64,000 bases of DNA from Haloprofundus halobius (GTDB lineage: Archaea > Halobacteriota > Halobacteria > Halobacteriales > Haloferacaceae), in contig NZ_CP083666.1 in NCBI RefSeq assembly GCF_020097835.1, forward strand, positions 1,736,001-1,800,000, given 5' to 3'. The notes beneath the pieces are model-generated. The model ran no database searches and was not told where the DNA came from. It worked only from the letters and a program-made list of their open reading frames with translations. The stretch's first letter is position 1. Every line of letters begins with the position of its first letter. The position numbers and the translations under genes were made by a program. Of the stretch, positions 1-64,000 are shown one piece after another.

Positions 1-338
1 CGTGAGGACAGCGAGTTGCCGTAGGCGTCTTTGTTCTGCCAGCCGATGTTCGTCGACAGTCCCTTGTCGTGCATCATGTTCGTCGTCGGCGCGCCGACGC
101 GGGACTTCTGGTCCTTCTCCTTGGAGTCGAACGCGCGCCACTCGGGACCGCGGTCGATGCCGTCCTCCTCGACGACGAGACCGCAGTCTCGACAGACCGT
201 CTCGCCGTGTTCGGTGTCGCTGGCTAACTGCCCGCCGCACTCCGGGCAGCGCAGCGTCTCGTCGGCCTCTTCTTCACTCTCTTCTTCGTCTCTCTGTCGG
301 GTGCGCTCGCCCGTGTACCGTCGGACACTATCTGTCAT
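1..338 (-). CDS. tfb: Transcription initiation factor IIB (TFB), N-terminal part
   Basis: TFB bridges TBP on the TATA box and RNA polymerase at archaeal promoters. Only the first ~112 residues lie in the window; the cyclin-fold repeats are cut off by the left edge. A zinc ribbon is visible with Cys at about residues 31, 34, 49 and 52 (CPEC and CRDC). It is followed by the conserved B-reader/linker segment (DRGPEWRAFD, then SRVGAPTT). The first ~28 residues are acidic, as usual in haloarchaea. Haloarchaea carry several TFB paralogues, so which one this is cannot be told. The start is the ATG at 338; the gene is divergent from gatC. Confidence 0.95.
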   Translation of the reverse strand, partial: MTDSVRRYTGERTRQRDEEESEEEADETLRCPECGGQLASDTEHGETVCRDCGLVVEEDGIDRGPEWRAFDSKEKDQKSRVGAPTTNMMHDKGLSTNIGWQNKDAYGNSLSS

Positions 339-629
339 TGTTGGGGGGTGTGGGGTGGTGGAGAGACGCCTCTCTCGTAGACTGTTCTCCATCCCAATAT
401 TCGGAAGCGGTTTACTTAACTCTGGTGGCTGAATTCGGCGTCGAGACGCCTCGAAAACTGCGTTCGGGCGTCGGGGTGGGACCGCCGTCCATCCCCCAAA
501 CGGGTTCGCCCCGGTCGTGGGGTTTCGTGATGGCCGGGGATATTTGCCGCTTTCGGTGTGCGTCGTCCCCTCGTCGGCGTGTCAGGGCGCATCGAAACCC
601 TTACTCTCGGCGCCCGACACCGAGGAGAC
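339..629. promoter_or_regulatory. Divergent promoter region between tfb and gatC
   Basis: About 290 bases with no gene. An AT-rich patch (GGTTTACTTAACTC, 409-422) could hold the TATA element for tfb on the minus strand. For gatC, a weak AT-containing element near 599-606 sits about 27 bases before the ATG. The GGAG at 624-627 is too close to that ATG (630) to act as a Shine-Dalgarno site, so gatC is probably leaderless. Confidence 0.4.
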
Positions 630-908
630 ATGAGCTATACGTCCGTCGACGCCGACGAAGTGCGGCACGTCGCGACACTTGCGCGAGTCGACCTCGACGA
701 CGAGGAGGTCGAGGAGTTCGCCGCGCAGTTCGCCGACATCCTCACCTACTTCGACGCGCTCGACGAGGTGCCCGAAGTCGACGCGGAGACGGAACTGGTG
801 AACGTGATGCGCCCCGACGAGGTCCGCGAGAGCCTCACGCAGGAGGAGGCGCTCGCGAACGCCGCAGAGACCGAAGACGGCTTCTTCAAGGGACCGAAGG
901 TGTCGTAG
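630..908 (+). CDS. gatC: Asp-tRNA(Asn)/Glu-tRNA(Gln) amidotransferase subunit C
   Basis: GatC is the small stabilising subunit of the GatCAB amidotransferase, which turns misacylated Glu-tRNA(Gln) or Asp-tRNA(Asn) into the correct amide form. The protein has 92 residues and the family pattern: VRHVATLARVDLDDEE near residues 10-25, then the acidic helical middle and the C-terminal FKGPKV ending that wraps GatA. The ATG at 630 was preferred to an upstream ATG at 558 because homology begins at MSYTSVDADEV. The stop codon is directly followed by the gatA ATG, so the two genes form an operon. Confidence 0.95.
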   Translation: MSYTSVDADEVRHVATLARVDLDDEEVEEFAAQFADILTYFDALDEVPEVDAETELVNVMRPDEVRESLTQEEALANAAETEDGFFKGPKVS

Positions 909-2243
909 ATGGCCGCCGACCTCAACATCTTCGTCACCGAGGAGACCGTCGAGTCCGACGCCGACGGCCCGCTGAGCGGCAAGACCGTCGCCGTCAAGGA
1001 CAATATCAGCACCGAGGGCCTCCGGACGACCTGCGGCTCCGCGATGCTCGACGACTACGTCCCGCCGTACGACGCGACGGTTGTCGAACGCCTCAAAGAG
1101 GCGGGTGCGACCATCGTCGGCAAGGCGAACATGGACGAGTTCGGCATGGGCTCGACCACCGAGACGTCGGCGTTCGGCCCGACGAAGAACCCCGTCGACC
1201 CCGAGCGCGCTCCGGGCGGCTCTTCGGGCGGGTCGGCGGCGGCCGTCGCGGCGGGCGAGGCCGACCTCGCGCTCGGTACCGACACCGGCGGGTCGGTCCG
1301 CAACCCGGCGGCGTTCTGCGGCGTCGTCGGCATCAAACCCACTTACGGGCTGGTCTCGCGTTACGGCCTCGTCGCCTACGCCAACTCGCTGGAGCAGATC
1401 GGCCCGTTCGCGCCCACCGTCGAGGAGGCGGCCGAGCTGCTCGACGTCATCTCCGGGCCGGACGCCAAGGACGCGACGACGCACGACGAGGGCGTGAACT
1501 CCGACTATATGAGCGCCGCCGACGGCGACGTCGAGGGGCTCACGGTCGGCGTTCCGACCGAACTGGTCGAGGGCGCGGACGGACGCGTCGTCGAGACGTT
1601 CGAGGACGCGCTCTCGGAGTTGGAGGCGCAGGGCGCGGAGACGACCGAGGTGAGCCTCGAATCCGTCGGCCACGCGGTGCAGGCGTACTACGTCATCGCC
1701 ATGTCCGAGGCCTCGTCGAACCTCGCGCGGTTCGACGGCGTTCGGTACGGAATCTCCGCGAGCGAAGCGGGCGGAGGCTCGGAGGGCGAGCGAAGCGAGT
1801 TCTCCGGTGAGTCGAGGGGCTACGAAGGCAACTGGAACGAGTCGTTCGCCCGCGTCCGCGAGGAGGGTTTCGGCGCGGAGGTCAAGCGCCGCGTCCTCCT
1901 CGGCACCTACGCGCTCTCGGCCGGCTACCACGACAAGTACTACAAGAAAGCCCAAGACGCCCGTGCGTGGGTGAAACAGGACTTCGACGCCGCCTTCGAG
2001 GAGGCGGACGTGCTCGCGTCGCCGACGATGCCGGTGCTCCCGCCGAAACTGGGCGAGAGCCTCGACGACCCGCTGCAGCTGTACCTCACCGACGCGAACA
2101 CGGTGCCGGTGAACCTCGCGAACCTCCCCGCCATCTCGGTTCCGGCGGGCGAGTCGGAGGGACTGCCGGTGGGGCTGCAACTCATTGGTCCGAAGTTCGG
2201 CGAAGAAGAGATCGTTCGAGCGGCCAGCGCCGTCGAGCAGTAG
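909..2243 (+). CDS. gatA: Asp-tRNA(Asn)/Glu-tRNA(Gln) amidotransferase subunit A
   Basis: GatA is the amidase that releases ammonia from glutamine for tRNA-dependent amidation. The amidase triad is visible: Lys30 in AVKDNIS, the glycine/serine stretch GGSSGGSAAAVAAG near residues 100-113, and the second serine motif GTDTGGSVRNP near 122-132. The length (444 residues) is slightly short of the 450-490 typical in bacteria. A low-complexity insert around residues 283-305 (ASEAGGGSEGERSEFSGES) comes from a repeated GCGAGCGAAGCG DNA word and looks like a surface loop. It follows gatC without a gap. gatB is not in the window. Confidence 0.96.
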   Translation: MAADLNIFVTEETVESDADGPLSGKTVAVKDNISTEGLRTTCGSAMLDDYVPPYDATVVERLKEAGATIVGKANMDEFGMGSTTETSAFGPTKNPVDPERAPGGSSGGSAAAVAAGEADLALGTDTGGSVRNPAAFCGVVGIKPTYGLVSRYGLVAYANSLEQIGPFAPTVEEAAELLDVISGPDAKDATTHDEGVNSDYMSAADGDVEGLTVGVPTELVEGADGRVVETFEDALSELEAQGAETTEVSLESVGHAVQAYYVIAMSEASSNLARFDGVRYGISASEAGGGSEGERSEFSGESRGYEGNWNESFARVREEGFGAEVKRRVLLGTYALSAGYHDKYYKKAQDARAWVKQDFDAAFEEADVLASPTMPVLPPKLGESLDDPLQLYLTDANTVPVNLANLPAISVPAGESEGLPVGLQLIGPKFGEEEIVRAASAVEQ

Positions 2244-2249
2244 GTAACT

Positions 2250-2274
2250 GCCGTTTTTGGTCCAAATTTTTCGA
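2250..2274 (+). terminator. T-rich terminator after gatCA
   Basis: Two T5 runs (2254-2258 and 2268-2272) lie just after the gatA stop, in the gap before the converging TM2 gene. Archaeal transcription ends at such oligo-T stretches without a hairpin. No strong inverted repeat is present. Confidence 0.5.
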
Positions 2275-2289
2275 GTCAGGCGGTACCAC

Positions 2290-2658
2290 TTAGTGCTCGC
2301 GCTCGACGTACTTCGCCTCGAACTCCTCGCGACTCTTCGAGAGGTAGAGCGCACCCTCGACGATGCCGACGAGCCCCGGCAGTCCAGTCCAAAAGAACAG
2401 CAAATACAGAATCCCCATCTTCGTCCGGCCGAGGTAGAACTTGTGCGCGCCGAACGACCCCAGTAGGATAGCTAACAGAGCGGCGACGAGTCGCTTGTCG
2501 TCGACGGCGGACGGCGGCGGCCGCTGGCGGACGCCGCAGTTCGGACAGAGTTCGGCTTCGGCGGCTATCTGTTCGCCGCAGTTACGACAGTAGACGGTGT
2601 CGTTTTCGCTCTCCGCGGTCGCGTCGCCTCCGGTCGGTCCGCCCGTGTCGCTCGCCAT
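2290..2658 (-). CDS. Zinc-ribbon and TM2 domain membrane protein
   Basis: The 122-residue protein starts with a treble-clef type zinc ribbon (Cys24, 27, 38 and 41: YCRNCG then LCPNCG). It continues with a TM2 domain of two membrane helices (about 58-72 and 83-104) with the family pattern GSFGAHKFYLGRTKMGILYLLFFW. TM2 proteins are common and of unknown molecular role. The gene stands alone between gatCA and trkH. The start is the only ATG that keeps the zinc ribbon and leaves a short N-terminus. Confidence 0.85.
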   Translation of the reverse strand: MASDTGGPTGGDATAESENDTVYCRNCGEQIAAEAELCPNCGVRQRPPPSAVDDKRLVAALLAILLGSFGAHKFYLGRTKMGILYLLFFWTGLPGLVGIVEGALYLSKSREEFEAKYVEREH

Positions 2659-2803
2659 GTGGTGAGGTCGGCGAGCGGTGACAAAAGTGTGGGGTGAGCA
2701 GGCGTTCCGAGCGCGCTACGGCCGCAGGTCAGGGCGTCCGCCCCACCGAGAGGAACGGTCGACCGCACCTCACCTCTCTTCACCCACCCCCACCTACACT
2801 CAC

Positions 2804-4438
2804 TCACCGCTGCCAGTACTCCGGCGTCAGAAGCACCAGTACGGGAAGAATCTCCAGCCGACCGGCCCACATCAGCCCGACCATCAGCAGCTTCGAGGCG
2901 TTCGAGAACTCCAAGAAGCCGCCCATCGGTCCGAGGAAGCCGAACCCCGGACCGACGTTGCCGATGGTCGTCGCCGACGCGCTCACCAGTTCCAGCACCG
3001 TCACGTCGAGACCGACCCGGACGGCGTCCAGTCCGAGCAGTACCGTGGCGACGGCGAAGATGAAGAGGTACAGCAGCGTGAAGGCGTAGATACCGCGGAC
3101 CGCCCGTTCGTCGAGCGCGCGTCCGCCGAGTCTGACGGGGCGGACCGCCTCCGGATGTGCGGTCGTGAACAGTTCGCGGCGGATCGATTTGAGGATAACG
3201 TACCAGCGGACGATTTTGATTCCCCCGCCGGTCGACCCTGCGGAGCCACCGACGAACATCGCGGCCAGCAGCACGGCTTTCGTCGGCGCGCTCCACGCGT
3301 TGAAGTCGAGGCTGGCGTACCCCGTCGTCGTCACCATGGCGAGAATCTGAAACAGCGCCTGCCGTACGGACGGTTCGAGGTTGCCGACGATTCCGGGCGC
3401 GGTGTCGGCGACGTAGGCGGCGTCGTACGTTCCGCCCGTGGTCCCGGGTGCGACGAACCCGTTGCCGCTGAACAGGAGTCCGGCGACGATCGCGGTGAGC
3501 ACCGCGACGAGACCGAGGTACGCGCGGAACTCCCTGTCCTGGACGAGCGTCAGGGGGTCGTCCGCCAACACGTGCCAGATGAGCGCGAAGTTGGTGCCGG
3601 CGACGGCCATGAAGGGGATGATGACCCACTGGGCGGCGGCCGAGAACGCCTCGATGCTCCGCGCCTCCGGGGAGAACCCGCCGGTCGGCATCGTCGTCAG
3701 CCCGTGAGCGACGGCGTTGTACAGATCCATCTGCGGAGCCATTCCCCCGACGTGGAGGCCGTAGAGCAGCAGAATTTCGAGCACGGTGAACCCGAGATAC
3801 GCACCCCACAGCACGCGCGCCGTCTTGGCGATTCGAGGCGTGAGTTTCTCGATACCGGGTCCGGGCGCTTCGGCGTCCATCAGTTGCGCGCCGCCGACCG
3901 AGAGCTCCGGGAGGATGGCGACGGCGAGCACGACGATACCCATCCCGCCGAGCCACTGGGTGAGCTGTCGCCACATCATGATGCCGCGGGTATGCGTTTC
4001 GTAGGAGATGCTGCCGAGGACGGTCGAACCGGTAGTGGAGAAGCCGCTCATGCTCTCGAACAGTGCGTTCACCGGGTTCGCCAGCGTCGATTCGGGATAG
4101 TGTGCCGGAGCGAGAAACGGGATGCCTTGGGCTTCGACGAGATACGGAATCGCGCCGACGACGGCGACGGCCAACCACGTCACCGCGACCATCAGAAAGC
4201 CCTCTCGCGCGCGGAGGTCCGGTTCGGGGTCGAGCCGCTCCAGCCACACACCGAACGACACGGTGACGACCATCGTCACCAGAAACGGAAGCACCGATTC
4301 GCCGTAGTAGAGCGAGACGACGACGGGGAGTGTGAGCGGAACGACGAGGTACTTCAGCACCGTCCCGACGAGGCTGAGACTGGCGCGGTAGTCGACGCGG
4401 AGGTTCGGCGGCCGCCAGCGGTTCCACGGAGTTGTCAC
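2804..4438 (-). CDS. trkH: TrkH-family potassium uptake channel subunit
   Basis: A 544-residue polytopic membrane protein of the Trk/Ktr K+ transporter family. It has the P-loop/filter-like segments of TrkH, for example FESMSGFSTTGSTVL, VAHGLTTMPTGGFSP, TTTGYASLDF and GSAGSTGGGIKIVRW, one in each of the four M1-P-M2 repeats. It would move K+ inward, which is central to the salt-in strategy of haloarchaea. The start is GTG at 4438. The next gene upstream on the same strand (4543-5880) encodes its NAD-binding gating partner TrkA, about 100 bases away. Confidence 0.94.
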   Translation of the reverse strand: MTTPWNRWRPPNLRVDYRASLSLVGTVLKYLVVPLTLPVVVSLYYGESVLPFLVTMVVTVSFGVWLERLDPEPDLRAREGFLMVAVTWLAVAVVGAIPYLVEAQGIPFLAPAHYPESTLANPVNALFESMSGFSTTGSTVLGSISYETHTRGIMMWRQLTQWLGGMGIVVLAVAILPELSVGGAQLMDAEAPGPGIEKLTPRIAKTARVLWGAYLGFTVLEILLLYGLHVGGMAPQMDLYNAVAHGLTTMPTGGFSPEARSIEAFSAAAQWVIIPFMAVAGTNFALIWHVLADDPLTLVQDREFRAYLGLVAVLTAIVAGLLFSGNGFVAPGTTGGTYDAAYVADTAPGIVGNLEPSVRQALFQILAMVTTTGYASLDFNAWSAPTKAVLLAAMFVGGSAGSTGGGIKIVRWYVILKSIRRELFTTAHPEAVRPVRLGGRALDERAVRGIYAFTLLYLFIFAVATVLLGLDAVRVGLDVTVLELVSASATTIGNVGPGFGFLGPMGGFLEFSNASKLLMVGLMWAGRLEILPVLVLLTPEYWQR

Positions 4439-4542
4439 GAGTGGCGTCCGGTTTCGACGGCGGGAGTATGAACGTAGTGAAACGCCGACGGATCGGATGA
4501 GAACACAGCGCTGCGAGTCGCTCGGCGACGGGGCGACGCCGC

Positions 4543-5880
4543 TCAGAGCTTCGGCGTCACGTCGTCGAGTACCTCGATATCGACGAAGACGACGACGTGG
4601 TCGCCGGGTTCGACGACGGTGTCTCCGCGCGGCGTGACGAACTCGTCGTGACGGGTGATGGCACCGACAACGACGCCAGTGGGCAGTTCCGTCATGACCT
4701 CCTTAATGGGTCGGCCCACGAGGACGCTGTCGTTGTCGACCTCGATTTCGAGGACCTCCGCCTTGTCGCTCTCGATGAGCGCGACGTTCTCCGCGCCGCC
4801 CTCGTGAGTGAAGCGGGTTATCTCCTCGGCGACGACCTCGCGGGGGTTCAGCCCCACGTCGACGCCGACCGTCTCGAACAGTTCGACGTACGCGGGCGTG
4901 TCGATGACCGCCACCGTCCGGCCCGCGCCGAGGCGAGTGGAGAGAAGCGAAACGAGGAGGTTCTTCTCGTCGGAGTCGAGCGCGGAGACGACGACGTCGG
5001 CGTCGCCGACGTGTTCGCGTTCGAGGAACTCGGCGTTCGTCGCGTCGCTCTCCATCACGATGGTCCCCGGCAGTTCCTCGGCGAGACGGCGCGCCCGGTC
5101 GGCGTCGTACTCGATGAGGCGGGGGCGGAGACCGCGTTCCTCGAGGAGTCGGGCGACGTGGAAGCCGACTTCGCTCCCCCCGACGATGACGACCTCCTCG
5201 GGCGACCCCGGCGACTCGGCGGGGACGAGCGCGTCCGAGAACGCCTGCACGCTCTCGGGGCTGCCGATGACGACGACTCGGTCGCCGGCGCCGATGACCG
5301 ACTCCCCGCGGGGGATGACGACCTCGCCGTTTCGGAGGATGGCTGCGAACGTCAACGAGTCGAAGCGGTCGGCCTCGCGCACAGTCTGGTCGGCGACCGG
5401 ACTGTCGGCGCTCACCTCGAACTCCGCCATCTGGACGCGACCCTCGGCGAACGGGTCGACGTCGCGGGCGGCCGGGAGGCCGATGATTCGGACGATGGCC
5501 TCGGCGGCGAGCAGGTTGGTACAGACCATGAAGTCGATGCCGAAGGCGTCGCCGGACTGCTGCCACGTGCGGAGATGTTCGGTGTTCTTCACGCGCGCGA
5601 CGGTGAACGCGTCGCTGACGGCTTTCGCCGTCGCGCAGGCGACGATGTTCGTCTCGTCGTTGTCGGTCGTCGCGATGAGCATGTCCGCTTCGTCGATACC
5701 GGCGTCTCGGAGCACCGACAGCGAGGTTCCGTCGCCCTGAACGGCGAGCACGTCCAGCGAGTACGTCAGGTCGTCGACGCGGTTGGCGTCCCGCTCGACG
5801 ACGATTACCTCGTGGCTCCCGTCGAGGTCCGAAGCGATGCTTTCGCCGACCTGACCGGCGCCGATGATGATTACGCGCAC
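4543..5880 (-). CDS. trkA: Trk potassium transporter peripheral subunit TrkA
   Basis: TrkA forms the cytosolic nucleotide-binding ring that gates TrkH. The 445-residue protein has two RCK_N Rossmann halves, the first with GAGQVGESIA at residues 7-16 and the second with VIVGGSEVGFHVARLL near residue 230. Each is followed by an RCK_C domain, for example VLVGRPIKEVMTELPTG and GDHVVVFVD near the end. This is the duplicated architecture of full-length TrkA. GTG start at 5880. trkA lies upstream of trkH on the same strand, so they probably form one K+ uptake unit. Confidence 0.94.
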   Translation of the reverse strand: MRVIIIGAGQVGESIASDLDGSHEVIVVERDANRVDDLTYSLDVLAVQGDGTSLSVLRDAGIDEADMLIATTDNDETNIVACATAKAVSDAFTVARVKNTEHLRTWQQSGDAFGIDFMVCTNLLAAEAIVRIIGLPAARDVDPFAEGRVQMAEFEVSADSPVADQTVREADRFDSLTFAAILRNGEVVIPRGESVIGAGDRVVVIGSPESVQAFSDALVPAESPGSPEEVVIVGGSEVGFHVARLLEERGLRPRLIEYDADRARRLAEELPGTIVMESDATNAEFLEREHVGDADVVVSALDSDEKNLLVSLLSTRLGAGRTVAVIDTPAYVELFETVGVDVGLNPREVVAEEITRFTHEGGAENVALIESDKAEVLEIEVDNDSVLVGRPIKEVMTELPTGVVVGAITRHDEFVTPRGDTVVEPGDHVVVFVDIEVLDDVTPKL

Positions 5881-5986
5881 GGCGCACCCTCACCTCTGTT
5901 CATATCACTCGACCGTCGTCCGCCTACATTTGTCTTTTCTTCTGGAGAACGCGCGGCGGTCGGTCGACGCCGGGTCGGTGCGCGCT

Positions 5987-6007
5987 CACGCACCGGTTCG
6001 GTGCGTG
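5987..6007. terminator. Perfect 9-bp hairpin between two minus-strand genes
   Basis: CACGCACCG, loop GTT, CGGTGCGTG. It lies 25 bases beyond the stop of the SRPBCC gene and ~107 bases before the trkA start, so it may help end or process the SRPBCC transcript. No oligo-T run follows, so a role as a terminator is inference. Confidence 0.35.
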
Positions 6008-6031
6008 CCCACATCCCAGTCCGAGACGCGC

Positions 6032-6568
6032 TCACACGCCGCTCGGCCGTTCGCGGACGGTGAGCGTCACCGAGCGCTCCCGGCCTTCGAGATCGGTGAC
6101 GACGCGTTCGACGACGCGTTCGGCCTCCTTGACGACGAGCGGTTTTATCTTGTCGATGACCCAGTCGAAGGAGACGAACATCGGGAGGTCCAGCGCTCCG
6201 TGGGCGCTGTCGGGGTCGAACTCGACCTCGAACAGCACGCGGCACGCCGTCTCGGCGTCCGGCGGCGCGTTCTCGGGGAGTTCCTCCAGCGGCTCGACGA
6301 GCCAGCGGCCCTCCGCGTCGATGGTCTTCGTGAGTCGCCACTCGATGCGATTCGGCGGGTCGAGTTCCGTCACCTCCGAGTGGGCGGTGTAACTCAGTTT
6401 CCACCACTCGAACCGGAGCGCGTACTCCGTCCCCGGCACGCCGTCGCCATCGGCACGCACGTCGGTGAGGTACTTCGAGTAGTTCGCGTATCTGGGGAAA
6501 TCGACGAGGAACTCGTACACCTCCTCGGACGGGAGGTAGACGACCGTCGAGACGGCTATCTCGTCCAC
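6032..6568 (-). CDS. SRPBCC/coenzyme Q-binding (START-like) family protein
   Basis: A 178-residue single-domain protein with the helix-grip pattern of the polyketide cyclase/COQ10/RatA group. The start STVVYLPSEEVYEFLVDFPRYANYSKYL, the central PGTEYALRFEWWK and the later PNRIEWRLTKTIDAEGRWLVEPL are typical. Such proteins bind hydrophobic ligands; no catalytic residues can be named. GTG start at 6568, as no ATG lies near the beginning of homology. It is upstream of trkA on the same strand but separated by ~150 bases with a hairpin, so it is likely a separate unit. Exact function unknown. Confidence 0.75.
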   Translation of the reverse strand: MDEIAVSTVVYLPSEEVYEFLVDFPRYANYSKYLTDVRADGDGVPGTEYALRFEWWKLSYTAHSEVTELDPPNRIEWRLTKTIDAEGRWLVEPLEELPENAPPDAETACRVLFEVEFDPDSAHGALDLPMFVSFDWVIDKIKPLVVKEAERVVERVVTDLEGRERSVTLTVRERPSGV

Positions 6569-6680
6569 GACAACAGATGTAGAGCCGACGGGGTAAGCGT
6601 TGCGGAGCCGTGTGTTTCGACGCGTATCCGCCCGGTGGCCGGTGTAGCCGTCGTGTGGCCGGGTACCGCCGGGACCGCGA

Positions 6681-6770
6681 GCATGGTCGTACGTACCGCG
6701 TTCGGCGTATCGTGGTCGTGTGTATCGCGTTCATCTGAACCGTGGTCGTGTATACCGTGTTACTGACACT
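6681..6770. repeat. Three imperfect 30-bp direct repeats upstream of iron-receptor promoter
   Basis: Three consecutive 30-base units start at 6681, 6711 and 6741. Each begins with (G/C)(C/G)(A/T)GGTCGT and contains TA(C/T)CG(C/T)GTT. The array ends four bases before the first iron box. No reading frame uses it. It may be an upstream regulator array or simple slippage DNA. Confidence 0.55.
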
Positions 6771-6773
6771 CAT

Positions 6774-6787
6774 TTAGGCGTGCCTAA
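6774..6787. promoter_or_regulatory. Iron box 1 (DtxR-type operator), upstream of TATA
   Basis: TTAGGCGTGCCTAA, an almost perfect 14-bp palindrome of the TTAGGN(4)CCTAA class bound by DtxR/SirR/Idr metalloregulators. It lies just upstream of a TATA-like CTTTTATC (6797-6804) and 41 bases before the receptor ATG. Which regulator binds it is inferred; none is encoded in the window. Confidence 0.75.
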
Positions 6788-6808
6788 CAATCGACGCTTT
6801 TATCTGAT

Positions 6809-6822
6809 TTAGGCGAACCTAA
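6809..6822. promoter_or_regulatory. Iron box 2, between TATA and start codon
   Basis: TTAGGCGAACCTAA lies between the TATA-like box (6797-6804) and the ATG at 6829. That is where a bound repressor would block a leaderless transcript starting near 6827-6829. Centre-to-centre distance to iron box 1 is 35 bases, so the pair brackets the TATA box. Confidence 0.75.
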
Positions 6823-6828
6823 ACAGAT

Positions 6829-8019
6829 ATGCGACGACGAAAGTATCTCGGCCTCGGCGCGGGTGCGCTCGTGACGGCACTCGCTGGCTGTTCGGACACC
6901 TCGGACGAGTCGACGCCCGCGGAGGGGACGGGTACGTCCGGCGACGCTTCGGGAACCGAGGAGTCGACGGGGAACGGCTCGGAGACGGGAACGGAGAACG
7001 GTGAGAGCGGGTCGTACACCGTCTCGATGGCACCCGTCGGCGACGTGACGTTCGACTCCGTTCCGGAAAAGTGGCTCGTCTACGAGGCGGGCTACGCCGA
7101 CATGGGCGTCGCGCTCGGGCAGGCCGACGGACTGCTCGCCGTCGGCAACAAACCGCGCTACTACACCCGCTACTACGACGAACTCGACGGCGTGAGCGTC
7201 GACAGCGGATCGCTGACGCAGTTGCTCGGCGACGGGTCGCAGATAGACAAGGAACTGCTCTACGAACTGAACGCCGACGTCCACCTCGTCGACCCGAACT
7301 GGCTGATAAGCGGCTCCGGGTTCGGTCTGGAGCAGGCGGACATCGACGAACTCGACGAGAACGTCGCGCCCTTTATCGGCAACACCATCTTCCGGCGGAC
7401 CGACACCGAGTGGCACGACTACGAGTACTACACGATGTACGAGGCGTTCGAGAAGGTCGCACAGGTGTTCCAGCAGGAGGAACGCTACCAGCAGTTCAAA
7501 TCGGTGCACGACGACTACGTCGAGTCGGTACAGTCCGAACTGCCGCCGGAGGGAGAGCGGCCGAACGCGCTCTTGACCTTCGGCGCGGGCGACGAACCCG
7601 AGGAGTTCTCCCCGTACCGTCTCACCGACGAGGGGACGAACAAGAAGCAGTTCCACGACCTCGGTATCGGTGACGCGCTCGAAGGCACCGGCGTCGACGG
7701 CCTCTCGACGAGCGACCGCGGCACCATCGACTACGAGACGATGCTCGAAGTCGACCCCGACGTCCTGCTCGTCCGCGGACACGAGGACAAGACCGCTGAC
7801 GAGTTCGCGAACACGGTTCTGTCGTTCATGCAGAACCACGACGTCGCGAGCGAACTGACCGCCGTCCAAAACGAGATGGTGTTCCGCGGCGGCCCCATCT
7901 ACCAGGGGCCGATTCAGCACCTGTTCACGCTCGAACGCGCCGCGAAGGACTTCTTCCCGGAGACGTTCGAGGGTGACCTCTTCGACCGGAGCGCCGTGTC
8001 GGACGCCATCTCCGGTTGA
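6829..8019 (+). CDS. Iron/siderophore ABC transporter substrate-binding lipoprotein 1
   Basis: A 396-residue class III periplasmic-binding-protein homologue. The N-terminus RRRKYLGLGAGALVTALAGC joins a twin-arginine-like motif to a lipobox (Cys near residue 22). It should therefore be exported folded and anchored in the membrane. An acidic Ser/Thr/Gly linker runs to about residue 62, then the binding domain begins at YTVSMAPVGDVTFDSVPEKW. It is a paralogue of the receptor at 11643: both share YEAFEKVAQVF(Q) and a similar ending. The two iron boxes in front of its leaderless start point to iron-repressed expression. The ligand is inferred to be a ferric siderophore or haem-like compound. Confidence 0.87.
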   Translation: MRRRKYLGLGAGALVTALAGCSDTSDESTPAEGTGTSGDASGTEESTGNGSETGTENGESGSYTVSMAPVGDVTFDSVPEKWLVYEAGYADMGVALGQADGLLAVGNKPRYYTRYYDELDGVSVDSGSLTQLLGDGSQIDKELLYELNADVHLVDPNWLISGSGFGLEQADIDELDENVAPFIGNTIFRRTDTEWHDYEYYTMYEAFEKVAQVFQQEERYQQFKSVHDDYVESVQSELPPEGERPNALLTFGAGDEPEEFSPYRLTDEGTNKKQFHDLGIGDALEGTGVDGLSTSDRGTIDYETMLEVDPDVLLVRGHEDKTADEFANTVLSFMQNHDVASELTAVQNEMVFRGGPIYQGPIQHLFTLERAAKDFFPETFEGDLFDRSAVSDAISG

Positions 8020-8122
8020 GGCATCCGAAAGGAGGCGCGGACGCCGACCGGACCGCGCACTGCTCTCCCCCGTTTGCTCGCTTCTCTCTCCTCCCCCCTC
8101 CAGCCCTCACTCCGTGGGTCGC

Positions 8123-8179
8123 GCTCCCGAGAGTGTCATTCGTTCCCGAGAGCGTCACTCGCTCCCGAAAGTATCACTC
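8123..8179. repeat. Three tandem 19-bp repeats including the stop codon of the HalOD1 gene
   Basis: Units start at 8123, 8142 and 8161 and follow G(C/T)TCCCGA(G/A)AG(T/C/A)(G/A)TCA(T/C)TC. The third unit overlaps the last codon and the stop (8174-8176) of the minus-strand HalOD1 gene. The array therefore looks like duplication of that gene's 3' end into the intergenic space. Confidence 0.75.
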
Positions 8180-8566
8180 GTTCTCGTCCGACGGCGCGTC
8201 GTAGACGGTGTCTGCGATTCGCGACGCGGCGGCGGTGCTCTCGACGCCGGGGCCGACGCGTCCCCCGCGTTCGACGCCATCCAACTCGAAGACGGTCAGG
8301 TCCCCGTCGCCGGTGACGACGACTTCGTAATCGAGGTAGATGAAGCCGATTCGAACCTTCGACTCCGTGGCCTGGCGCCGTCGCGCGAAGAGGTTGTCGA
8401 GCGCGTCGGCGTCGAGGTACGTCCGCAGCGGCGGGAGTTCGTGGGTCGTGACGCCTTCTATCGTCGCAATCGTGGTAACGACGGCCTCCGTCACCGTTCC
8501 GTACTCGTCGAGGGAGACGGTAGAGACCAGGCCCGAACTACCGGAGTCGGCGTCGTCGTCGCTCAT
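8174..8566 (-). CDS. HalOD1-type output-domain protein
   Basis: A 130-residue protein that is essentially a single HalOD1 domain. It shows TVTEAVVTTIATIEGVTTHELPPLRTYLDADALDNLF near residues 22-60, then a beta-rich C-terminal part ending in a short acidic tail. HalOD1 is a small haloarchaeal domain often found as the output module of two-component regulators; its biochemical role is not established. The start was placed at the ATG at 8566 because residues before it (back to 8659) look non-conserved. It sits inside the iron-uptake island but opposite in direction and without an iron box. Confidence 0.72.
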   Translation of the reverse strand: MSDDDADSGSSGLVSTVSLDEYGTVTEAVVTTIATIEGVTTHELPPLRTYLDADALDNLFARRRQATESKVRIGFIYLDYEVVVTGDGDLTVFELDGVERGGRVGPGVESTAAASRIADTVYDAPSDENE

Positions 8567-8845
8567 CGATGTGCTCCAACTGTGAGACGGCTGGTCGGCG
8601 AAAGATGACGCAATCGAAACGGCTGGCAGATGCGTGTCACGGTTGTCGCGTACATACATCTCCGGATACTTATATTTGATAGAGTTACTGTCAGGAAAAC
8701 AGGTAATAATCGCCGCTACCGAGTGTCTCTAGTTCGGTGTCCTGAATTACATTCGATAGTGATATTCAACGTCGAAGATAGTTGTCCGACGTTGTGTTCG
8801 GATTCCGGGGCGGGTTTTAAAAGGGAATAGGTAGTGTATATAAAC
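8567..8845. promoter_or_regulatory. AT-rich divergent intergenic region
   Basis: The region separates the HalOD1 gene and the DUF7344-type gene and is clearly richer in AT than its surroundings. Minus strand: ATCAAATATAAGTAT (8666-8680) is a good TATA element, and the identical 15-mer precedes the peptide receptor gene at 36679-36693. Plus strand: TTTTAAAAG (8815-8823) lies about 27 bases before the ATG at 8846, giving a leaderless start. No gene is evident. Confidence 0.5.
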
Positions 8846-9238
8846 ATGAACGGCGACGTCGGAGAGCCCACCGAGAGGGCGCTTGCGTCCGGAATTCGCG
8901 ACGGACGCGCAGTAGAACTGTTCGACGCGCTGAGCGACAAGCGTCGTCTCTGGGTCGTCGACTATCTCTCCGAGGCGGACGGCTCCGTGGCACTCGCCGA
9001 ACTCGCCTGCGTCGTCGCCGAGAGGGAGACGGGTGCGCCCGTCGCCGACGAATCCGAGGACGCCTACAGAGAAGCGTACGCGAGTCTGTACCACAACCAC
9101 GTCCCGAAACTCGCTCGCATCGACGTCGTCGACTACGAGGAGGACCAGCGGACGCTCGAACTCGTCGACTGCGCCGAACTCGCACCGTTGCTGGAGTTCG
9201 TCGCCGTCGAGCACCGACCGGACGAGACGTCGGACTGA
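8846..9238 (+). CDS. DUF7344-type winged-helix protein
   Basis: A 130-residue protein resembling the haloarchaeal family with the pattern FDALSDKRRLWVVDYLSEADG, then LAELACVVAERETG, then YASLYHNHVPKLARIDVVDYEE and an ending strand. This is a winged-helix fold, so a DNA-binding or regulatory role is likely but unproven. It may control the adjacent iron genes, but nothing beyond position shows that. The ATG at 8846 has a TATA-like box at the right distance for a leaderless mRNA; a GTG at 8834 is the alternative. Confidence 0.7.
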   Translation: MNGDVGEPTERALASGIRDGRAVELFDALSDKRRLWVVDYLSEADGSVALAELACVVAERETGAPVADESEDAYREAYASLYHNHVPKLARIDVVDYEEDQRTLELVDCAELAPLLEFVAVEHRPDETSD

Positions 9239-9250
9239 CGGACACAAACC

Positions 9251-9270
9251 TTTTTAGGCAATCCTAAAAA
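9251..9270. promoter_or_regulatory. Iron box 3 overlapping the TATA element of the permease-ATPase operon
   Basis: TTTTTAGGCAATCCTAAAAA has perfect 8-base arms around CAAT, and its core TTAGGCAATCCTAA matches the other iron boxes. The 5' T run overlaps the likely TATA element, so one bound repressor could occlude it. The expected transcript start, near 9280, leaves about 150 bases of leader before the permease ATG at 9433. Confidence 0.72.
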
Positions 9271-9309
9271 TCGAAGTTCTTTTGAACCGGCGAGACACCA
9301 GTTTGGGAC

Positions 9310-9432
9310 ATGAAACGTCCGAGAGTGGCCGGTACGCGAGACCGGGAACGGTCGACGGGCAGGCGCCCGATTGGTGGGCGCACTCCCGATCGGTGGGCCC
9401 GCTCCGGCGGAGTCGAAAGGAGCGTTCGATAG
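9310..9432 (+). other. Possible 40-codon leader ORF before the permease gene
   Basis: ATG at 9310 opens a frame (MKRPRVAGTRDRERST...) that ends in TAG at 9430-9432, directly against the permease ATG at 9433 and in the same frame. It contains two imperfect 19-base repeats (9369-9387 and 9388-9406, CGAT(T/C)GGTGGGC...). The product is Arg-rich and unlike real haloarchaeal proteins, so it may be untranslated leader. A GGAG at 9419-9422 provides a Shine-Dalgarno site for the permease. Confidence 0.3.
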
Positions 9433-10590
9433 ATGGCGAGCGACACGCAGACGAGCGAGCACGGGAACGCGGCGAAACGAACCCGCTTCGGATGGGTGAA
9501 CTCCTCGCTCGTCACGTTGGCGGTGGCCAGTCTCGTCGTCGTCGTGCTCGCGGCGCTCGTGCAGGTGAGTTTCGGGACGTACTCGATGACTATCGCACAG
9601 GCGTGGCGCGCGGTGTTCGACCCCACCGTTCTGACGAGTCCGTACCTCCTGTTGCAGTTCTTCTTGGGCGAAGGCGTCGCGGAGTCGGTCGCGGGTGCGT
9701 TCGGCTTCGAGGCCGCCGCGCCGGAGCTAACGAGAGAGACGCTCATCGTCTGGAACATCAGACTCCCGCGCGTCGTCGTCGGCGCGCTGGTCGGCGCGAA
9801 CCTCGCCGTCTCGGGGGCGATATTTCAGGCCGTGACGCGAAACGAACTCGCCTCGCCGTACATCCTCGGCGTCAGTTCGGGCGCGGGGCTTGCGATTCTG
9901 CTCACGCTCGTCTTCTTCACCGGGCTGGCGGCCTACCTGCCGATTCTCGCCGCGCTCGGTGGGACGCTCGCGTTCGTCATCGTCTACGGCATCGCGTGGA
10001 AGAACGGGACCAGTCCGGTGCGTCTCGTCCTCGCGGGCGTCATCGTCTCGACCATCTTCGGATCGCTGCAGACGGCCATCTTCTTTTTCGCCAGCGACAT
10101 CGGCGTCGTCCAGAGCGCCATCGCGTGGACGACGGGTTCTCTGACGGGAACCGACTGGGAACAGGTCCGGATGGCGCTGCCGTGGACGGTGCTCTCGCTA
10201 GTGCTCGCCGTCGCTGGGTCCCGACAGTTGAACGTCCTGCTGCTCGGCGAGAAGACGGCGCAGGCGCTCGGGATGTCCGTCGAGCGCGTCCGCTTCGCGC
10301 TGTCGGGCGTCGCGATTCTCGCCGCCAGCGCCGCCATCGCCGTCGCCGGTATCGTCGGCTTCGTCGGCCTCGTCGTCCCGCACATCGTCCGCAACATCGT
10401 CGGCAGCGACTACCGCCGACTGGTCGTCGGCTGTGCGTTCGCCGGTCCCGCGCTGATGGTTGGCGCGGACGTGGGTGCGCGCCTCGCGCTCAATCCGGCG
10501 CAGATTCCGGTCGGAATTGTCACCGGCCTCGTTGGCGGCCCCTACTTCCTCTATCTCATGCGCAAGAAACAGCAACTGGGTGAGATCTGA
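9433..10590 (+). CDS. FecCD-family iron-siderophore ABC permease
   Basis: A 385-residue integral membrane permease of the BtuC/FecCD family with about ten hydrophobic segments. Diagnostic stretches are IRLPRVVVGALVGANLAVSGAIFQAVTRNELASPYILGVSSGAGLA (about residues 111-156), the GIVGFVGLVVPHIVRNIVG loop that contacts the ATPase, and a C-terminal GIVTGLVGGPYFLYLM. It forms the channel for ferric complexes delivered by the two receptors in this island. It is in an operon with the ATPase gene (overlap TGATG) under iron box 3. GGAG lies about ten bases before the ATG. Confidence 0.94.
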   Translation: MASDTQTSEHGNAAKRTRFGWVNSSLVTLAVASLVVVVLAALVQVSFGTYSMTIAQAWRAVFDPTVLTSPYLLLQFFLGEGVAESVAGAFGFEAAAPELTRETLIVWNIRLPRVVVGALVGANLAVSGAIFQAVTRNELASPYILGVSSGAGLAILLTLVFFTGLAAYLPILAALGGTLAFVIVYGIAWKNGTSPVRLVLAGVIVSTIFGSLQTAIFFFASDIGVVQSAIAWTTGSLTGTDWEQVRMALPWTVLSLVLAVAGSRQLNVLLLGEKTAQALGMSVERVRFALSGVAILAASAAIAVAGIVGFVGLVVPHIVRNIVGSDYRRLVVGCAFAGPALMVGADVGARLALNPAQIPVGIVTGLVGGPYFLYLMRKKQQLGEI

Positions 10591-11531
10591 TGGTGGACTC
10601 GAACGTCCCGACGAACTCCGCAGCGTCGAATCGGACGAACGGCACCGAACCCGCCGACTCGGGGGCGAACGCGGACACAACCGACCCGGCTACCTCCGCC
10701 GACGAATCCGGTACGGTCGAGGCGGCCGACTCCAGCGACGCAACAGAGCTCGTCGGCGAGAACCTCGCCATCGGCTATCCGACGACGCCGGAACCGGTCG
10801 TCGAGTGCGACTCGGTCGTCGTCCCCGCGGGCGAGGTGACCGCCCTCGTCGGCCCGAACGGCTCCGGCAAGAGCACGCTACTGCGGTCGCTGTCGAACCA
10901 ACTCGAACCCGAGCGCGGCAGCGTTCTCCTCGACGGCCACGAACTGCAGACGTTCGGGACGAAGGAGCTCGCACAGAAGCTCGGCCTGCTCTCTCAGGAG
11001 AACGAAGCGCCCAGCAGTCTCACCGTCGAGGAACTCGTCTACCACGGCCGCTATCCGCACCGCGGTTTCTTCGAGACGGTCAACGAAGAGGACGAGAGGG
11101 CCGTCTCGAAGGCCATCTCGCTGGCGGGCGTCGAACACATCCGCGACTCGCAGGTCGGCAACCTCAGCGGCGGCCAGAAGCAATTGGCGTGGATTGCGAT
11201 GGTGTTGGCACAGGACACCGACGTGTTGCTGCTCGACGAGCCGACGACGTATCTGGACCTCCACCACCAGTTGCGCGTGATGGAGGTCGTCCGGACGCTC
11301 AACCGCGAACGCGACGTCACCGTCGCCGTCGTCCTCCACGACATCGGCCAGGCCGCGCGCTTCGCGGACAACCTCGTCGCCATGCGCGACGGCGAGCTAT
11401 ACGACTGGGGTCCGCCCCGAAAAGTCGTCACCGAGGAACTGCTGCGCGACGTGTTCCGCGTCGAAGCCACCGTCGACGCCGACCACCCGACCGGCCCGCA
11501 CATCTCGCCGCACCAGGCGATGGACGAGTAG
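10590..11531 (+). CDS. Iron-siderophore ABC transporter ATP-binding protein
   Basis: A 313-residue FecE/BtuD-type ATPase. After an acidic low-complexity N-terminal tail of about 52 residues come Walker A GPNGSGKST (about 88-96), the signature LSGGQKQ (about 191-197), Walker B VLLLDEP (about 211-217), and the switch histidine in VVLHDIGQAARF. It powers the adjacent permease. The ATG overlaps the permease stop by one base, so translation is probably coupled. The long tail is unusual beside bacterial homologues but in keeping with acidic halophilic extensions; an internal start just before the conserved core is possible. Confidence 0.93.
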   Translation: MVDSNVPTNSAASNRTNGTEPADSGANADTTDPATSADESGTVEAADSSDATELVGENLAIGYPTTPEPVVECDSVVVPAGEVTALVGPNGSGKSTLLRSLSNQLEPERGSVLLDGHELQTFGTKELAQKLGLLSQENEAPSSLTVEELVYHGRYPHRGFFETVNEEDERAVSKAISLAGVEHIRDSQVGNLSGGQKQLAWIAMVLAQDTDVLLLDEPTTYLDLHHQLRVMEVVRTLNRERDVTVAVVLHDIGQAARFADNLVAMRDGELYDWGPPRKVVTEELLRDVFRVEATVDADHPTGPHISPHQAMDE

Positions 11532-11587
11532 CGTCGAGTGGAGTCGAACTGTCGGGACAGCGGTTTTCCGCTTCGATTCCACACGCT

Positions 11588-11601
11588 TTAGGGTGGCCTA
11601 A
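11588..11601. promoter_or_regulatory. Iron box 4, upstream of TATA
   Basis: TTAGGGTGGCCTAA, flanked by T and A to give a longer imperfect palindrome (11587-11602), sits 42 bases before the second receptor ATG and upstream of a TTTAAC TATA-like element (11613-11618). Confidence 0.7.
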
Positions 11602-11624
11602 AATCCAAAGCGTTTAACTAGGGA

Positions 11625-11638
11625 TTAGGCGAGCCTAA
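11625..11638. promoter_or_regulatory. Iron box 5, between TATA and start codon
   Basis: TTAGGCGAGCCTAA lies between the TATA-like element (11613-11618) and the ATG at 11643. Centre spacing to iron box 4 is 37 bases, nearly the same layout as in front of the first receptor, so both receptor promoters are bracketed by two boxes. Confidence 0.75.
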
Positions 11639-11642
11639 AACC

Positions 11643-12875
11643 ATGGTCGAAAACAGTCAGTCGAGTCGTAGAACGTTTCTGAAATACGGGGGGACGGTCG
11701 CAGGTAGTGCAGTTCTCGCGGGCTGCGTCGGCGGTGTCGGCGACGAGTCGGATTCGAGTGGTGGGTCCACCGACGACGCCGTCGGAGCCTCGAACGGCTC
11801 CGAGGATGGGTCGAATGGTGGTTCCGACGGTGACCCCTACGCCGTCTCGATGGAACCGACAGGAGAAGTGACGTTCGAGTCGGTCCCCGAGCGGTGGGTG
11901 TCCTACAAGTCCGGCTACGGCGACATGGGCGTCGCGCTCGGCGTCGGCGACGGGATGGTCGGAACCGACATCGAGTACGGTTCCTTCGACGTTCTGAGCC
12001 GCCGGTTCTACGACCAACTGCCGGGCTTCGAGTTCGGTCTCGACGGCGTCACCGACATCAGGGGCGGCGGCGAGAACGTCGACAAGGAGGTGTTCTACGA
12101 GATGGACGCCGACGTCCACCTGATGGATCCGAACCTCCCGAAGGTGTACTTCGAGTGGGACGACGCCGACACCGAGGAGATAGCCGAGAACGTCGCCCCC
12201 TTCGTCGGGAACTTCAACCGTCGCAAGCGCGACGACTCGTGGGGCGAGTCCTACCAGTTCTACACGCTGTACGAGGCGTTCGAGAAGGTGGCGCAGGTGT
12301 TCCAACGCGAGGAGCGCTACGAGGCGTTCGCGGAGTTGCACGACGAGGTGCAGGCCGAAATCGCCGACGCGCTCCCGCCGGAGAACGAGCGTCCGAGCAT
12401 CGGCCTTCTGAACGGCGGATCGGACCCCGCGAACGGCGAGCTGTACGTAATGGACCCGACGGCGAAGGGGTACGAGATGAAGCAGTACCGCGACCTCGGC
12501 ATCCGAAACGCCTTCGAGGGGGCCGAGACCGGCGAACACGGACTCGTCGACTACGAGACGGCCCTGGAGTACGACCCCGAAATCATCGTCTTCCACTGGG
12601 GCGTGACGTACGAGGCCGACGAGTTCGCCGAGCAGTTCGTCGAACCCATGCGGAACCACGAGGTGGGGAGGGAACTGACCGCGGTGAAGGAGGGGAACCT
12701 CTACCCCGGTGGCACCGCCGAACAGGGGCCGCTCATCAATCTGTTCCAGACGGAGATGCTCGCCCAGCAGCAGTACCCCGAGACGTTCGGCGAGTTCCCC
12801 GGACTCGGCGAGGAACCGGAGGAGACGCTGTTCGACCGCCAGCGCGTCGCCGACATCGTCGCCGGCGAGTTCTGA
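11643..12875 (+). CDS. Iron/siderophore ABC transporter substrate-binding lipoprotein 2
   Basis: A 410-residue paralogue of the receptor at 6829. The twin-arginine signal SSRRTFLKYGGTVAGSAVLAGC combines SRRTFLK with a lipobox (Cys near residue 28), and a Ser/Gly/Asp linker follows. The binding domain starts at YAVSMEPTGEVTFESVPERW and contains TLYEAFEKVAQVFQREERYEAFAELHDE. It probably delivers a different ferric ligand to the shared permease. Leaderless start with two iron boxes. A flavoprotein gene follows after 57 bases and may share the transcript. Confidence 0.87.
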   Translation: MVENSQSSRRTFLKYGGTVAGSAVLAGCVGGVGDESDSSGGSTDDAVGASNGSEDGSNGGSDGDPYAVSMEPTGEVTFESVPERWVSYKSGYGDMGVALGVGDGMVGTDIEYGSFDVLSRRFYDQLPGFEFGLDGVTDIRGGGENVDKEVFYEMDADVHLMDPNLPKVYFEWDDADTEEIAENVAPFVGNFNRRKRDDSWGESYQFYTLYEAFEKVAQVFQREERYEAFAELHDEVQAEIADALPPENERPSIGLLNGGSDPANGELYVMDPTAKGYEMKQYRDLGIRNAFEGAETGEHGLVDYETALEYDPEIIVFHWGVTYEADEFAEQFVEPMRNHEVGRELTAVKEGNLYPGGTAEQGPLINLFQTEMLAQQQYPETFGEFPGLGEEPEETLFDRQRVADIVAGEF

Positions 12876-12932
12876 CGCCGATAGCGAATCGAAACCGACG
12901 AGGCTTCACCGCACTCCGAACTACGAGAGACC

Positions 12933-13742
12933 ATGAGCGGACCATCGAACCCGGACGGAGGAACGGAGACGGACGAAACGGCCGATATCGAGAACACCAT
13001 CGACACCCGCCGCCACGACGTGCTCGTCGTCGGCGGCGGCGTCGCCGGACTGAGCGCGGCGACGTTCACTGCGCGTGCCGGACTCGATACTGTCGTCGTC
13101 GACGACGGCAACTCGATAGTCAAGCGGAACGCGCATCTGGAGAACGTCCCCGGATTCCCGGCGGGCGTCAACTCCCGACTGTTCTGCGAGATGCAGCGCG
13201 GACAGGCCCGGCGAAGCGGCTCTACGTTCGTCGACGGTCGAGTGACTGGACTTCGACGCGTCGACGACGGGTTCCGTGCGACCGTCGACGGCGACGACGA
13301 TGTTGGGGAACTCGAATCGAGGTACGTCGTCGCCGCCTCGTGGAGCGACACCGGTTATCTCGACGGCCTCGGGGTCGACCTACGAGTCGCGGGAAGCAAG
13401 ACGTACATCGGCGACGACGGCCTTGGGCGGACGAACGTCGAGGGACTGTACGCCGCCGGACGGCTGACCGAGCGCTATCACCAGGCGGTCGTCGCCGCAG
13501 GTCACGGCGCACAGACGGCGATTACGCTGGTCCACGACTCGGAGACGCCGTTCTACAACGACTGGGTCGCTCCGGAGGGCTACTTCACCGACCGTGGTCG
13601 GGAGGTGCCGCCGGGCTGTGAGGAGATAGACGAGGCCGAACGACGCCGGCGTGAGGCCGAGTCGCTGGAGACGATGCAGACGTTCTTCGCCGAACCGCAT
13701 CCGGAATCACAGCGGACGCATCCGAGTCTCGTCGACGAGTAA
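12933..13742 (+). CDS. Thioredoxin-reductase-like FAD protein without NADPH domain
   Basis: A 269-residue flavoprotein. A 26-residue acidic tail precedes an FAD Rossmann motif VLVVGGGVAGLSAATFTARAG (about 30-50). The closing FAD motif GLYAAGRLTERYHQAVVAAGHGAQTAI lies near residues 171-197, followed by a charged C-terminal helix. Compared with thioredoxin reductase, the central NADPH-binding GxGxxA domain is missing, as is the redox CxxC pair. It may be a ferric-siderophore or electron-transfer flavoprotein, given its place after an iron receptor, but the electron donor is unclear. The open frame continues for about 36 codons beyond the TAA. Confidence 0.75.
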   Translation: MSGPSNPDGGTETDETADIENTIDTRRHDVLVVGGGVAGLSAATFTARAGLDTVVVDDGNSIVKRNAHLENVPGFPAGVNSRLFCEMQRGQARRSGSTFVDGRVTGLRRVDDGFRATVDGDDDVGELESRYVVAASWSDTGYLDGLGVDLRVAGSKTYIGDDGLGRTNVEGLYAAGRLTERYHQAVVAAGHGAQTAITLVHDSETPFYNDWVAPEGYFTDRGREVPPGCEEIDEAERRRREAESLETMQTFFAEPHPESQRTHPSLVDE

Positions 13743-13745
13743 AGT

Positions 13746-13805
13746 GCGGCAGACCTTGTCAGCGAAGAAGAACGTACAGCAGATCTGATCGGCGAAGAAG
13801 ATCGA
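13746..13805 (+). repeat. Two imperfect 30-bp direct repeats after the FAD gene stop
   Basis: Units at 13746-13775 and 13776-13805. Read in the frame of the preceding flavoprotein they encode AADLVSEEER and TADLIGEEDR, and the last coding residues before the stop (SLVDE) resemble part of this unit. They look like decayed duplications of a C-terminal coding end. Confidence 0.5.
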
Positions 13806-13860
13806 TTGGAACCGCGTCGACGAGTATCCGAGCGGGCGTTCGGAGCCACGTAACCCTCCC

Positions 13861-13880
13861 ACACCAGTTTGCAAATGTTC
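13861..13880 (+). repeat. Origin recognition box 1
   Basis: ACACCAGTTTGCAAATGTTC, identical to box 2 and the exact reverse complement of box 3. It lies on the left side of the AT-rich stretch. Confidence 0.82.
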
Positions 13881-13967
13881 GTGACGGCGAGAGAGGGGGT
13901 GGTCTCGCTGCCGAACGGACGAAGAACCCTCATTTCGATATAAAGGAGACGTATCGTCGACCGAACC

Positions 13968-13987
13968 ACACCAGTTTGCAAATGTTC
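13968..13987 (+). repeat. Origin recognition box 2
   Basis: ACACCAGTTTGCAAATGTTC again, in the same orientation as box 1, ending about 20 bases before the AT-rich candidate unwinding element. Confidence 0.82.
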
Positions 13988-14008
13988 GGGGTCGTCTACG
14001 TCCGTCCG

Positions 14009-14070
14009 TTTTGCGAGAAAACTCTATACTACACTACACTAGTTTAGAAAGATATAATCATAAGAAAGAG
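14009..14070. other. AT-rich candidate DNA-unwinding element
   Basis: Of 62 bases only 18 are G or C, against a strongly GC-rich background. It contains CTATACTACACTACACTAG and AAAGATATAATCATAAG. It is bounded by origin boxes pointing inward from both sides, as expected for a DUE. Confidence 0.65.
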
Positions 14071-14206
14071 ATCTCGTCCGGAGACTCACGATAACACGTC
14101 CCACGGCAAGTGTTAGCATCGGGCTTCTCATCGGTCGCGGGTCGTGCTCTCGCCCGAGACCTCCGACCTCGACTCGCGCTCACGCCCCCACCCCCTCTCG
14201 CAGACG

Positions 14207-14226
14207 GAACATTTGCAAACTGGTGT
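14207..14226 (-). repeat. Origin recognition box 3 (inverted)
   Basis: GAACATTTGCAAACTGGTGT, the exact reverse complement of boxes 1 and 2, on the right side of the AT-rich element. Confidence 0.82.
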
Positions 14227-14521
14227 GAGAGAGTGGGCAGCTACGCCGTCCGACCGCCGTCGCAAGTTCCGAGACGTCCGAGAACACTTGAAAACCGCTC
14301 TCCCCCGATTCGAGCCCGACCGTTCGACGGCTGTCGAACGGACTCAACAGTTGAGTTCGTCGCCGGAGTTCGATGGTCGAGTTCGACGGGCTCGGCCGTC
14401 GACAAGCGTTCTCTACTCGAGTCAGCTCGCGACGATGGTCGGCCGAAAGCGGCTAGCACTTGAAACACGTGAAGCATTTGCAAAGCACTAAGTGGTGGCA
14501 CCCGGCAGGCACGAATACTCC

Positions 14522-15886
14522 ATGGCACCGGACTCTATCTTCGAAGACGAGGCCGAGGTGTTCCGCGACATCGAGGTTCTCGAAGAGGACTACACGCCCG
14601 ACACCATCCTCTGTCGCGACGAGGTGATGACGGAGTACATCAACGTCCTCAAGCCCATCTACAAGGGTCGACCGCCCCAGAACGCGTTCCTCTACGGCGA
14701 CACCGGTGTCGGCAAGACCGCCGTGACCAACCACCTCACGACGCAGTTGGAAGACGACATCCGACAGAAGAACGAGGATATCGAGCGAAAGCACGAACGA
14801 ACGCAGGACGCGGACGACGCCGACGAGGCGAACGCCGCCGTCGACGGCGAGACTACCGACGCTGCCAACGCCGTCGATGCCGCCGATTCGACTGCCCCCG
14901 TCGACCTCACCATCGTCAAGGTGAACTGCCAGAACCTCACCTCCACCGGCGAGCGGACCTCCTCCTACCAGGTCGCCATCGCGCTGGTCAACGAACTCCG
15001 CCCGCCGAAGGACATGATCGCCTCCACCGGCTACGCCCCGCAAGCCGTCTACTCGATGCTGTACGAGGAGATGGACGCCCTCGGCGGCACGGTGTTGGTC
15101 ATCCTCGACGAGGTCGACCGCATCGGTGCCGACGACACCATCCTCTACGAACTCCCCCGCGCACGGGCGAACGAGAAGGTCGAAAACGCCCGAATCGGCC
15201 TCATCGGAATCTCGAACGATTACACGTTCCGGTCGAACCTCTCGCCGAAGGTCAAGGACACGCTCTGTGAGACCGAAATCAAGTTCCCGGCCTACAACGC
15301 GATGCAACTACGCGAGATTCTGCGCGACCGCGCCTCCCGCGCGCTCTACGACGAGACGTACGGCGACGACGTCATCGCACTCTGCGCGGCGCTCGCCACC
15401 CGTGAATCCTCCGGGAGCGCCCGAAAAGCCATCAATCTCCTGCGCCGCGCGGGCGAAATCGCCGAGAACGACGGCCGGACGTCCATCCTCGAAGCCAACG
15501 TCCACGAGGCGAAAGACGATCTGGAGTACGGCGACATGGTCGACTCCATCACCGACCAGGACGCGCACAAGCGCTACGTGCTCGCCGCCGTCGCCCACCT
15601 CTCGAAGGCCGACGCGACGCCCGCGCGCGTGAAGGAGGTCCACCGCGCGTACCGCGCCGTCGCCGAGAGCTACGCCGCGGACCCGCTGAGTCAGCGCGGG
15701 ATGTATAACCACCTGACGAAACTGGCGATGCTCGGCTTCCTCACTTCCCACGACAACAACGAGGGTATCAAAGGCGGCCAGTACTACGAGTTCGAGTTCT
15801 CCGACGAGGTCGACCGCTCGAAAGTCCGCGAGGCGTTCGAGTCGATGGGGCACTCCTGGCACGACGTGCGAATTCACGATTCGTAG
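14522..15886 (+). CDS. orc1/cdc6: Orc1/Cdc6 replication initiator
   Basis: A 454-residue AAA+ initiator that would bind origin boxes and load MCM helicase. Walker A GDTGVGKTA lies near residues 57-65, Walker B LVILDEVDRIG near 191-201, sensor 1 around LIGISNDYTF, and the arginine/sensor 2 region GSARKAINLLRRAGEIAE near 300. The winged-helix domain fills the last ~110 residues and ends in the family-typical SMGHSWHDVRI. An acidic low-complexity insert (about residues 92-120) interrupts the ATPase domain. ATG at 14522 was chosen over a GTG at 14492. Origin boxes flank the gene, which suggests it acts on this origin and may repress itself. Confidence 0.95.
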   Translation: MAPDSIFEDEAEVFRDIEVLEEDYTPDTILCRDEVMTEYINVLKPIYKGRPPQNAFLYGDTGVGKTAVTNHLTTQLEDDIRQKNEDIERKHERTQDADDADEANAAVDGETTDAANAVDAADSTAPVDLTIVKVNCQNLTSTGERTSSYQVAIALVNELRPPKDMIASTGYAPQAVYSMLYEEMDALGGTVLVILDEVDRIGADDTILYELPRARANEKVENARIGLIGISNDYTFRSNLSPKVKDTLCETEIKFPAYNAMQLREILRDRASRALYDETYGDDVIALCAALATRESSGSARKAINLLRRAGEIAENDGRTSILEANVHEAKDDLEYGDMVDSITDQDAHKRYVLAAVAHLSKADATPARVKEVHRAYRAVAESYAADPLSQRGMYNHLTKLAMLGFLTSHDNNEGIKGGQYYEFEFSDEVDRSKVREAFESMGHSWHDVRIHDS

Positions 15887-15900
15887 CCCCTGAAACGGGG

Positions 15901-15920
15901 GAGCATTTGTAAACCGGTGT
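15901..15920 (-). repeat. Origin recognition box 4 (inverted)
   Basis: GAGCATTTGTAAACCGGTGT, three or four substitutions from box 3, beginning 15 bases after the orc1/cdc6 stop. Confidence 0.72.
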
Positions 15921-15996
15921 CCCTCGCCCACCGAAACACGTTTATCCGGTTACGTAACTGGACCTCTCGACCGGTTCTGGACGTGTCGTTCACCGG

Positions 15997-16016
15997 GAGC
16001 ATTTGCAAACCGGTGT
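15997..16016 (-). repeat. Origin recognition box 5 (inverted)
   Basis: GAGCATTTGCAAACCGGTGT, sharing the ATTTGCAAAC core with box 3 and the flanks with box 4. Same orientation as boxes 3 and 4. Confidence 0.75.
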
Positions 16017-16020
16017 AGTC

Positions 16021-16137
16021 GCCGGGTCGCGTCGAGTCGCGTCGAGTCGCGTCGAACCACATCGAACCACACCGAACCACACCGCACACATCGAACGCAT
16101 CGAACCAGACCGAACCGGACCGAATCGAGACGCCGAC
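16021..16137. repeat. Degenerate short repeats between origin and coaBC
   Basis: GTCGCGTCGA is repeated three times (GTCGAGTCGCGTCGAGTCGC). It then turns into CGAACCACA(T/C) units and further CGAACC(A/G)GAC variants up to about 16130. No protein frame is credible. The array starts five bases after origin box 5. The rest of the gap up to coaBC (16138-16211) shows nothing recognisable. Confidence 0.6.
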
Positions 16138-16211
16138 CGTTCGTGCCAGCGAGGGGTCACCTGTCGTGAACCGCACAGGACTATGTACCGCCGCCCCCGA
16201 CTCCCCGGTAG

Positions 16212-17417
16212 ATGCTTCAGGGAGTCAACGTCGCGCTGGGGGTGTCGGGCAGCATCGCCGCGGTCAAAGTCGTCGAACTCGCCCACGAACTCCGGCGACA
16301 GGGTGCGAGCGTCCGCGCCGTAATGACCGACAGCGCCCGCGGCATCCTCCACCCGTGGGCCGTCGAGTTCGCCACCGAGAACTCCGTCGTCACCGAGATC
16401 ACGGGCCGCGTCGAACACGTCGAACTCTGCGGCCGCGAGGGCTGGGCGGACGTGCTGCTGCTCGCGCCCGCGACGGCGAACACGGTCGGGAAAATCGCTG
16501 CCGCCGTCGACGACACGCCGGTGACGACCTGCGCGACCACCGCCCTCGGCGCTGGGATGCCCGTCGTCGTCGCGCCTGCGATGCACGAACCGATGTACGA
16601 TCACCCCGGCGTGCTCGACGCCATCGAGCGTGTCGAGTCGTGGGGGGTCTCCTTCGTCGACCCGCGAATAGAGGAGGGGAAAGCCAAGATAGCCACCGAG
16701 GAGGCCATCGTCACCGACGTCGCGCGCGTGACAACTGAGCAGTCGCTGTCGGGAACTCACGTCGTCGTCACCAGCGGCGCGACGAGCGAGCGAATCGACC
16801 CGATTCGCCTGTTGACCAACCGCGCGTCCGGGCGGACCGGCCGCGAAGTCGCCCGCGCCTGCTACGTCCGCGGCGCCGACGTGACGCTCGTCCACGACGG
16901 GCCCGACGTGTTCTATGCCGCCGTCGAACGCGTCGAGAGCGCCGCCGAGATGCTCGATGCGGTCGAAGCCGCCTGCGCCGGTGACACCGACGGAAACGGT
17001 GGCGACGGCGACGATGAGAGCGCTGCGGACGCCCTCGTCTCCGCCGCCGCCATCTCCGATTTCACCGTCGACGCCGCAGCGGAGAAGATCCGATCCGGTG
17101 AGGCGCGAACCCTCGAGCTGACGCCGACGCCGAAGCTCGTCGACACCGTCCGCGACGCCCACCCGAACCTCCCCATCGTCGGATTCAAAGCCGAGACGAG
17201 CGGCGACGACGAGTCGATGGTCGACGAAGCCACGCGTATCCTCGACCGAGCGTCGCTGTCGTTCGTCGTCGCCAACGACGCGAGCGTAATGGGAGAGTCG
17301 ACGACGCGGGCACTGTTCGTCCGAGAGGACGGCGTCGTCGGTGAGTACGTGGGTGACAAAACCGGTCTCGGCGGGCGGGTCGCCGACGAACTCGCGGCCG
17401 AACTCGACGAAAACTGA
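16212..17417 (+). CDS. coaBC: Bifunctional phosphopantothenoylcysteine decarboxylase / phosphopantothenate-cysteine ligase
   Basis: CoaBC makes 4'-phosphopantetheine for coenzyme A: the N-terminal flavodomain (CoaC) decarboxylates and the C-terminal half (CoaB) ligates cysteine. CoaC spans about residues 1-175 with GVSGSIAAVKVVELAHEL at 9-26, APATANTVGKIA near 91-102, and APAMHEPMYDHP near 121-132 (PAMH in place of the bacterial PAMN). CoaB begins near 186 with VVVTSGATSERIDPIRLLTNRASGRTG. An acidic glycine-rich loop lies near 256-272. The 401 residues match the family. It stands next to the origin. Confidence 0.94.
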   Translation: MLQGVNVALGVSGSIAAVKVVELAHELRRQGASVRAVMTDSARGILHPWAVEFATENSVVTEITGRVEHVELCGREGWADVLLLAPATANTVGKIAAAVDDTPVTTCATTALGAGMPVVVAPAMHEPMYDHPGVLDAIERVESWGVSFVDPRIEEGKAKIATEEAIVTDVARVTTEQSLSGTHVVVTSGATSERIDPIRLLTNRASGRTGREVARACYVRGADVTLVHDGPDVFYAAVERVESAAEMLDAVEAACAGDTDGNGGDGDDESAADALVSAAAISDFTVDAAAEKIRSGEARTLELTPTPKLVDTVRDAHPNLPIVGFKAETSGDDESMVDEATRILDRASLSFVVANDASVMGESTTRALFVREDGVVGEYVGDKTGLGGRVADELAAELDEN

Positions 17418-17612
17418 GCTTCTCTCGCTCCGCATTCAGTATCTCCGACGACCTGATACATCCCTCGAACGCGAAATGAGATAAGAATAGTTTTGCGTCA
17501 ACAGCTACTCGCTTCATACGATTAGCCAGTATGACGGGTCGAACACGCTTGAGCGACTGTTGGCCTCCCCACCGTCGCCGAATGGAGTGGAGAGACAGTG
17601 GCGGCTGAGGAA

Positions 17613-18710
17613 ATGACGGGCGCGCGGGTGCTCGTTCCGGTCGGCGAGTCGCCGACGCTTCGAAACACCGTTGCCTACGCCGTCCGAACTGCCCGCGAAC
17701 GCGCTGCGGAGTCCGAGCAGTCCGCGACCGTTCACTTCGTCTATCCGGCGTTGTGGCGCGCGATAGAGCCGACGCGCGCAGGGAAGTTCGAACAGGCCGA
17801 AGAACTGCTCGACCGCGTCGAACTGTGGGCCGAGGAGGACCTCGGCGAGGACGAAGACGGGTCCGAACCAGCCGTCGATGTCGAGACGGCCGTCGTCGGC
17901 GCCGACGAGTACCTGTTCAGCCCGGCCGATTTCGCCCGCGTCATCATCGAATACGCGCGAGAGCACGATCTCGACCGCATCGTCGTCGACCCGGAGTACC
18001 AGCCGGGCGGCAACGCGCCGATGCTGCGCCCGCTGGAGTACGAACTGACGAAGTCCGAACTGAGCGTCGAGGAAGCGCCGGTCGAACGACCGACGCGTCG
18101 CGGCGTGCTCGTCGGCCGCGAGAGCCTGACGCAGTATCTGCTCGTCTTCGGGGCGTCGTACCTGTTCTACGTCGTTCTCGGTGGATTCAGCGGCGCGTTC
18201 GACTACGTGACGGGCGCGATAAGCGCCACCGTCGTCACGGTCGTTCTCGGGAAAATCGCGATGAAGGGGAAACCGAACCTCCGACAACTGCCGGGCGTCC
18301 TCGGACGACTGCTTCTGTACACGCCGTATCTGCTCTGGGAGATCGCCAGAGCGAACGTCGCGCTGGCGTACGTCATTCTCCATCCGCGACTGCCCATCGA
18401 CCCGGAGATGGTGCAGTTCGAGGCCGCCGTCTGGAACGACCTCCCGGCGACGACGCTCGCCAACAGCATCACGCTCACGCCGGGGACGCTGACCGTCGAG
18501 GTCAGCCAGCGCGAGTTCGTCATCCACTCGCTCACCGGGTCCGCCCGCGAAGACCTCTTCGACGGGGCGCTCGAACGCGCCGTCCGCTTCGTCTTCTACG
18601 GCCGGGCGGCCGCACGAATCCCGAGTCCGAAGGAACGCGACGCGACGCGCGAAGAGGTGTCCGAGACGCCGAACGACTCGGTGGTCACCGACGGCGGGGT
18701 CGACCGATGA
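17613..18710 (+). CDS. mrpE: Mrp-type Na+/H+ antiporter subunit E with N-terminal Usp-like domain
   Basis: About 365 residues. The first ~140 resemble a universal-stress-protein fold (ARVLVPVGESPTLRNTVAYAVRTARE, later AREHDLDRIVVDPEYQPGG). The second half is the MnhE membrane domain (YLLVFGASYLFYVVLGGFSG, RLLLYTPYLLWEIARANVALAYVILHP, then NSITLTPGTLTVEV). MrpE is a small membrane subunit of the multi-protein Na+/H+ antiporter; the fused Usp part could sense nucleotide or stress. Start at ATG 17613; GTG at 17598 is an alternative five codons upstream. It is the first gene of a nine-gene operon and overlaps mrpF by four bases. Confidence 0.88.
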   Translation: MTGARVLVPVGESPTLRNTVAYAVRTARERAAESEQSATVHFVYPALWRAIEPTRAGKFEQAEELLDRVELWAEEDLGEDEDGSEPAVDVETAVVGADEYLFSPADFARVIIEYAREHDLDRIVVDPEYQPGGNAPMLRPLEYELTKSELSVEEAPVERPTRRGVLVGRESLTQYLLVFGASYLFYVVLGGFSGAFDYVTGAISATVVTVVLGKIAMKGKPNLRQLPGVLGRLLLYTPYLLWEIARANVALAYVILHPRLPIDPEMVQFEAAVWNDLPATTLANSITLTPGTLTVEVSQREFVIHSLTGSAREDLFDGALERAVRFVFYGRAAARIPSPKERDATREEVSETPNDSVVTDGGVDR

Positions 18711-19036
18711 ACGCCGTTCCGCTCGCCGCCGCGTCCGGTGCTGCCGACCCGGCGAACCTCACGCCGTTCGTCGCCGACGCGCTACTCGGCGCGGCGGCGG
18801 CGTTCGTCGCTCTCGCAGTCGTGGTCCTCTACCGCGTCGCCAAGGGGCCGACGATGCAGGACCGCGTCATCGCCGTCAACGTCATCGGTTCGAACACCGT
18901 GGTCATCCTCGCGTTTCTGGCCGCGGCGTTCGGTGAACCGGGCTTCCTCGACGTGGCGCTGGTCTACGCGCTGCTCAACTTCCTGATGAGCATCGCCATC
19001 TCGAAGTTCACCGTCGAACGGGGTGGCGTCATATGA
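18707..19036 (+). CDS. mrpF: Mrp Na+/H+ antiporter subunit F
   Basis: A 109-residue protein with three membrane helices and the MnhF pattern VLYRVAKGPTMQDRVIAVNVIGSNTVVILAFLAAAFGEPGFLDVALVYALLNFLMSIAISKF (about residues 40-102). The ATG overlaps the mrpE stop (ATGA), and its own stop overlaps the next start in the same way, pointing to coupled translation. It belongs to the membrane arm of the antiporter. Confidence 0.92.
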   Translation: MNAVPLAAASGAADPANLTPFVADALLGAAAAFVALAVVVLYRVAKGPTMQDRVIAVNVIGSNTVVILAFLAAAFGEPGFLDVALVYALLNFLMSIAISKFTVERGGVI

Positions 19037-19542
19037 CGCCGGTCGAACTCGCTATCGTCGCGCTGCTCGCCGGCGGCGTCTTCTTCGCGTTCGTCGCGGC
19101 GGTGGGCGTGCTCCGCCTGCCCGACCTCTACACGCGGACGCACGCCGCCTCCAAGAGCGACACACTCGGCGCGGTGCTGGGTCTCGGCGCTGTCGCGCTC
19201 GTTTTCGGCGCGGAGCTGTCGACGGTGAAGGCGGTGTTCCTGCTCGTCTTCATGTTCGTGACGAACCCGACGGCGGCGCACGCCATCGCGCGTGCGGCCT
19301 TCGACCAGGACATCGAACCGTGGACGAACGAAGACGCGGAGCGAACTACTCGCGGTGCCGACGCCGACCGCTCGCCCGAGGACGCCGACGGTTCGGAGTC
19401 GGTAGCGACCGACGGCGGTTCCGCGAGCGACGCGAGCGGAACCTCGTCGGGAGCGAAGCGAACAGACGGCGGGTCCGCGTCGGGAACCGATTCCGCGGAC
19501 GTACCGGTCGGTTCCACCGCCGCCGACGGGGGTGACCGATGA
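19033..19542 (+). CDS. mrpG: Mrp Na+/H+ antiporter subunit G
   Basis: A 169-residue protein. The first ~105 residues are the MnhG domain with three helices and LRLPDLYTRTHAASKSDTLGAVLGLGAVAL near residues 27-56. The remaining ~60 residues are a hydrophilic Ser/Asp/Gly tail without known motifs, absent from bacterial MnhG. ATGA overlaps join it to mrpF and to the next gene. Confidence 0.92.
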   Translation: MTPVELAIVALLAGGVFFAFVAAVGVLRLPDLYTRTHAASKSDTLGAVLGLGAVALVFGAELSTVKAVFLLVFMFVTNPTAAHAIARAAFDQDIEPWTNEDAERTTRGADADRSPEDADGSESVATDGGSASDASGTSSGAKRTDGGSASGTDSADVPVGSTAADGGDR

Positions 19543-20078
19543 CGTTCACGCCCATCGAGGCCGCGACGCTCGTCTTCGTCATCGGCTGTGCACTCACGGC
19601 GGCGCTGCTGCGAGACGTGCTCGCGGCCATCATCGCGTCGGCCGCGTACAGTCTCGGCATCGCCGTCCTCTGGGTGCTGCTACAAGCGCCCGACGTGGCG
19701 CTCACCGAGGCGGCCGTCGGCGCGGGCGTGATGACGCTGCTGCTGCTTTTGACCATCGCGAAGACGGTCCACCCCGAGCGGGGGAGCCAGTTCGAGCGGG
19801 TCCGCCTACGGTCGCTCGTCGTCATCGTCGCCTTCGCGGGCGTGTTGCTGGCGACGGTCCCGGCGCTGCCCGCCATCGGCGCGGCGGAGTCGCCGGTCGT
19901 CGGCGGCGAGGTCACCCAGTACTACCTCGACAACGCCTACGAAGAGACCGAGGTCGGAAACGCCGTGACCGCCGTGTTGGCCGCCTACCGTGGGTTCGAC
20001 ACCCTCGGCGAGGCGGTAGTGGTGTTCTCCGCCGGGGTCGCAGTACTGCTCGTGCTGCGCCGGGAGGTGTTCGTATGA
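19539..20078 (+). CDS. Mrp antiporter DUF4040/MbhD-like subunit
   Basis: A 179-residue membrane protein matching the DUF4040 segment (C-terminal part of bacterial MrpA, or MbhD/E of archaeal hydrogenase complexes). The key stretch is LRDVLAAIIASAAYSLGIAVLWVLLQAPDVALTEAAVGAGVMTLLLLLTI, about residues 24-73. The part after residue 105 resembles the MbhE-like region with VFSAGVAVLLVLRRE. In bacteria these belong to one large MrpA; here they form a separate gene. It overlaps both neighbours by four bases. Confidence 0.85.
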   Translation: MTFTPIEAATLVFVIGCALTAALLRDVLAAIIASAAYSLGIAVLWVLLQAPDVALTEAAVGAGVMTLLLLLTIAKTVHPERGSQFERVRLRSLVVIVAFAGVLLATVPALPAIGAAESPVVGGEVTQYYLDNAYEETEVGNAVTAVLAAYRGFDTLGEAVVVFSAGVAVLLVLRREVFV

Positions 20079-20587
20079 GTACCGACACCGATGAGTCGGA
20101 GAACGCCACCTCCGCCAACCGCATCGTGCACAACGACGAGCAGACGCCGTACGTCGAGAGCACCATCATCATGACCACCGTCCGCGTCGTCACCCCGTTC
20201 ATCCTGACGCTCGGACTGTTCGTGATGTTCCACGGGGCGTCGTCGGCGGGCGGCGGCTTCCAAGGCGGTGCTATCGCCGGTACCGTCATCCTGCTGCTCG
20301 CGTTCGCGTTCGGTATCGGACCGGTCCGCGACTGGTTGAATCCGGCCATCATCCTCGGACTCGTCGTCGTCGGCGTCGGGACGTTCCTCGCCGTCGCGCT
20401 CGGATCGCTGCTGCTTGGCGGCGAGTTCCTCCAGTACTCCGCCTACCCCATCTACCACGCGAGCAAGTACGGTATCGAACTCGTCGAACTCGGCATCGGT
20501 GCGGTCGTCGCCGGTATCATCATCGGTCTGTTCTTCCTCATCGCTGCCGGGTTCGAAATCGGTGAACCGATGGAGGACGAACAATGA
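20075..20587 (+). CDS. mrpB: Mrp Na+/H+ antiporter subunit B
   Basis: A 170-residue protein with an N-terminal hydrophilic stretch of about 30 residues, then the MnhB domain of four membrane helices. The domain begins at VRVVTPFILTLGLFVMFHGASSAGGGFQGGAIAGTVILLLAF, where the GASSAGGGFQGG motif is typical of the family. Located between the DUF4040 gene and mrpC with ATGA overlaps on both sides. Confidence 0.93.
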   Translation: MSTDTDESENATSANRIVHNDEQTPYVESTIIMTTVRVVTPFILTLGLFVMFHGASSAGGGFQGGAIAGTVILLLAFAFGIGPVRDWLNPAIILGLVVVGVGTFLAVALGSLLLGGEFLQYSAYPIYHASKYGIELVELGIGAVVAGIIIGLFFLIAAGFEIGEPMEDEQ

Positions 20588-20952
20588 TCGCAGAGATTCT
20601 ACTCACACGGTACAACTACGTCGTCGTCGCGCTGTTGCTGCCTATCGGTGCGTACATGATGATAGAGAACCGGAACCTCGTCAAGAAGGTCATCGGCATG
20701 AACATCTTCCAGACGGGTATCTTCCTGTTCTTCATCACGTCGGCGTACCGCGAGGGCGGGTCGCCGCCCATCGTCGGCAGCGGTGGCGAGGGCGCGACGT
20801 ACGTCAGCCCCCTGCCGCACGTGCTCATCCTCACGGCCATCGTCGTCGGGGTGAGCCTCACCGCGGTGGCGCTGGCGCTCATCGTCCGCATCTACACCGA
20901 GTACGGCACGCTCGACGAAGCGAACCTTCGGGAGGTGCGCGCGGATGAGTGA
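20584..20952 (+). CDS. mrpC: Mrp Na+/H+ antiporter subunit C (NuoK-like)
   Basis: A 122-residue NuoK/MnhC homologue with three helices. The conserved stretch NRNLVKKVIGMNIFQTGIFLFFITSAY lies at about residues 29-55, and LPHVLILTAIVVGVSLTAVALALIVRIYTEYGT near 80-112. It overlaps mrpB by four bases and the next proton-channel subunit by eight. Part of the membrane domain that links the large antiporter-like subunits. Confidence 0.93.
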   Translation: MIAEILLTRYNYVVVALLLPIGAYMMIENRNLVKKVIGMNIFQTGIFLFFITSAYREGGSPPIVGSGGEGATYVSPLPHVLILTAIVVGVSLTAVALALIVRIYTEYGTLDEANLREVRADE

Positions 20953-22513
20953 ACTGCTGTCGCTTCTCGTCGCGGTACCGATTCTGGGTGCGCTCGTCGC
21001 GCTCGCGGTCGGCTACTCGTTCGAGCGACTCGCGTGGCCGCTGGCGTTCGTCACGTCGCTCGGCCACACGGCGCTGGCGACGCTCGTCGCTGTGCAGGTC
21101 TACTCCGGCGGCGAACCGCTCAGCTACGCGGTGGGCGGCTTCCGGCCGCCGTTCGGCATCGAACTCGTCGTCGACGGCCTCAACGCCGCGGTCGTGGTCC
21201 TCGTCGCGGTCGTCGCGCTCGGCGTGCTCGTCTACGCGCGCCGCGCCGGCCCGCACTCGGCGGCGTTCTACACCGGGTACCTCCTCCTGGTCGCCGGTCT
21301 CTCGGGGATGAGCGTCACCGGAGACATGTTCAACCTCTACGTCTTCCTCGAAATCACCGGCCTCACCGCCTACGCGCTGGTGGCGACCGGCGACGACGGA
21401 CGCTCGGCGGTCGGCGCGCTGAAGTACCTCCTCGTGGGGACCGTCGGCGCGTCGCTGTTCCTCGTCGGCATCGGCTACGCGTTCGTCGCCACGGGGACGC
21501 TCAACATGGCCGACCTCGCCGAGAAACTCGCCGGCGTCGGCTACGGGTCGACGCTCGTCCGGGCGTCGTTCGCGCTTGTGGTGACCGGGTTGGCCGTCAA
21601 GACGGCTTTGTACCCGCTGCACACGTGGCAGCCGGAGGCGTACGCGAGCGCCCCCGACAGCGTCAGCGCGCTCATCTCGGCGCTCGTCTCGACGGTCTCG
21701 GCGTACGCGCTCGCGCGCGTCGTCTACAGCGTCTACACCGTCGACTTCCTCGCCTCCGTCGCCTACGCACGCGAGTTCGTGCTCGTGCTGGCCGGCGTCA
21801 GCATCGTCGCCGGGAGCGTCCTCGCGGTGATGCAAAGCGAGTTAAAGCGGATGCTCGCGTACTCGTCGGTGTCGCAGTTCGGCCTCGTCGTCGCCGCGTT
21901 CGCCGTCGCCAACGAGGCGGCGGTGACGGGCGGCCTCGTCCATCTCGTCGGCCACGCCGTCATGAAGGGTGGCCTGTTCCTCGCGGTGGGCGCCATCGCG
22001 GCGCGGACGGGTGCGCGGTACGTCGGGGAGTTCGACGGCCTCGCCGACCGCGCACCGCTTCTCAGCGCCGCGCTCGCGACCCTGTCGCTGTCGATGGTCG
22101 GCGTTCCGCCGGCGGTCGGCTTCGTCGGCAAGTGGTACATCGCCCTCGGCGCGATTCAGGCGCAGGCGTGGCCTATCGCGGTCGTCATCCTGCTGAGCAC
22201 GCTGCTGACGCTGGCGTACTTCCTGCGTCTCGTCGAGCGGATGTACTTCCGGACGGCGACGACGACGGAGACGCCCGCCGACTCGCCGACCGGAACCGGC
22301 GCGGCCGCCGTCGCCGACGGTGGGAACACCGATGACACGGACGACGACCGGCCGACGCTCGGCCGTGGCGACGACGCCGACTTCGGCGGCCCGACTGCCG
22401 GCATGGTCGCCGTCGTCGTCGTCGCGGCGGTGCTCGCCGTCGCACTCGGTCCGCTCGTCTCCACGTTCGAACCGCTGCTCGAACCGACGCTCGACCTCCT
22501 ACTCCAGCCATGA
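20945..22513 (+). CDS. mrpD: Mrp antiporter large proton-channel subunit (MrpD-like), copy 1
   Basis: A 522-residue NuoN/NuoM/MrpD-type protein with about 14 membrane helices. Family residues visible are the TM5 Glu in FNLYVFLEITGLTAYALVATG (near residue 135), the TM7 lysine region VTGLAVKTALYPLHTWQPEAYASAPDSVSALIS (near 215-245), and LKRMLAYSSVSQFGLV near 300. A hydrophilic insert near residues 440-475 precedes the last helix. It should form one half-channel for proton or sodium translocation. Confidence 0.92.
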   Translation: MSELLSLLVAVPILGALVALAVGYSFERLAWPLAFVTSLGHTALATLVAVQVYSGGEPLSYAVGGFRPPFGIELVVDGLNAAVVVLVAVVALGVLVYARRAGPHSAAFYTGYLLLVAGLSGMSVTGDMFNLYVFLEITGLTAYALVATGDDGRSAVGALKYLLVGTVGASLFLVGIGYAFVATGTLNMADLAEKLAGVGYGSTLVRASFALVVTGLAVKTALYPLHTWQPEAYASAPDSVSALISALVSTVSAYALARVVYSVYTVDFLASVAYAREFVLVLAGVSIVAGSVLAVMQSELKRMLAYSSVSQFGLVVAAFAVANEAAVTGGLVHLVGHAVMKGGLFLAVGAIAARTGARYVGEFDGLADRAPLLSAALATLSLSMVGVPPAVGFVGKWYIALGAIQAQAWPIAVVILLSTLLTLAYFLRLVERMYFRTATTTETPADSPTGTGAAAVADGGNTDDTDDDRPTLGRGDDADFGGPTAGMVAVVVVAAVLAVALGPLVSTFEPLLEPTLDLLLQP

Positions 22514-24411
22514 CAGAGATTTCATCACTCAGACCGCTCGCGGCGGTCGCCGTTCCGGCGGTCGCCATCGCCTTCATCTACGCGTCGAACCGCCGGCCGA
22601 ACGTCCGCGAGGCGTGGACGCTCCTCGCCGCCGCGGCGACGTTCCTCATCGTGGCGAGTATGGTGCCGCGAACGCTCGCCGGCGACGCCTACGTCACCGG
22701 TCTCGGCAGCTTCGTCCCGGGTATCGAGTTCGCACTCAAAGCGGACGCGCTCGGGATGCTGTTCGGCCTGCTCGCCAGTCTGCTGTGGCTCGTCACCAGT
22801 TTCTACAGCATCGGCTACATGCGCGGCCTGCACGAACACGCCCAAACGAGATACTTCGCGGCGTTCGCTGCCAGCGTCGCCAGCGCCGTCGGCGTCGCGT
22901 TCGCGGCGAACCTGCTCGTGCTGTTCGTCTTCTACGAACTGCTGACGGTGGCGACCTACCCGCTCGTCACCCACGACGAGACAGCCGAGGCGCGCGCCGC
23001 CGGCCGCAAGTACATCGCTTACACCTTCGGTGGCGGCGTCGCAGTACTTGCGGGCACCGTCCTCGTCTACGTGCTCGCCGGTACGGTGGCGTTCACCCCC
23101 GGCGGCATCGAGGGTCTCGCCGGCGCGGACCCGACGCTCGGGCGCGCGGCGTTCGCGCTCTTGACGCTCGGCTTCGGCGTCAAGGCGGCGCTGATGCCCG
23201 TCCACTCGTGGCTCCCGGACGCAATGGTCGCGCCGACGCCCGTTTCGGGCTTGCTTCACGCGGTGGCCGTCGTCAAATCCGGCGTGTTCGGCATCGCCCG
23301 CGTCGTCCTCGACGTGTTCGGTCCCCAGACGGTGGGTGACCTCGGCGTCGGTGTCCCGCTGGCGGCCGTCGCGGCGTTCACGCTCCTCATGGCGAGCGTC
23401 ATCGCGCTCCGACAGGACAACCTCAAGCGCCGCCTCGCGTATTCGACGGTGAGCCAGCTATCGTACATCGTCCTCGGTCTCGGCATCGGCGCGTCGATGG
23501 GCGGTGACGCCGCCAGATACGCGCTCATCGGCGGGTTGTTGCACATCCCCGCGCACGCGTTCATGAAGCTCACGCTGTTCTTCTGCGCGGGCGTCATCCA
23601 CGTCGAGACCCACACCGACGACATCAGTGACATGGCCGGCATCGGCAAGCGGATGCCGCTGACGATGGCCGCCTTCAGCGTCGCGGCCGCCGGGATGGCC
23701 GGCATCCCGCTCGTGGCGGGGTTCGTCAGCAAGTTCTACCTGCTCGTCGGCACCGCCTCCGGCGGCGAAGTCGCGTTCACCGTCGCACTACTGGTGTCGG
23801 GGGTGCTGAACATCGCGTACTTCTGGCCGGTCGTCTATCAGGCGTTCTTCGAGAGCGAGATGCCCGGCGGCCACGACCGGAAACCCCTCGTCAAACACCG
23901 CTACGGCGGCCGAGCGGACGTCGCCGCCGACGGCGGCCACAAGTCCGGCGGCGGGCGCTCCGAGGAACGCCGCGGCGACGAGAGCGCCGACTCCGGCGAG
24001 GGCTCCGCGCTGACCGGCGGCGATGCCGGTGCCAGCGCTCGCGCGGACGAGATACAGAAACCCGCCGACCCGAACGGTGACTACGCCGTCGACCGCCACC
24101 CCTCCGATCACACGAAACAGGGCGGCCAACTCGGCGACGGTGCCGCGGAGATGGCCGAAAGCGACGCACAGGGCGACGCGGACCACGACCACCACCACGA
24201 GGGCGGTCCGCCGACCGGCGGGTGGGAACGCCGCAGCCGGCTCGGACAGGAGAGCACGTGGTTCATGCTCGGGCCGATTCTGACCGCCGCCGCCGGCTCG
24301 ATCGTCATCGGCATCGTGCCGGGCCGAGCGGTGTTCCTCCGCATCGTACAGGAGGTCGTGACGGCGGCGACGACTGCGACTGCCGCCGCGACGATGGGGG
24401 TGTTGTTCTGA
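22510..24411 (+). CDS. Mrp antiporter large proton-channel subunit, copy 2, with His-rich loop
   Basis: A 633-residue NuoM/MrpD-type protein. The proton-channel core covers about residues 1-450, with LVLFVFYELLTVATYPLVTHDE near 137-158, FGVKAALMPVHSWLPDAMVAPTPVSGLLHA near 220-249, and LKRRLAYSTVSQLSYIVLGLG near 304-324. A long polar segment of about 135 residues follows, rich in Gly, Asp, Glu and His (including DHDHHHEGG), and then one last helix. It overlaps mrpD by four bases and the third subunit by one. Confidence 0.9.
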   Translation: MTEISSLRPLAAVAVPAVAIAFIYASNRRPNVREAWTLLAAAATFLIVASMVPRTLAGDAYVTGLGSFVPGIEFALKADALGMLFGLLASLLWLVTSFYSIGYMRGLHEHAQTRYFAAFAASVASAVGVAFAANLLVLFVFYELLTVATYPLVTHDETAEARAAGRKYIAYTFGGGVAVLAGTVLVYVLAGTVAFTPGGIEGLAGADPTLGRAAFALLTLGFGVKAALMPVHSWLPDAMVAPTPVSGLLHAVAVVKSGVFGIARVVLDVFGPQTVGDLGVGVPLAAVAAFTLLMASVIALRQDNLKRRLAYSTVSQLSYIVLGLGIGASMGGDAARYALIGGLLHIPAHAFMKLTLFFCAGVIHVETHTDDISDMAGIGKRMPLTMAAFSVAAAGMAGIPLVAGFVSKFYLLVGTASGGEVAFTVALLVSGVLNIAYFWPVVYQAFFESEMPGGHDRKPLVKHRYGGRADVAADGGHKSGGGRSEERRGDESADSGEGSALTGGDAGASARADEIQKPADPNGDYAVDRHPSDHTKQGGQLGDGAAEMAESDAQGDADHDHHHEGGPPTGGWERRSRLGQESTWFMLGPILTAAAGSIVIGIVPGRAVFLRIVQEVVTAATTATAAATMGVLF

Positions 24412-26174
24412 TGGCAGTTGACGCGCTGACCGCGGTACCGCCGTTCGTCTACGTGCTCGTCGCCGCACTGTTGCTGCCGGTCGTCCCCCGGCGCGTCGGC
24501 CACGCGCTCGGCGTCGTCGCAACGGCCGTCGTCGTCCCCATCGCGTTCCTCGCGCCCGAGGGTACCTTCTGGGCGACCCAGCTGTTCGGCTTCGACGTCG
24601 CGCTGTTCAACGTCGACGACTTCTCCCGGCTGATGGGCATCATCTTCGGCTTCATCGGCGCTATCGCGGTGCTGTACTCGTACGCGAGCGACGCGTCGAA
24701 CAAGCAGACCGCCTACGCGCTCTCGTACGCCGGGACCAGTATCGGGGCCGTCTTCGCGGGTGACTGGCTCACGCTCGTCTTCTTCTGGGAACTGATGGCC
24801 GTGACGAGCACGCTTCTCGTCTGGGACTACGGCGGTAAAGCCGTCCGGGCGGGCTTCCGCTACGCCGTGTTGCACGGTATCGGCGGCAGCCTCGTCCTCG
24901 CGGCGATCATCTGGCACTACGCCGAAGTGGGGTCGTTCCTCTTCAGCGCCTCGACGGGTATCGCCCCCGGCGCGCCGGCGATTCTGGCGCTCGCGGCCGT
25001 CGGCATCGGCGTCAACGTCGGCTTCGTCGGCCTGCACGCGTGGCTGCCCGACACCTACCCGCGGCCGCACGTCGCCGCCAGCGTCTTCCTCTGCGTCTAC
25101 ACGACGAAGACCGGCGTCTACGCGATGTACCGCGCGTTCCCGGAGGGCCACCTCTGGATAGCGTACATGGGCGCGGCGATGGCCGTCTTCGGTGCGTCGA
25201 TGGCGGTGCTCCAGAAGGACATGCGCCGCCTCCTCTCCTATCACATCCAGTCGCAAGTCGGCTACATGATCGCCGGCGTCGGCATCGGCACGACGGTCGC
25301 GACGGCGGGCGCGTTCGGCCACGTGTTCAACCACATCCTCTACAAGAGCCTGCTGTTCATGACCGTCGGCGTCATCATCTACCGGACCGGCGAGGAGAGC
25401 CTGAAGTACGTGGGTGGCCTCTGGCGGAAGATGCCCGTCACGTTCGTCGCGTTCGTCGTCGCGGCGCTCTCCATCGGCGGGTTCCCCGGCTTCAACGGCT
25501 TCGTCAGCAAGGGAATGGTGCTCGCGGAGGCGCACTACGAGCACCTCGACGTCATCTGGTACCTCCTCTTGGCCGGTGGCGTCGGGACGTTCCTCTCGTT
25601 CATCAAACTGGGCTACTACGCCTTCTACGAGGGGAGCTACGACGGCCCAGTCCGCGACGCAAACGGTCTGCAGAAAATCGCGATGGTCAGCGTGGCGATT
25701 CTCTGTGTCGTCTACGGACTGGTCCCGAACGCGCTGTTCGCCATCCTCCCCGGCAACGAGGGCGGCTTCGATTACACGACGTACACGTTCGGTCACATCG
25801 AGGAGGGGCTCATCCTGTTCGCCCTCGGCGTCGTCGCCTTCGTCATCCTCAAGCGCCCGCTCGACCGCATCGGCCGCGTTCCCGACATCGACGCGCTGTA
25901 CAACCCGTTGGCGTTCTACGGCACGCGCGGACTGGTCCGCGGCGTCACCGAGACGTACGCGGCCGTCGACCGTGCGGCCGTCGCCACGGCGTCGGGAGTC
26001 ACGTGGACGGTCGGCAATCCCGACGAGGCGCTCCGACGCGTCTCGGGACGAGACGAGACGAACGAGGGGGGAGAGCCGACGTGGCCGGTGTCGCTGCGGG
26101 CGGGGATGGGGACGAGTATCCTCCTCCTGACCGCGGTCGTGACAGTCGGTATCGCGCTGCTCGTCGTCGTCTGA
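24411..26174 (+). CDS. Mrp antiporter large proton-channel subunit, copy 3 (NuoL/MrpA-like)
   Basis: A 587-residue protein with the NuoL/MrpA proton-channel core. Seen are LTLVFFWELMAVTSTLLVWDYGG near residues 120-142, VGFVGLHAWLPDTYPRPHVAASVFLCVYTTKTGVYAM near 203-239, MRRLLSYHIQSQVGYMIAGVG and the SIGGFPGFNGFVSKG motif. The start was set at ATG 24411, which overlaps the preceding TGA; the frame stays open upstream, but that part is only overlap with the previous gene. It is the last gene of the antiporter operon. Confidence 0.9.
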   Translation: MAVDALTAVPPFVYVLVAALLLPVVPRRVGHALGVVATAVVVPIAFLAPEGTFWATQLFGFDVALFNVDDFSRLMGIIFGFIGAIAVLYSYASDASNKQTAYALSYAGTSIGAVFAGDWLTLVFFWELMAVTSTLLVWDYGGKAVRAGFRYAVLHGIGGSLVLAAIIWHYAEVGSFLFSASTGIAPGAPAILALAAVGIGVNVGFVGLHAWLPDTYPRPHVAASVFLCVYTTKTGVYAMYRAFPEGHLWIAYMGAAMAVFGASMAVLQKDMRRLLSYHIQSQVGYMIAGVGIGTTVATAGAFGHVFNHILYKSLLFMTVGVIIYRTGEESLKYVGGLWRKMPVTFVAFVVAALSIGGFPGFNGFVSKGMVLAEAHYEHLDVIWYLLLAGGVGTFLSFIKLGYYAFYEGSYDGPVRDANGLQKIAMVSVAILCVVYGLVPNALFAILPGNEGGFDYTTYTFGHIEEGLILFALGVVAFVILKRPLDRIGRVPDIDALYNPLAFYGTRGLVRGVTETYAAVDRAAVATASGVTWTVGNPDEALRRVSGRDETNEGGEPTWPVSLRAGMGTSILLLTAVVTVGIALLVVV

Positions 26175-26291
26175 GCGAACGACGCTGAGGCCGCGTTCAA
26201 CGGTACGTTTCACCCGACACGACCCGTGACACCGAACCACGAACGAACGCCGAACCACCAGCATTTATCCCCACCCGCGGAAACTGTCGGC

Positions 26292-26861
26292 ATGGACCAG
26301 TTGCGGCAGTCGCTGTGCGACGCGCCCATCATCGAGAAAGGCGAGTACGAGTACTTCGTCCACCCCATCAGCGACGGCGTGCCGATGCTCGAACCGAGTC
26401 TGCTGCGCGAAATCGTCATCAAGATCATCCGCAAGGCGGAACTGGAGAACGTCGACAAGATCGTGACGCCCGCGGCGATGGGCATCCACATCTCGACGGC
26501 CGTCTCGCTGATGACCGACATCCCGCTCGTCGTCATCCGCAAGCGCCAGTACGGCCTCGACGGCGAGGTGCCGTTGTTCCAGGAGACGGGCTACTCCGAG
26601 AGCGAGATGTACATCAACGACGTGGGGGCGGGCGACCGGGTGCTCGTCCTCGACGACGTGCTCTCGACCGGCGGGACGATGAAGGCGATTCTCGACGCGC
26701 TCACCAACGACGTCGGCGCGGAGGTCGTCGACGTCGTCGCTGTCATCAAGAAGGCCGGCCCGAACGAACTCGACGACACCGACTACGACGTGCGGACGCT
26801 CATCAACGTCACCGTCGAGGACGGCGAAGTCGTCATCGTCGACGAACACGGCGACGGGTAG
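26292..26861 (+). CDS. hpt: Hypoxanthine/guanine phosphoribosyltransferase
   Basis: A purine-salvage enzyme that joins hypoxanthine or guanine to PRPP. The 189-residue protein carries the type I PRTase signature [21 protein letters not shown] near residues 117-137, a middle [36 protein letters not shown], and a hood region ending IVDEHGDG, as in the archaeal HGPRTase family. A CATTTATCC TATA-like box about 30 bases ahead suggests a leaderless start. The DNA around the stop is tandemly repeated. Confidence 0.9.
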
Positions 26862-26898
26862 ACGACGGGCAGAGGACAGGCGACGGGCAGAGGACAGG
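26852..26898. repeat. Tandem repeat covering the hpt stop codon
   Basis: CGACGGGTAGA (26852-26862, containing the hpt TAG) is followed by two perfect 18-base units CGACGGGCAGAGGACAGG at 26863-26880 and 26881-26898. The units share the CGACGGG start with the gene end, as if the 3' terminus had been duplicated. Confidence 0.75.
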
Positions 26899-26981
26899 CG
26901 CGAGAACCGTCGGGAGTCTCCCCGCCGGGACAGACGGCGGCCGAAGACTGCTTTTTTAACCGGTCGGTCGCGAGTGGCGGT

Positions 26982-27422
26982 ATGGCGTACGCGAACCCGC
27001 GGAATCTCATCAGTACGGTCCTCCTCGTCACCGGGGCGCTCGTCTTCGGCGAGGCGCTCCACCAGTCGATAGTCTCCGGCGAGGCGTCGCTGCTCTCTCG
27101 ACCGATTCTGCTCGCGTTGGCGCTCGGGACGGTGCTGATCGCGCTCGGCTACTGGGTGCGCGTCCCGCTCGAAGAACTGCAAGCCGGCGAGTCGAGGACC
27201 GACGCACCCGTCGACGGGGTGTCCCGTCCCGACGGACCCGTCACCCCCGCGGACGACGAGTACGACCCCCGCATGAGTCCGCTCGGCAACGTGCCGTCGG
27301 ACGCCGACGACAGCGCGGGCGTCGCCGGAGCGGACGACGAGAAAACACGGACCGACCAGGAGCGGGCCGACGGGGAACGAGTCGACGAAGGTCGTTCGGC
27401 CGACGACCGGCCTCACGACTGA
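26982..27422 (+). CDS. Conserved small membrane protein with acidic C-terminal tail
   Basis: A 146-residue protein. Two hydrophobic helices lie near residues 8-24 and 42-58 (LISTVLLVTGALVFGEALHQS and PILLALALGTVLIALGYWVRVPL). A soluble, Asp/Glu-rich and apparently disordered tail of about 80 residues follows. I do not recognise a family. A CTTTTTTAACC element (26950-26960) lies about 25-30 bases before the ATG, consistent with its own leaderless promoter. Confidence 0.65.
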   Translation: MAYANPRNLISTVLLVTGALVFGEALHQSIVSGEASLLSRPILLALALGTVLIALGYWVRVPLEELQAGESRTDAPVDGVSRPDGPVTPADDEYDPRMSPLGNVPSDADDSAGVAGADDEKTRTDQERADGERVDEGRSADDRPHD

Positions 27423-27566
27423 GGTCACCCTTGCGGGGACGACTGTGGACGACCGTAGATACGTCGTGTTGGCGACGCTCCGGCGTCTCGGGCGGCGAAC
27501 CGACGTTCCGTGTGAACGGATAGCGCGGGATATATATGACATTACCACGATGACCCGATAGCTACT

Positions 27567-27815
27567 ATGTCGCTCAAACATCGGGTCCCTCCGAAGATGC
27601 AGCAACCGCTCGGATTGGCGTCGCTGGGGCTGACGCTCGTGGGTGCGGTCGTCGGCTACATCCTCACGATGCTCGGTATCACGCTGTACTTCGGCCTCAA
27701 CGGTCTCGGGAACGACATCACCACCGTCGAGTCGTTCATCGTCATGGGAACCGGCCTCGTCTGCCTCGCCGCCGGCTACACCGGGTGGCGCGGCTTCATG
27801 ACGTTCGCGTACTGA
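27567..27815 (+). CDS. Small conserved membrane protein
   Basis: An 82-residue protein with two membrane helices (about 15-45 and 57-78), starting MSLKHRVPPKMQQPLGLASLGL. The glycine-rich hydrophobic segments suggest a structural membrane protein; no family or active residues recognised. TATATATG (27531-27538) lies about 30 bases upstream of the ATG. The next gene begins three bases after its stop, so they are probably co-transcribed. Confidence 0.65.
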   Translation: MSLKHRVPPKMQQPLGLASLGLTLVGAVVGYILTMLGITLYFGLNGLGNDITTVESFIVMGTGLVCLAAGYTGWRGFMTFAY

Positions 27816-27817
27816 AG

Positions 27818-28348
27818 ATGCCCGTCGACATCCGCGACCATCCGGACGCGCCCGACCTCGAAGCCTTGGGCGATCTGACGCTCGAACCGATCCCCGCCGC
27901 CGAGATCCGTCGTCGCCTCGACGACGGTGACGAACTGCTGGAGGATCAACTCCGTGAGCGCGAAGACCTCGACGCGTACGTCGAACTCAACCGCCGCGCG
28001 GAGGGTGGCGAGTACGGCGATATCGGCACCGCGCTCTACCGCCTCGTCCAACTGTTCGGCGCGCCGCAGGTCCCCGGCTACGAGGCCGGCAGCGACCTGC
28101 GCGAACGGACCGACGAGACGTTCAAGTACCTCTTTCGCGTCGGTGCCGACGCCGACGAGCTCCCCGACTCGTGGCTCGTCACCGTTCACGACTGGCACGT
28201 CGACCTCGGCGTCGGCCTCGCCGCGTGGGAGTCGACGGGAGTCGACCCCGCCGAGACGGAGACGACAGTCGCGCTCGTCTCGCTGGCGCTCGTGACGAAC
28301 GTCGTCACCGAACCGGTGCAGTGCGAGTACGAGAACATCTGGTACTGA
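27818..28348 (+). CDS. Conserved haloarchaeal protein, function unknown
   Basis: A 176-residue soluble acidic protein. The N-terminal part is helical and charged (AAEIRRRLDDGDELLEDQLREREDLDAYVELNRR). The middle is LYRLVQLFGAPQVPGYEAGSDLRERTDETFKYLF, and the C-terminal part contains SWLVTVHDWHVDLGVGLAAWESTG. Cysteine appears only near the end (VQCEYENIWY). I see no known catalytic motif. It is almost contiguous with the small membrane protein before it and with the GTG-start membrane protein after it. Confidence 0.65.
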   Translation: MPVDIRDHPDAPDLEALGDLTLEPIPAAEIRRRLDDGDELLEDQLREREDLDAYVELNRRAEGGEYGDIGTALYRLVQLFGAPQVPGYEAGSDLRERTDETFKYLFRVGADADELPDSWLVTVHDWHVDLGVGLAAWESTGVDPAETETTVALVSLALVTNVVTEPVQCEYENIWY

Positions 28349-28364
28349 GTTCGATGGGACACCC

Positions 28365-28580
28365 GTGACGCTGGACCGACTCGAAGAACGCGCCTATCGG
28401 TGGTACGCCAGCGGCGTCAATCGAACCCTCCTCATCTTCGGCGTCGCGGTGGTGCTCGCGGTCGTCAGCCTCGTGAGCTTCTTCGTCACCGACGACGGCG
28501 TCTCGCGGTTCGAGGTGTCGCTCGTCATCGCGGCGACCGCGCTGATCGTCTACGGGTGCCTCGAAAGCGGCTTCGAGTGA
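28365..28580 (+). CDS. Small two-helix membrane protein
   Basis: A 71-residue protein starting with GTG. A short amphipathic N-terminus (MTLDRLEERAYRWYASGVNRT) is followed by two membrane helices (about 21-42 and 50-66). It lies 16 bases after the preceding gene and is probably the last gene of that small operon. No function can be assigned. Confidence 0.6.
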   Translation: MTLDRLEERAYRWYASGVNRTLLIFGVAVVLAVVSLVSFFVTDDGVSRFEVSLVIAATALIVYGCLESGFE

Positions 28581-28660
28581 GTCGGCGTCGGCGCGGGTCC
28601 CCGTCCGCTGACGCGAGGCTCGGGTCCCGACTCCCGTCGCCCTCTCTCTCTCACTCCCGG

Positions 28661-28915
28661 TCAACGCTTGAAGTGCATCGCCGCGAAGGCGACAGCGATG
28701 GCGACGACGAGCAACCCGCCGAAGACCGGGACGATGGCCGACTCGCCGTAGTACCCCGCGTAGAACCCCGCGTAGGCGAGACCGACGAACGTCGGCACCG
28801 ACAGCAGGAAAAACAGCGAGGAGAGATAGCTCGCCAGCGTCGGGTCCTCGTTGTGACCGGCGTACGTCCCGCGTTCGCGCGTCGAGCGCTCGCGGGTCGG
28901 GATGTCCTTCGACAT
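28661..28915 (-). CDS. Small two-helix membrane protein
   Basis: An 84-residue protein. The charged N-terminus (MSKDIPTRERSTRERGTYAGHNEDPT) is followed by two helices (about 28-52 and 60-81) and ends in FKR. The start is the ATG at 28915. The gene converges with the one at 28365 and lies downstream of the peptide-transporter operon on the same strand, 53 bases after its last gene. No family recognised. Confidence 0.6.
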   Translation of the reverse strand: MSKDIPTRERSTRERGTYAGHNEDPTLASYLSSLFFLLSVPTFVGLAYAGFYAGYYGESAIVPVFGGLLVVAIAVAFAAMHFKR

Positions 28916-28968
28916 GGTCGGCCATTCCGGCCGGGCGGTGATATGTTCGTCGCTCCGAAAACCCGTCG

Positions 28969-29463
28969 TCAGGACCAGAACGTCCCCTCGACGACGACGG
29001 CCCCGAGATAGCCGATGAACAGCTGTGGAACCAGACTCGCGAACACCAGGCTCGCGATCTCCTCGCGGAGAATCGACTGTATCAGCAGTTGACGCACCAT
29101 CGGGTCGTACGAGAGCAGCCACACCGGCGCGAGCGCCGCCACGAGGTAGCACGCGGTCCCGACGACAAGCGCGACGATGAACGCTCGGATGCTCTCGCCG
29201 AGGTCCTGGCTCAGCGCGTGGACGTAGCCGCCGCCGAGGAGCCCGGCGACGAACAGCGTCCACGACGGCACCGCCGGGACCATCGACGGGCGGTTGGCGC
29301 CGTAGGCGGCCAGCGCGACGAGCAGGCCCGCGGCGACGCCGATACCGACGAACCGGACGGTGTCGCCCGACAGCGGGAGCGAGGGTCGCAGCGTCGCGCG
29401 CTCGCGGCCGGCGACGGCGGGTCCAGCGGCCCCGGACGCGTCGTCCGGCGTCGAATCACTCAC
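28969..29463 (-). CDS. Conserved membrane protein at the end of the peptide ABC operon
   Basis: A 164-residue protein with a polar N-terminus of about 30 residues and four hydrophobic segments (about 38-58, 66-84, 90-112 and 138-160). I recognise no family. Its ATG overlaps the stop of the upstream gene (29456-29959) by eight bases, and that gene follows the ABC ATPase after six bases. It is therefore probably transcribed with the peptide transporter and may be an accessory membrane component. Confidence 0.65.
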   Translation of the reverse strand: MSDSTPDDASGAAGPAVAGRERATLRPSLPLSGDTVRFVGIGVAAGLLVALAAYGANRPSMVPAVPSWTLFVAGLLGGGYVHALSQDLGESIRAFIVALVVGTACYLVAALAPVWLLSYDPMVRQLLIQSILREEIASLVFASLVPQLFIGYLGAVVVEGTFWS

Positions 29464-29959
29464 CGTTCGACACCCCGAGCGTGATGCGGACGTCCTCGAT
29501 GTGTCCGACGAGCTCTCCGCCGACGCTGACGCGTCCCTCCTCGACCGCCGTTCGCGCTGCTTCGGTTTCGCCGTCGACGAGTTCGACGGAGACCGAGAAC
29601 GTCGTCGCCTCGCCCGGCGAGAGTTCGATGCCGGAGAGCGAGCGCGTGCCGTAGTGCGTGAGCTCCTCGCCGTCGACGCGACCGACCAGTTGCGCGCTCG
29701 ACAGGGTCAGCGTCTTGTCGGTCGGGTTGCGTGCGCGAACCGTGATCTCGAGCGCCTCGCCGTCGTCGGAGACGGCGAGTTCCGTCAGAGACGCCTCGAT
29801 GGTGTCGCTCTCGGCGACCGCTAACTGCGTCTGAAACGTCGCCCCGAACAGTCCCGCCGTCAGCGCGAACAGCGCGACGAACGTCACCACCGCCGGAGAG
29901 CGGAGGGAAGCGCGGAGGCGACTGCCGAGGCTGACGAGGCGGGAACGGAGGGCGGACAC
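29456..29959 (-). CDS. Membrane-anchored beta-sandwich protein in peptide ABC operon
   Basis: A 167-residue protein: one N-terminal membrane helix (about 23-41) after a basic stretch, then a soluble domain outside the cell. The domain reads IEASLTELAVSDDGEALEITVRARNPTDKTLTLSSAQLVGRVDGEELTHYG and ITLGV. That pattern of alternating strands with NPT(D)KTL resembles LEA14/water-stress type folds, but the match is weak. It begins six bases after the stop of the upstream ATPase gene, so it belongs to the operon. Confidence 0.65.
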   Translation of the reverse strand: MSALRSRLVSLGSRLRASLRSPAVVTFVALFALTAGLFGATFQTQLAVAESDTIEASLTELAVSDDGEALEITVRARNPTDKTLTLSSAQLVGRVDGEELTHYGTRSLSGIELSPGEATTFSVSVELVDGETEAARTAVEEGRVSVGGELVGHIEDVRITLGVSNGE

Positions 29960-29965
29960 GCCGAG

Positions 29966-31330
29966 TTACTCCGCGTGCGGCGTCGCAGGCGTCCGTTCGG
30001 CGTCGTCGCCCCCTTCGTAGAGGTGGCAGGCGACGCGCTGGTCGCCGAGCGCCCGCGGTCGGGGGGTCTCGCGCTCGCAGACCGTCGTGAGTTCGTCCAA
30101 CTCCGCGAGCGCCCCCTCTCGGTTGCCGTCGAGGTACGCCCGCGTCGCCGCACGCAGCGACGACTCCGTCTCGGGAGGGAGGTCGAGCGCGGAGACGTCC
30201 ACGTCGAGGCCGGTTCCCGCGACCTCCGAGGAGTGGCGGTACTCCTCGGGGACGTCGAGCGCGAGTCCCTGGCTGAGCATCCGCTCGACGCCGTCGTCGT
30301 CGGCCTCGAACGCCTCCCGGTCGAGGGCTTCCTCGCGGAGACGAATCTTGTACTGATAGGCTCGTCGGAACGCGTCCTGACTCCCCGTCCAGTCGGCGGG
30401 CGGGATGATGTGCGCACAGCGCGGGTGGTACCGACAGCCCGCCGGCGGGTTCCGCGGACTCGGCACCTCGCCCGTGGCGTTGGCGCGGCGGCGGTTCTCG
30501 GCGATCTCCACGTCGGGGACGGCGTCGAACAGCGCCTCGGTGTAGGGGTGTTTGGGGTCCTCGATGAGACTGTCCGTCGGCCCCTGTTCGATGACCTGTC
30601 CGAGGTACATGATGGCCGTCCGGTCGCACATGTAACGGATGAGAGAGAGGTCGTGGCTGATGAAGACGTACGTCAGGTCGTACTTGTCCTGAAGCTCCTT
30701 CATCAGGTTCAACACGCCGGCGCGGATGGAGACGTCGAGCATCGAGACGGGCTCGTCGGCCACGACGAAGTCCGGGTCGACGACGAGCGCACGGGCGATG
30801 GCGACGCGCTGGCGCTCGCCGCCGGAGAGTTCGTCCGGGAACGCGTCGAGGTACACCTCGGCGGGGCCGAGACCCACGTCGTTGAGCACCGTCTTGACGC
30901 GTTCGCGGCGCTCGTCGTAGGAGTCGGTCATCCCGTTTATCTGCAACGGCTCCGCGATGGCGTCGAACACCGTCATCCGGGGGTTGAGACTCTCGAAGGG
31001 GTCCTGAAAGATCATCTGGACGCGCTGTCTGAACTCCCGCTCCTGTTTGCGCGAGAGGTTTGAGACGTCGGTCCCGTCGAATCGTATCTCGCCGTCGGTC
31101 GGTTCGTACAGTTTGACGAGCAGCTTTCCGAGCGTCGTCTTTCCACAGCCGGACTCACCGGCGATGCCCACGATGTCTCCCTTCTCGATGGAGAGGTCGA
31201 CGCCCTCGACGGCGCGGACCGGTTGCGGTTCGCGGCCCAGCAGGGTATCGACGACCCCCTGGCTCATGTCGAACCACTTGTGGACGTTCTCGATTTCGAC
31301 TAGTGACTCTGCGTTGCGGTCTTTTTCCAT
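29966..31330 (-). CDS. Oligopeptide/dipeptide ABC transporter ATP-binding protein (OppF/DppF-like)
   Basis: A 454-residue ATPase. Walker A GESGCGKTT lies near residues 58-66, the Q-loop in MIFQDPFESLNPRMTVFDAI, the signature LSGGERQRVAIARAL, Walker B FVVADEPVSMLD, and the H-loop in YVFISHDLSLIRYM. The OppF-type C-terminal region begins with the cysteine motif PPAGCRYHPRCAH but is then interrupted by about 120 residues before the closing VACHLYEGG. Bacterial homologues have only a short spacer there. It overlaps the OppD-type gene by 31 bases. Confidence 0.92.
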   Translation of the reverse strand: MEKDRNAESLVEIENVHKWFDMSQGVVDTLLGREPQPVRAVEGVDLSIEKGDIVGIAGESGCGKTTLGKLLVKLYEPTDGEIRFDGTDVSNLSRKQEREFRQRVQMIFQDPFESLNPRMTVFDAIAEPLQINGMTDSYDERRERVKTVLNDVGLGPAEVYLDAFPDELSGGERQRVAIARALVVDPDFVVADEPVSMLDVSIRAGVLNLMKELQDKYDLTYVFISHDLSLIRYMCDRTAIMYLGQVIEQGPTDSLIEDPKHPYTEALFDAVPDVEIAENRRRANATGEVPSPRNPPAGCRYHPRCAHIIPPADWTGSQDAFRRAYQYKIRLREEALDREAFEADDDGVERMLSQGLALDVPEEYRHSSEVAGTGLDVDVSALDLPPETESSLRAATRAYLDGNREGALAELDELTTVCERETPRPRALGDQRVACHLYEGGDDAERTPATPHAE

Positions 31331-32454
31331 GTTTCCTCCTTCATCGCCTTCGTTCGTATCTCGTCCAGTTCGTCGGTGCGATAACACGCCGAGCCGTGGC
31401 GGCGGTCGTCGATGGCTTCCTGCAGTCGGCCGGTCTCCTCGACGGTCCCGACGTCGTACATCGGCGGGTGACTCCGCTCGCAGTCCTCGACGGCGAACGG
31501 ACACCGCGCGCGGAACCGACAGCCGGGGTCGGGGTCCCGGAGGTGCGGCGGCGTTCCCGGGATGGAGACGAGCCGCTGCTGTTTCTGCGTGATGGTCGGA
31601 AAGGAGTTCTTCAGCCCGAGCGTGTACGGGTTCGCCGTCTCGGCGAAGATGTCGTCGCGCGTGCCGCGCTCCATGATCTTGCCGCCGTACATGACGGCCA
31701 TCCGGTCGCAGATCTCGGCCATGACGCTGATGTCGTGGCTGATGACCAGGATGGAGACGCCGAACTCCTCCTGAATCTTCTCCAGTTCCTCCAGGATGCG
31801 GTCCTGAATGATGACGTCCAGCGCCGTCGTCGGTTCGTCGGCGATGAGCAGCGCGGGGTTGCACGCCATCGCCATCGCGATGACCGCGCGCTGCTTCATC
31901 CCGCCGGAGAACTCGTGGGCGTAGTCGTCGGCCCGCTCGGGGTCGATACCGACGCGTTCGAGCAGGTCGCGGGCGCGGTCGTCGGCTTCGCGTTTCGTCG
32001 TCTGCGGTTCGTGTCGGAGGATGGCCTCGACGATCTGGTCGCCCACCTTGTAGACCGGGTTGAGTGCGTTCATCGCACTCTGGGGGATGAGCGCCACCTC
32101 GCGCCACCGGATGTCCCGAATCTGAGAGTCGTTCAACTGTGCGAGGTCGGTCATCCCGTCGGCGCGAACCGGGTAGCGCTCGTCGTCGATTATCTCCTGT
32201 CTCGGGTTGCCGTCGCCGTCGCTCCACTGCGGGAGCGTCCCGTCGAACCACATCTCGCCGCGTTCGATGTAGCCGTTCGAGTCCAACAGGTGGAGGATGC
32301 TCTTGGCGAGCGTCGTCTTCCCACACCCGGACTCGCCGACGAGCCCGTACGTTTCACCCGCGTCGACGGTGAAGTTCGCGCCGTCGACGGCGTGGACGTC
32401 CGCGTCTTCGACCGCGTATCGTATCGAGAGGTCGTTTACTTCCAGTAACGTCAT
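31300..32454 (-). CDS. Oligopeptide/dipeptide ABC transporter ATP-binding protein (OppD/DppD-like)
   Basis: A 384-residue ATPase with Walker A GESGCGKTT near residues 40-48, the Q-loop region ALIPQSAMNALNPVYKVGDQI, the signature FSGGMKQRAVIAMAM, Walker B ALLIADEPTTALD and the H-loop VISHDISVMAEI. The C-terminal Opp/Dpp motif PGCRFRARCPFAVEDC is present. An insert of about 30 residues after the Walker A helix (IIDDERYPVRADGMTDLAQLND) is typical of haloarchaeal homologues. The tail overlaps the start of the partner ATPase gene. Confidence 0.92.
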   Translation of the reverse strand: MTLLEVNDLSIRYAVEDADVHAVDGANFTVDAGETYGLVGESGCGKTTLAKSILHLLDSNGYIERGEMWFDGTLPQWSDGDGNPRQEIIDDERYPVRADGMTDLAQLNDSQIRDIRWREVALIPQSAMNALNPVYKVGDQIVEAILRHEPQTTKREADDRARDLLERVGIDPERADDYAHEFSGGMKQRAVIAMAMACNPALLIADEPTTALDVIIQDRILEELEKIQEEFGVSILVISHDISVMAEICDRMAVMYGGKIMERGTRDDIFAETANPYTLGLKNSFPTITQKQQRLVSIPGTPPHLRDPDPGCRFRARCPFAVEDCERSHPPMYDVGTVEETGRLQEAIDDRRHGSACYRTDELDEIRTKAMKEETWKKTATQSH

Positions 32455-32458
32455 GTGA

Positions 32459-33412
32459 TTATCTCTGAGGGTTGGTCACGTCTTCCATCGAGAAGCCGAT
32501 GAAGTAGAACGCCGTTGCGAGCAGCATGATGGCGAGTCCGGGCGGAATCAGCCACCACCAGGCGGTGAAGATGTAGCCCTCGGACTTGATGCTCTCGAGC
32601 ATGATGCCCCACGAGAGGCTGGCGAAGTCCGCCAGACCGAGGTACGCCAGCGCCGCCTGCGTCAGGATGGCCGCGGCCGCGTCCTGTGCGAGGTAGACGA
32701 ACGACAGCGGGAGCACGTGCGGCATGATGTGCCGGAAGACGATGCGCAGGTCGCTCGCGCCGGCGACTCTCGCGGATTCGACGTACGCTCGCGTCCGAAG
32801 CGAGAGCGTCTCACCGCGGATGACGATGCAGTTGTTGAGCCACGAGGTGACGGCGATGCCGATGATGATGTTCGTCGTCGTCTGGCCGCGAACCGCCACG
32901 AGGACGATGAGCAGCGGCAGAAACGGCAGGCCGTACATGACGTCGACGAAGCGCTGGATGGTCTCGTCGATCCAGGTGTCGCCGTAGAAGCCGCTGATGA
33001 GTCCGAGCGGCACGCCGACGAGACTCGACAGCAGACCCGCGGCGAGACCGATGTACATCGCCGTCGACGCCGAATACACCATCAGCGTCGCGATGCCGCG
33101 GCCGTAGGAGTCCGTTCCGAGGGGGGCGAAGAACGGGTCGCCGAACGCGGGCGGGTGCGGCAGCGTCCGCACCTGTTCGCCGGTCAGTCGGGCGTTCTCG
33201 TAGCCGATGTAGGCGACCCAGTCGGGGTTGTGCGGCGCGAACACGCTCGGGACGAGCGCCCACAGCGAGAATATCGTCAGGATGACGAGACCGATGACGC
33301 CCATCCGGTGTTCGGTGAATCGGTCCCAGCCGCGTCGGAGGCGTTCGACGCGCGGCTCCCACTGTTTTTTGTACGATGCGAGTCCGGTCGTTGGTTCTCC
33401 TTCGGTTGCCAT
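32459..33412 (-). CDS. Oligopeptide/dipeptide ABC transporter permease (OppC/DppC-like)
   Basis: A 317-residue permease. A cytosolic N-terminus leads into a first helix (about 38-58), a long external loop, and then the BPD_transp core of five helices. The core contains the EAA-like loop YVESARVAGASDLRIVFRHIMPHVLPL near residues 205-231. The start codon touches the stop of the OppB-type gene. It forms the translocation pore with that partner. Confidence 0.92.
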   Translation of the reverse strand: MATEGEPTTGLASYKKQWEPRVERLRRGWDRFTEHRMGVIGLVILTIFSLWALVPSVFAPHNPDWVAYIGYENARLTGEQVRTLPHPPAFGDPFFAPLGTDSYGRGIATLMVYSASTAMYIGLAAGLLSSLVGVPLGLISGFYGDTWIDETIQRFVDVMYGLPFLPLLIVLVAVRGQTTTNIIIGIAVTSWLNNCIVIRGETLSLRTRAYVESARVAGASDLRIVFRHIMPHVLPLSFVYLAQDAAAAILTQAALAYLGLADFASLSWGIMLESIKSEGYIFTAWWWLIPPGLAIMLLATAFYFIGFSMEDVTNPQR

Positions 33413-34402
33413 CTAATTCTCCTCCCCGAACTTGATTCGCGGGTCGAGGTACGTGTACGCGATGTCGGTGATGAGTCGCATGACGACGACCAGCACGGCG
33501 AGCATGAAGAACGCCGCCTGCGTCACGGGGTAGTCGTTGTTCAGCACCGCCTCGACGAGGACCTGTCCCATCCCCGGCCACGTGAAGACGGCCTCGGTGA
33601 TGACCGCCCCGTCGATGAGGAAGGCCAAGCCGACGATCGCGCCGGTCGCGACGGGAATGAGCGCGTTCCGCGCCGCGTGTTTGATCATCACGGTTCGTTC
33701 GTCGAGTCCCTTCGCGCGCGCTAAGAACACGTACCCTTCGTCGACGACGTTGTTCATCGACGGGCGCATGATGAGCATCGCGCCGACCCAGCCGATACAC
33801 GAGAGGCTGACGAGCGGCAGCGTGATGTGGACGAGGACGTCGGCCATCACGGTGAATGCGTTCCACTCGAAGTCGGGGAACTGCGTCATCATGTAGGCGC
33901 TCGGGAGAAGCTCCAGTTCGTAGTCGAAGAACCAGATGAACAGCCATCCCAGCCAGAAGGCGGGCATGGAGTACACCATCAGCGAGGTGCTGAAGATTGC
34001 CTTGTCCTTCTGCGAGCCGCGCCACCAGCCGAGATACATCCCGACGAGCGGACCGACGAGGTAGGCGATGATGTAGCTCGCCCCGAAGAGGATGAGCGTC
34101 CGCGGCATCCGCCGGAGGATGAGGTCCCACACCGGGACGTTCCACGTCGGCGACCGGCCGAAGTTGCCGGTCTGGTAGTTTATCATGAAGTTGAGATACT
34201 GTTTCCACAGCGGCTCGTTGAGCCCCCACACCTCCCGGATGCGCTCGACCTGATCTCTGGTCATCTCCGGGGAGATCATGCTGTCGATGAACGTCCCGGG
34301 TGCGCTGCGGATGAGCGCGAACAGCAACGTCATGATGAGCAGGAGGGTCAGGTACGAGACCACGAGTCGCTTTGCGAGATACTTTCCACTGATTCTGGTC
34401 AT
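33413..34402 (-). CDS. Oligopeptide/dipeptide ABC transporter permease (OppB/DppB-like)
   Basis: A 329-residue permease. It starts YLAKRLVVSYLTLLLIMTLLFALIRSAPG, the OppB N-terminal helix with the SAPG/TPGDP-like motif, and has six helices. The EAA loop YVFLARAKGLDERTVMIKHAARNALIPVATG lies near residues 215-245. It is separated from the receptor gene by 207 bases, which contain an imperfect repeat (TCGGAGTCACGGTTT(T)GTC) at 34408-34446. The receptor may therefore be more strongly expressed than the rest. Confidence 0.92.
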   Translation of the reverse strand: MTRISGKYLAKRLVVSYLTLLLIMTLLFALIRSAPGTFIDSMISPEMTRDQVERIREVWGLNEPLWKQYLNFMINYQTGNFGRSPTWNVPVWDLILRRMPRTLILFGASYIIAYLVGPLVGMYLGWWRGSQKDKAIFSTSLMVYSMPAFWLGWLFIWFFDYELELLPSAYMMTQFPDFEWNAFTVMADVLVHITLPLVSLSCIGWVGAMLIMRPSMNNVVDEGYVFLARAKGLDERTVMIKHAARNALIPVATGAIVGLAFLIDGAVITEAVFTWPGMGQVLVEAVLNNDYPVTQAAFFMLAVLVVVMRLITDIAYTYLDPRIKFGEEN

Positions 34403-34609
34403 TGTTTCGGAGTCACGGTTTGTCTGTCGGAGTCACGGTTTTGTCCGTACGCGTATTGTTTGCGTTTCTGTGGCACGATTGGGGAGCGCGACTATGAATG
34501 TGTTGGATTACTACGTTTTCGCAGAAACAAAAGGTCGCAGACGGACCGCAGAGTAGTCGATTCGCAGCGAGAGAAAGGCGAGAGAGAGTCGAGTCGGGCG
34601 GCCGAGCGG

Positions 34610-36655
34610 TCAGTCGCTCTTCTGGTGGACCTGCAGGACGTTCGTCCCGAGGTAGCTGTCGCCCGGACCGGGGATGTTGCTGACGAAGCCGTCCCAGTTG
34701 CCGGAGTTGACCGGCCACTGCACCTGTTCGTAGGAGTTGACCATCGTCGGGAAGTCGAGGTAGATCTGCTCGACTGCCTGCTTGGCGAGGTCGTTGCGCG
34801 CCTCCGTCTCCATCTCGGTGCGGCACTGCGAGATGAGGTCGTCGGCGGTCGCATCGTCGAAGAGACCGTAGCCCATCGCGTTGTTGAGCATCGTGTCCGT
34901 GTTGGTCTCGCCGTCGTCGTTCTCCTCGCTGTGGTCGTCGGCGTTGTCGCTGTGGAAGAGGCCGTACAGCGAACTCGCGCCGAACGGCGAGAGACTGCTC
35001 CACGACATCGGGAAGATGTCGAAGTCCTCCTCGGCGTAGACGGCGTTGAGCATCGTGTTGAACGTCATCACTTCACGCTCGATGGGGATACCGATGGAAC
35101 GCAGGTTCGAGACGTAGCGCTCGACCATCTGCGCGGCCTTCGGCGAGTCCTTCGCCGGGTAGATGAGCATCTGGAGCGGCCCGTCGTTGATATCTTCGAT
35201 GGTGTCGCCGTTGATGCGAATCTCCTGGTCGACGTCGGCGTCTTCCAGCACGCTCGACTCGACGTCGCCGAAGCTGTAGTCGTGTTTCGCCTCGGTCTGG
35301 CCCGCGCTCACGTCGGTGAGGCTGCCGGGGTAGTCGATGCCGACGTAGGTGCCGCCCTCGCCGGTGATGACCTGCCCCTCGGTGAGGAACTGTCGGATTC
35401 CCTCGACGTCGACCTCGGAACTGGTCGCGTCGACACCGCGGAAGGTGAACGCCTGCGACGCCGCACCGGTGAGCAGTTCGGCGTCGCCGTCGGCGTCGGG
35501 GCGAACCGCGGAGTAACCCGGGGGCATGACGAAGTCGCCCTCTTGGACGTAGCCGCGCTGGAGCTGCTGGGTCCAGTAGATGTCGTCGTAGGCGAACCCG
35601 AGCACCTGGCGGAAGGTGAGGTCGTCGAGCGGCGTCCGACGGAGGTTGAACGAGTAGTGGGCGTAGCCCGTGTCGTAGCCCTCGACGATGCTCTTGCCGT
35701 CGGTGTCCTGAATCTCCTCGACTTTCGAGGTGTCGATGCTGCTGTACACCGTGTCGACATCGTCGTTGAGGAACGCGTTCGTGAGCGCCGACTCGCTGCC
35801 GTAGATCTTGAAGCGGACGGAGTCGATGAACGGGCCGCCGGCGATCAGGTTGTCGTGGTCCTGAATCCACTCGAGGTTCTGCAGCGGTGCCTCGTCACGG
35901 AACGTCACTTCGATGGCCGTGTCCGGGCTGTACGTCGTGATCTCGCCCGGACCCGCGCCGATGGGGCCGTCGTTGTCCTGCGGCTGGTAGGCCTGATAGT
36001 CGTCGACCTCCTCCCAGATGTGTTTCGGGAGCAGCGGAACCTGCAGCTGCGTGGAGTCGTACGTTCCGATGGGCTGGCTGAGCTTCAGATGGACGTCCCA
36101 GTCGTTGTCGGCCTCCTCGACCGACGCGATGGGTTCGACCGTCGAGACGTAGCGGCCCGGCTGCTTCTCCATCAGGTAGTTGTACGTAAAGATGACGTCC
36201 TCGACTGTCAGATCCTCGCCGTCGCTGAAGGTGAGGCCGTCGCGGAGGTTGAAGTAGACGTCGGGCTCTGCGTCCTCGCCGCTGGCGTTCTCGACGGTCC
36301 ACTCCGTGTAGGCACTCGGCATGACCTCGAAGTTGACGGGGTCGATGGTGGTCCCCCAGCAGTAGACGTAGTCGAGGATACTCCACGAGTACGCAGAGGA
36401 GGTCGAGAGGGGGTTGATTCCCTTCGGCTGCTGGTCCATCCCGATGGTGAACGTCCCGCCGCGTTCGATCTCGTCGGGGTTGGTCGTGTTCTGTTCGGGA
36501 GTGTCCTGGGAGTCGTTGGAGTCGCTCGAGTTGTTCTGGTCGTCGTCTCCGCTTCCGCCGGAGTCGCTGCAACCAGCGAGTGTGAGGGCCACGGCACCTG
36601 CGCCGGAGGCTTTAAGGAAACGCCGGCGGCTATCGTTCATCGAATCGTCAGACAT
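34610..36655 (-). CDS. Peptide ABC transporter substrate-binding lipoprotein (OppA/DppA-like)
   Basis: A 681-residue extracytoplasmic solute-binding family 5 protein. The signal DSRRRFLKASGAGAVALTLAGCSDSG joins a twin-arginine motif to a lipobox (Cys near residue 29). An acidic Asn/Ser/Asp linker follows to about residue 62, then GGTFTIGMDQQPKGINPLST starts the domain. VYFNLRDGLTFSDGEDLTVEDVIFTYNYLM is the family hallmark. It is longer than the usual 530-600 residues. The ATG has a TATA-type element (minus strand ATCAAATATAAGTAT, 36679-36693) about 30 bases upstream, implying a leaderless transcript. Confidence 0.92.
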   Translation of the reverse strand: MSDDSMNDSRRRFLKASGAGAVALTLAGCSDSGGSGDDDQNNSSDSNDSQDTPEQNTTNPDEIERGGTFTIGMDQQPKGINPLSTSSAYSWSILDYVYCWGTTIDPVNFEVMPSAYTEWTVENASGEDAEPDVYFNLRDGLTFSDGEDLTVEDVIFTYNYLMEKQPGRYVSTVEPIASVEEADNDWDVHLKLSQPIGTYDSTQLQVPLLPKHIWEEVDDYQAYQPQDNDGPIGAGPGEITTYSPDTAIEVTFRDEAPLQNLEWIQDHDNLIAGGPFIDSVRFKIYGSESALTNAFLNDDVDTVYSSIDTSKVEEIQDTDGKSIVEGYDTGYAHYSFNLRRTPLDDLTFRQVLGFAYDDIYWTQQLQRGYVQEGDFVMPPGYSAVRPDADGDAELLTGAASQAFTFRGVDATSSEVDVEGIRQFLTEGQVITGEGGTYVGIDYPGSLTDVSAGQTEAKHDYSFGDVESSVLEDADVDQEIRINGDTIEDINDGPLQMLIYPAKDSPKAAQMVERYVSNLRSIGIPIEREVMTFNTMLNAVYAEEDFDIFPMSWSSLSPFGASSLYGLFHSDNADDHSEENDDGETNTDTMLNNAMGYGLFDDATADDLISQCRTEMETEARNDLAKQAVEQIYLDFPTMVNSYEQVQWPVNSGNWDGFVSNIPGPGDSYLGTNVLQVHQKSD

Positions 36656-36678
36656 GCAGCACCACGTTGACGTATCCC

Positions 36679-36693
36679 ATACTTATATTTGAT
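36679..36693 (-). promoter_or_regulatory. TATA element of the peptide ABC operon
   Basis: On the minus strand ATCAAATATAAGTAT, centred about 31 bases before the receptor ATG. The same 15 bases occur at 8666-8680 in front of the HalOD1 gene. Confidence 0.6.
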
Positions 36694-36764
36694 GGTATTC
36701 TCATCGAGATTCAGTTTCTGTTCGAGTCACATTCAACGAGCAATCGAACAGAAACGATTGACAG

Positions 36765-37037
36765 TTACCGTTCTCTGAGCGTCGACCGGCCCTCGATGAA
36801 GAAGAACATGCTCATCACGACCGCCGAACCGGACATCGCGAGGTAGATGTCGCCGGGGACCTGTGTCGGACCCGTTCGCGACAGCGCCATACCCATCAAC
36901 CCCCAGAACGCCGCCAGCGCAAAACCACCACCGAGCAGGAAGTACGATTCGACCTGACTCCCGCGCCGGTAGGAGACCATGCCTGCGAGGAGTGCGAGGC
37001 CGGCGAGGATCGCCAGCACACCGCGAGTGTCGAGCAT
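36765..37037 (-). CDS. Small three-helix membrane protein
   Basis: A 90-residue protein starting MLDTRGVLAILAGLALLAGM, with hydrophobic segments near 7-22, 30-48 and 62-82, and ending in a basic RSTLRER. No family recognised. It is divergent from the DJ-1/PfpI gene. A TATATAA element at 37060-37066 lies about 27 bases upstream of its ATG, so it has its own promoter. Confidence 0.6.
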   Translation of the reverse strand: MLDTRGVLAILAGLALLAGMVSYRRGSQVESYFLLGGGFALAAFWGLMGMALSRTGPTQVPGDIYLAMSGSAVVMSMFFFIEGRSTLRER

Positions 37038-37077
37038 ATCGACTCGATACGACTGCGCGTATATAACATCACCGTGC

Positions 37078-37156
37078 GCGCGCCCAACGCGCGCCCAACG
37101 CGCGAATCCGTCGTTTTCGCTTCCCGATGCGCCTTCTCGCTTCCCGATGCGCCTTC
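37078..37156. repeat. Two short perfect tandem repeats upstream of the DJ-1/PfpI gene
   Basis: GCGCGCCCAAC occurs twice (37078-37088 and 37089-37099, then a partial third). TCGCTTCCCGATGCGCCTTC occurs twice exactly (37117-37136 and 37137-37156). They lie between two divergent promoters, and no frame suggests coding. Confidence 0.7.
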
Positions 37157-37202
37157 GGTCGCCCAATCGCTTTTGCACGTCAGGAACGTACTCTCTCGAA
37201 CG

Positions 37203-37898
37203 ATGGTATCCACACTGTTCATCGTCAGCGAGGAGGGGTACTGGGCCGAGGAGTGCATCGAACCGCTCACAACGCTCTCGGAGGCGGGCGTCGACGTCAC
37301 CGTCGCCACGCCGAGCGGGTCGCCGCCGGTCGTCGACGAGCGCTCGCTCGACCCGGAGACGGTCGGCGAGGAGGAGAGCGAACGGCTCCGGGAGGTCCAC
37401 GAGAACGACGACCGACTCAACGACCCCGAACCGATAGCGACGGTGTCGGCGTCGGAGTACGACGCGGTCGTCTTCCCCGGCGGTCACGGCACCGTCTGGG
37501 ACGTCAATCAGGACCGCCACGCGCGGCAACTCCTTCGTGACGCCGTCGCGGGCGACGACGGGAAGGCGCTCGTCGTCTGCCACGCCGTCGGTCTGTTGGG
37601 ATTCACCCACACCGAGGAGGGCAAGTACGTCGTCAACGAGCGCGACGTGACCGGCTTTCCCAACGAGTGGGAGGCGGACATCGTCGACGACAACGACGTG
37701 ATGCCCGACGGTCGAAAACTTCCGTACTGGGTCGAAGACGAGGTGACGGAAGCGGGTGCGAACTGGGACGCCGAACTCGACGCCGACACGAGCGTCACCG
37801 TCGACGGCGACCTCATCACCGCTCGTGGGCCGGAGTCCTCGCATGCGGCGGCGACGACGCTGCTCGACGAGTTGGGTGTCGAAGCCGAGAGCGCGTAA
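37203..37898 (+). CDS. DJ-1/PfpI family protein
   Basis: A 231-residue protein of the class I glutamine amidotransferase-like DJ-1/PfpI superfamily, of the longer Hsp31/YDR533C-like type. The nucleophile elbow is VVCHAVGLLGF with Cys126, and FPGGHGTVWDV near residue 95 provides the oxyanion region. Relatives act as glyoxalases, chaperones or deglycases; which applies cannot be told from sequence. The ATG at 37203 follows a GCTTTTGC TATA-like element. It stands alone between short repeats and a converging regulator gene. Confidence 0.85.
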   Translation: MVSTLFIVSEEGYWAEECIEPLTTLSEAGVDVTVATPSGSPPVVDERSLDPETVGEEESERLREVHENDDRLNDPEPIATVSASEYDAVVFPGGHGTVWDVNQDRHARQLLRDAVAGDDGKALVVCHAVGLLGFTHTEEGKYVVNERDVTGFPNEWEADIVDDNDVMPDGRKLPYWVEDEVTEAGANWDAELDADTSVTVDGDLITARGPESSHAAATTLLDELGVEAESA

Positions 37899-37955
37899 GC
37901 ACGTCCGCGCACGCCCGACGAGGCGACTACGCTCCGAATCGCCGAACTCGCTCGG

Positions 37956-38243
37956 TTACTCGATTTTGAACACCGCTTCCTCGATGTTCTCGCTTCGACA
38001 GTCGGGACACCGTGAGGGGTAGTTCACCGGGTCGTCGTAGTTCGAGAACCCGCAGTTTCGACACTCCGGCGGGGCGACCAGAAACTGCTCGTCGGTGCCG
38101 TCGAGCGACTGGGCGACGTGTCTGAGGTGGTCGTAGACGACCGACCGAGGCGCGTCGACGCTGGTCGAGAGGCCGCTGGCGGTCGACGGCTCCTCCCTGA
38201 GCGCGTCGGCGATTCGCTGCCGGGTCGTCTCCGTCTCGTCCAT
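37956..38243 (-). CDS. HTH and zinc-ribbon transcriptional regulator
   Basis: A 95-residue protein. The N-terminal winged-helix half (TRQRIADALREEPSTASGLSTSVDAPRSVVYDHLRHVAQSL) is followed by a zinc ribbon with CRNCGF at about 61-66 and CPDCRS near 79-84. This is the architecture of the archaeal HTH/Zn-ribbon regulator group (COG3357-like). It diverges from a sugar nucleotidyltransferase gene with 90 bases between the starts, so it might regulate it; that is only a guess from position. Confidence 0.82.
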   Translation of the reverse strand: MDETETTRQRIADALREEPSTASGLSTSVDAPRSVVYDHLRHVAQSLDGTDEQFLVAPPECRNCGFSNYDDPVNYPSRCPDCRSENIEEAVFKIE

Positions 38244-38333
38244 GGCCCCGAGTACGCGCGAACGGGCAAATGGCTTTGCGTCGTCGTCAATTTGAGCAAA
38301 ACAGTCTTGGCGCCTGCCATTGATGACGTGTAT

Positions 38334-39302
38334 ATGAAGGCAGTCGTTCTCGCCGGAGGGTACGCTACGAGGCTTTGGCCGATCACCAAGCAGCGCCCGA
38401 AGATGTTTCTCCCGGTGGGAGACTCGACGGTCATCGACACTATTTTCACCGACCTCGAGGCGGACGACCGCATCTCGGAGGTGTTCGTCAGTACGAACGA
38501 GTACTTCGCCGACGAGTTCGAGCGCTATCTCGCCGACTCGACGTTCGAGAAACCGACGCTGTCGGTCGAGGAGACGCGCGCCGAAGACGAGAAGTTCGGC
38601 GTCGTCGGCGCGCTCGCGGAGTTGGTCGAACGCGAGGGCGTCGAGGAAGACCTCGTCGTCATCGCCGGCGACAACCTCATCAGCTTCGACGTCGCGGAGT
38701 TCGTCGACTTCTTCGAGGAGAAGGACTCTCCGATTCTGGCCGCCTACGACGTCGGGTCGCGCGAACGAGCGAAGTCGTACGGTCTCGTCCGACTCGACGG
38801 CGACCAGGTCGTCGAGTTCCAGGAGAAACCAGCGGACCCAAAGAGCACACTCGTCTCCATCGCCTGCTACGCGTTCCCCGCGGAGACGCTGCCGAAACTC
38901 GACGAGTATCTCGCCTCCGACAACAACCCCGACGAACCCGGGTGGTTCCTCCAGTGGTTGCAGTCGCGTGATTCCGTCTACGCGTTCAGTTTCGAGGACG
39001 CGTGGTACGACATCGGAACGCCCGAGAGCTACCTCGAAGCCGTCGCGTGGAAACTCGACGGCGACAACTTCGTCCACGACGACGCGACGGTCGAAAACAG
39101 CGACCTCGGCGAGAACGTTCAGGTGTTGGCCGGCGCGGAGGTTCGGGATTCGACGCTCGACAACTCCGTCGTCTTCTCGGACGCGACTGTCGCCGACTCG
39201 ACGCTCCGCGATACGATCACCGACCGAGAGACCCACATCGAGGGACTGCAGTTGATCGACACGCTCGTCGGTGAACACTCGAAACTCGTCGGCGACGAAT
39301 AA
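38334..39302 (+). CDS. Sugar-1-phosphate nucleotidyltransferase (NDP-sugar synthase)
   Basis: A 322-residue enzyme that would couple a sugar-1-phosphate to an NTP. The N-terminal Rossmann-like domain begins MKAVVLAGGYATRLWPITKQRPKMFLPVG, the nucleotide-binding G-G-x-(A/G)-T-R-L-x-P-x-T signature with the catalytic Lys. DNLISFDV, YGLVRLDGDQVVEFQEKP and WYDIGTPESYLEA follow in order. The last ~60 residues show short hexapeptide-like repeats (VENSDLGENVQVLAGAEVRDSTLDNSVV). It resembles haloarchaeal glucose-1-phosphate thymidylyltransferases such as AglF used for S-layer N-glycosylation, but no glycosyltransferase is nearby. Confidence 0.88.
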   Translation: MKAVVLAGGYATRLWPITKQRPKMFLPVGDSTVIDTIFTDLEADDRISEVFVSTNEYFADEFERYLADSTFEKPTLSVEETRAEDEKFGVVGALAELVEREGVEEDLVVIAGDNLISFDVAEFVDFFEEKDSPILAAYDVGSRERAKSYGLVRLDGDQVVEFQEKPADPKSTLVSIACYAFPAETLPKLDEYLASDNNPDEPGWFLQWLQSRDSVYAFSFEDAWYDIGTPESYLEAVAWKLDGDNFVHDDATVENSDLGENVQVLAGAEVRDSTLDNSVVFSDATVADSTLRDTITDRETHIEGLQLIDTLVGEHSKLVGDE

Positions 39303-39428
39303 CCGCACCATTTGCGCTACGGACCACCTTCGGCGACCCTCGGCAGAAGCTGCACCAAAAGCACTCGTCACTCACTTCGCTATCACTCCGTTCGTTCCTC
39401 GGCCCGCTCGCGCCGCTGGCGCTCGCGG

Positions 39429-40154
39429 TCAGGGAGATTTCCGCTCGCCGAGTCGAGCGTCGCTGACGCGAATCCGCCCTCGCGTCCCCTCCCACTCGGT
39501 CTCGTACTCCAACTCGATAGGCCGGGACATGTGCGGGCCGTCTGTCACCAGCGTCTCGAACTCGCCGCCCTCGCCGAGGATGTGGACGCCGTACTCGTCG
39601 TTGAGTGCTTCCAACTCCGCGATGGCGTCGGCGTCGAGCGTCCGCCCCAGCCACGACTCGTCGAGGCCGTGGGCGGCGACCTGAACGATGCGAATCTCGA
39701 ACCCGGCGCCGAGCATCGCGTCGGCGAGTTCGCGGGGGTTCTCCCGCCACAAGGGGGCAAAGAGGTCGATGCCGAGGCGGTCACACATCTGTCGAATCCG
39801 GTTGGTCTGAAACTCGCTTTCGACCGCTCCCGCGGTGACACCCGCCAAGTCGAGTTCCTCGCTCAGTTCTCGCAGCGCCGCCTCCATCGGTTCGAGTTCG
39901 GCGTCGCCCTGCTCGCCGGAGTCGGTTGCTAACTCAGCCTCGAAGGAATCTGGTTCGACTTCGACGAGTTCGATACCGACGCTCTCGGCGGCGAGTCGCG
40001 CCAGTCGCGTCTCGGGGACGTGGTACATGTACGAGTCGCCCTCGGGGTGGACGGTGAGCAGTCGACTCACGTTTAGTCCCGATTCGAGTGCTTGGTAGAG
40101 CGCCCACGAGGAGTCTTTGCCGCCCGAAAAGAGGCTCACCCAGTCGTCGGTCAT
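39429..40154 (-). CDS. dph6: Diphthine-ammonia ligase-like PP-loop ATPase
   Basis: A 241-residue ATP-pyrophosphatase. The PP-loop SLFSGGKDSSWALYQALESG lies at residues 7-26, and the family motif ILGEGGEFETLVTDGP near residues 190-205 is characteristic of Dph6 (last step of diphthamide synthesis on translation factor aEF2). The start is the ATG at 40154, where homology begins; an upstream in-frame extension to 40268 looks non-coding. Two further PP-loop proteins are encoded within 3 kb on the same strand. Confidence 0.84.
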   Translation of the reverse strand: MTDDWVSLFSGGKDSSWALYQALESGLNVSRLLTVHPEGDSYMYHVPETRLARLAAESVGIELVEVEPDSFEAELATDSGEQGDAELEPMEAALRELSEELDLAGVTAGAVESEFQTNRIRQMCDRLGIDLFAPLWRENPRELADAMLGAGFEIRIVQVAAHGLDESWLGRTLDADAIAELEALNDEYGVHILGEGGEFETLVTDGPHMSRPIELEYETEWEGTRGRIRVSDARLGERKSP

Positions 40155-40231
40155 TGGAGGGCGTAGCGAGGACGACGGTTTACGCGCACCGATTCTCCGC
40201 GCGGTCGTCGTCCGTCGCTGGCGTCTCCCCG

Positions 40232-40507
40232 TCAGAACTCGTCGAGTTCGGTTGCGAGCGACTCCCACCAGAGGTGGCCCCGCTCTCGGACCTCCATATG
40301 TTCGAGGACGCCCGCGTCGACGAGCGATTCGAGTCGCGCGTACATCGCCCAGAGCGGCACGCCGAACCGCTCGGCGACGTAGCCCGTGTTGACAACTGGT
40401 TTCGGTGCGCAGCGAATCACCTCGACGATGTCGTTCGTCGGAATCTCGGCCTCGGAGACGCAGTCGGGAATCCCCTCGCCGTCCTCGGATGCATCAGGAG
40501 CGTTCAT
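40232..40507 (-). CDS. Small winged-helix protein
   Basis: A 91-residue protein. The C-terminal ~60 residues read VIRCAPKPVVNTGYVAERFGVPLWAMYARLESLVDAGVLEHMEVRERGHLWW, a winged-helix DNA-binding pattern (helix-turn-helix then wing). The first 25 residues are acidic. Likely a small transcription regulator with unknown target. It lies 77 bases upstream of the Dph6-like gene on the same strand and could be co-transcribed. Confidence 0.7.
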   Translation of the reverse strand: MNAPDASEDGEGIPDCVSEAEIPTNDIVEVIRCAPKPVVNTGYVAERFGVPLWAMYARLESLVDAGVLEHMEVRERGHLWWESLATELDEF

Positions 40508-40695
40508 ACCGTCGGTAGGCGCTCGAAGGACTAAGCGCTCTGGCGAGACAGCCGAGAACGTATCGCTCGGCGGAGTTTCGGTGTCACCGACCGCAAGGGA
40601 CGACTCCAGACGGCCGCTCCGTCATTCGAACCGATCGGGCTTGCCCCAGAAGGGCGATTCAGTATCGCGGCCTATGGTGTATCAACCCTCCTAAT

Positions 40696-41649
40696 TCACA
40701 TGTACCCCAAGTCGCGCAACCGACCCATGATGTTCTCTTTGTCCTGCGCGCGGCCCTCTCGTTCGGTCGTGACCTCCAAATCCTGCATCCACGCCGGGCG
40801 CTCGTCGGATTTCGCCGACCCCGACTCGGTGCCGAGCGACCGAAAGCCCTCGAAGTACTTCGGCGAGACGGGGAGGTCCTCGGCGGTCAGTCCGTCGGGC
40901 AAATCGTCGCGCGACTCGGGGACGTGTCCGGCCGGGTAGCCCTCGACGGTGTCGGGGACGACGAAGTTCCAGAACGCGTCCCAGACGTCGCCTTCGTCGA
41001 ACTGGAGGATCGTGTGGATGCGGTCGTGCGGCGGGTACTTCTCGGAGTCGTGGCGCGGGCTGAAGAACGTCTCGTCGGCACGGGATTCCTGTTCGTCCCA
41101 GCGGACGCCCGAGAAGATGCCGTCGAACCCGTACTCGGTGAGCGTCTCGTTCAGTGCGACGGTCTTCAGCAGGTGGTTGCCGACGAACGTGTCGGCGTCG
41201 AGGACGAGCGTCTCGTCGTCGTACTCCAACCGGGTGAGTTCCTTCCGCGTCGCCTCGCTGAGTTCGCTCACGGCGAACTCGTCGCCGGGTTCCGCGCCGA
41301 GGCGAGCGAACTCCTCGTTGCGCGCGACGACGAGTTCGAGGTCCCACTCGTCGACCCAGCGGTCGACGAACTCGGTCGCCTCGGGGAAGTGCTCGAAGTG
41401 GTCGATGAAGACGACCGGCGGCACCTCGTGGCCGTTCTCGCGGGCGACCTCCATCACGACGTAGAGGACGAGCGTCGAGTCCTTCCCGCCGGTCCACATC
41501 ACCGCGGGGTTCTCGTACTGGTCGAGCGCCTGCGCGGTGAGTTCGGCCGCCTTCTCGATTTTGTCGCCGAGGCTGGGGTAATCGGCGGCGGTCTGTGAAC
41601 GTCCGGCGTCGTAGTCGACGTCGATGTACGCGGGAAACTGCTCGGTCAT
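40696..41649 (-). CDS. CysD/PAPS-reductase-like PP-loop protein, copy A
   Basis: A 317-residue protein of the PAPS reductase/ATP sulfurylase small-subunit superfamily. The PP-loop VMWTGGKDSTLVLYVVMEVA is near residues 50-69. The CysD-like segment DGIFSGVRWDEQESRADETFFSPRHD is near 180-205, followed by RIHTILQFDEGDVWDAFWNFV. There is no cysteine anywhere, so it cannot use the catalytic Cys of PAPS/APS reductases; adenylylation is more likely. ATG at 41649. A close paralogue lies 271 bases upstream. Confidence 0.83.
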   Translation of the reverse strand: MTEQFPAYIDVDYDAGRSQTAADYPSLGDKIEKAAELTAQALDQYENPAVMWTGGKDSTLVLYVVMEVARENGHEVPPVVFIDHFEHFPEATEFVDRWVDEWDLELVVARNEEFARLGAEPGDEFAVSELSEATRKELTRLEYDDETLVLDADTFVGNHLLKTVALNETLTEYGFDGIFSGVRWDEQESRADETFFSPRHDSEKYPPHDRIHTILQFDEGDVWDAFWNFVVPDTVEGYPAGHVPESRDDLPDGLTAEDLPVSPKYFEGFRSLGTESGSAKSDERPAWMQDLEVTTEREGRAQDKENIMGRLRDLGYM

Positions 41650-41920
41650 CGACCGCTACATCCACCGCTGAGAGCATCTATCTTTCCGCGGCTACTGGCT
41701 GACACAGAACACGGTCGGGATGACGACGCCGTTCGACGTCGCTGCCGCTCGTCGACGACGGCGAAAACGGGAGAAAATGACGCGACGTTCGTCGGTGTCG
41801 CCTCGACACCGAGACGAGTTCAGCAGTAGTGACCTGCCGACTTCACCAGAAAACCGAGGTGGAGGCCCCGTCCTCAAGGTGCGAGGTAGGTTTCGGCCGA
41901 GCGAAGTAGGGTGGGGTAGT

Positions 41921-42892
41921 TTACATGTAACCGAGGTCGCGCAGGCGCTCCATCAGGTCCTCTTTGTCCTGGGCGCGGCCCGCGCGTTCGGTCGTGTTGT
42001 CGAGGTCCTGCAACCAGGCGGGCGTCGACTCCGTCTTGTCGGTGGAGATTTCGCTGCCCAGCGAGCGGAAGCCCTCGAAGTACTTCGGCGACACCGGAAT
42101 GTCCTCGTGAGTGAGGCCGTTCGGCAGGTCGTCGTAGTCCTGCGGGACGTACCCTTCGTCGGGGTACTCCTCGACGGTCTCGGGGACGACGAAGTGCCAG
42201 AACGTCTCCCAGACGTCGGCCTCGTCGAACTGGAGAATCGGTTGAATGCGGTCGTGCGGCGGGTAGATCTCTGGGTCGTGACGCGGCGAGAAGAACGTCT
42301 CGTCGGCGCGGGCCTCCTGTTCGTCCCAGCGGATGCCGGAGATGATGCCGTCGATGTCCTCGGATTCGAGGGTGTCGTTCAGCGCGACGGTCTTCAGCAG
42401 GTGGTTGCCGACGTACGTGTCGAGCAGGAACGGGAACTCGTCCTCCTCGTATTCGAGGATGTTCCGAACGTGGTGTTGGTTGTGTTCGGAGAGTTCCGAA
42501 ATCGGGATGTCGTCGCCGGGAGTCAACCCGTGTTCGTCGACGTAGTCGCCGATGTCGGTGTTGCGGGCGAACTTCACTTCGAGGTTCCACTCGTCGGCCC
42601 AGCGGTCGACGAAGTCGAACAGGTCGTCGAAATGCTGGTAGTGGTCGATGAACACCGCGGGCGGTTTTTCGAGGTCGTAGCGCTCCGCGACCTCGTTGAC
42701 GAAGTACAGCGTCAGCGTCGAGTCCTTCCCGCCGGTCCACATTACTGCGGGGTTCTCGTACTCTTCGAGGCCGGTCTTCGTCACCTCGATGGCTTTCTCG
42801 ATTTTGTGCTGGATGCTCGGGTAATCTTCGGGCGTCTCGCCCTCTCCGTCGCTGTAATCTACGTCGACGTACTCCGGGAAGCCTTCGGGCAT
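41921..42892 (-). CDS. CysD/PAPS-reductase-like PP-loop protein, copy B
   Basis: A 323-residue paralogue of the 40696 gene. Shared stretches include YENPAVMWTGGKDSTL, VGNHLLKTVALN, RWDEQ(A/E)(R/S)ADETFFSPRHD, PVSPKYFEGFRSLG, and the C-terminal RAQDKE then RLRDLGYM. It too lacks cysteine entirely. The CysD-like ATP-binding elements are kept, so both may form adenylylated intermediates; substrate unknown. ATG at 42892 was chosen because the frame farther upstream (to 43150) runs into non-conserved Ser/Arg-rich sequence. No CysN GTPase partner is in the window. Confidence 0.83.
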   Translation of the reverse strand: MPEGFPEYVDVDYSDGEGETPEDYPSIQHKIEKAIEVTKTGLEEYENPAVMWTGGKDSTLTLYFVNEVAERYDLEKPPAVFIDHYQHFDDLFDFVDRWADEWNLEVKFARNTDIGDYVDEHGLTPGDDIPISELSEHNQHHVRNILEYEEDEFPFLLDTYVGNHLLKTVALNDTLESEDIDGIISGIRWDEQEARADETFFSPRHDPEIYPPHDRIQPILQFDEADVWETFWHFVVPETVEEYPDEGYVPQDYDDLPNGLTHEDIPVSPKYFEGFRSLGSEISTDKTESTPAWLQDLDNTTERAGRAQDKEDLMERLRDLGYM

Positions 42893-43049
42893 CTCGTAAT
42901 TAGATATAATTAGCGGAGTAAAGTGTCTTATGGCTCGTCGCAGCGCGTGAGTGCCCTCGCGTGACAGTAACACGCTCGAACCCCTGAACGTAACGAGGGG
43001 CCGCGTAATCGCTCGCTCGCTCGAATCGTCGGAGAAACCGCCGCGCGCT

Positions 43050-43616
43050 TCAGTTGATGAACTTGTTGTCGCGCCAGTTGATACCGTTGCCGTTCGAACT
43101 GTTCTGCTGGGGGTTCTCGACGACTTCGACGCTCGCCGGTCGGATGTCACCCTCGACGATACGGGTCGCGAGGAGGTCGCCGTCCTCCTCGGTGATGGCG
43201 GTCAAGGTGCCTTTCTCGGCGAGTTTCGCTATCTCGCACAACACCTGAAACATCGGGAACTGCAGCGCCGTGTTCTGCAGTACCGTCTCGCGGTCGCCTT
43301 TGAAACAGGCGAACTCGACGAGTTCGGAGGGGATCTCCTCCTCCTCGTCCTGTGCCCACTGCGGACCGCCCGCTCGCGGCGGTTCCTCCTCGTACACGCG
43401 CGTCTCCGTGACGCTCGCCTTGAGCTGTGCAGTCGGTGTGTACTTGCTCAGGCTCTCGTCGTCCGAGATGGCTTTGATGATGAGGGTGTTGTTTCGTCGG
43501 GTGATGTCGATGTCTGCGATCTCCGGCGGGAGATCGGGATTACCGTCGAAGTAATCCTCGACATCTTCGAGTGGCAGTTCGAGCGTCGAGTGGAGTCTAT
43601 ATACGCGGCCTGACAT
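43050..43616 (-). CDS. Conserved haloarchaeal protein, function unknown
   Basis: A 188-residue protein starting MSGRVYRLHSTLELPLEDVEDYFDGNPDLPPEIADIDITRRNNTLIIKAISDD. It continues with a helical part containing CFKGDRETVLQNTALQFPMFQVLCEIAKLAEKGTLTAITEEDGDLLATRIVEGDIRP. The N-terminal strand-helix-strand pattern is well formed, and I believe it belongs to a widespread haloarchaeal family of unknown role. ATG at 43616; residues before it are not plausible. It lies after the glutaredoxin gene on the same strand with its own likely promoter. Confidence 0.7.
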   Translation of the reverse strand: MSGRVYRLHSTLELPLEDVEDYFDGNPDLPPEIADIDITRRNNTLIIKAISDDESLSKYTPTAQLKASVTETRVYEEEPPRAGGPQWAQDEEEEIPSELVEFACFKGDRETVLQNTALQFPMFQVLCEIAKLAEKGTLTAITEEDGDLLATRIVEGDIRPASVEVVENPQQNSSNGNGINWRDNKFIN

Positions 43617-43681
43617 TTTCTTGTGCTTCTGATGGGGGATGGGTTGGTAGTGCGCGCTACTGCGCAAATGCCGGTACGTGT

Positions 43682-43701
43682 GTCCACTAGGGGTGGTGGA
43701 C
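43682..43701. repeat. Inverted repeat in the gap after the glutaredoxin gene
   Basis: GTCCAC and GTGGAC flank eight bases (TAGGGGTG). The repeat lies about 65-85 bases upstream of the 43616 start and 45 bases beyond the glutaredoxin stop. A role as operator or terminator is possible but unsupported. Confidence 0.3.
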
Positions 43702-43747
43702 ATATAGGGGCTCCCCTTCTATACAACAAAGAATTAATTCGAATAAA

Positions 43748-44092
43748 TCACGACGAGTCGAGCGTCGCTTCGAGTTCGCCGCGTTCGTCGAGTTCCGCGA
43801 GGATGTCGCTCCCGCCGACGAACTCGCCGTCGACGTACGTCTGCGGAATCGTCTCCCAGCCGCTGTGTTCCGACAGCGCGGCGCGATACTGGTCGAGTGC
43901 GGGCAGCACGTCCACCGTCTCGAACTCCTCGCGGTGCTGGCTGATGAGTTCGACCGCCCGCATCGAGTAGCCGCACTGTGGCATCAGGCGGTTGCCTTTC
44001 ATGAACAGCACGACGTCGTTCGCCTCGATGGTCTCGTCGACGCGCTGTTTGACCTCGTCATCGCTGAGGTCGCTTCCGGGTTGGAACGTCAT
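43748..44092 (-). CDS. Monothiol glutaredoxin (Grx4-like)
   Basis: A 114-residue glutaredoxin. The family layout is intact: VDETIEANDVVLFMKGNRLMPQCGYSMRAVELI with the single active Cys40 (CGYS, a variant of CGFS). Then come SGWETIPQTYVDGEFVGGSDILAELDERGEL with the cis-Pro TIPQ and the glutathione-binding GGSDI. CGFS glutaredoxins carry Fe-S clusters and deliver them to target proteins. The same strand downstream carries a gene of unknown function. Confidence 0.9.
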   Translation of the reverse strand: MTFQPGSDLSDDEVKQRVDETIEANDVVLFMKGNRLMPQCGYSMRAVELISQHREEFETVDVLPALDQYRAALSEHSGWETIPQTYVDGEFVGGSDILAELDERGELEATLDSS

Positions 44093-44162
44093 ACGAGTGG
44101 GTAGGATACCGCGATTGATAGGGGTTGCGCCCGGACGCCGCTCGTCTGCGGCGACGGCGCGC

Positions 44163-44810
44163 TCACTCCTCGCCGACGCTGACGACGTTGATGAGCGAGT
44201 GGACGGGGACGCCGTCTATCTCCTCGATGCCCTGCTTGTCGACGATGACGACGGCCGCTTCGACCTTGCCGCCGTGGTCGCGGACGGCCTCGATGGTCTG
44301 GCGCATCGTCGTGCCGCTCGTGATGATGTCGTCGACGACGTAGCAACTGCGGTCGCGAATCTGCGCGAAGTTCCGCGAGAAACTGCCGCCGAGATCTTCG
44401 ATGTCGCCCTCTTCCCACTGGTGTTTCGCCGGCGCGAACGTTCCGAGGTCGGTGTCGAGTTCCCGGGCGACCACCGTCGCCAGCGGCGCGCCCGCCTTCT
44501 CGATGCCGATGGTGAGGTCCACGTCGTCGCCCTCCTTGCCGAGCAGGTCGGCCATCGCCCACGCGAGGTAGCTGAGACGGGCGCTGTCTCGGCCGACGGC
44601 ACTCCAGTCGACGTGGATGTCGTCGGGGCCCGTCCCGCCCGAGGGTGCGGTGCTCGTCGTCTCGGGTTCGGAACTCGTCGCGCCGCTGCGCTCGACGAGC
44701 CAGCTCGCCGTCTCCCGGGAGACGTTCAGTTCGTCGGCGATCTCGCCCTTCGAGAGGCCGCGTTCTGCCAACTCCGCCGCGCTGGAGATGAGGTCATCGA
44801 CGTTCTTCAT
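44163..44810 (-). CDS. gfcR: PyrE-like sugar-catabolism regulator GfcR
   Basis: A 215-residue protein. The N-terminal HTH (MKNVDDLISSAAELAERGLSKGEIADELNVSRETASWLVER, residues 1-41) is joined by an acidic Ser/Thr linker to an orotate-phosphoribosyltransferase-like domain. The PRPP motif SCYVVDDIITSGTTMRQTIEAV is near residues 155-176. This is the architecture of GfcR, the activator of glucose/fructose degradation genes in Haloferax; it is not a pyrimidine enzyme. It overlaps the 3' end of gdh by 17 bases. That co-location fits its role. Confidence 0.9.
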   Translation of the reverse strand: MKNVDDLISSAAELAERGLSKGEIADELNVSRETASWLVERSGATSSEPETTSTAPSGGTGPDDIHVDWSAVGRDSARLSYLAWAMADLLGKEGDDVDLTIGIEKAGAPLATVVARELDTDLGTFAPAKHQWEEGDIEDLGGSFSRNFAQIRDRSCYVVDDIITSGTTMRQTIEAVRDHGGKVEAAVVIVDKQGIEEIDGVPVHSLINVVSVGEE

Positions 44811-45879
44811 ACGTACTGAATTGCACGGCGGTTTTTATAGTGGTGTCGTCGTCGTCGAACGCCCGCTCGAACTCGTCCAGACCGTAGATACCGGTGACCA
44901 GCGAGTCCAAGAGCCACTCCGGCATCGTCGCCAGCGACTCCGTCGCCGCCTCGAAGTGTTTGACGTGGGAGTTGACGCTTCCGACGAGCGCCTTGTTGTG
45001 CAGGACGAGTTCGCTGTGGAACGCGCCGCCGTCGACCTCGAACTCCCAGTCGCTCGGGACGCCCAGAAGCGCCGCGACGCCGTTGGGTGCGAGCGCGTGC
45101 ACCGACTGGAAGACGTGTTTCGGGAACCCCGTGGCTTCGTAGACGAAGTCCATCGGTTCGTGCGCGTCGGGAATCTCGTCGACGGGCGTCTCTCGGGAGT
45201 CGACGTACGTCGCGCCGAGTTCCTCGATGACGTCGATGGTCGGGTCGGGGCGGTCCCGGCGGCCCAGACAGTAGAGGCGGTCGACGTCGTAGCCGTATTC
45301 GAGGCCGAGCATCGCCAGCGTGAGCAGGCCGAGACTCCCGTTGCCGAGGACGAGCGCCGACTCGGGGGTCCACTCGAACGCCGACCGGGAGGCGTAGGCG
45401 TGTTCGATGGCCTTCTCGGAGATGGAGAGGGGTTCGACGAGGAAGCCGATCGACGCGAGTTCCTCGGGGATGGGTACGAGATACTCCTCGCGGCTGGTGA
45501 AGTACTCGGCCATGAAGCCGTGCGCGCCGTCGATGCCGCGCTCGTAGTACTCCCCGGCGGGAGCCATGTCGGGTTCGCCGCGCTCGAAGTACTCGTTAGG
45601 GCCGTTCGGCGGGCGACGAACCGTCGGGACGACGACGTCGCCGCGTTCGAGGGCCGTCCCGTTCGGGTCCTCGACGACGCCGACGGCCTCGTGACCGAGC
45701 ACGAGAAACTCCTCGCCCTCGGGGAAGCCGCCGTGCCCGCCGCTCAGCACCTCGTGGTCGGTGCCGTCGACGCCGACCCGAAGTGTTCGGACGAGCGCCT
45801 GCCCCGCCGACGGCTCCGGTTTCGGCACGTCGACGACGCTCGATCTGTCGTCTCCCTCGTACACCGCTATCGCTTTCAT
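44794..45879 (-). CDS. gdh: Glucose 1-dehydrogenase
   Basis: A 361-residue zinc alcohol-dehydrogenase-family enzyme that oxidises glucose to gluconolactone with NAD(P)+, opening the semi-phosphorylative Entner-Doudoroff pathway. Seen are VRTLRVGVDGTDHEVLSGGHGGFPEGEEFLVLGHEAVGVVE near residues 31-71 (zinc region with Asp in place of the usual Cys), the VPTVRRP element typical of archaeal GDH, and the Rossmann segment ALVLGNGSLGLLTLAMLG. The ATG at 45879 lies about 30 bases after AATAAATG, a leaderless promoter. gfcR follows with overlap. Confidence 0.91.
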   Translation of the reverse strand: MKAIAVYEGDDRSSVVDVPKPEPSAGQALVRTLRVGVDGTDHEVLSGGHGGFPEGEEFLVLGHEAVGVVEDPNGTALERGDVVVPTVRRPPNGPNEYFERGEPDMAPAGEYYERGIDGAHGFMAEYFTSREEYLVPIPEELASIGFLVEPLSISEKAIEHAYASRSAFEWTPESALVLGNGSLGLLTLAMLGLEYGYDVDRLYCLGRRDRPDPTIDVIEELGATYVDSRETPVDEIPDAHEPMDFVYEATGFPKHVFQSVHALAPNGVAALLGVPSDWEFEVDGGAFHSELVLHNKALVGSVNSHVKHFEAATESLATMPEWLLDSLVTGIYGLDEFERAFDDDDTTIKTAVQFSTYEERR

Positions 45880-46114
45880 ACTCCGGGGTAAGACCCTGAT
45901 CACCAAAACATTTATTCTCTACCGAGTAAACACTACAGTCGTCGGTGAGCGCCGGACGCGACGCTTCAGCCCCGTCGCGTATCTCGCACCAGCGAGCGTC
46001 ATTCAGCCAGCCAGCCACGTGGGCGCTCACCGAACCCCGTGCCGCTTTCGCGACTCCCTTCGTCGGCGAGCGTCCGCAACGGAGTTTATCCGACCCGGCC
46101 TCCTACGACACGAC

Positions 46115-46855
46115 GTGTGCACACTCACCCTCGCCTGGCAGGTGTTTCCGGACTCGCCGGTCGTCGTCGCGGCGAACCGCGACGAAGCGCTCGACCGACC
46201 CTCCGAACCCCCGGCGCGCATCGAGGACGACCCGGCGGTCGTCGCCCCCCGCGACGCCGAGGCTGGCGGGACGTGGATCGGCTACAACGAACACGGGCTG
46301 TTCGCCGGCATCACGAACCGCTGGACCGACGCCGAGCCCGCGGCCGACCGGTCGCGGGGACTGCTCGTCCGCGAGGCGCTCCGAGACGAGTCGGCCGAGG
46401 ACGCCGCTCGCTTCGTCGAACGCGAACTCGACGAGCGAAGCTACGACGGGTTCAACCTCGTCGTCGCCGACGCAACTGCCGCCGTTCTGTTCGAGTGGGA
46501 CGGCCGCCTCCGCGTCACGCAGTTCGACCCCGGCGTCCACGTCGTCGTCAACGTCGGTGCCGACGACTCCTTCACCGTCCCCTCGTTCCGCCCCGAGGTC
46601 GGCGAACAGCAGGCCGAGAACGCCCGTCGCCTCCGCGAGGCGCTGCAACCCGAACCCGGCGAGTCTTCGGAGGCGTGGCACGATCGGGCGGCCTCGGCGC
46701 TCGGGAACCACGACTATGGGGTTTGTATCCATGGAGATGGATTCGGCACCCGCTCCTCGTCGCTCATCGCCATCGGCGAGGGGGGCGCGAGCTATCGGTT
46801 CGCCGACGGGCCGCCCTGCGAAACCGACCACGTTCGGGTCGAAAGCCAACTTTAA
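46115..46855 (+). CDS. NRDE family (TANGO2-like) protein
   Basis: A 246-residue protein beginning MCTLTLAW with Cys2, then VVVAANRDEALDRPSEPPA: the NRDE motif at about residues 20-23. AGGTWIGYNEHGLFAGITNR follows, and the end has THDR-like SSSLIAIG. The family resembles N-terminal-nucleophile hydrolases, and human TANGO2 is linked to haem and lipid handling; enzymatic activity is unproven. GTG start at 46115, with GAGTTTATCC about 27 bases upstream, suggests leaderless initiation. Confidence 0.85.
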   Translation: MCTLTLAWQVFPDSPVVVAANRDEALDRPSEPPARIEDDPAVVAPRDAEAGGTWIGYNEHGLFAGITNRWTDAEPAADRSRGLLVREALRDESAEDAARFVERELDERSYDGFNLVVADATAAVLFEWDGRLRVTQFDPGVHVVVNVGADDSFTVPSFRPEVGEQQAENARRLREALQPEPGESSEAWHDRAASALGNHDYGVCIHGDGFGTRSSSLIAIGEGGASYRFADGPPCETDHVRVESQL

Positions 46856-46873
46856 GCGGGTTGCGTGACGTGT

Positions 46874-46918
46874 ATGAGTATGAACCTGAGCACGCCGCAG
46901 ACGGAGGTGTTCGCGTGA
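46874..46918 (+). other. Possible 14-codon upstream ORF overlapping the HTH gene start
   Basis: ATG AGT ATG AAC ... GCG TGA encodes MSMNLSTPQTEVFA and ends so that its TGA overlaps the GTG start of the following gene (GTGA). It could couple translation. Whether it is translated is unknown. Confidence 0.3.
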
Positions 46919-47268
46919 GCGCCACGGACCTCGAAGCGGACCTCACGACGGACGAGCGCCAGGGACTCGAACTCATCCGTGAGACTCGGGGCATCCACCA
47001 GAGCGATTTCTGGAAGGAACTCGACATCGGGTCGCGGAAGGGGAGTCGAATCGCCGAGCGACTCGCCGAGACGGGGCTCATCAAGCGCTCCGAAACCGTC
47101 TACGAGGGCCACAACACGTACTTCCTCGAACCGGCGGCGCGCGACCTCGACTTCTCGCTGCTCATGGCCGGCGACATGCTCTCGCCGTACATCGGCGAGG
47201 AAGAGATAGACCCCAAGAGCGATGCGTTCTCGCAGTGGCTGATGAACCTCGCGTACGACGAGTACTGA
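46915..47268 (+). CDS. Winged-helix regulatory protein
   Basis: A 117-residue protein. The winged helix covers about residues 12-62 (DERQGLELIRETRGIHQSDFWKELDIGSRKGSRIAERLAETGLIKRSETVYEGHNTYFL). The tail DLDFSLLMAGDMLSPYIGEEEIDPKSDAFSQWLMNLAYDEY appears well ordered. Probably a DNA-binding regulator of the MarR/Lrp-like type, target unknown. GTG at 46915 was chosen; a GTG at 46870 would add 15 residues. Confidence 0.75.
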   Translation: MSATDLEADLTTDERQGLELIRETRGIHQSDFWKELDIGSRKGSRIAERLAETGLIKRSETVYEGHNTYFLEPAARDLDFSLLMAGDMLSPYIGEEEIDPKSDAFSQWLMNLAYDEY

Positions 47269-47301
47269 GCGCCCGCTCGTCTCGGTTCGTATTCTTCCCC
47301 G

Positions 47302-47718
47302 CTACTCGTCTCTGAGAGACATCGCCTTCGACGCCGGCCTCGTCTCCTCGAAGCCGAAGCGCTCGTAGAAGCCGTCCACGTCGGCGACGAGGGTGACGTA
47401 CGCGTTCGGCGGTGCCTCCTCGTCGAGAAACACGACGAGTTGCTCCATGACTCTCGTTCCGAGACCCTCGCCTTGATGGTCGGGACGGACGGCCATGTCC
47501 ACGATCTGGTAGACCGTCCCTCCATCACCGACGACGCGGCCCATCCCGACGGGCGTCTCAGTTCCGTCTCCGTCCACCGCGAACGCGGTCGCTGCGAACA
47601 GCGTGTTCGGCAGGCCCCGTTCGGCACCTTCGCGCGAGCGTGGACGCATCCCAGCAGCCTCACGCAGCGACAGATACGTCTCGACCGACGGCACTGTCGC
47701 TCGGACCTCGTACTGCAT
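47302..47718 (-). CDS. GNAT family N-acetyltransferase
   Basis: A 138-residue acetyltransferase of the GNAT fold. The acetyl-CoA pyrophosphate loop is VDMAVRPDHQGEGLGTRVMEQLVVFLDEEA (about residues 73-102, R/QxxGxG/A pattern), with PVGMGRVVGDGG before it and ADVDGFYERFGFEETRPA near the end. The substrate is unknown. ATG at 47718 (MQYEVRATV) is preferred to one six codons upstream. It is downstream of psmA on the same strand. Confidence 0.85.
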   Translation of the reverse strand: MQYEVRATVPSVETYLSLREAAGMRPRSREGAERGLPNTLFAATAFAVDGDGTETPVGMGRVVGDGGTVYQIVDMAVRPDHQGEGLGTRVMEQLVVFLDEEAPPNAYVTLVADVDGFYERFGFEETRPASKAMSLRDE

Positions 47719-47780
47719 ACCGGAGAAGGGTCGCAACCGTCGACTTCAGTTTCGGTTCGTCGCTCAAAGTGAGCGCGAGA

Positions 47781-47831
47781 CGTCGCTTACTCGGCTTCGT
47801 CGCTTACTCGGCTTCGTCGCTTACTCGGCTT
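47781..47831. repeat. Three tandem 17-bp repeats at the 3' end of psmA
   Basis: CGTCGCTTACTCGGCTT occurs at 47781-47797, 47798-47814 and 47815-47831 without mismatch. The third copy holds the psmA stop and its last codons, the others lie beyond it. Because 17 is not a multiple of three, the copies sit in different frames. Confidence 0.85.
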
Positions 47832-48573
47832 CCTCGTCGTCGCTCGCCAGCAGGTCGTGCTCGGAGAGGTACGACTCGATTTCCTCGGCGGAGCGCTCGG
47901 TGTACTGCTCGCTTTCGACGTCGATGGTCGCGAGGCCGACGCCCTCGGGTTCGAGCCCCTCGTCGTTCGACTCGGCGAGCGCCGAGAGCGCGAGGCCGAT
48001 ACCGCCGTCGAGGCCGGCGTCCTCGGTGTAGTGCTCTTCGAGGTAGTCGCGGATGTCAGCGCGGTCCGCGCCGACCGAGAGCGCCTTCCACTCGTACGGC
48101 GTCCCCGAGGGGTCCGTCTCGAAGAGGCGGGGTTCGCCATTCTCGATGCCGCCGACGATGAGCGCGACGCCGAACGGGCGCGCGCCGCCGACCTGCGTGT
48201 ACTGCTGGATGTGGTCAGTGACCTCCTTCGTCAGCGACTCGATGCCGATGGCCTCGCCGTAGCGGAGGCGGTTGACCTGCGCGCGCTGGCGCGCGAAGTC
48301 GATGAGCTGACGCGCGTCGGCGACGTGGCCCGCGGAGGCGATGCCAACGTGTTTGTCGGCTTTGTGGAGTTTCTCGACGCTCGACGGCTCCATCAGCGGT
48401 GAGCGACTCCGCTTGTCCGCCGCCAGCACGACGCCGTCGGCCGTTCTGACGCCGACGCTCGCCGTGCCTCGCTTGACCGCCTCGCGCGCGTACTCGACCT
48501 GGTACAGACGGCCGTCGGGCGAGAAGATGGTGATGCCGCGGTCGTACGCCTGCTGTTGCGCTTGTCCCTGCAT
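47821..48573 (-). CDS. psmA: 20S proteasome alpha subunit
   Basis: A 250-residue alpha-type proteasome subunit, forming the outer rings that gate substrate entry. It starts MQGQAQQQAYDRGITIFSPDGRLYQVEYAREAVKRGTASVGV, the alpha N-terminal signature with the YDR gate motif, and has HVGIASAGHVADARQLIDFARQRAQVNRLRYGE in the core. The acidic C-terminal tail ends DDEEAE. ATG at 48573. It lies five bases after rnp2 in the archaeal proteasome/RNase P superoperon. Confidence 0.96.
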   Translation of the reverse strand: MQGQAQQQAYDRGITIFSPDGRLYQVEYAREAVKRGTASVGVRTADGVVLAADKRSRSPLMEPSSVEKLHKADKHVGIASAGHVADARQLIDFARQRAQVNRLRYGEAIGIESLTKEVTDHIQQYTQVGGARPFGVALIVGGIENGEPRLFETDPSGTPYEWKALSVGADRADIRDYLEEHYTEDAGLDGGIGLALSALAESNDEGLEPEGVGLATIDVESEQYTERSAEEIESYLSEHDLLASDDEEAE

Positions 48574-48578
48574 AAGTA

Positions 48579-49058
48579 TCACTCGAAATCGAGTTTCGTC
48601 GCGCCGAGAACGCCCGAGGGGAGGCGGACGCACAGTACGTCGTCCCGGACGACCGCCGACCGCTCGGAACCCTCGAACACGACCTGTCTCTTCTCGGAAC
48701 GTCCGGCCGCGCCGCGTAAATAGCTTTCTTCACAGGCGCGCACGGTACCGGAGACGCCACGGACGCGTATCCCGGTTTCGTCGTCGCCGACGCTGCTCAG
48801 ACAGGCGAGTGCGGCGCGGGCGTCGTCGACGTGACCGCGTCGGACGCGGACGACGGCCTCGCCGACGCCGTCGCCGAGTTCGAAGCCGTACACCGTGAGG
48901 TCGGCGTCGGCGCTCCCGGCGTCGCCCAACAGGTTCTGGGCGGCGTACCAGAGTTCGCGCTGGAAGTCGCCGCGTTCGAACGCGGCGTCGGGCCACGTCT
49001 CGATGCCGAGCGCGAGGTAGCGCCAGCGCGGTCGGAGATGTTTCGGGAGATGTTTCAT
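48579..49058 (-). CDS. rnp2: RNase P protein component 2 (Pop5-like)
   Basis: A 159-residue homologue of Pop5/Rpp14. It starts MKHLPKHLRPRWRYLALGIETWPDAAFERGDFQRELWYAAQNLLGDAG and has the RRGHVDDARAALACLSSV helix, then a GIRVRGVSGTVRACEESYL strand. Rnp2 binds the RNase P RNA with Rnp3 to mature tRNA 5' ends. The last ~25 residues are an extension beyond the usual fold. The start follows the methyltransferase stop by seven bases. Confidence 0.92.
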   Translation of the reverse strand: MKHLPKHLRPRWRYLALGIETWPDAAFERGDFQRELWYAAQNLLGDAGSADADLTVYGFELGDGVGEAVVRVRRGHVDDARAALACLSSVGDDETGIRVRGVSGTVRACEESYLRGAAGRSEKRQVVFEGSERSAVVRDDVLCVRLPSGVLGATKLDFE

Positions 49059-49065
49059 CGGCGGG

Positions 49066-49725
49066 TTACTCGTCGATTTCCTCGGACTCGCCGACGCCGT
49101 CGGAGCCGTCGCCGCCACCGCCGAACCGCTCGGCGACGAGCACGCCCACCTGGTCGTGGACGCGTTCGACGGCCGTCAGCGCGAAGCCGGCACTAGTGAG
49201 GCAGTCGACGAGATGGCCGACCGTCGACGGGTCGTCGACCTCGGGGCTGTAGAACGGGTCTTCCGGATTGGGTTCGCCGAAGAACATCACGTCGCCGAGG
49301 ACGAACTTCCGGGGTTCGAGGCCGGCGATGACCTCGACGGCCTCGTGTTTCTCCTCGTCGGAGAGATGGTGCATCGCGAAGTTCGAGACGACCACATCTA
49401 CGTGGCCGTCGTAGCCGGGTTCGCGGAACGACCCGTGGCCGAACTCGACGTTTTCTACCCCCTGTTCCGCTGCTTTCGTTCGCGCCTGCTCCATCATCCC
49501 CTCGCTGATGTCGCGGCCGACGACCCGTTTCGCCTTGGGGGCGAGCGCCAGCGCGATCGCGCCGGTTCCAGTACCTAAGTCGAGCACGACGTCGTCGGGA
49601 CTTGGGTCGGCGTGGTCGACGACGAGCGACGCGCAGGCTCTGTACTCGTCGGAGTCCTGGCTCTCGTCGTAGTCGGCGGCGATCTTCGAGAAGCGCGCGG
49701 CGTGTTCCTCAACCGTCTTCTTCAT
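49066..49725 (-). CDS. SAM-dependent class I methyltransferase
   Basis: A 219-residue methyltransferase. Motif I is VVLDLGTGTGAIALALAP near residues 46-63, motif II GRDISEGMMEQA, then VSNFAMHHLSDEEK. A glycine-rich acidic tail ends the protein. It resembles the UbiE/SAM-methyltransferase group common in this archaeal superoperon between rnp3 and rnp2; its substrate is not known. The first 17 bases overlap the end of rnp3. Confidence 0.87.
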   Translation of the reverse strand: MKKTVEEHAARFSKIAADYDESQDSDEYRACASLVVDHADPSPDDVVLDLGTGTGAIALALAPKAKRVVGRDISEGMMEQARTKAAEQGVENVEFGHGSFREPGYDGHVDVVVSNFAMHHLSDEEKHEAVEVIAGLEPRKFVLGDVMFFGEPNPEDPFYSPEVDDPSTVGHLVDCLTSAGFALTAVERVHDQVGVLVAERFGGGGDGSDGVGESEEIDE

Positions 49726-50407
49726 ACCTGCCCCGTTTGACCCCCGGGGCTATGAACGACTCGGACGTTCGCTCGCGGTTTCGCGCCGCGAGGCGACCCC
49801 ACTCGCGGAGGCCCGACTCTATCTGTTCGGCCGAAAACCCGACCTGCTCGCCGACGGCGACGAGTTCCCGCGGCGCGCGGAGTTGGAGGTGCGAGGTGGG
49901 GTTCGCGCTGACGACGAACGGCACGTCGTAGTACTCGACGAGTTCGCGGAGTGTGCGCATCGACTTGAGTGCCTGTACGCGCCGACCGCCGTCGGCGCGG
50001 AGCACCCGCCGAAAGTCGAACTCGACGCGGACGCCGTTTCGCTTCGCGGACTTGGCGAGCACGTGGTTGAAGTCGCCGCCGGCCATCGGCCGCGACAGCA
50101 CGTCGATTCGCTCCGCTTCGGTGGCGAAGCGGTTGAGTTTGTCGTCGCCGCCGCGGAGGACGAGGAGCGTGGTTTTCGGTCGGAAGTTGCCGATTGCGCC
50201 GCTGGCCTGCTCGGGGGTCGTAGCGACGACTTCGACGGCGTCGACGACATCGACGTTGTAGCGGTCGCTCGCGCGTTCGCAGGCGTCGAGGTCGGGTGCG
50301 CCCTGGAAGCGGACGGCGACGCCCTCGAAGCCGTAGTCGGCCGCCGTGCGGGCGAAACGCGAGGGGGTGCTGTCGCCGTCGGGGTGCGCGTGGACCGCTT
50401 CGTACAT
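49709..50407 (-). CDS. rnp3: RNase P protein component 3 (Rpp30-like)
   Basis: A 232-residue TIM-barrel protein of the Rpp30 family. It starts MYEAVHAHPDGDSTPSRFARTAADYGFEGVAV. Later elements are LLVLRGGDDKLNRFATEAERIDVLSRP, GVRVEFDFRRVL and YDVPFVVSANPTSHLQLRAPRELVAVGEQVGF. It pairs with Pop5 in RNase P. It is the first gene of the rnp3-methyltransferase-rnp2-psmA unit and overlaps the methyltransferase gene. Confidence 0.93.
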   Translation of the reverse strand: MYEAVHAHPDGDSTPSRFARTAADYGFEGVAVRFQGAPDLDACERASDRYNVDVVDAVEVVATTPEQASGAIGNFRPKTTLLVLRGGDDKLNRFATEAERIDVLSRPMAGGDFNHVLAKSAKRNGVRVEFDFRRVLRADGGRRVQALKSMRTLRELVEYYDVPFVVSANPTSHLQLRAPRELVAVGEQVGFSAEQIESGLREWGRLAARNRERTSESFIAPGVKRGRYEEDG

Positions 50408-50578
50408 CTTGGTCTGTCTGGTTTTCTTCTCGTGTGGGGGCTTGTCGGTTTCGGGATTTTCCGTGGGTTCGGATGATCCACCTCGTGCGGTCGGTGATTC
50501 GCTGAATCGGTCGACTCCGACTGCCGAGCGCACCGAGAGAACACACCGCCACCGCCCACCTCGAGCCTCCCCAGCCTC

Positions 50579-50632
50579 GTCGGGCGCATGAACGCGCCCG
50601 ACTCCCTCGCGCGGTGGTCGCGCCACCGAGGG
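50579..50632. terminator. Two adjacent hairpins downstream of the folate fusion gene
   Basis: Hairpin one: GTCGGGCGC, loop ATGAAC, GCGCCCGAC (50579-50602), a perfect 9-bp stem. Hairpin two: CCCT-CGGTGG and CCACCG-AGGG around TCGCG (50604-50632), with a small bulge. They lie 35-88 bases beyond the folC-folP stop on the minus strand, after a TTTTATAG stretch. Terminator or a structured small RNA are both possible. Confidence 0.4.
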
Positions 50633-50666
50633 CGCTCCCGCCGCGCGCCACTATAAAATCCGCTTT

Positions 50667-53141
50667 CTACTCGAACCGACTCGGATTCTTCGTCGCCTCC
50701 GCCACCCGAACCGCCGCGACGTTCTCGGGCACGTCGTGGACGCGGACGATGTCCGCACCGCGTTCGACGGCCAGCGCGGTCCCGGCGATAGTCGCTTCGA
50801 GGTTGTCGCCCGCCTCCTGCCCGACGAGTTCGAACATCGACTTGTGCGAGTGCCCGACGAGAATCGGACAGCCGAGCGCCTCGAACTCCGGGAGTCGAGA
50901 GAGGAGCTCGAAGTTCTCGGGCTTCGATTTCCCGAAGCCGAGGCCGGGGTCGACGATGACGCGCTCTCGCGGGATGCCCGCCTTCTCGGCCAAGAGAATG
51001 CGCTCGTTCAGTTCCTCGACGACGTCCTCGACCACGTCGTCGTAGTCGATCTCCTTGCCCGGAACCACCGGTGCGTCGATGCTGTGCATGACGATGACCG
51101 GCACCTCGCGCTCGGCGGCGAGAAATCGCATCTCGGGGTCTTCGAGGCCGGTCACGTCGTTGAGGATGTCGGCTCCGGCGTCGAGCGCTGCTCGGCCGAC
51201 CGCGGCTCTCCGGGTGTCGACGGAGATAGCGACATCGAGGTCCGAGACGGCCTCGATGACCGGCACGACGCGCCGAATCTCGTCTTCGATCGACACCGGG
51301 TCCGCGCCGGGGCGGGTGCTCTCGCCCCCGACGTCGATAATCTCCGCGCCGGCGTCGACCATCGCCTGCGCCTGTTCGATGGCAGCGTCGGCGTCGAAGA
51401 ACTCGCCGCCGTCGTGAAAGGAGTCGGGCGTCACGTTCAGGATGCCCATCACCGACGCGCCCTCGTCCCACGGATACTGCTCGGTCGGTTCGCCGTCGTC
51501 GAGGCCGAGACGCCCGCGGAGGTCGGCGACGACGTCCGAGAGGCCGTACGGGTGACCCTCGAGCGAGTCGAGCAGTCGATCGAACTGCGCGAGCGTCCCC
51601 GAGAGAACGACGTCGTGCAGTTCGCCGTCGCTGTCGAGACCGGCGGCGACGCACTCGCCGCCGAAACGAGCCATCTCGGTTTCGAACACGCGCGCCTGCC
51701 GCCTCTCGACCTGCGTCTTCACGACGCGGTGAACCATCTCGTCTTCGGCGGCGTCGACGGCTTCGGTCGTCCCCCCTGCACGCTCCAGTACTTCGCGGGC
51801 GTCCGTCGGCGAATCGACCGCTTTCGGAATCCCCAGTCGGGTCCACCGCCGCCGCGCCTCGGCGACACAGAACAGAGAGCCGGTGAGAAGTACGCAGTCG
51901 TCGGGACCGGCCCGGTCGAGGGCGCTCGACAACGCGGCGGATACCGACCCGATACTGTCGACCGAGTCGACGCCCGCCCGCTCGAACACGCGGGCGAGGA
52001 TTTCGGGGTCTTCGGCCCGACTGAGGTTCGGCCTGCACGTCGTCACCGAGTCGGGCGTCGGCAGCGCCGCGGCCATCTCGCGGTGGTCCTTGTCGTGCAT
52101 CGCGCCGAAGACCAGATGCAGGTCGTCGTAGTCGAACTCCGAGAGTACGGCCGCGAGAACCTCGAACGCCCCCGGGTTGTGCGCACCGTCGAGGACGACC
52201 ATCGGCTCTCGCTGCATGACCTCGAATCTGCCCGGCCAGTGGGCGTTACGGAGGCCGCGGGCGACCGTCTCGGTGTCGAGTTCGACGCCGGTCTCGGCGG
52301 CGGCCTGTCGTGCGAGTGCGACGGCGACGCCCGCGTTCTTCGCCTGATACGCGCCGAGCATCGGCAAGCGGGCTTCGACCGCGAACGCGCCCGAATCAAC
52401 CGAGACGCTGACCACGGACTCGGTGTGGTTGACGCGACCCTCGTAGTTGACGCGGAGGTCGGGGTTTTCGGGGGCGTCGGGGTCGCTCGGGTCCGCGACG
52501 GTGACGACGTCGCCGGCCTGCGCGCGGACGGCGTCGAGCGCGTCGCTCGTCGCGGCGGTGACGAGCGGTCGGTCGGCGGGGGCGACGTACGCTTTCGTCG
52601 TCGCAATCTCTTCTATGGTGTCGCCGAGCACGTCGGTGTGTTCGAGCGTGACGTTCGTGACGGCGCTGGCGACGGGGTCGACGACGCTCGTCGCGTCGAG
52701 TTCGCCGCCCATCCCCACCTCCAGGACGGCGACGTCGACGTCGCTGCGGCCGAAGTACCAGAGACCGAGCGCGGTGACCGTCTCGAAGAAGGTGAGCGGT
52801 TCGCCGGCGGCCGCACGGTCGACGAGGTACGGTTTGGCCTCGGCGACGAACTCGCAGAGCGCGGATTCGGTCATCTTGCGGCCGTCGACGCGGACGCGTT
52901 CGCGGAGGCTGTCGAAGTGCGGCGAGGTGTAGAGGCCGACGCTGCATCCCGCTTCCCGAAGCGTCGACTCCACCATCCGCGCGGTGCTGCCCTTTCCGTT
53001 CGACCCCGCGACCTGGACGAATCGGACGTTCTCGTGGGGGTCGCCGAGGTGGTCGAGCAGCGCCCGAACCGACTCGGTCCCCGGCTTCACCTGAAAGCGG
53101 CGGAGGTCGAAGAGAAAGTTCGCCGCCTCGTAATACTCCAT
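50667..53141 (-). CDS. folCP: Fused folylpolyglutamate/dihydrofolate synthase and dihydropteroate synthase
   Basis: An 824-residue bifunctional folate enzyme. The FolC half (about 1-430) has the P-loop VQVAGSNGKGSTARMVESTLREAG near residues 43-66, LEVGMGGELDATSVVDP, LDGAHNPGAFEVLAAVL and NLSRAEDPEILARVF. A ~110-residue linker domain follows. The FolP half (from about 560) shows MGILNVTPDSFHDGG, DVGGESTRPGA, SVDTRRAAVGRAALDAGADILNDVTG, IVDPGLGFGKSKPENFELL and LVGHSHKSMF. Such fusions are described in haloarchaea. ATG at 53141. Confidence 0.93.
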   Translation of the reverse strand: MEYYEAANFLFDLRRFQVKPGTESVRALLDHLGDPHENVRFVQVAGSNGKGSTARMVESTLREAGCSVGLYTSPHFDSLRERVRVDGRKMTESALCEFVAEAKPYLVDRAAAGEPLTFFETVTALGLWYFGRSDVDVAVLEVGMGGELDATSVVDPVASAVTNVTLEHTDVLGDTIEEIATTKAYVAPADRPLVTAATSDALDAVRAQAGDVVTVADPSDPDAPENPDLRVNYEGRVNHTESVVSVSVDSGAFAVEARLPMLGAYQAKNAGVAVALARQAAAETGVELDTETVARGLRNAHWPGRFEVMQREPMVVLDGAHNPGAFEVLAAVLSEFDYDDLHLVFGAMHDKDHREMAAALPTPDSVTTCRPNLSRAEDPEILARVFERAGVDSVDSIGSVSAALSSALDRAGPDDCVLLTGSLFCVAEARRRWTRLGIPKAVDSPTDAREVLERAGGTTEAVDAAEDEMVHRVVKTQVERRQARVFETEMARFGGECVAAGLDSDGELHDVVLSGTLAQFDRLLDSLEGHPYGLSDVVADLRGRLGLDDGEPTEQYPWDEGASVMGILNVTPDSFHDGGEFFDADAAIEQAQAMVDAGAEIIDVGGESTRPGADPVSIEDEIRRVVPVIEAVSDLDVAISVDTRRAAVGRAALDAGADILNDVTGLEDPEMRFLAAEREVPVIVMHSIDAPVVPGKEIDYDDVVEDVVEELNERILLAEKAGIPRERVIVDPGLGFGKSKPENFELLSRLPEFEALGCPILVGHSHKSMFELVGQEAGDNLEATIAGTALAVERGADIVRVHDVPENVAAVRVAEATKNPSRFE

Positions 53142-53357
53142 GCATCGTCCGAGTTTGCGACTCCGCTTAGGCCTATCGGACCGTCTACTGCGGTTTTCTC
53201 GTGATCGGCGGCGACCGGTACACACGCGTTCGGCGGCGACGACGGAGCCACAAAACGGCGACTCAGAGACGACTTCGTCGCCGAAACCGAGCCGCCCCTT
53301 GTCAATACTGGCAGCCGAGATTTCAGTCCGAGACCACTATCTCCGGTCCCGACTTTC

Positions 53358-54464
53358 ATGAGTTACGTGCTGTTTTCCGCGCTCGATAGTGGCGTGGCAG
53401 CGACGTTCGCCGACTGGTCTCCGCCGGCGCAAACCGTCGCTATCGGCGTCGCGTTCTTCGCCGTCTTCTTCCTCGTGAACCGAACGAAACCGACAGTCGA
53501 GGCGCGCTACGACGCAGATATCGCGGAGATGGTGACGGTGACGTTTCTGGTCGCCGACCTCGCGGCGGCGGTGCTGGCGCTGGCGACCGTCTGGAACCTC
53601 GTCGTCGTCTTCGACGTGCTCGCGCAGGCGGTTCTCGTCGACCGCTGGACGGCAGTCAGACAGGTCGTGAGCGTGGCGGTGCTCGCGGGGGCGTATCTCG
53701 TCGTCCGGTTGGTCAACCGCTCTATCGACCGCCTGGCGGCCGCCGGCGCGCTGACGAAACACCAGAGCGAGGTCGCCTACCACGTCACCGACGTCGGCAT
53801 CTTCGCGCTCGCTATCGCGGTGCTTCTCTACCTCTGGGGCATCGAACTCGGCAACCTGTTCATCGGTGCAGGCGTCGCCAGCGCCGTCGTCGGCCTCGCC
53901 GCCCGCGAGACGCTCGCGGCGATCATCGCGGGGTTCGTCCTCTTGCTCTCGCGGCCGTTCCGTGCGGGCGACTGGGTCGAAGTCGACGGTCAGTCCGGAG
54001 TCGTCGAGGACGTGACGATCATCAACACCAAACTGCGGACGTACAGCGACGAACACCTGCTCATCCCGAACGACCACATCACGAGCAATCGGCTGATGAA
54101 CTACTCGCGTAGTGATAGACTCCGCATCGAACTAGAGGTCGGCGTCGACTACGAGACGGACCTCTCTCACGCGCGGGAGGTCGCGGAGTCGGCGATGGCG
54201 GAGGTCGACCTCGTCCGCGACGTCCCCTCGCCGCGGGCGATTCCACAGGAGTTCGGCGAGTCGTCGATACAGCTCGAACTCCGCTTCTGGATCGGTGACC
54301 CGACGATGCGGCGACTCTGGAAGGCGAAGGGCTCGGTCATCGAGTCGGTCAAGACCGCCTACGAGCGAGAGGACATCTCGATTCCGTTCCCGCAGCGGGT
54401 TCACTCGCGACGCGACGACGCGCGGATGACTCCCTCGGAAATCGCCGCCAGAAGCGACGATTGA
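53358..54464 (+). CDS. MscS-type mechanosensitive ion channel
   Basis: A 368-residue small-conductance mechanosensitive channel. Four hydrophobic segments run from about residues 20 to 165. The pore-lining helix is GNLFIGAGVASAVVGLAARETLAAIIAGFVLLLSRPFRAGDWV. The beta domain follows with VEVDGQSGVVEDVTIINTKLRTYSDEHLLIPNDHITSNRLMNYS. It protects cells from osmotic down-shock by opening under membrane tension. ATG at 53358. It diverges from the folate gene with ~216 bases between. Confidence 0.92.
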   Translation: MSYVLFSALDSGVAATFADWSPPAQTVAIGVAFFAVFFLVNRTKPTVEARYDADIAEMVTVTFLVADLAAAVLALATVWNLVVVFDVLAQAVLVDRWTAVRQVVSVAVLAGAYLVVRLVNRSIDRLAAAGALTKHQSEVAYHVTDVGIFALAIAVLLYLWGIELGNLFIGAGVASAVVGLAARETLAAIIAGFVLLLSRPFRAGDWVEVDGQSGVVEDVTIINTKLRTYSDEHLLIPNDHITSNRLMNYSRSDRLRIELEVGVDYETDLSHAREVAESAMAEVDLVRDVPSPRAIPQEFGESSIQLELRFWIGDPTMRRLWKAKGSVIESVKTAYEREDISIPFPQRVHSRRDDARMTPSEIAARSDD

Positions 54465-54559
54465 CCCGCGCGGCGGCGAGCGGACCGCCGGGGCGCTAAA
54501 AGCAGCCTGAACTAACAAGCCCATCTGGGTTGCCGCTGCGTCGACAACGTCGATATGAG

Positions 54560-54892
54560 ATGCTCGGTACCGTAACTGTCGGTAGAAAGGCGGCGAAGTA
54601 CGGTTACAAAAAGTACGGCGTCCCGGGCGCTGTCGTCGCCGGCGGTGCAGCCGTCGGCGGCGTCTACGTCGCCAGAAAGACGTTCAAGTCGAAGTTCGGC
54701 GGCGATGCCAAAAGCCTCGACGAGACGACGGTCGTCGAGACACAAACGGATGTCGACGCCGCCGACCCCTCGGAGACCGAGGCGGACGAACGTGAGGACG
54801 TCGACAGACACGAGGACGTCGACGAAACCGAGGTCGACGACTCTCGCGACACCGACGCGGACGCGGATTCGGATACGGACGACGAGGCGTAG
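54560..54892 (+). CDS. Small basic-then-acidic protein of unknown function
   Basis: A 110-residue protein. Its N-terminal half (MLGTVTVGRKAAKYGYKKYGVPGAVVAGGAAVGGVYVARKTFKSKF) has one short hydrophobic helix (about 21-38) flanked by Lys/Arg. The C-terminal half is a very acidic Asp/Glu/Thr tail ending DTDDEA. ATG at 54560. The frame stops at TAG (54890-54892) but continues as strongly codon-biased open sequence for 102 more codons. Confidence 0.6.
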   Translation: MLGTVTVGRKAAKYGYKKYGVPGAVVAGGAAVGGVYVARKTFKSKFGGDAKSLDETTVVETQTDVDAADPSETEADEREDVDRHEDVDETEVDDSRDTDADADSDTDDEA

Positions 54893-55201
54893 AGAGGACG
54901 AACCCGCTGGATTCGGCCGAATCGGTCGCTCTCCGAGGACGACTTCGCGACCGACGACCTCGCGGACCTCGACGATTACTTTCTGCTGTCGCCCTCCGGC
55001 ATCCCGCCGGAGTCGTTCGAAGACCTCTCCCTCCCGGTCGTCCATCTCGACCAGCGACTCAGTCTGACGCTGCTCCGACAGGCGCTCAACGAGGTGGAGA
55101 CGCTGGACATCGACGCCGAGACGAAGAAACGGACGAGAGAGCTGCTGCACTCGCTCGGGGAGTGTTTCCCGAACCACAGCCTCCGCAACGACGAAAGCTA
55201 G
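54893..55201 (+). pseudogene. Coding-like frame lacking a start codon, in frame after TAG
   Basis: Immediately after the TAG of the preceding gene, in the same frame, 102 sense codons run to TAG at 55199-55201. Third positions are almost all G or C, and the translation is protein-like: SLSEDDFATDDLADLDDYFLLSPSG, then SFEDLSLPVVHLDQRLSLTLLRQALNEVETLDIDAETKKRTRELLHSL. No in-frame ATG or GTG precedes the conserved-looking part. Options are a longer gene broken by a nonsense mutation, an unusual start such as ATT at 54911, or stop readthrough. Confidence 0.55.
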
Positions 55202-55230
55202 CTTCGACGGCCGAAACCGCACGAGAGCGA

Positions 55231-55416
55231 CTACTCAGGTCGCGGCCGTTCCGCTTCTCGCCGCGCGGTCCGGTCGGTGTCGAGCACGAGTCCGAGCGTC
55301 AGGAAGACACTCCCGAGTGCCAGCCACACAGGGGTCGACCCCGTGTCGCCGCCGACACCCATGTAGGCCCCGATTGTCAGGAACGCCACGCCGACAACGA
55401 AGAACGCAACGTGCAT
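55231..55416 (-). CDS. Small two-helix membrane protein
   Basis: A 61-residue protein (MHVAFFVVGVAFLTIGAYMGVGGDTGSTPVWLALGSVFLTLGLVLDTD...) with helices near residues 2-19 and 30-46 and a charged Arg/Glu tail. ATG at 55416 chosen; a GTG at 55431 would add five residues. No family recognised. Confidence 0.55.
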   Translation of the reverse strand: MHVAFFVVGVAFLTIGAYMGVGGDTGSTPVWLALGSVFLTLGLVLDTDRTARREAERPRPE

Positions 55417-55574
55417 GGTAGCATGTCTCACGGGGACGTGATAAAGCTACGCACGAGAATCACACGCTGATTGATACGTCGGGGAGAGGTGCCATCGACG
55501 CCGCGGGAGACGGGCCGAGGCGCGTTCCTCGCCTTCGTTCGTCTTTCGAGCGTTAGACGCTCCTTCGCTGACGC

Positions 55575-57194
55575 TCAGTCGTGTCTGAAACACCGCCGCC
55601 CGGTGAACACCATCACCATGTCGTGCTCGTCGGCGGCCGCGACGACGTCGTCGTCGTTGACGGAGCCACCGGGCTGAATCACGGCGTCGATACCCGCTTC
55701 GGCGGCTTCCTCGACACCGTCGGGGAATGGGAAGAACGCGTCCGACGCCATCACCGCGCCCTCGGCGGATTTGCCTTCGGCGTGCTCCTCGGCTTTCATC
55801 GCCGCCAGTCGGACGGCGTCGACGCGGCTCACCTGCCCCATGCCGACGCCGACCGTCTCCGTCCCGTCGGCGAAGAGGATGCCGTTCGATTTGACGTGCT
55901 TCAGCACCTTCCACGCGAACAGCATCGTCTCCAGTTGCTCGTCGGTGGGTTCGCGCTCGGTGACGACTTCGAGGTCGTCGACCGTCGGACTCCACAGGTC
56001 GCGCTCCTGGACGAGTCGTCCCCCGACGATGGGTTTCTCGGTGAAGCGCTCAGAGATCTCGCCGAGCTCGGACCGGGCGGACTCGCCCGTCCGCCCGTCC
56101 CCGCGACCCACGTCCAACACTCGAAGGTTCTTCTTCCCGGTCAGCACCGAGAGTGCGTCGTCGGTGTACCCCGGCGCGACGACGACCTCTTTGAACGAAT
56201 CGACGACGAGTTCGGCCGTCTCGGCGTCGCACTCGCGGTTGAGCGCGACAATCCCTCCAAAAGCGCTCATGGGGTCCGTCGAGAGCGCGCGCTCGTACGC
56301 CTCCGAGAGCGTGTCGGCGGTCGCACAGCCAGCGGGGTTGGTGTGTTTGATGACCGCGGCAGCGGGGTCGTCGAACTCCTTGATGAGGCTGAGCGCGCCG
56401 TCGGCGTCGTTGTAGTTGTTGTACGACAGCGCCTTCGCGCCCTCGTTCAACTGCGGCGCGCTGACGACGTTGGCCTCCTCGCAGGCGTCGTCGACGTAGA
56501 CGGCGGCGTCCTGATGCGGGTTCTCGCCGTAGCGAAGCGTGTCGCCGCGGCGCTCGGAGACGACGCGGCGAGACGGGAGGTCGCCGCCCTCGTCGCCCTC
56601 GACGGAGACGCGGCCAGTCTCGGCATCGACGGTCACGCGGTCCTCGGCGAACAGGCGGACGGCCCGGGGATAGGCCGCGAACTCGGCGTCGTAGAGCACG
56701 CGCTCTTTCAGCGACGCCGCGTCGTCGTCCTCGAAGACGGGGACCGCCTCCTGCGTGACGATGGGGCCGGCGTCGACCTCCTCGGTGACGACGTGGACCG
56801 TGCATCCGGTCGTGCGGACGCCCGAATCGAGAACCTGCTCGTGGGCGTCGTTGCCGGGGAACGCAGGGAGCAAGGAGGGATGGACGTTCAGCGTCGTCGG
56901 CGCGGCGTCGAGGAACTCGGTCGTGAGTACGCGCATGTAGCCGTCGAGGCAGACGAGGTCGAACTCGTAGTCGTCGAGGGCATCGAGGATGCGACGTTCG
57001 TGGGACTCGCGGGATTCGCCCTCGTCGCGTTCGACGCTCTCGGTCGGGATGCCGCGCTCGGCGGCCGCGTCGAGCACCGGGGCGTCGTCGTGGTTCGACA
57101 GCACGACGGCCAACTCGGCCCCGCCGGGCGCTGTATCGGCGATGTGTCGAAGGTTCCGTCCGCGATTGCTCGCCAAACCCGCAATCCGTAGCAT
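55575..57194 (-). CDS. purH: Fused phosphoribosyl formyltransferases (PurN-like and AICAR transformylase)
   Basis: A 539-residue fusion. The first ~185 residues are a PurN-type formyltransferase (IAGLASNRGRNLRHIAD, then LDGYMRVLTTEFL, TLNVHPSLLPAFPGNDAHEQVLDSGVRTTGCTVHVVTEEVDAGPI with the Asn/His/Asp triad). The rest is the AICAR transformylase part of PurH (LRYGENPHQDAAVYV, KHTNPAGCATADTL, DPMSAFGGIVALNRE, SDAFFPFPDGVEEAAEAGIDAVIQPGGS). The MGS-like IMP cyclohydrolase domain of bacterial PurH is absent; archaea use PurO instead. It is divergent from purB. Confidence 0.9.
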   Translation of the reverse strand: MLRIAGLASNRGRNLRHIADTAPGGAELAVVLSNHDDAPVLDAAAERGIPTESVERDEGESRESHERRILDALDDYEFDLVCLDGYMRVLTTEFLDAAPTTLNVHPSLLPAFPGNDAHEQVLDSGVRTTGCTVHVVTEEVDAGPIVTQEAVPVFEDDDAASLKERVLYDAEFAAYPRAVRLFAEDRVTVDAETGRVSVEGDEGGDLPSRRVVSERRGDTLRYGENPHQDAAVYVDDACEEANVVSAPQLNEGAKALSYNNYNDADGALSLIKEFDDPAAAVIKHTNPAGCATADTLSEAYERALSTDPMSAFGGIVALNRECDAETAELVVDSFKEVVVAPGYTDDALSVLTGKKNLRVLDVGRGDGRTGESARSELGEISERFTEKPIVGGRLVQERDLWSPTVDDLEVVTEREPTDEQLETMLFAWKVLKHVKSNGILFADGTETVGVGMGQVSRVDAVRLAAMKAEEHAEGKSAEGAVMASDAFFPFPDGVEEAAEAGIDAVIQPGGSVNDDDVVAAADEHDMVMVFTGRRCFRHD

Positions 57195-57363
57195 ACGAGA
57201 GAAGCCCACCGCCGTGGGAAAAACAGTTGCGGTCTGCCGAGCGCGGGTATCCAAATACGTGTATAGATTTTCGCGTATTCGAGCTCTCGAACCGGCACAG
57301 TATGCACAGAAATGGGTTGCACTCATCGACACGCTTTTGCCGCGCCCGCGGACACTCCCGGGT

Positions 57364-58779
57364 ATGACAGACCTCTCTCGGAACGACCCGCTGTCGACCG
57401 TCTCGCCGGTCGACGGGCGGTACGCGCGCCGAACCGCGCCGCTGGTCCCGTACGCCAGCGAGTCGGCGTTGATGCGCGCTCGCGTCCGCGTCGAAGCCGA
57501 ATACCTCGTCGCGCTCGCCGACCTCGACGCGACGCCGCTGACGCTCAGCGAAGCGGAACGCGTCGCCCTCCGCGACTGCTACGAGTCGTTCGACGGCGAC
57601 GACGCACGCCTCGTCAAGCGCCTCGAAACCGAGGGCACCGAGGAGTACTCGGCGACGAACCACGACGTAAAGGCCGTCGAGTACTTCCTGCGCGTTCGAC
57701 TCGGCGAATCCTCTGACGTCGACGGCGCGGAACGGCTCCACCCGTGGATTCACTTCGGCCTGACGAGCGAGGACGTGAACAACCTCGCCCACCGCCTGCT
57801 CGTCGAACCCGCCGTCGAGGACGTGTTGCTCCCGGCGCTCGCGGACGTGCGCGACGAACTCGCGTCGCTGGCGCGCGAGCACCGTGCGACGCCGATGCTC
57901 GCGCGGACGCACGGCCAACCCGCGACGCCGACGACGTTCGGCAAGGAGATGGCCGTCGTCGCCGCGCGCCTCGGTCGGCAGATGGGCCGCATCCGAGAGG
58001 CGAGCGACGCGCTCTCGGGCAAGTTGGCGGGCGCGTCGGGCACCTACGCCGCCCACGTCGCCGCCTATCCGGACGTCGACTGGCGCGCGTTCTCGAAGTC
58101 GTTCGTCGAGTCGCTCGGCCTCCGCCACACGGCGCTGACGACGCAGGTCAACCCCTGCGACGACCTTTCTACCCTTTTCGACGCGCTCCGCGGCGCGAAC
58201 AACGTGCTTCTGGACCTGGACCGCGACGTCTGGCTCTACGTCTCGGACCGCTACCTCGGCCAGCGAACTGTCGAGGGAGAGACGGGATCGTCGACGATGC
58301 CGCATAAGGTCAACCCCATCGACTTCGAGAACAGCGAAGGAAATCTCTCGAAGGCCAACTCCGACCTGACGTTCCTCGCCGACTACATCACCACTTCGCG
58401 TCTCCAGCGCGACCTCTCGGACTCGACCGTGAAGCGCAACATCGGCGCGGCGTTCGCACACTGTCTCATCGGCTACGGGAAGACCGAGACCGGATTAGGC
58501 AAGGTCGTCCCGAACGAGCACGTGATGCGTGAGGAACTGGAGGCGACCCCCGAGATCATCGGCGAGGCGGTCCAGACCATCCTCCGGCGCGAGGGCGACA
58601 CCGAGGCGTACGAACGCGTGAAGGAACTCACCCGCGGCCGCGACGTGACCATCGAAGACTTCCGCGACCTGTTCGACGACCTCGACGTCTCTCCCGAGGT
58701 TCGCGAGGAACTGCGCTCGCTCTCGCCGATGGGTTACACGGGCGTCGCAGACGAGTTAGTCGACGAACTGGACCGATAA
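57364..58779 (+). CDS. purB: Adenylosuccinate lyase
   Basis: A 471-residue lyase of the fumarase/aspartase superfamily, acting twice in purine synthesis (SAICAR to AICAR, and adenylosuccinate to AMP). It starts LSTVSPVDGRYARRTAPLVPYASESALMRAR. Conserved parts are EEYSATNHDVKAVEYFLR, WIHFGLTSEDVNNLAHRLL, LARTHGQPATPTTFGKEMA and the signature TGSSTMPHKVNPIDFENSEGN near residues 310-330. ATG at 57364. purH is divergent, so the two purine genes share a 169-base promoter region. Confidence 0.95.
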   Translation: MTDLSRNDPLSTVSPVDGRYARRTAPLVPYASESALMRARVRVEAEYLVALADLDATPLTLSEAERVALRDCYESFDGDDARLVKRLETEGTEEYSATNHDVKAVEYFLRVRLGESSDVDGAERLHPWIHFGLTSEDVNNLAHRLLVEPAVEDVLLPALADVRDELASLAREHRATPMLARTHGQPATPTTFGKEMAVVAARLGRQMGRIREASDALSGKLAGASGTYAAHVAAYPDVDWRAFSKSFVESLGLRHTALTTQVNPCDDLSTLFDALRGANNVLLDLDRDVWLYVSDRYLGQRTVEGETGSSTMPHKVNPIDFENSEGNLSKANSDLTFLADYITTSRLQRDLSDSTVKRNIGAAFAHCLIGYGKTETGLGKVVPNEHVMREELEATPEIIGEAVQTILRREGDTEAYERVKELTRGRDVTIEDFRDLFDDLDVSPEVREELRSLSPMGYTGVADELVDELDR

Positions 58780-58862
58780 GACGAGCGCTGAGCGCGGTCG
58801 TCGGGTGGTCCATCTCTCGCACCACCGAGAAGATACTTATCCTGTCACGAGAGACGACAGAT

Positions 58863-59090
58863 ATGGTCTCCGACCACAGCCCATCCAGCGAACAGTCCTA
58901 CGACGGCTGCGAGAAGTGCGGCCACGACGAAGCGACCACGGACACGATCTCGACGACCGGAAGCGGGTTCTCGAAGTTCTTCGACGTGCAGAACCGGCAG
59001 TTCACCGTCGTCTCGTGTACGAACTGCGGCTACTCGGAACTCTACAAGGGACAGTCGAGCGGCGACGTCGTCGACATCTTCCTCGGTTGA
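58863..59090 (+). CDS. Small zinc-ribbon protein
   Basis: A 75-residue protein with two Cys pairs: CEKCGHDEA (about residues 16-24) and CTNCGYSELY (about 52-61), forming one zinc ribbon. The middle NRQFTVVSC and end GDVVDIFLG resemble the widespread haloarchaeal 'zinc finger, nucleic-acid-binding' group. The ATG at 58863 follows GATACTTATCC (58830-58840), a TATA-like element at leaderless distance. Confidence 0.75.
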   Translation: MVSDHSPSSEQSYDGCEKCGHDEATTDTISTTGSGFSKFFDVQNRQFTVVSCTNCGYSELYKGQSSGDVVDIFLG

Positions 59091-59174
59091 GACGATAGAC
59101 TCACTCGGTACGGATGTCGATTTTTCGGCCGCTGAGACGTTCAGTTCGGTTGTAAACCGATGGCACTTGGAGGG

Positions 59175-59315
59175 CTATCCCTTGACTTGGACCTCCACGA
59201 ACGAGTCGTTTCCACACACGCGACACGTCTGCGGGGCTTGATACCGTGCGTACACGACCGAGCACTCCTCACACGCGTGGAGCGGCCGACCGAGCTGACT
59301 GTATTGGTCCGACAC
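59175..59315 (-). CDS. Tiny zinc-ribbon protein
   Basis: A 46-residue protein from a GTG start at 59315: MSDQYSQLGRPLHACEECSVVYARYQ then TCRVCGNDSFVEVQVKG. CEEC and CRVC form a complete rubredoxin-like zinc ribbon. The frame is open up to 59444 but the upstream part looks random. Function unknown. Confidence 0.55.
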   Translation of the reverse strand: MSDQYSQLGRPLHACEECSVVYARYQAPQTCRVCGNDSFVEVQVKG

Positions 59316-59529
59316 AGTACAGAGTACGGTCCAATTAGGCAAAAACACTCTCGTCGAAGACCCGTAGAACCGGTGGAGAATTGAATATAAACGCGGAGTT
59401 CTATTCGGTGCGATAGTCGGTGCGTATCCAGCGAGTTCGTTCAAATTGGCTCGTCAGAACCACCCCGGAACTGTCGATAGCGGCCCAACAAACGCTTATC
59501 TCTCTCGCTCTCCTCTGCGGAGAGAGCCC
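59316..59529. promoter_or_regulatory. Intergenic region between two zinc-ribbon genes
   Basis: A relatively AT-rich gap containing GAATATAAACGC (59383-59394) and a CGCTTATCTC element (59492-59501), about 30 bases before the ATG at 59530, which likely acts as its TATA box. No gene evident. Confidence 0.4.
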
Positions 59530-59709
59530 ATGGGAATTTTCAACGAGCTAGGACGACAGGTCGAGCAGTTCAAACAGAGCGTGGAGAAGACGGCTGAGGA
59601 AAACGCAGCGTACCAGTGTCGAGAGTGCGACGCACGGTTCCACACGCATCACGACCAGTGCCCGGAGTGCGGGGCGGAACGGGTCGAATCGACGACGACC
59701 GAGGAATGA
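59530..59709 (+). CDS. Small zinc-ribbon protein
   Basis: A 59-residue protein. A helical N-terminus (MGIFNELGRQVEQFKQSVEKTAEENAAY) is followed by CRECDARFHTHHDQCPECG, a zinc ribbon with Cys pairs near residues 30-33 and 44-47, and a Ser/Thr/Glu tail. No function recognised. The ATG has a TATA-like CGCTTATC about 30 bases upstream. Confidence 0.68.
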   Translation: MGIFNELGRQVEQFKQSVEKTAEENAAYQCRECDARFHTHHDQCPECGAERVESTTTEE

Positions 59710-59732
59710 GTAACTGCGCTCTCGAACGCCCG

Positions 59733-60842
59733 CTATCCGTCCTCACCCACTAGCGACCGCAGCGCCTCCGTCACCGCGTCTGCGGCCGCCCGAACCTCAC
59801 TCACCCGAACGTACTCGCGGTCGGCGTGCGCCACCGACCCATCGTCGTCGGCCAACACGCCCGGTCCGAAGACGACCGTCGGCGCGGGCGAGAAGTACGA
59901 CGCCTCCGTCGCGGCCGTGAAGGGGCGAACTCCTCGCCCAGCGGCGTCGGCGAGCGTCCGCACGAGTTCGTGGTCGGGGTCGGTCGAGAACGCCTCCAGA
60001 AACGGTGTCTCCCGGTCGGTGAGCGCGAACTCGACGCCCACGTCGTCGGGGACGTGCGCTCGGACGTGCGCTTCGAGCGCCTCCCGGAACTCGTCGGCCG
60101 TCTCCGGGGGGACGCTGCGGCGGTCGACGGTGAGCGAACAGTCGGCGGGCACCTGGTTCGTCGCCTCGCCGCCGGAGATGACCGTCGGCGTCAACGAGGG
60201 CGCGCCGAGTTGCTCGTGCGTCCGCGGCGCGGCGTCGACGACTTCGTCGTACGTCCGAATCGCTTCGAGCGCCCCCTCCGCGGCGGCGACGGCGTTCACT
60301 CCCGACTGGGATTCGGCGGCGTGGGCGTTCTCGCCCGACAGTCGAATCGTTCCCTCGAATCGACCTTTCGCGGCCGTACAGACGTCCAACCCGGTCGGTT
60401 CGCCGACGATGTAGAGGTCGGCGCCGAGGTCGAGCGCGTACGCGCCCGTCGACAGCGTCTCCTCGTCGGGTGTGATCGCGAGCGTCAGTTTACCGTCGGC
60501 GTCGCCGCCGGGGGCGACGGCGAAGAATCCGGCGAGCAACGCCGCGAGCGGGCCTTTCGCGTCGCACGACCCCCGCCCGCGAATCACCTCGTCGTCGCCG
60601 CTGCCCTCGCGCTCGTATCCGACGTGCGGCGAGACGGTGTCGATGTGCGTGTTGAGCACGACGTGGGGCGACCCTTCGCCGCGAGAAGCGAGGGTGTTCC
60701 CGGCGTCGTCGACCGTCGCGTCGATACCCTGTTTCTCGACGGTCTCGACGAGCAGCTCGCGCATCGCCGTCACGTCCTCGTGGGACTCGACGCGGACCGC
60801 CCGGTCGAGAAAGTCGACGGGGTCGAAGCTATCGCCGCTCAC
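59733..60842 (-). CDS. dapE: Succinyl-diaminopimelate desuccinylase (M20 peptidase family)
   Basis: A 369-residue M20-family zinc hydrolase. Metal-binding motifs are NTHIDTVSP near residues 63-71, RGSCDAKGPLAAL near 88-100, TPDEETLSTGA near 122-132, and VGEPTGLDVCTAAKGRFEG; the dimerisation domain includes AHAAESQSGVNA. It removes succinate in the DAP route to lysine. The assignment as DapE rather than an acetyl-ornithine or LysW-type deacetylase rests on its operon with dapB, dapD, lysA and dapF. Start and dapF stop overlap (ATGA). Confidence 0.87.
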   Translation of the reverse strand: MSGDSFDPVDFLDRAVRVESHEDVTAMRELLVETVEKQGIDATVDDAGNTLASRGEGSPHVVLNTHIDTVSPHVGYEREGSGDDEVIRGRGSCDAKGPLAALLAGFFAVAPGGDADGKLTLAITPDEETLSTGAYALDLGADLYIVGEPTGLDVCTAAKGRFEGTIRLSGENAHAAESQSGVNAVAAAEGALEAIRTYDEVVDAAPRTHEQLGAPSLTPTVISGGEATNQVPADCSLTVDRRSVPPETADEFREALEAHVRAHVPDDVGVEFALTDRETPFLEAFSTDPDHELVRTLADAAGRGVRPFTAATEASYFSPAPTVVFGPGVLADDDGSVAHADREYVRVSEVRAAADAVTEALRSLVGEDG

Positions 60843-61747
60843 TGCTCCGGAAGCGCGGCGAGTCGGCCCTCGTACTCCGCCTCGACGGGGCCGCGGAGCG
60901 TCGCGCTGCCGCGGTCGGGCACCGTGATTTCGAGGTCGCCGCCCGGCGGCGAGACGCGAATCGGGTCGTCGCCGTCGACGAGTCCGAGGCGCTTGGCCGC
61001 GGCGACGATGGCAACCGCGCCCGTCCCACAGGAGCGCGTCTCGCCCTCGACGCCGCGCTCGAAGGTGCGCTGGCTGAAGCTACCGTCGTCGTCGCGGGAG
61101 CCGAGCGTGACGTTCGCGCCCTCAGGGAAGGTGTCGGCGTGGCGAACCGCGGGTGCGACCGCTTCGAGGTCTACTGCATCGACATCGTCGACGAACGCGA
61201 CGGCGTGGGGGACGCCCGTGTTCACGGCGGTGACTTCGAGACCCTCGACCGTCTCGGTGACGAGTTCGCCGTCGTGGTCGGCCGACAGCGGCACATCTCG
61301 CGGTTCGAACGTCGGGATACCCATCTCGACGGTGATATCGAGGGATTCGTCGGCGTCGCCGCTCGCGTCGCTGCGGACGACAGCGCGCTTCGTCCCTGAC
61401 TGCGTGTCGATCATGAACTCGGAGGCGTCGGTGCGGGCCGCCGCCCACGCCGCCGCGCAGCGCGCGCCGTTGCCGCACATCGCGGCGACGGAGCCGTCGG
61501 GCTGGACGAGCGTCATGACGATTCTCGGCGGGTGGAAGCGGTCTTCGAGTGCCAAAAAGAGGACGCCGTCGGCACCGTGTCGGTCGTGAACGCCGCTTTC
61601 GTCGGCGACGCCCGCCTCGCGGTCGCAGTACGCCTCGGCGAACGCGCCGCGGTAGGGGACCGAGTCGGCGGCGTCGACGACGACGAAGTCGTTGCCGGTG
61701 CCGTGGTACTTTTCGAACGATACGGTGTGGTCGAGTGCTGGGCTCAT
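60839..61747 (-). CDS. dapF: Diaminopimelate epimerase
   Basis: A 302-residue epimerase converting LL-DAP to meso-DAP. Both catalytic cysteines are present: MCGNGARCAAAWAA near residues 90-103 and TRSCGTGAVAIVAAAKRLG near 230-248. The N-terminus FEKYHGTGNDFVVVDA is the family start. It overlaps lysA and dapE by four bases each. Haloarchaea lack peptidoglycan, so the DAP is only for lysine. Confidence 0.95.
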   Translation of the reverse strand: MSPALDHTVSFEKYHGTGNDFVVVDAADSVPYRGAFAEAYCDREAGVADESGVHDRHGADGVLFLALEDRFHPPRIVMTLVQPDGSVAAMCGNGARCAAAWAAARTDASEFMIDTQSGTKRAVVRSDASGDADESLDITVEMGIPTFEPRDVPLSADHDGELVTETVEGLEVTAVNTGVPHAVAFVDDVDAVDLEAVAPAVRHADTFPEGANVTLGSRDDDGSFSQRTFERGVEGETRSCGTGAVAIVAAAKRLGLVDGDDPIRVSPPGGDLEITVPDRGSATLRGPVEAEYEGRLAALPEQ

Positions 61748-63009
61748 CGTGATTCTACCTCCGTGAGGTCCGTCAGGGTCTCGCGCCGCCGGACCAACGC
61801 GGCGTTCGCTCCGCTCAGCGCGACCTCGGCGGGTCGCGGCCGGGAGTTGTAGGTGCTCGCCATCTCGTAGCCATACGCCCCCGCGTTGCCGACGGCGAGC
61901 AGGTCGTCCCGTTCGGGACGCGGCAGGGGGCGGTTCTCGCAGAACACGTCCGAACTCTCGCAGATGGGGCCGACGATCGTCGTACCGACCGTCTCTCTGT
62001 GTTCGGACGAAAGGTTCCGAATCGCGTGGTACGCGTCGTACATCGCGGGTCGAAGCAGCGTCGTCATCCCGGCGTCGACGCCGGTGACGACCGTCTCGGG
62101 CGTCTCCTTCACCGTGTTGACCCGCGTGAGGAGCACGCCCGCGTCGGCGACGACGTAGCGCCCGGGTTCGACCGCGAGCGTCGCCTCGATGTCTCCGATG
62201 GCTTCCCGCGTCGCCTCGGCGACGGCGGGCAGGTCGAGCGGTGGTTCGTCTTCTCCGTAGGGGACGCCGAAGCCGCCGCCCACGTCGACGAACTCCAACT
62301 CGACGCCCGCCGCCGACACCTCGCGCGCGAGGTCGCCCATCCGGCGGACGAGTTCGCGGTGGTTCGCCAGGTCGTCACCGGAGATACCGCTGCCGGCGTG
62401 GGCGTGGATACCCACGAGGTCGAACTCGTCGCTCGCGGACGCGACGAGGTCGGCGGCGCGGTCGTACGGGACGCCGAACTTCGCGTTCGCGCCGGTCCGG
62501 ACCTTCTCGTGGTGGCCCGCGCCGACGCCCGGGTTGACCCGGACGCAGAGGCGGCCGTCGAAGCCTCGCTCTCGGAGTCGCTCGACGGTGTCGGCCGCGC
62601 CGACCGTAATCGTCAGGTCGGGGTGCTCGCGCCACGCGTCGACGACGTAGTCGAGGTCCTCGGCGGGCGGGTGAACGGCGGTGTACTGAATCTCGTCGCC
62701 GGAAAACTCTGCGCCGAGCGCCCGGTGGACCTCGCCCGCCGACGCACACTCGGCGGGGAGTCCGGCGTCGCGAACGGTTTCGAGCACCGCCCGGCCGGTG
62801 TGGGCCTTCACCGCGTAGCGGACCTCGGCGTCGGGGAACGCGTCGCGCAGGCGAGCGCAGTTCTCCTTCACACGGTCGAGGTCGGTGACGTACAGCGGCG
62901 TACCGTGTGCTGCTGCGAGGTCGTCGAGCATCGCGGCGTCCCAGTCGGCGAGTCGCCGGACGGCAGGATTGGTGTGGTCATCGCGCGATACGCCCCCGCA
63001 GTCGCTCAT
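61744..63009 (-). CDS. lysA: Diaminopimelate decarboxylase
   Basis: A 421-residue PLP enzyme for the last lysine step. The PLP lysine is in EVRYAVKAHTGRAVLETVRDAG near residues 60-80. Then come HAHAGSGISG, FVDVGGGFGVPYGEDE (phosphate-binding glycines) and the substrate Cys motif VGPICESSDVF near 340-350. The product would be L-lysine plus CO2. Both ends overlap neighbours by four bases. Confidence 0.95.
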   Translation of the reverse strand: MSDCGGVSRDDHTNPAVRRLADWDAAMLDDLAAAHGTPLYVTDLDRVKENCARLRDAFPDAEVRYAVKAHTGRAVLETVRDAGLPAECASAGEVHRALGAEFSGDEIQYTAVHPPAEDLDYVVDAWREHPDLTITVGAADTVERLRERGFDGRLCVRVNPGVGAGHHEKVRTGANAKFGVPYDRAADLVASASDEFDLVGIHAHAGSGISGDDLANHRELVRRMGDLAREVSAAGVELEFVDVGGGFGVPYGEDEPPLDLPAVAEATREAIGDIEATLAVEPGRYVVADAGVLLTRVNTVKETPETVVTGVDAGMTTLLRPAMYDAYHAIRNLSSEHRETVGTTIVGPICESSDVFCENRPLPRPERDDLLAVGNAGAYGYEMASTYNSRPRPAEVALSGANAALVRRRETLTDLTEVESR

Positions 63010-63851
63010 TCCCGGAGCGCCTCCTCCCGACGGGTCGCGTCGAGGGTATCGTCTTCGACGTCGAGCGCGACGACGGCGGGCTTGAACGCGCCGCCGGCGA
63101 ACAGGTCGTGGTCGCCGATAGAGGACTCGACGAAGCGCGTGAACGCGCGGCGCTCCGGCGGCAGGTGGCCGTATATCACTTCCTCCTCGACGAGGTCGTA
63201 GACGGGAATCCGCGGCGTCAACAGCGTGTTCTCGCCGACGATGCTGTTCTCGCCGACGACGAACCCCGAGGTGACCCGGCAGCCAGCGCCGAGCGAGACG
63301 CCGTCCTCAACGACGACGGGTGCATCTTCGACGGGTTCGAGCACACCACCGATGAGCGTGTTCGCGCCCAACTTCACGTTCGCGCCGATCTGCGCGCACG
63401 AGCCGACGGTGTCGCAGGAGTCGACGAGCGTCCCGTCGCCGACGTGCGCGCCGACGTTGAGAAACGCCGGACTCATGACGATACAGTCGTCGCCGAGGTG
63501 CGCCCCGCGGCGGAGGACGGTGCCGTCGGGTGTGTTTCGTGTGCCTCGCTCGGCCAAATCGGCCGTATCGCGAAGCGGCAGCACGTCGTGATACGTCACG
63601 CCGCCGTACTCGCGGGGTTGGGTCTCGCGCAGGCCGAAGTTGAGGAGGATACCCCGCTTGACCCACTCGTTGGCTTCCCACGAGTCGAGCGAGGAACCGG
63701 ATTTCTCGGCCGCCCGGACCTCGCCGGCTTCGAGCGCGTCGAGGAACGCGTCGAGCGTGTCCAGCTCGTCGCCCCCCGCCGTCTCGGCGTCGAGTTCGTC
63801 GTCGTCGTAGCGCTGCCACAAGTCGTCGATGTCGGATTCGAGCGTCGTCAT
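63006..63851 (-). CDS. dapD: Tetrahydrodipicolinate N-succinyltransferase
   Basis: A 281-residue enzyme. A helical N-terminal domain (ESDIDDLWQRYDDDEL...) is followed by a left-handed parallel beta-helix with hexapeptide repeats (VLRRGAHLGDDCIVMSPAFLNVGAHVGDGTLVDSCDTVGSCAQIGANVKLGANTLIGGVLEP). A C-terminal strand region ends the protein. It adds succinate from succinyl-CoA, which defines the succinylated DAP route. The start was set at ATG 63851, which overlaps the dapB stop. Confidence 0.94.
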   Translation of the reverse strand: MTTLESDIDDLWQRYDDDELDAETAGGDELDTLDAFLDALEAGEVRAAEKSGSSLDSWEANEWVKRGILLNFGLRETQPREYGGVTYHDVLPLRDTADLAERGTRNTPDGTVLRRGAHLGDDCIVMSPAFLNVGAHVGDGTLVDSCDTVGSCAQIGANVKLGANTLIGGVLEPVEDAPVVVEDGVSLGAGCRVTSGFVVGENSIVGENTLLTPRIPVYDLVEEEVIYGHLPPERRAFTRFVESSIGDHDLFAGGAFKPAVVALDVEDDTLDATRREEALRE

Positions 63852-64000
63852 CGTTCGTGGGAACCTCCAATTACGTCGGAAAAGTCGTACCGACCGACCT
63901 CGCGGCCGGCGAGCCACACCGCCGCGTCGAGCGCTCCCGCGGCGAACACGCCACGGGAGCCAGCACGGTGGGTGAGAGAAAGCACCTCGTGGTTTCCGGC
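63848..64000 (-). CDS. dapB: 4-hydroxy-tetrahydrodipicolinate reductase, C-terminal part
   Basis: Only the last 50 residues are in the window. They read ...NHEVLSLTHRAGSRGVFAAGALDAAVWLAGREVGRYDFSDVIGG..., matching the end of DapB (THRA(S/G)SR, then GALxAAxWL and GxYxxxDV). The stop overlaps the dapD start as ATGA, so dapB is the upstream gene of the lysine operon. Confidence 0.88.
   Translation of the reverse strand, partial: AGNHEVLSLTHRAGSRGVFAAGALDAAVWLAGREVGRYDFSDVIGGSHER

Follow-up and report, generated by a model that had tools for sequence, protein, structure and literature searches.

A probable orc1/cdc6-dependent replication origin with a private box family on the Haloprofundus halobius chromosome

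RESULTS

Features of the locus

The window analysed here is a stretch of 64,000 nucleotides from Haloprofundus halobius, corresponding to C1:1736001-1800000 of its own genome (3.95 Mb in 5 contigs). An intact orc1/cdc6 initiator gene lies in it directly beside an intergenic region carrying repeated boxes and an AT-rich core (Table 1). Flanking genes are ordinary chromosomal ones (an ABC-transporter periplasmic binding protein, a thioredoxin-reductase-like protein, coaBC, and an Mnh antiporter), and five Haloprofundus species and two Halogranum mostly keep them in the same order; in the 7-kb stretches from Haladaptatus, these neighbours were not found. Between box 6 and coaBC, positions 16026-16124 hold two 10-bp tandem arrays, GTCGCGTCGA in 3 copies and TCGAACCACA in 6.7 copies.

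Table 1. Features of the orc1/cdc6 locus, in window coordinates
Feature	Position	Strand	Remarks
Box 1 with G-string, outermost left	13854-13880 (box 13861-13880)	+	Exact match; 5 Haloprofundus species agree at 18/20 core and 6/8 flank positions
ATATAA element, in the interval from box 1 to box 2	13938-13944		5 Haloprofundus species agree at 6/7 positions
Box 2, without G-string	13968-13987	+	Exact match; 16/20 invariant; tail GGTTCGGTCG
AT-rich core	14008-14069		Lowest-G+C 62-mer of the whole window; ACACT repeats, CTAG at 14039, TATAATCATAA
Box 3 with G/A-rich tail	14207-14234 (box 14207-14226)	-	Exact match; 19/20 and 7/8 invariant
Box 4, degenerate, without G-string	14282-14301	-	18/20 invariant in 5 Haloprofundus species
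40-bp block before orc, half sites CACTTGAAAC and GCATTTGCAAAG	14454-14493		39/40 invariant in 5 Haloprofundus species
orc1/cdc6 initiator gene	14522-15886	+	Encodes 454 aa; AAA+, lid, and winged-helix domains all intact
Box 5, downstream of orc; no G-string	15901-15920	-	Three genera have a counterpart at most 22 bp from the stop codon
Box 6, downstream of orc; no G-string	15997-16016	-	Three genera have a counterpart at +71 to +114

Initiator boxes and G-strings

A pattern search of the window placed the 20-mer ACACCAGTTTGCAAATGTTC at boxes 1 to 3 without mismatch and at boxes 5 and 6 with 3 and 2 mismatches, respectively. These are the five boxes described in the initial annotation of this DNA; all are present, and with no match in 100 dinucleotide shuffles, none is expected by chance. 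The total of five given there was too low. An overlooked sixth box, AGAGCGGTTTTCAAGTGTTC (box 4), emerged from scanning with a position-weight matrix, where it scored 30.4 compared to 4.5 for the next unrelated site in the window, and, independently, from a repeat search. A genome search for the 20-mer, suggested earlier as a check, found at up to 3 mismatches the five ACACCAGTTTGCAAATGTTC boxes and one weak 3-mismatch site (C1:1468646), and a reversed control pattern had 0 matches in the whole 3.95-Mb genome; apart from the weak site, the box is restricted to this locus. The partial box noted before the initiator gene (14474-14484) is also real and reads GCATTTGCAAA.

Read on the other strand, box 1 is GAACATTTGCAAACTGGTGT-GGGAGGGT, ending in CTGGTGT followed by GGGAGGGT; its G-string, GGGAGGG, corresponds to CCCTCCC at 13854-13860. 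Box 3 is GAACATTTGCAAACTGGTGT-GAGAGAGTGGG, with GTGT followed by GAGAGAG at 14227-14233, a weaker, G/A-rich tail with no pure G run. Inspection of the box tails revealed no G-string at boxes 2, 4, 5, or 6 of the locus. The halophile G-string is present at the origin in these two forms, and the earlier statement that the core lacks G-strings was mistaken because the 20-mer on which it was based stopped just short of the G-string. Both tails are directed outward from the AT-rich core, the polarity of both oriC1 boxes in the same genome. In 3 of the 4 other Haloprofundus species and in all 3 Halogranum, the outer box likewise runs into GGGAGGG, and most right-hand boxes of Halogranum carry a GAGAGGG or GGGAGGG tail.

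AT-rich core

Boxes 1 and 2 (+) and boxes 3 and 4 (-) form inverted ORBs on either side of the core. The low-G+C stretch of 62 bases reported between the two box orientations was confirmed, with 18 G/C and no lower value in the window; it is the likely duplex unwinding element. From 14028 to 14068, 35 of 41 positions are invariant in five Haloprofundus species, and across the genus the core is conserved in sequence (TACACTACACTAGTTTAGAAAGATATAATCATAA), beyond composition. Relatives also carry an AT-rich core between convergent boxes, with other repeats in the same place; most genomes of genus g5 have CTAGCTAG followed by runs of AAG, TAG, or GAG.

Such period-3 runs, which resemble the DnaA-trio, lie behind CTAG in several related cores (loci L042-L053, L030-L031, L157, L181, and L182), and in genus g5 the repeated base of the run shifts in concert between species. 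Compared to dinucleotide shuffles, the runs have p values of 0.003 to 0.03 per segment in many, not all, relatives, with the g5 species not independent of one another, and none of the AT-rich control windows (masked N runs excluded) has a period-3 run of 9. The DnaA-trio is defined by at least three consecutive trinucleotides with a central A in the unwinding region (PMC8287927). In the window's own core the longest period-3 run is 3 bases and the longest period-5 run is 9, and a DnaA-trio-like element was rejected for this locus, which has a 5-base repeat instead and no trinucleotide run.

CTAG occurs in 17 of 18 cores, at 35 sites in about 4 kb, versus 0.23 per kb in 800 kb of the H. halobius chromosome. 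Because clusters of CTAG before haloarchaeal orc genes were previously reported (PMC4752239), we do not present CTAG at origins as a novelty; in H. volcanii, a raised CTAG density was described at oriC2 only (PMC5867850). Most of the oriC1 loci examined, 12 of 15, have CTAG in the core as well (L074-L081 and L153-L156), and oriC1 cores (L070-L081 and L153-L156) hold a short conserved string in the AT-rich region, e.g., CTACTACGGATATGGT in Haloferax and CTAGTCGTGCGGATATTGTT in genus g5.

Initiator lineage

Domain searches with the Orc protein matched TIGR02928 (E value of 1.2e-114), Cdc6_lid, and Cdc6_C, Walker A and B motifs were found, and the best solved relative is PDB 2qby_A (Cdc6-1; E value of 6.7e-50). 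The closest named relatives are in Haloprofundus marisrubri (92%), Halogranum (80%), and Haladaptatus (61 to 62%). A tree built from 48 Orc proteins put the window Orc in a clade of its own (support of 100/100) with those of Halogranum, Haladaptatus, genus g5, and several plasmids. The nearest outgroups are Haloferax Orc2 and an Orc encoded on a plasmid of the same H. halobius genome, and the exact sister of the clade is unsure because several rows of the tree are long branches. The suggestion that a missing G-string makes the boxes a less-studied class is not supported, as boxes 1 and 3 carry such tails and the box core resembles the box of Haloferax Orc2; the Orc/box pair does form a separate clade, for which no experimentally tested member was found in the literature looked at.

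The lineage also occurs on plasmids, with one copy beside parA. That copy lies on a 115-kb plasmid of Haladaptatus pallidirubidus (L159); the Orc/box pair thus acts as a replicon of plasmids too. This plasmid occurrence fits the published view that extra origins were captured from extrachromosomal elements (PMC4010727). Elsewhere in the H. halobius genome, a Cdc6 winged-helix fragment with an internal stop at C3:145592-145801 is what is left of a decayed orc, and an intact orc lies nearby. Roughly twelve near-identical boxes (ACACCGTTTTTCCAGTGTTC) surround a related orc at locus L039 (genome G059), with boxes on each side of the gene and many more of them than in Haloprofundus.

Conservation of layout and GC skew

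Upstream of orc, Haloprofundus, Halogranum, and Haladaptatus share the order of two boxes in one orientation, AT-rich core, one to three opposite boxes, and orc. Behind the gene, the same three genera have a first box at +11 to +22 and a second at +71 to +114. The innermost convergent boxes are spaced 231 to 244 bp apart in Haloprofundus and in genus g5, where the box is ACACCGGTTTTCGAGTGCTT. When the upstream regions of five Haloprofundus species were aligned, 145 of 161 positions (90%) were invariant in the upstream boxes, core, and 40-bp block, compared to 108 of 618 (17%) in the remaining intergenic DNA. The Fisher p value for these islands versus the rest, about 1e-67, is indicative only, since neighbouring positions are not independent.

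Cumulative GC skew was computed on 800 kb of chromosome stretches. In the 400 kb from C1:1.55 to 1.95 Mb the maximum, at 1749901, lies between boxes 1 and 2, 21 bases beyond the first and 67 short of the second; absence of a skew shift here had been named as grounds for abandoning the origin reading, and an apex was found beside box 1. The peak in the oriC1 region (2.746 to 2.946 Mb) falls at 2845376, between both oriC1 ORBs, and the apex at an Orc5-type locus is about 7 kb from the gene. These peaks have the same sign and modest height. They support origin use over evolutionary time and bear on present firing only indirectly.

The chromosome carries three spaced Orc loci, at 949 kb (Orc5 type), 1750 kb (the window locus), and 2846 kb (oriC1) of 3226 kb. 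A guess from the distance to oriC1 that the window Orc is itself of the Orc5 type was rejected, as the Orc5-type gene is separate, at C1:949 kb. That locus (C1:948-951 kb) contains an ortholog of Haloferax Orc5 preceded by box-like repeats (CACCACGTTTCCGGTGAA), seven of them in one orientation, and is probably a third chromosomal origin. At the universal oriC1 of this genome (C1:2845250-2847800), two ORBs with G-strings flank an AT-rich core, and orc1 and then a signal-peptidase-like gene follow.

DISCUSSION

Boxes shared across genera, a box confined to one locus, a linked intact orc1/cdc6 gene, a core between convergent boxes, and a skew apex all bear out the original reading of this DNA as a replication origin. 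Very probably, the locus is an orc1/cdc6-dependent chromosomal origin and a self-contained replicator-initiator pair, and from its sequence we infer that it fires in vivo.

A mechanism can be proposed that runs from Orc binding through MCM loading and firing to self-regulation and titration. The Orc1/Cdc6 protein encoded at 14522-15886 would bind its own boxes, and Orc on the outward-directed G-string boxes (box 1 on the left, box 3 on the right) would recruit a pair of MCM helicases in face-to-face orientation. Opening of the AT-rich core would follow, and forks would go both ways from about 14.0 to 14.1 kb, with boxes 2, 4, 5, and 6 and the pre-orc half sites as accessory elements. The G-string is essential at Haloarcula hispanica oriC1 (PMC3936714), and the layout described here predicts a division of labour in which boxes with a G-string would start replication and sites lacking one would regulate it.

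Among the latter, the 14454-14493 block is probably a promoter or self-regulation site, by which Orc would regulate its own gene, and boxes 5 and 6 are probably initiator-holding sites. In H. hispanica oriC2, ORBs behind cdc6E damp the origin, probably via initiator binding (PMC3936714). Boxes 5 and 6 likewise lie behind the initiator gene in the manner of oriC2D and are kept in three genera; a damping role like that in H. hispanica is therefore the most likely one, in which they would hold initiator and damp firing as the downstream ORBs of oriC2 do.

It is also conceivable, if rather unlikely, that the AT-rich core is a sequence-read element, which Orc, MCM, or a CTAG methylase would read to guide strand opening or to block refiring. 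With its conserved sequence and recurring CTAG, the core is a compact system for testing how origins are opened in archaea and whether CTAG methylation, a modification whose role has been described as open (PMC6471742), acts there.

Some haloarchaeal origins with every sequence feature are dormant (PMC4595724), and the rival that survives best is an intact, plasmid-competent origin that idles as long as the cell also has oriC1 and the Orc5-type origin. The precedent is H. mediterranei oriC4, which has an orc and boxes and fires only after other origins are deleted (PMC4595724), and the H. halobius chromosome carries, in oriC1 and the Orc5 type, at least two further Orc loci where box-like repeats occur. 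Nevertheless, the skew apex at the boxes argues against dormancy, as does the presence of the locus in 5 of 5 sampled Haloprofundus genomes in a conserved neighbourhood, whereas oriC4 lies in a variable region; we regard dormancy as improbable.

Boxes that serve only transcriptional self-regulation of orc, with no role in replication, would account for the nearly invariant pre-orc block with its half boxes and for boxes on both sides of the gene. However, outer boxes 540 to 660 bp before the start codon are unexpected for an operator, and so are convergence on the lowest-G+C core, conserved spacing, and outward G-strings; with the skew apex at the boxes as well, this explanation is very unlikely. 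Weaker still, and scarcely credible, is a recently integrated plasmid replicon with the origin as passenger, for although clade members occur on plasmids, one of them beside parA, the flanks here are ordinary chromosomal genes in an order mostly shared by five Haloprofundus species and two Halogranum. Those shared flanks rule out recent capture, and an old plasmid capture is possible.

As a chromosomal origin, the locus adds a clearly delimited class, an Orc with a private box, that extends across several haloarchaeal genera and plasmids. Four known systems invite comparison. Like the bacterial BUS/DnaA-trio, several relatives have short tandem repeats in an AT-rich unwinding region beside initiator boxes, whereas the window locus has no trinucleotide run and the initiator and helicase systems differ. 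With the universal archaeal origin, oriC1-orc1, the locus shares inverted boxes around an AT-rich core, outward G-strings, and a skew apex on site. It differs in its Orc (31% over the aligned part) and in the box, which is CACTCGAAACGAAGGGGTGGGGGG at oriC1 of the same genome, and the Orc1-type gene beside a signal-peptidase gene that marks universal oriC1 lies not here but at C1:2.846 Mb.

Compared by layout rather than by Orc sequence, H. hispanica oriC2-cdc6E is similar in that boxes flank its initiator gene on both sides, with the downstream ones acting as a negative regulator (PMC3936714), and differs in having 11 downstream boxes compared to two in the window.

The Haloferax Orc2 origin corresponds to oriC3-orc2 in H. 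volcanii, oriC2-cdc6C in H. mediterranei, and the oriCa family of Wu et al. 2012, and its activity is documented for two species of Haloferax (PMC4595724, PMC7776575). We identified Haloferax Orc2 by its distance of about 560 to 600 kb from orc1 on three chromosomes of a genus taken as Haloferax, a distance that fits HVO_0634 (gene number from PMC7776575, with the position estimated from that number). This genus, g28, matched a plasmid stretch of H. mediterranei at 81 to 87%, whereas genus g5, at first suspected to be Haloferax, reached 73 to 74% with a plasmid stretch of Haloferax larsenii and was rejected as such. Its Orc is among the closest outside the clade, its box (TTCACTTGCAAACGTGGTGTGTGGG) is similar, and convergent boxes flank an AT-rich core before orc; unlike in the window, the DNA behind orc yielded no boxes at those Haloferax loci that were examined, and a long branch separates the two proteins. 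Origin families have been defined by an Orc identity of at least 80% (PMC3528665), and because the window Orc is 47% identical to Haloferax Orc2, it falls outside the Haloferax Orc2/oriCa family.
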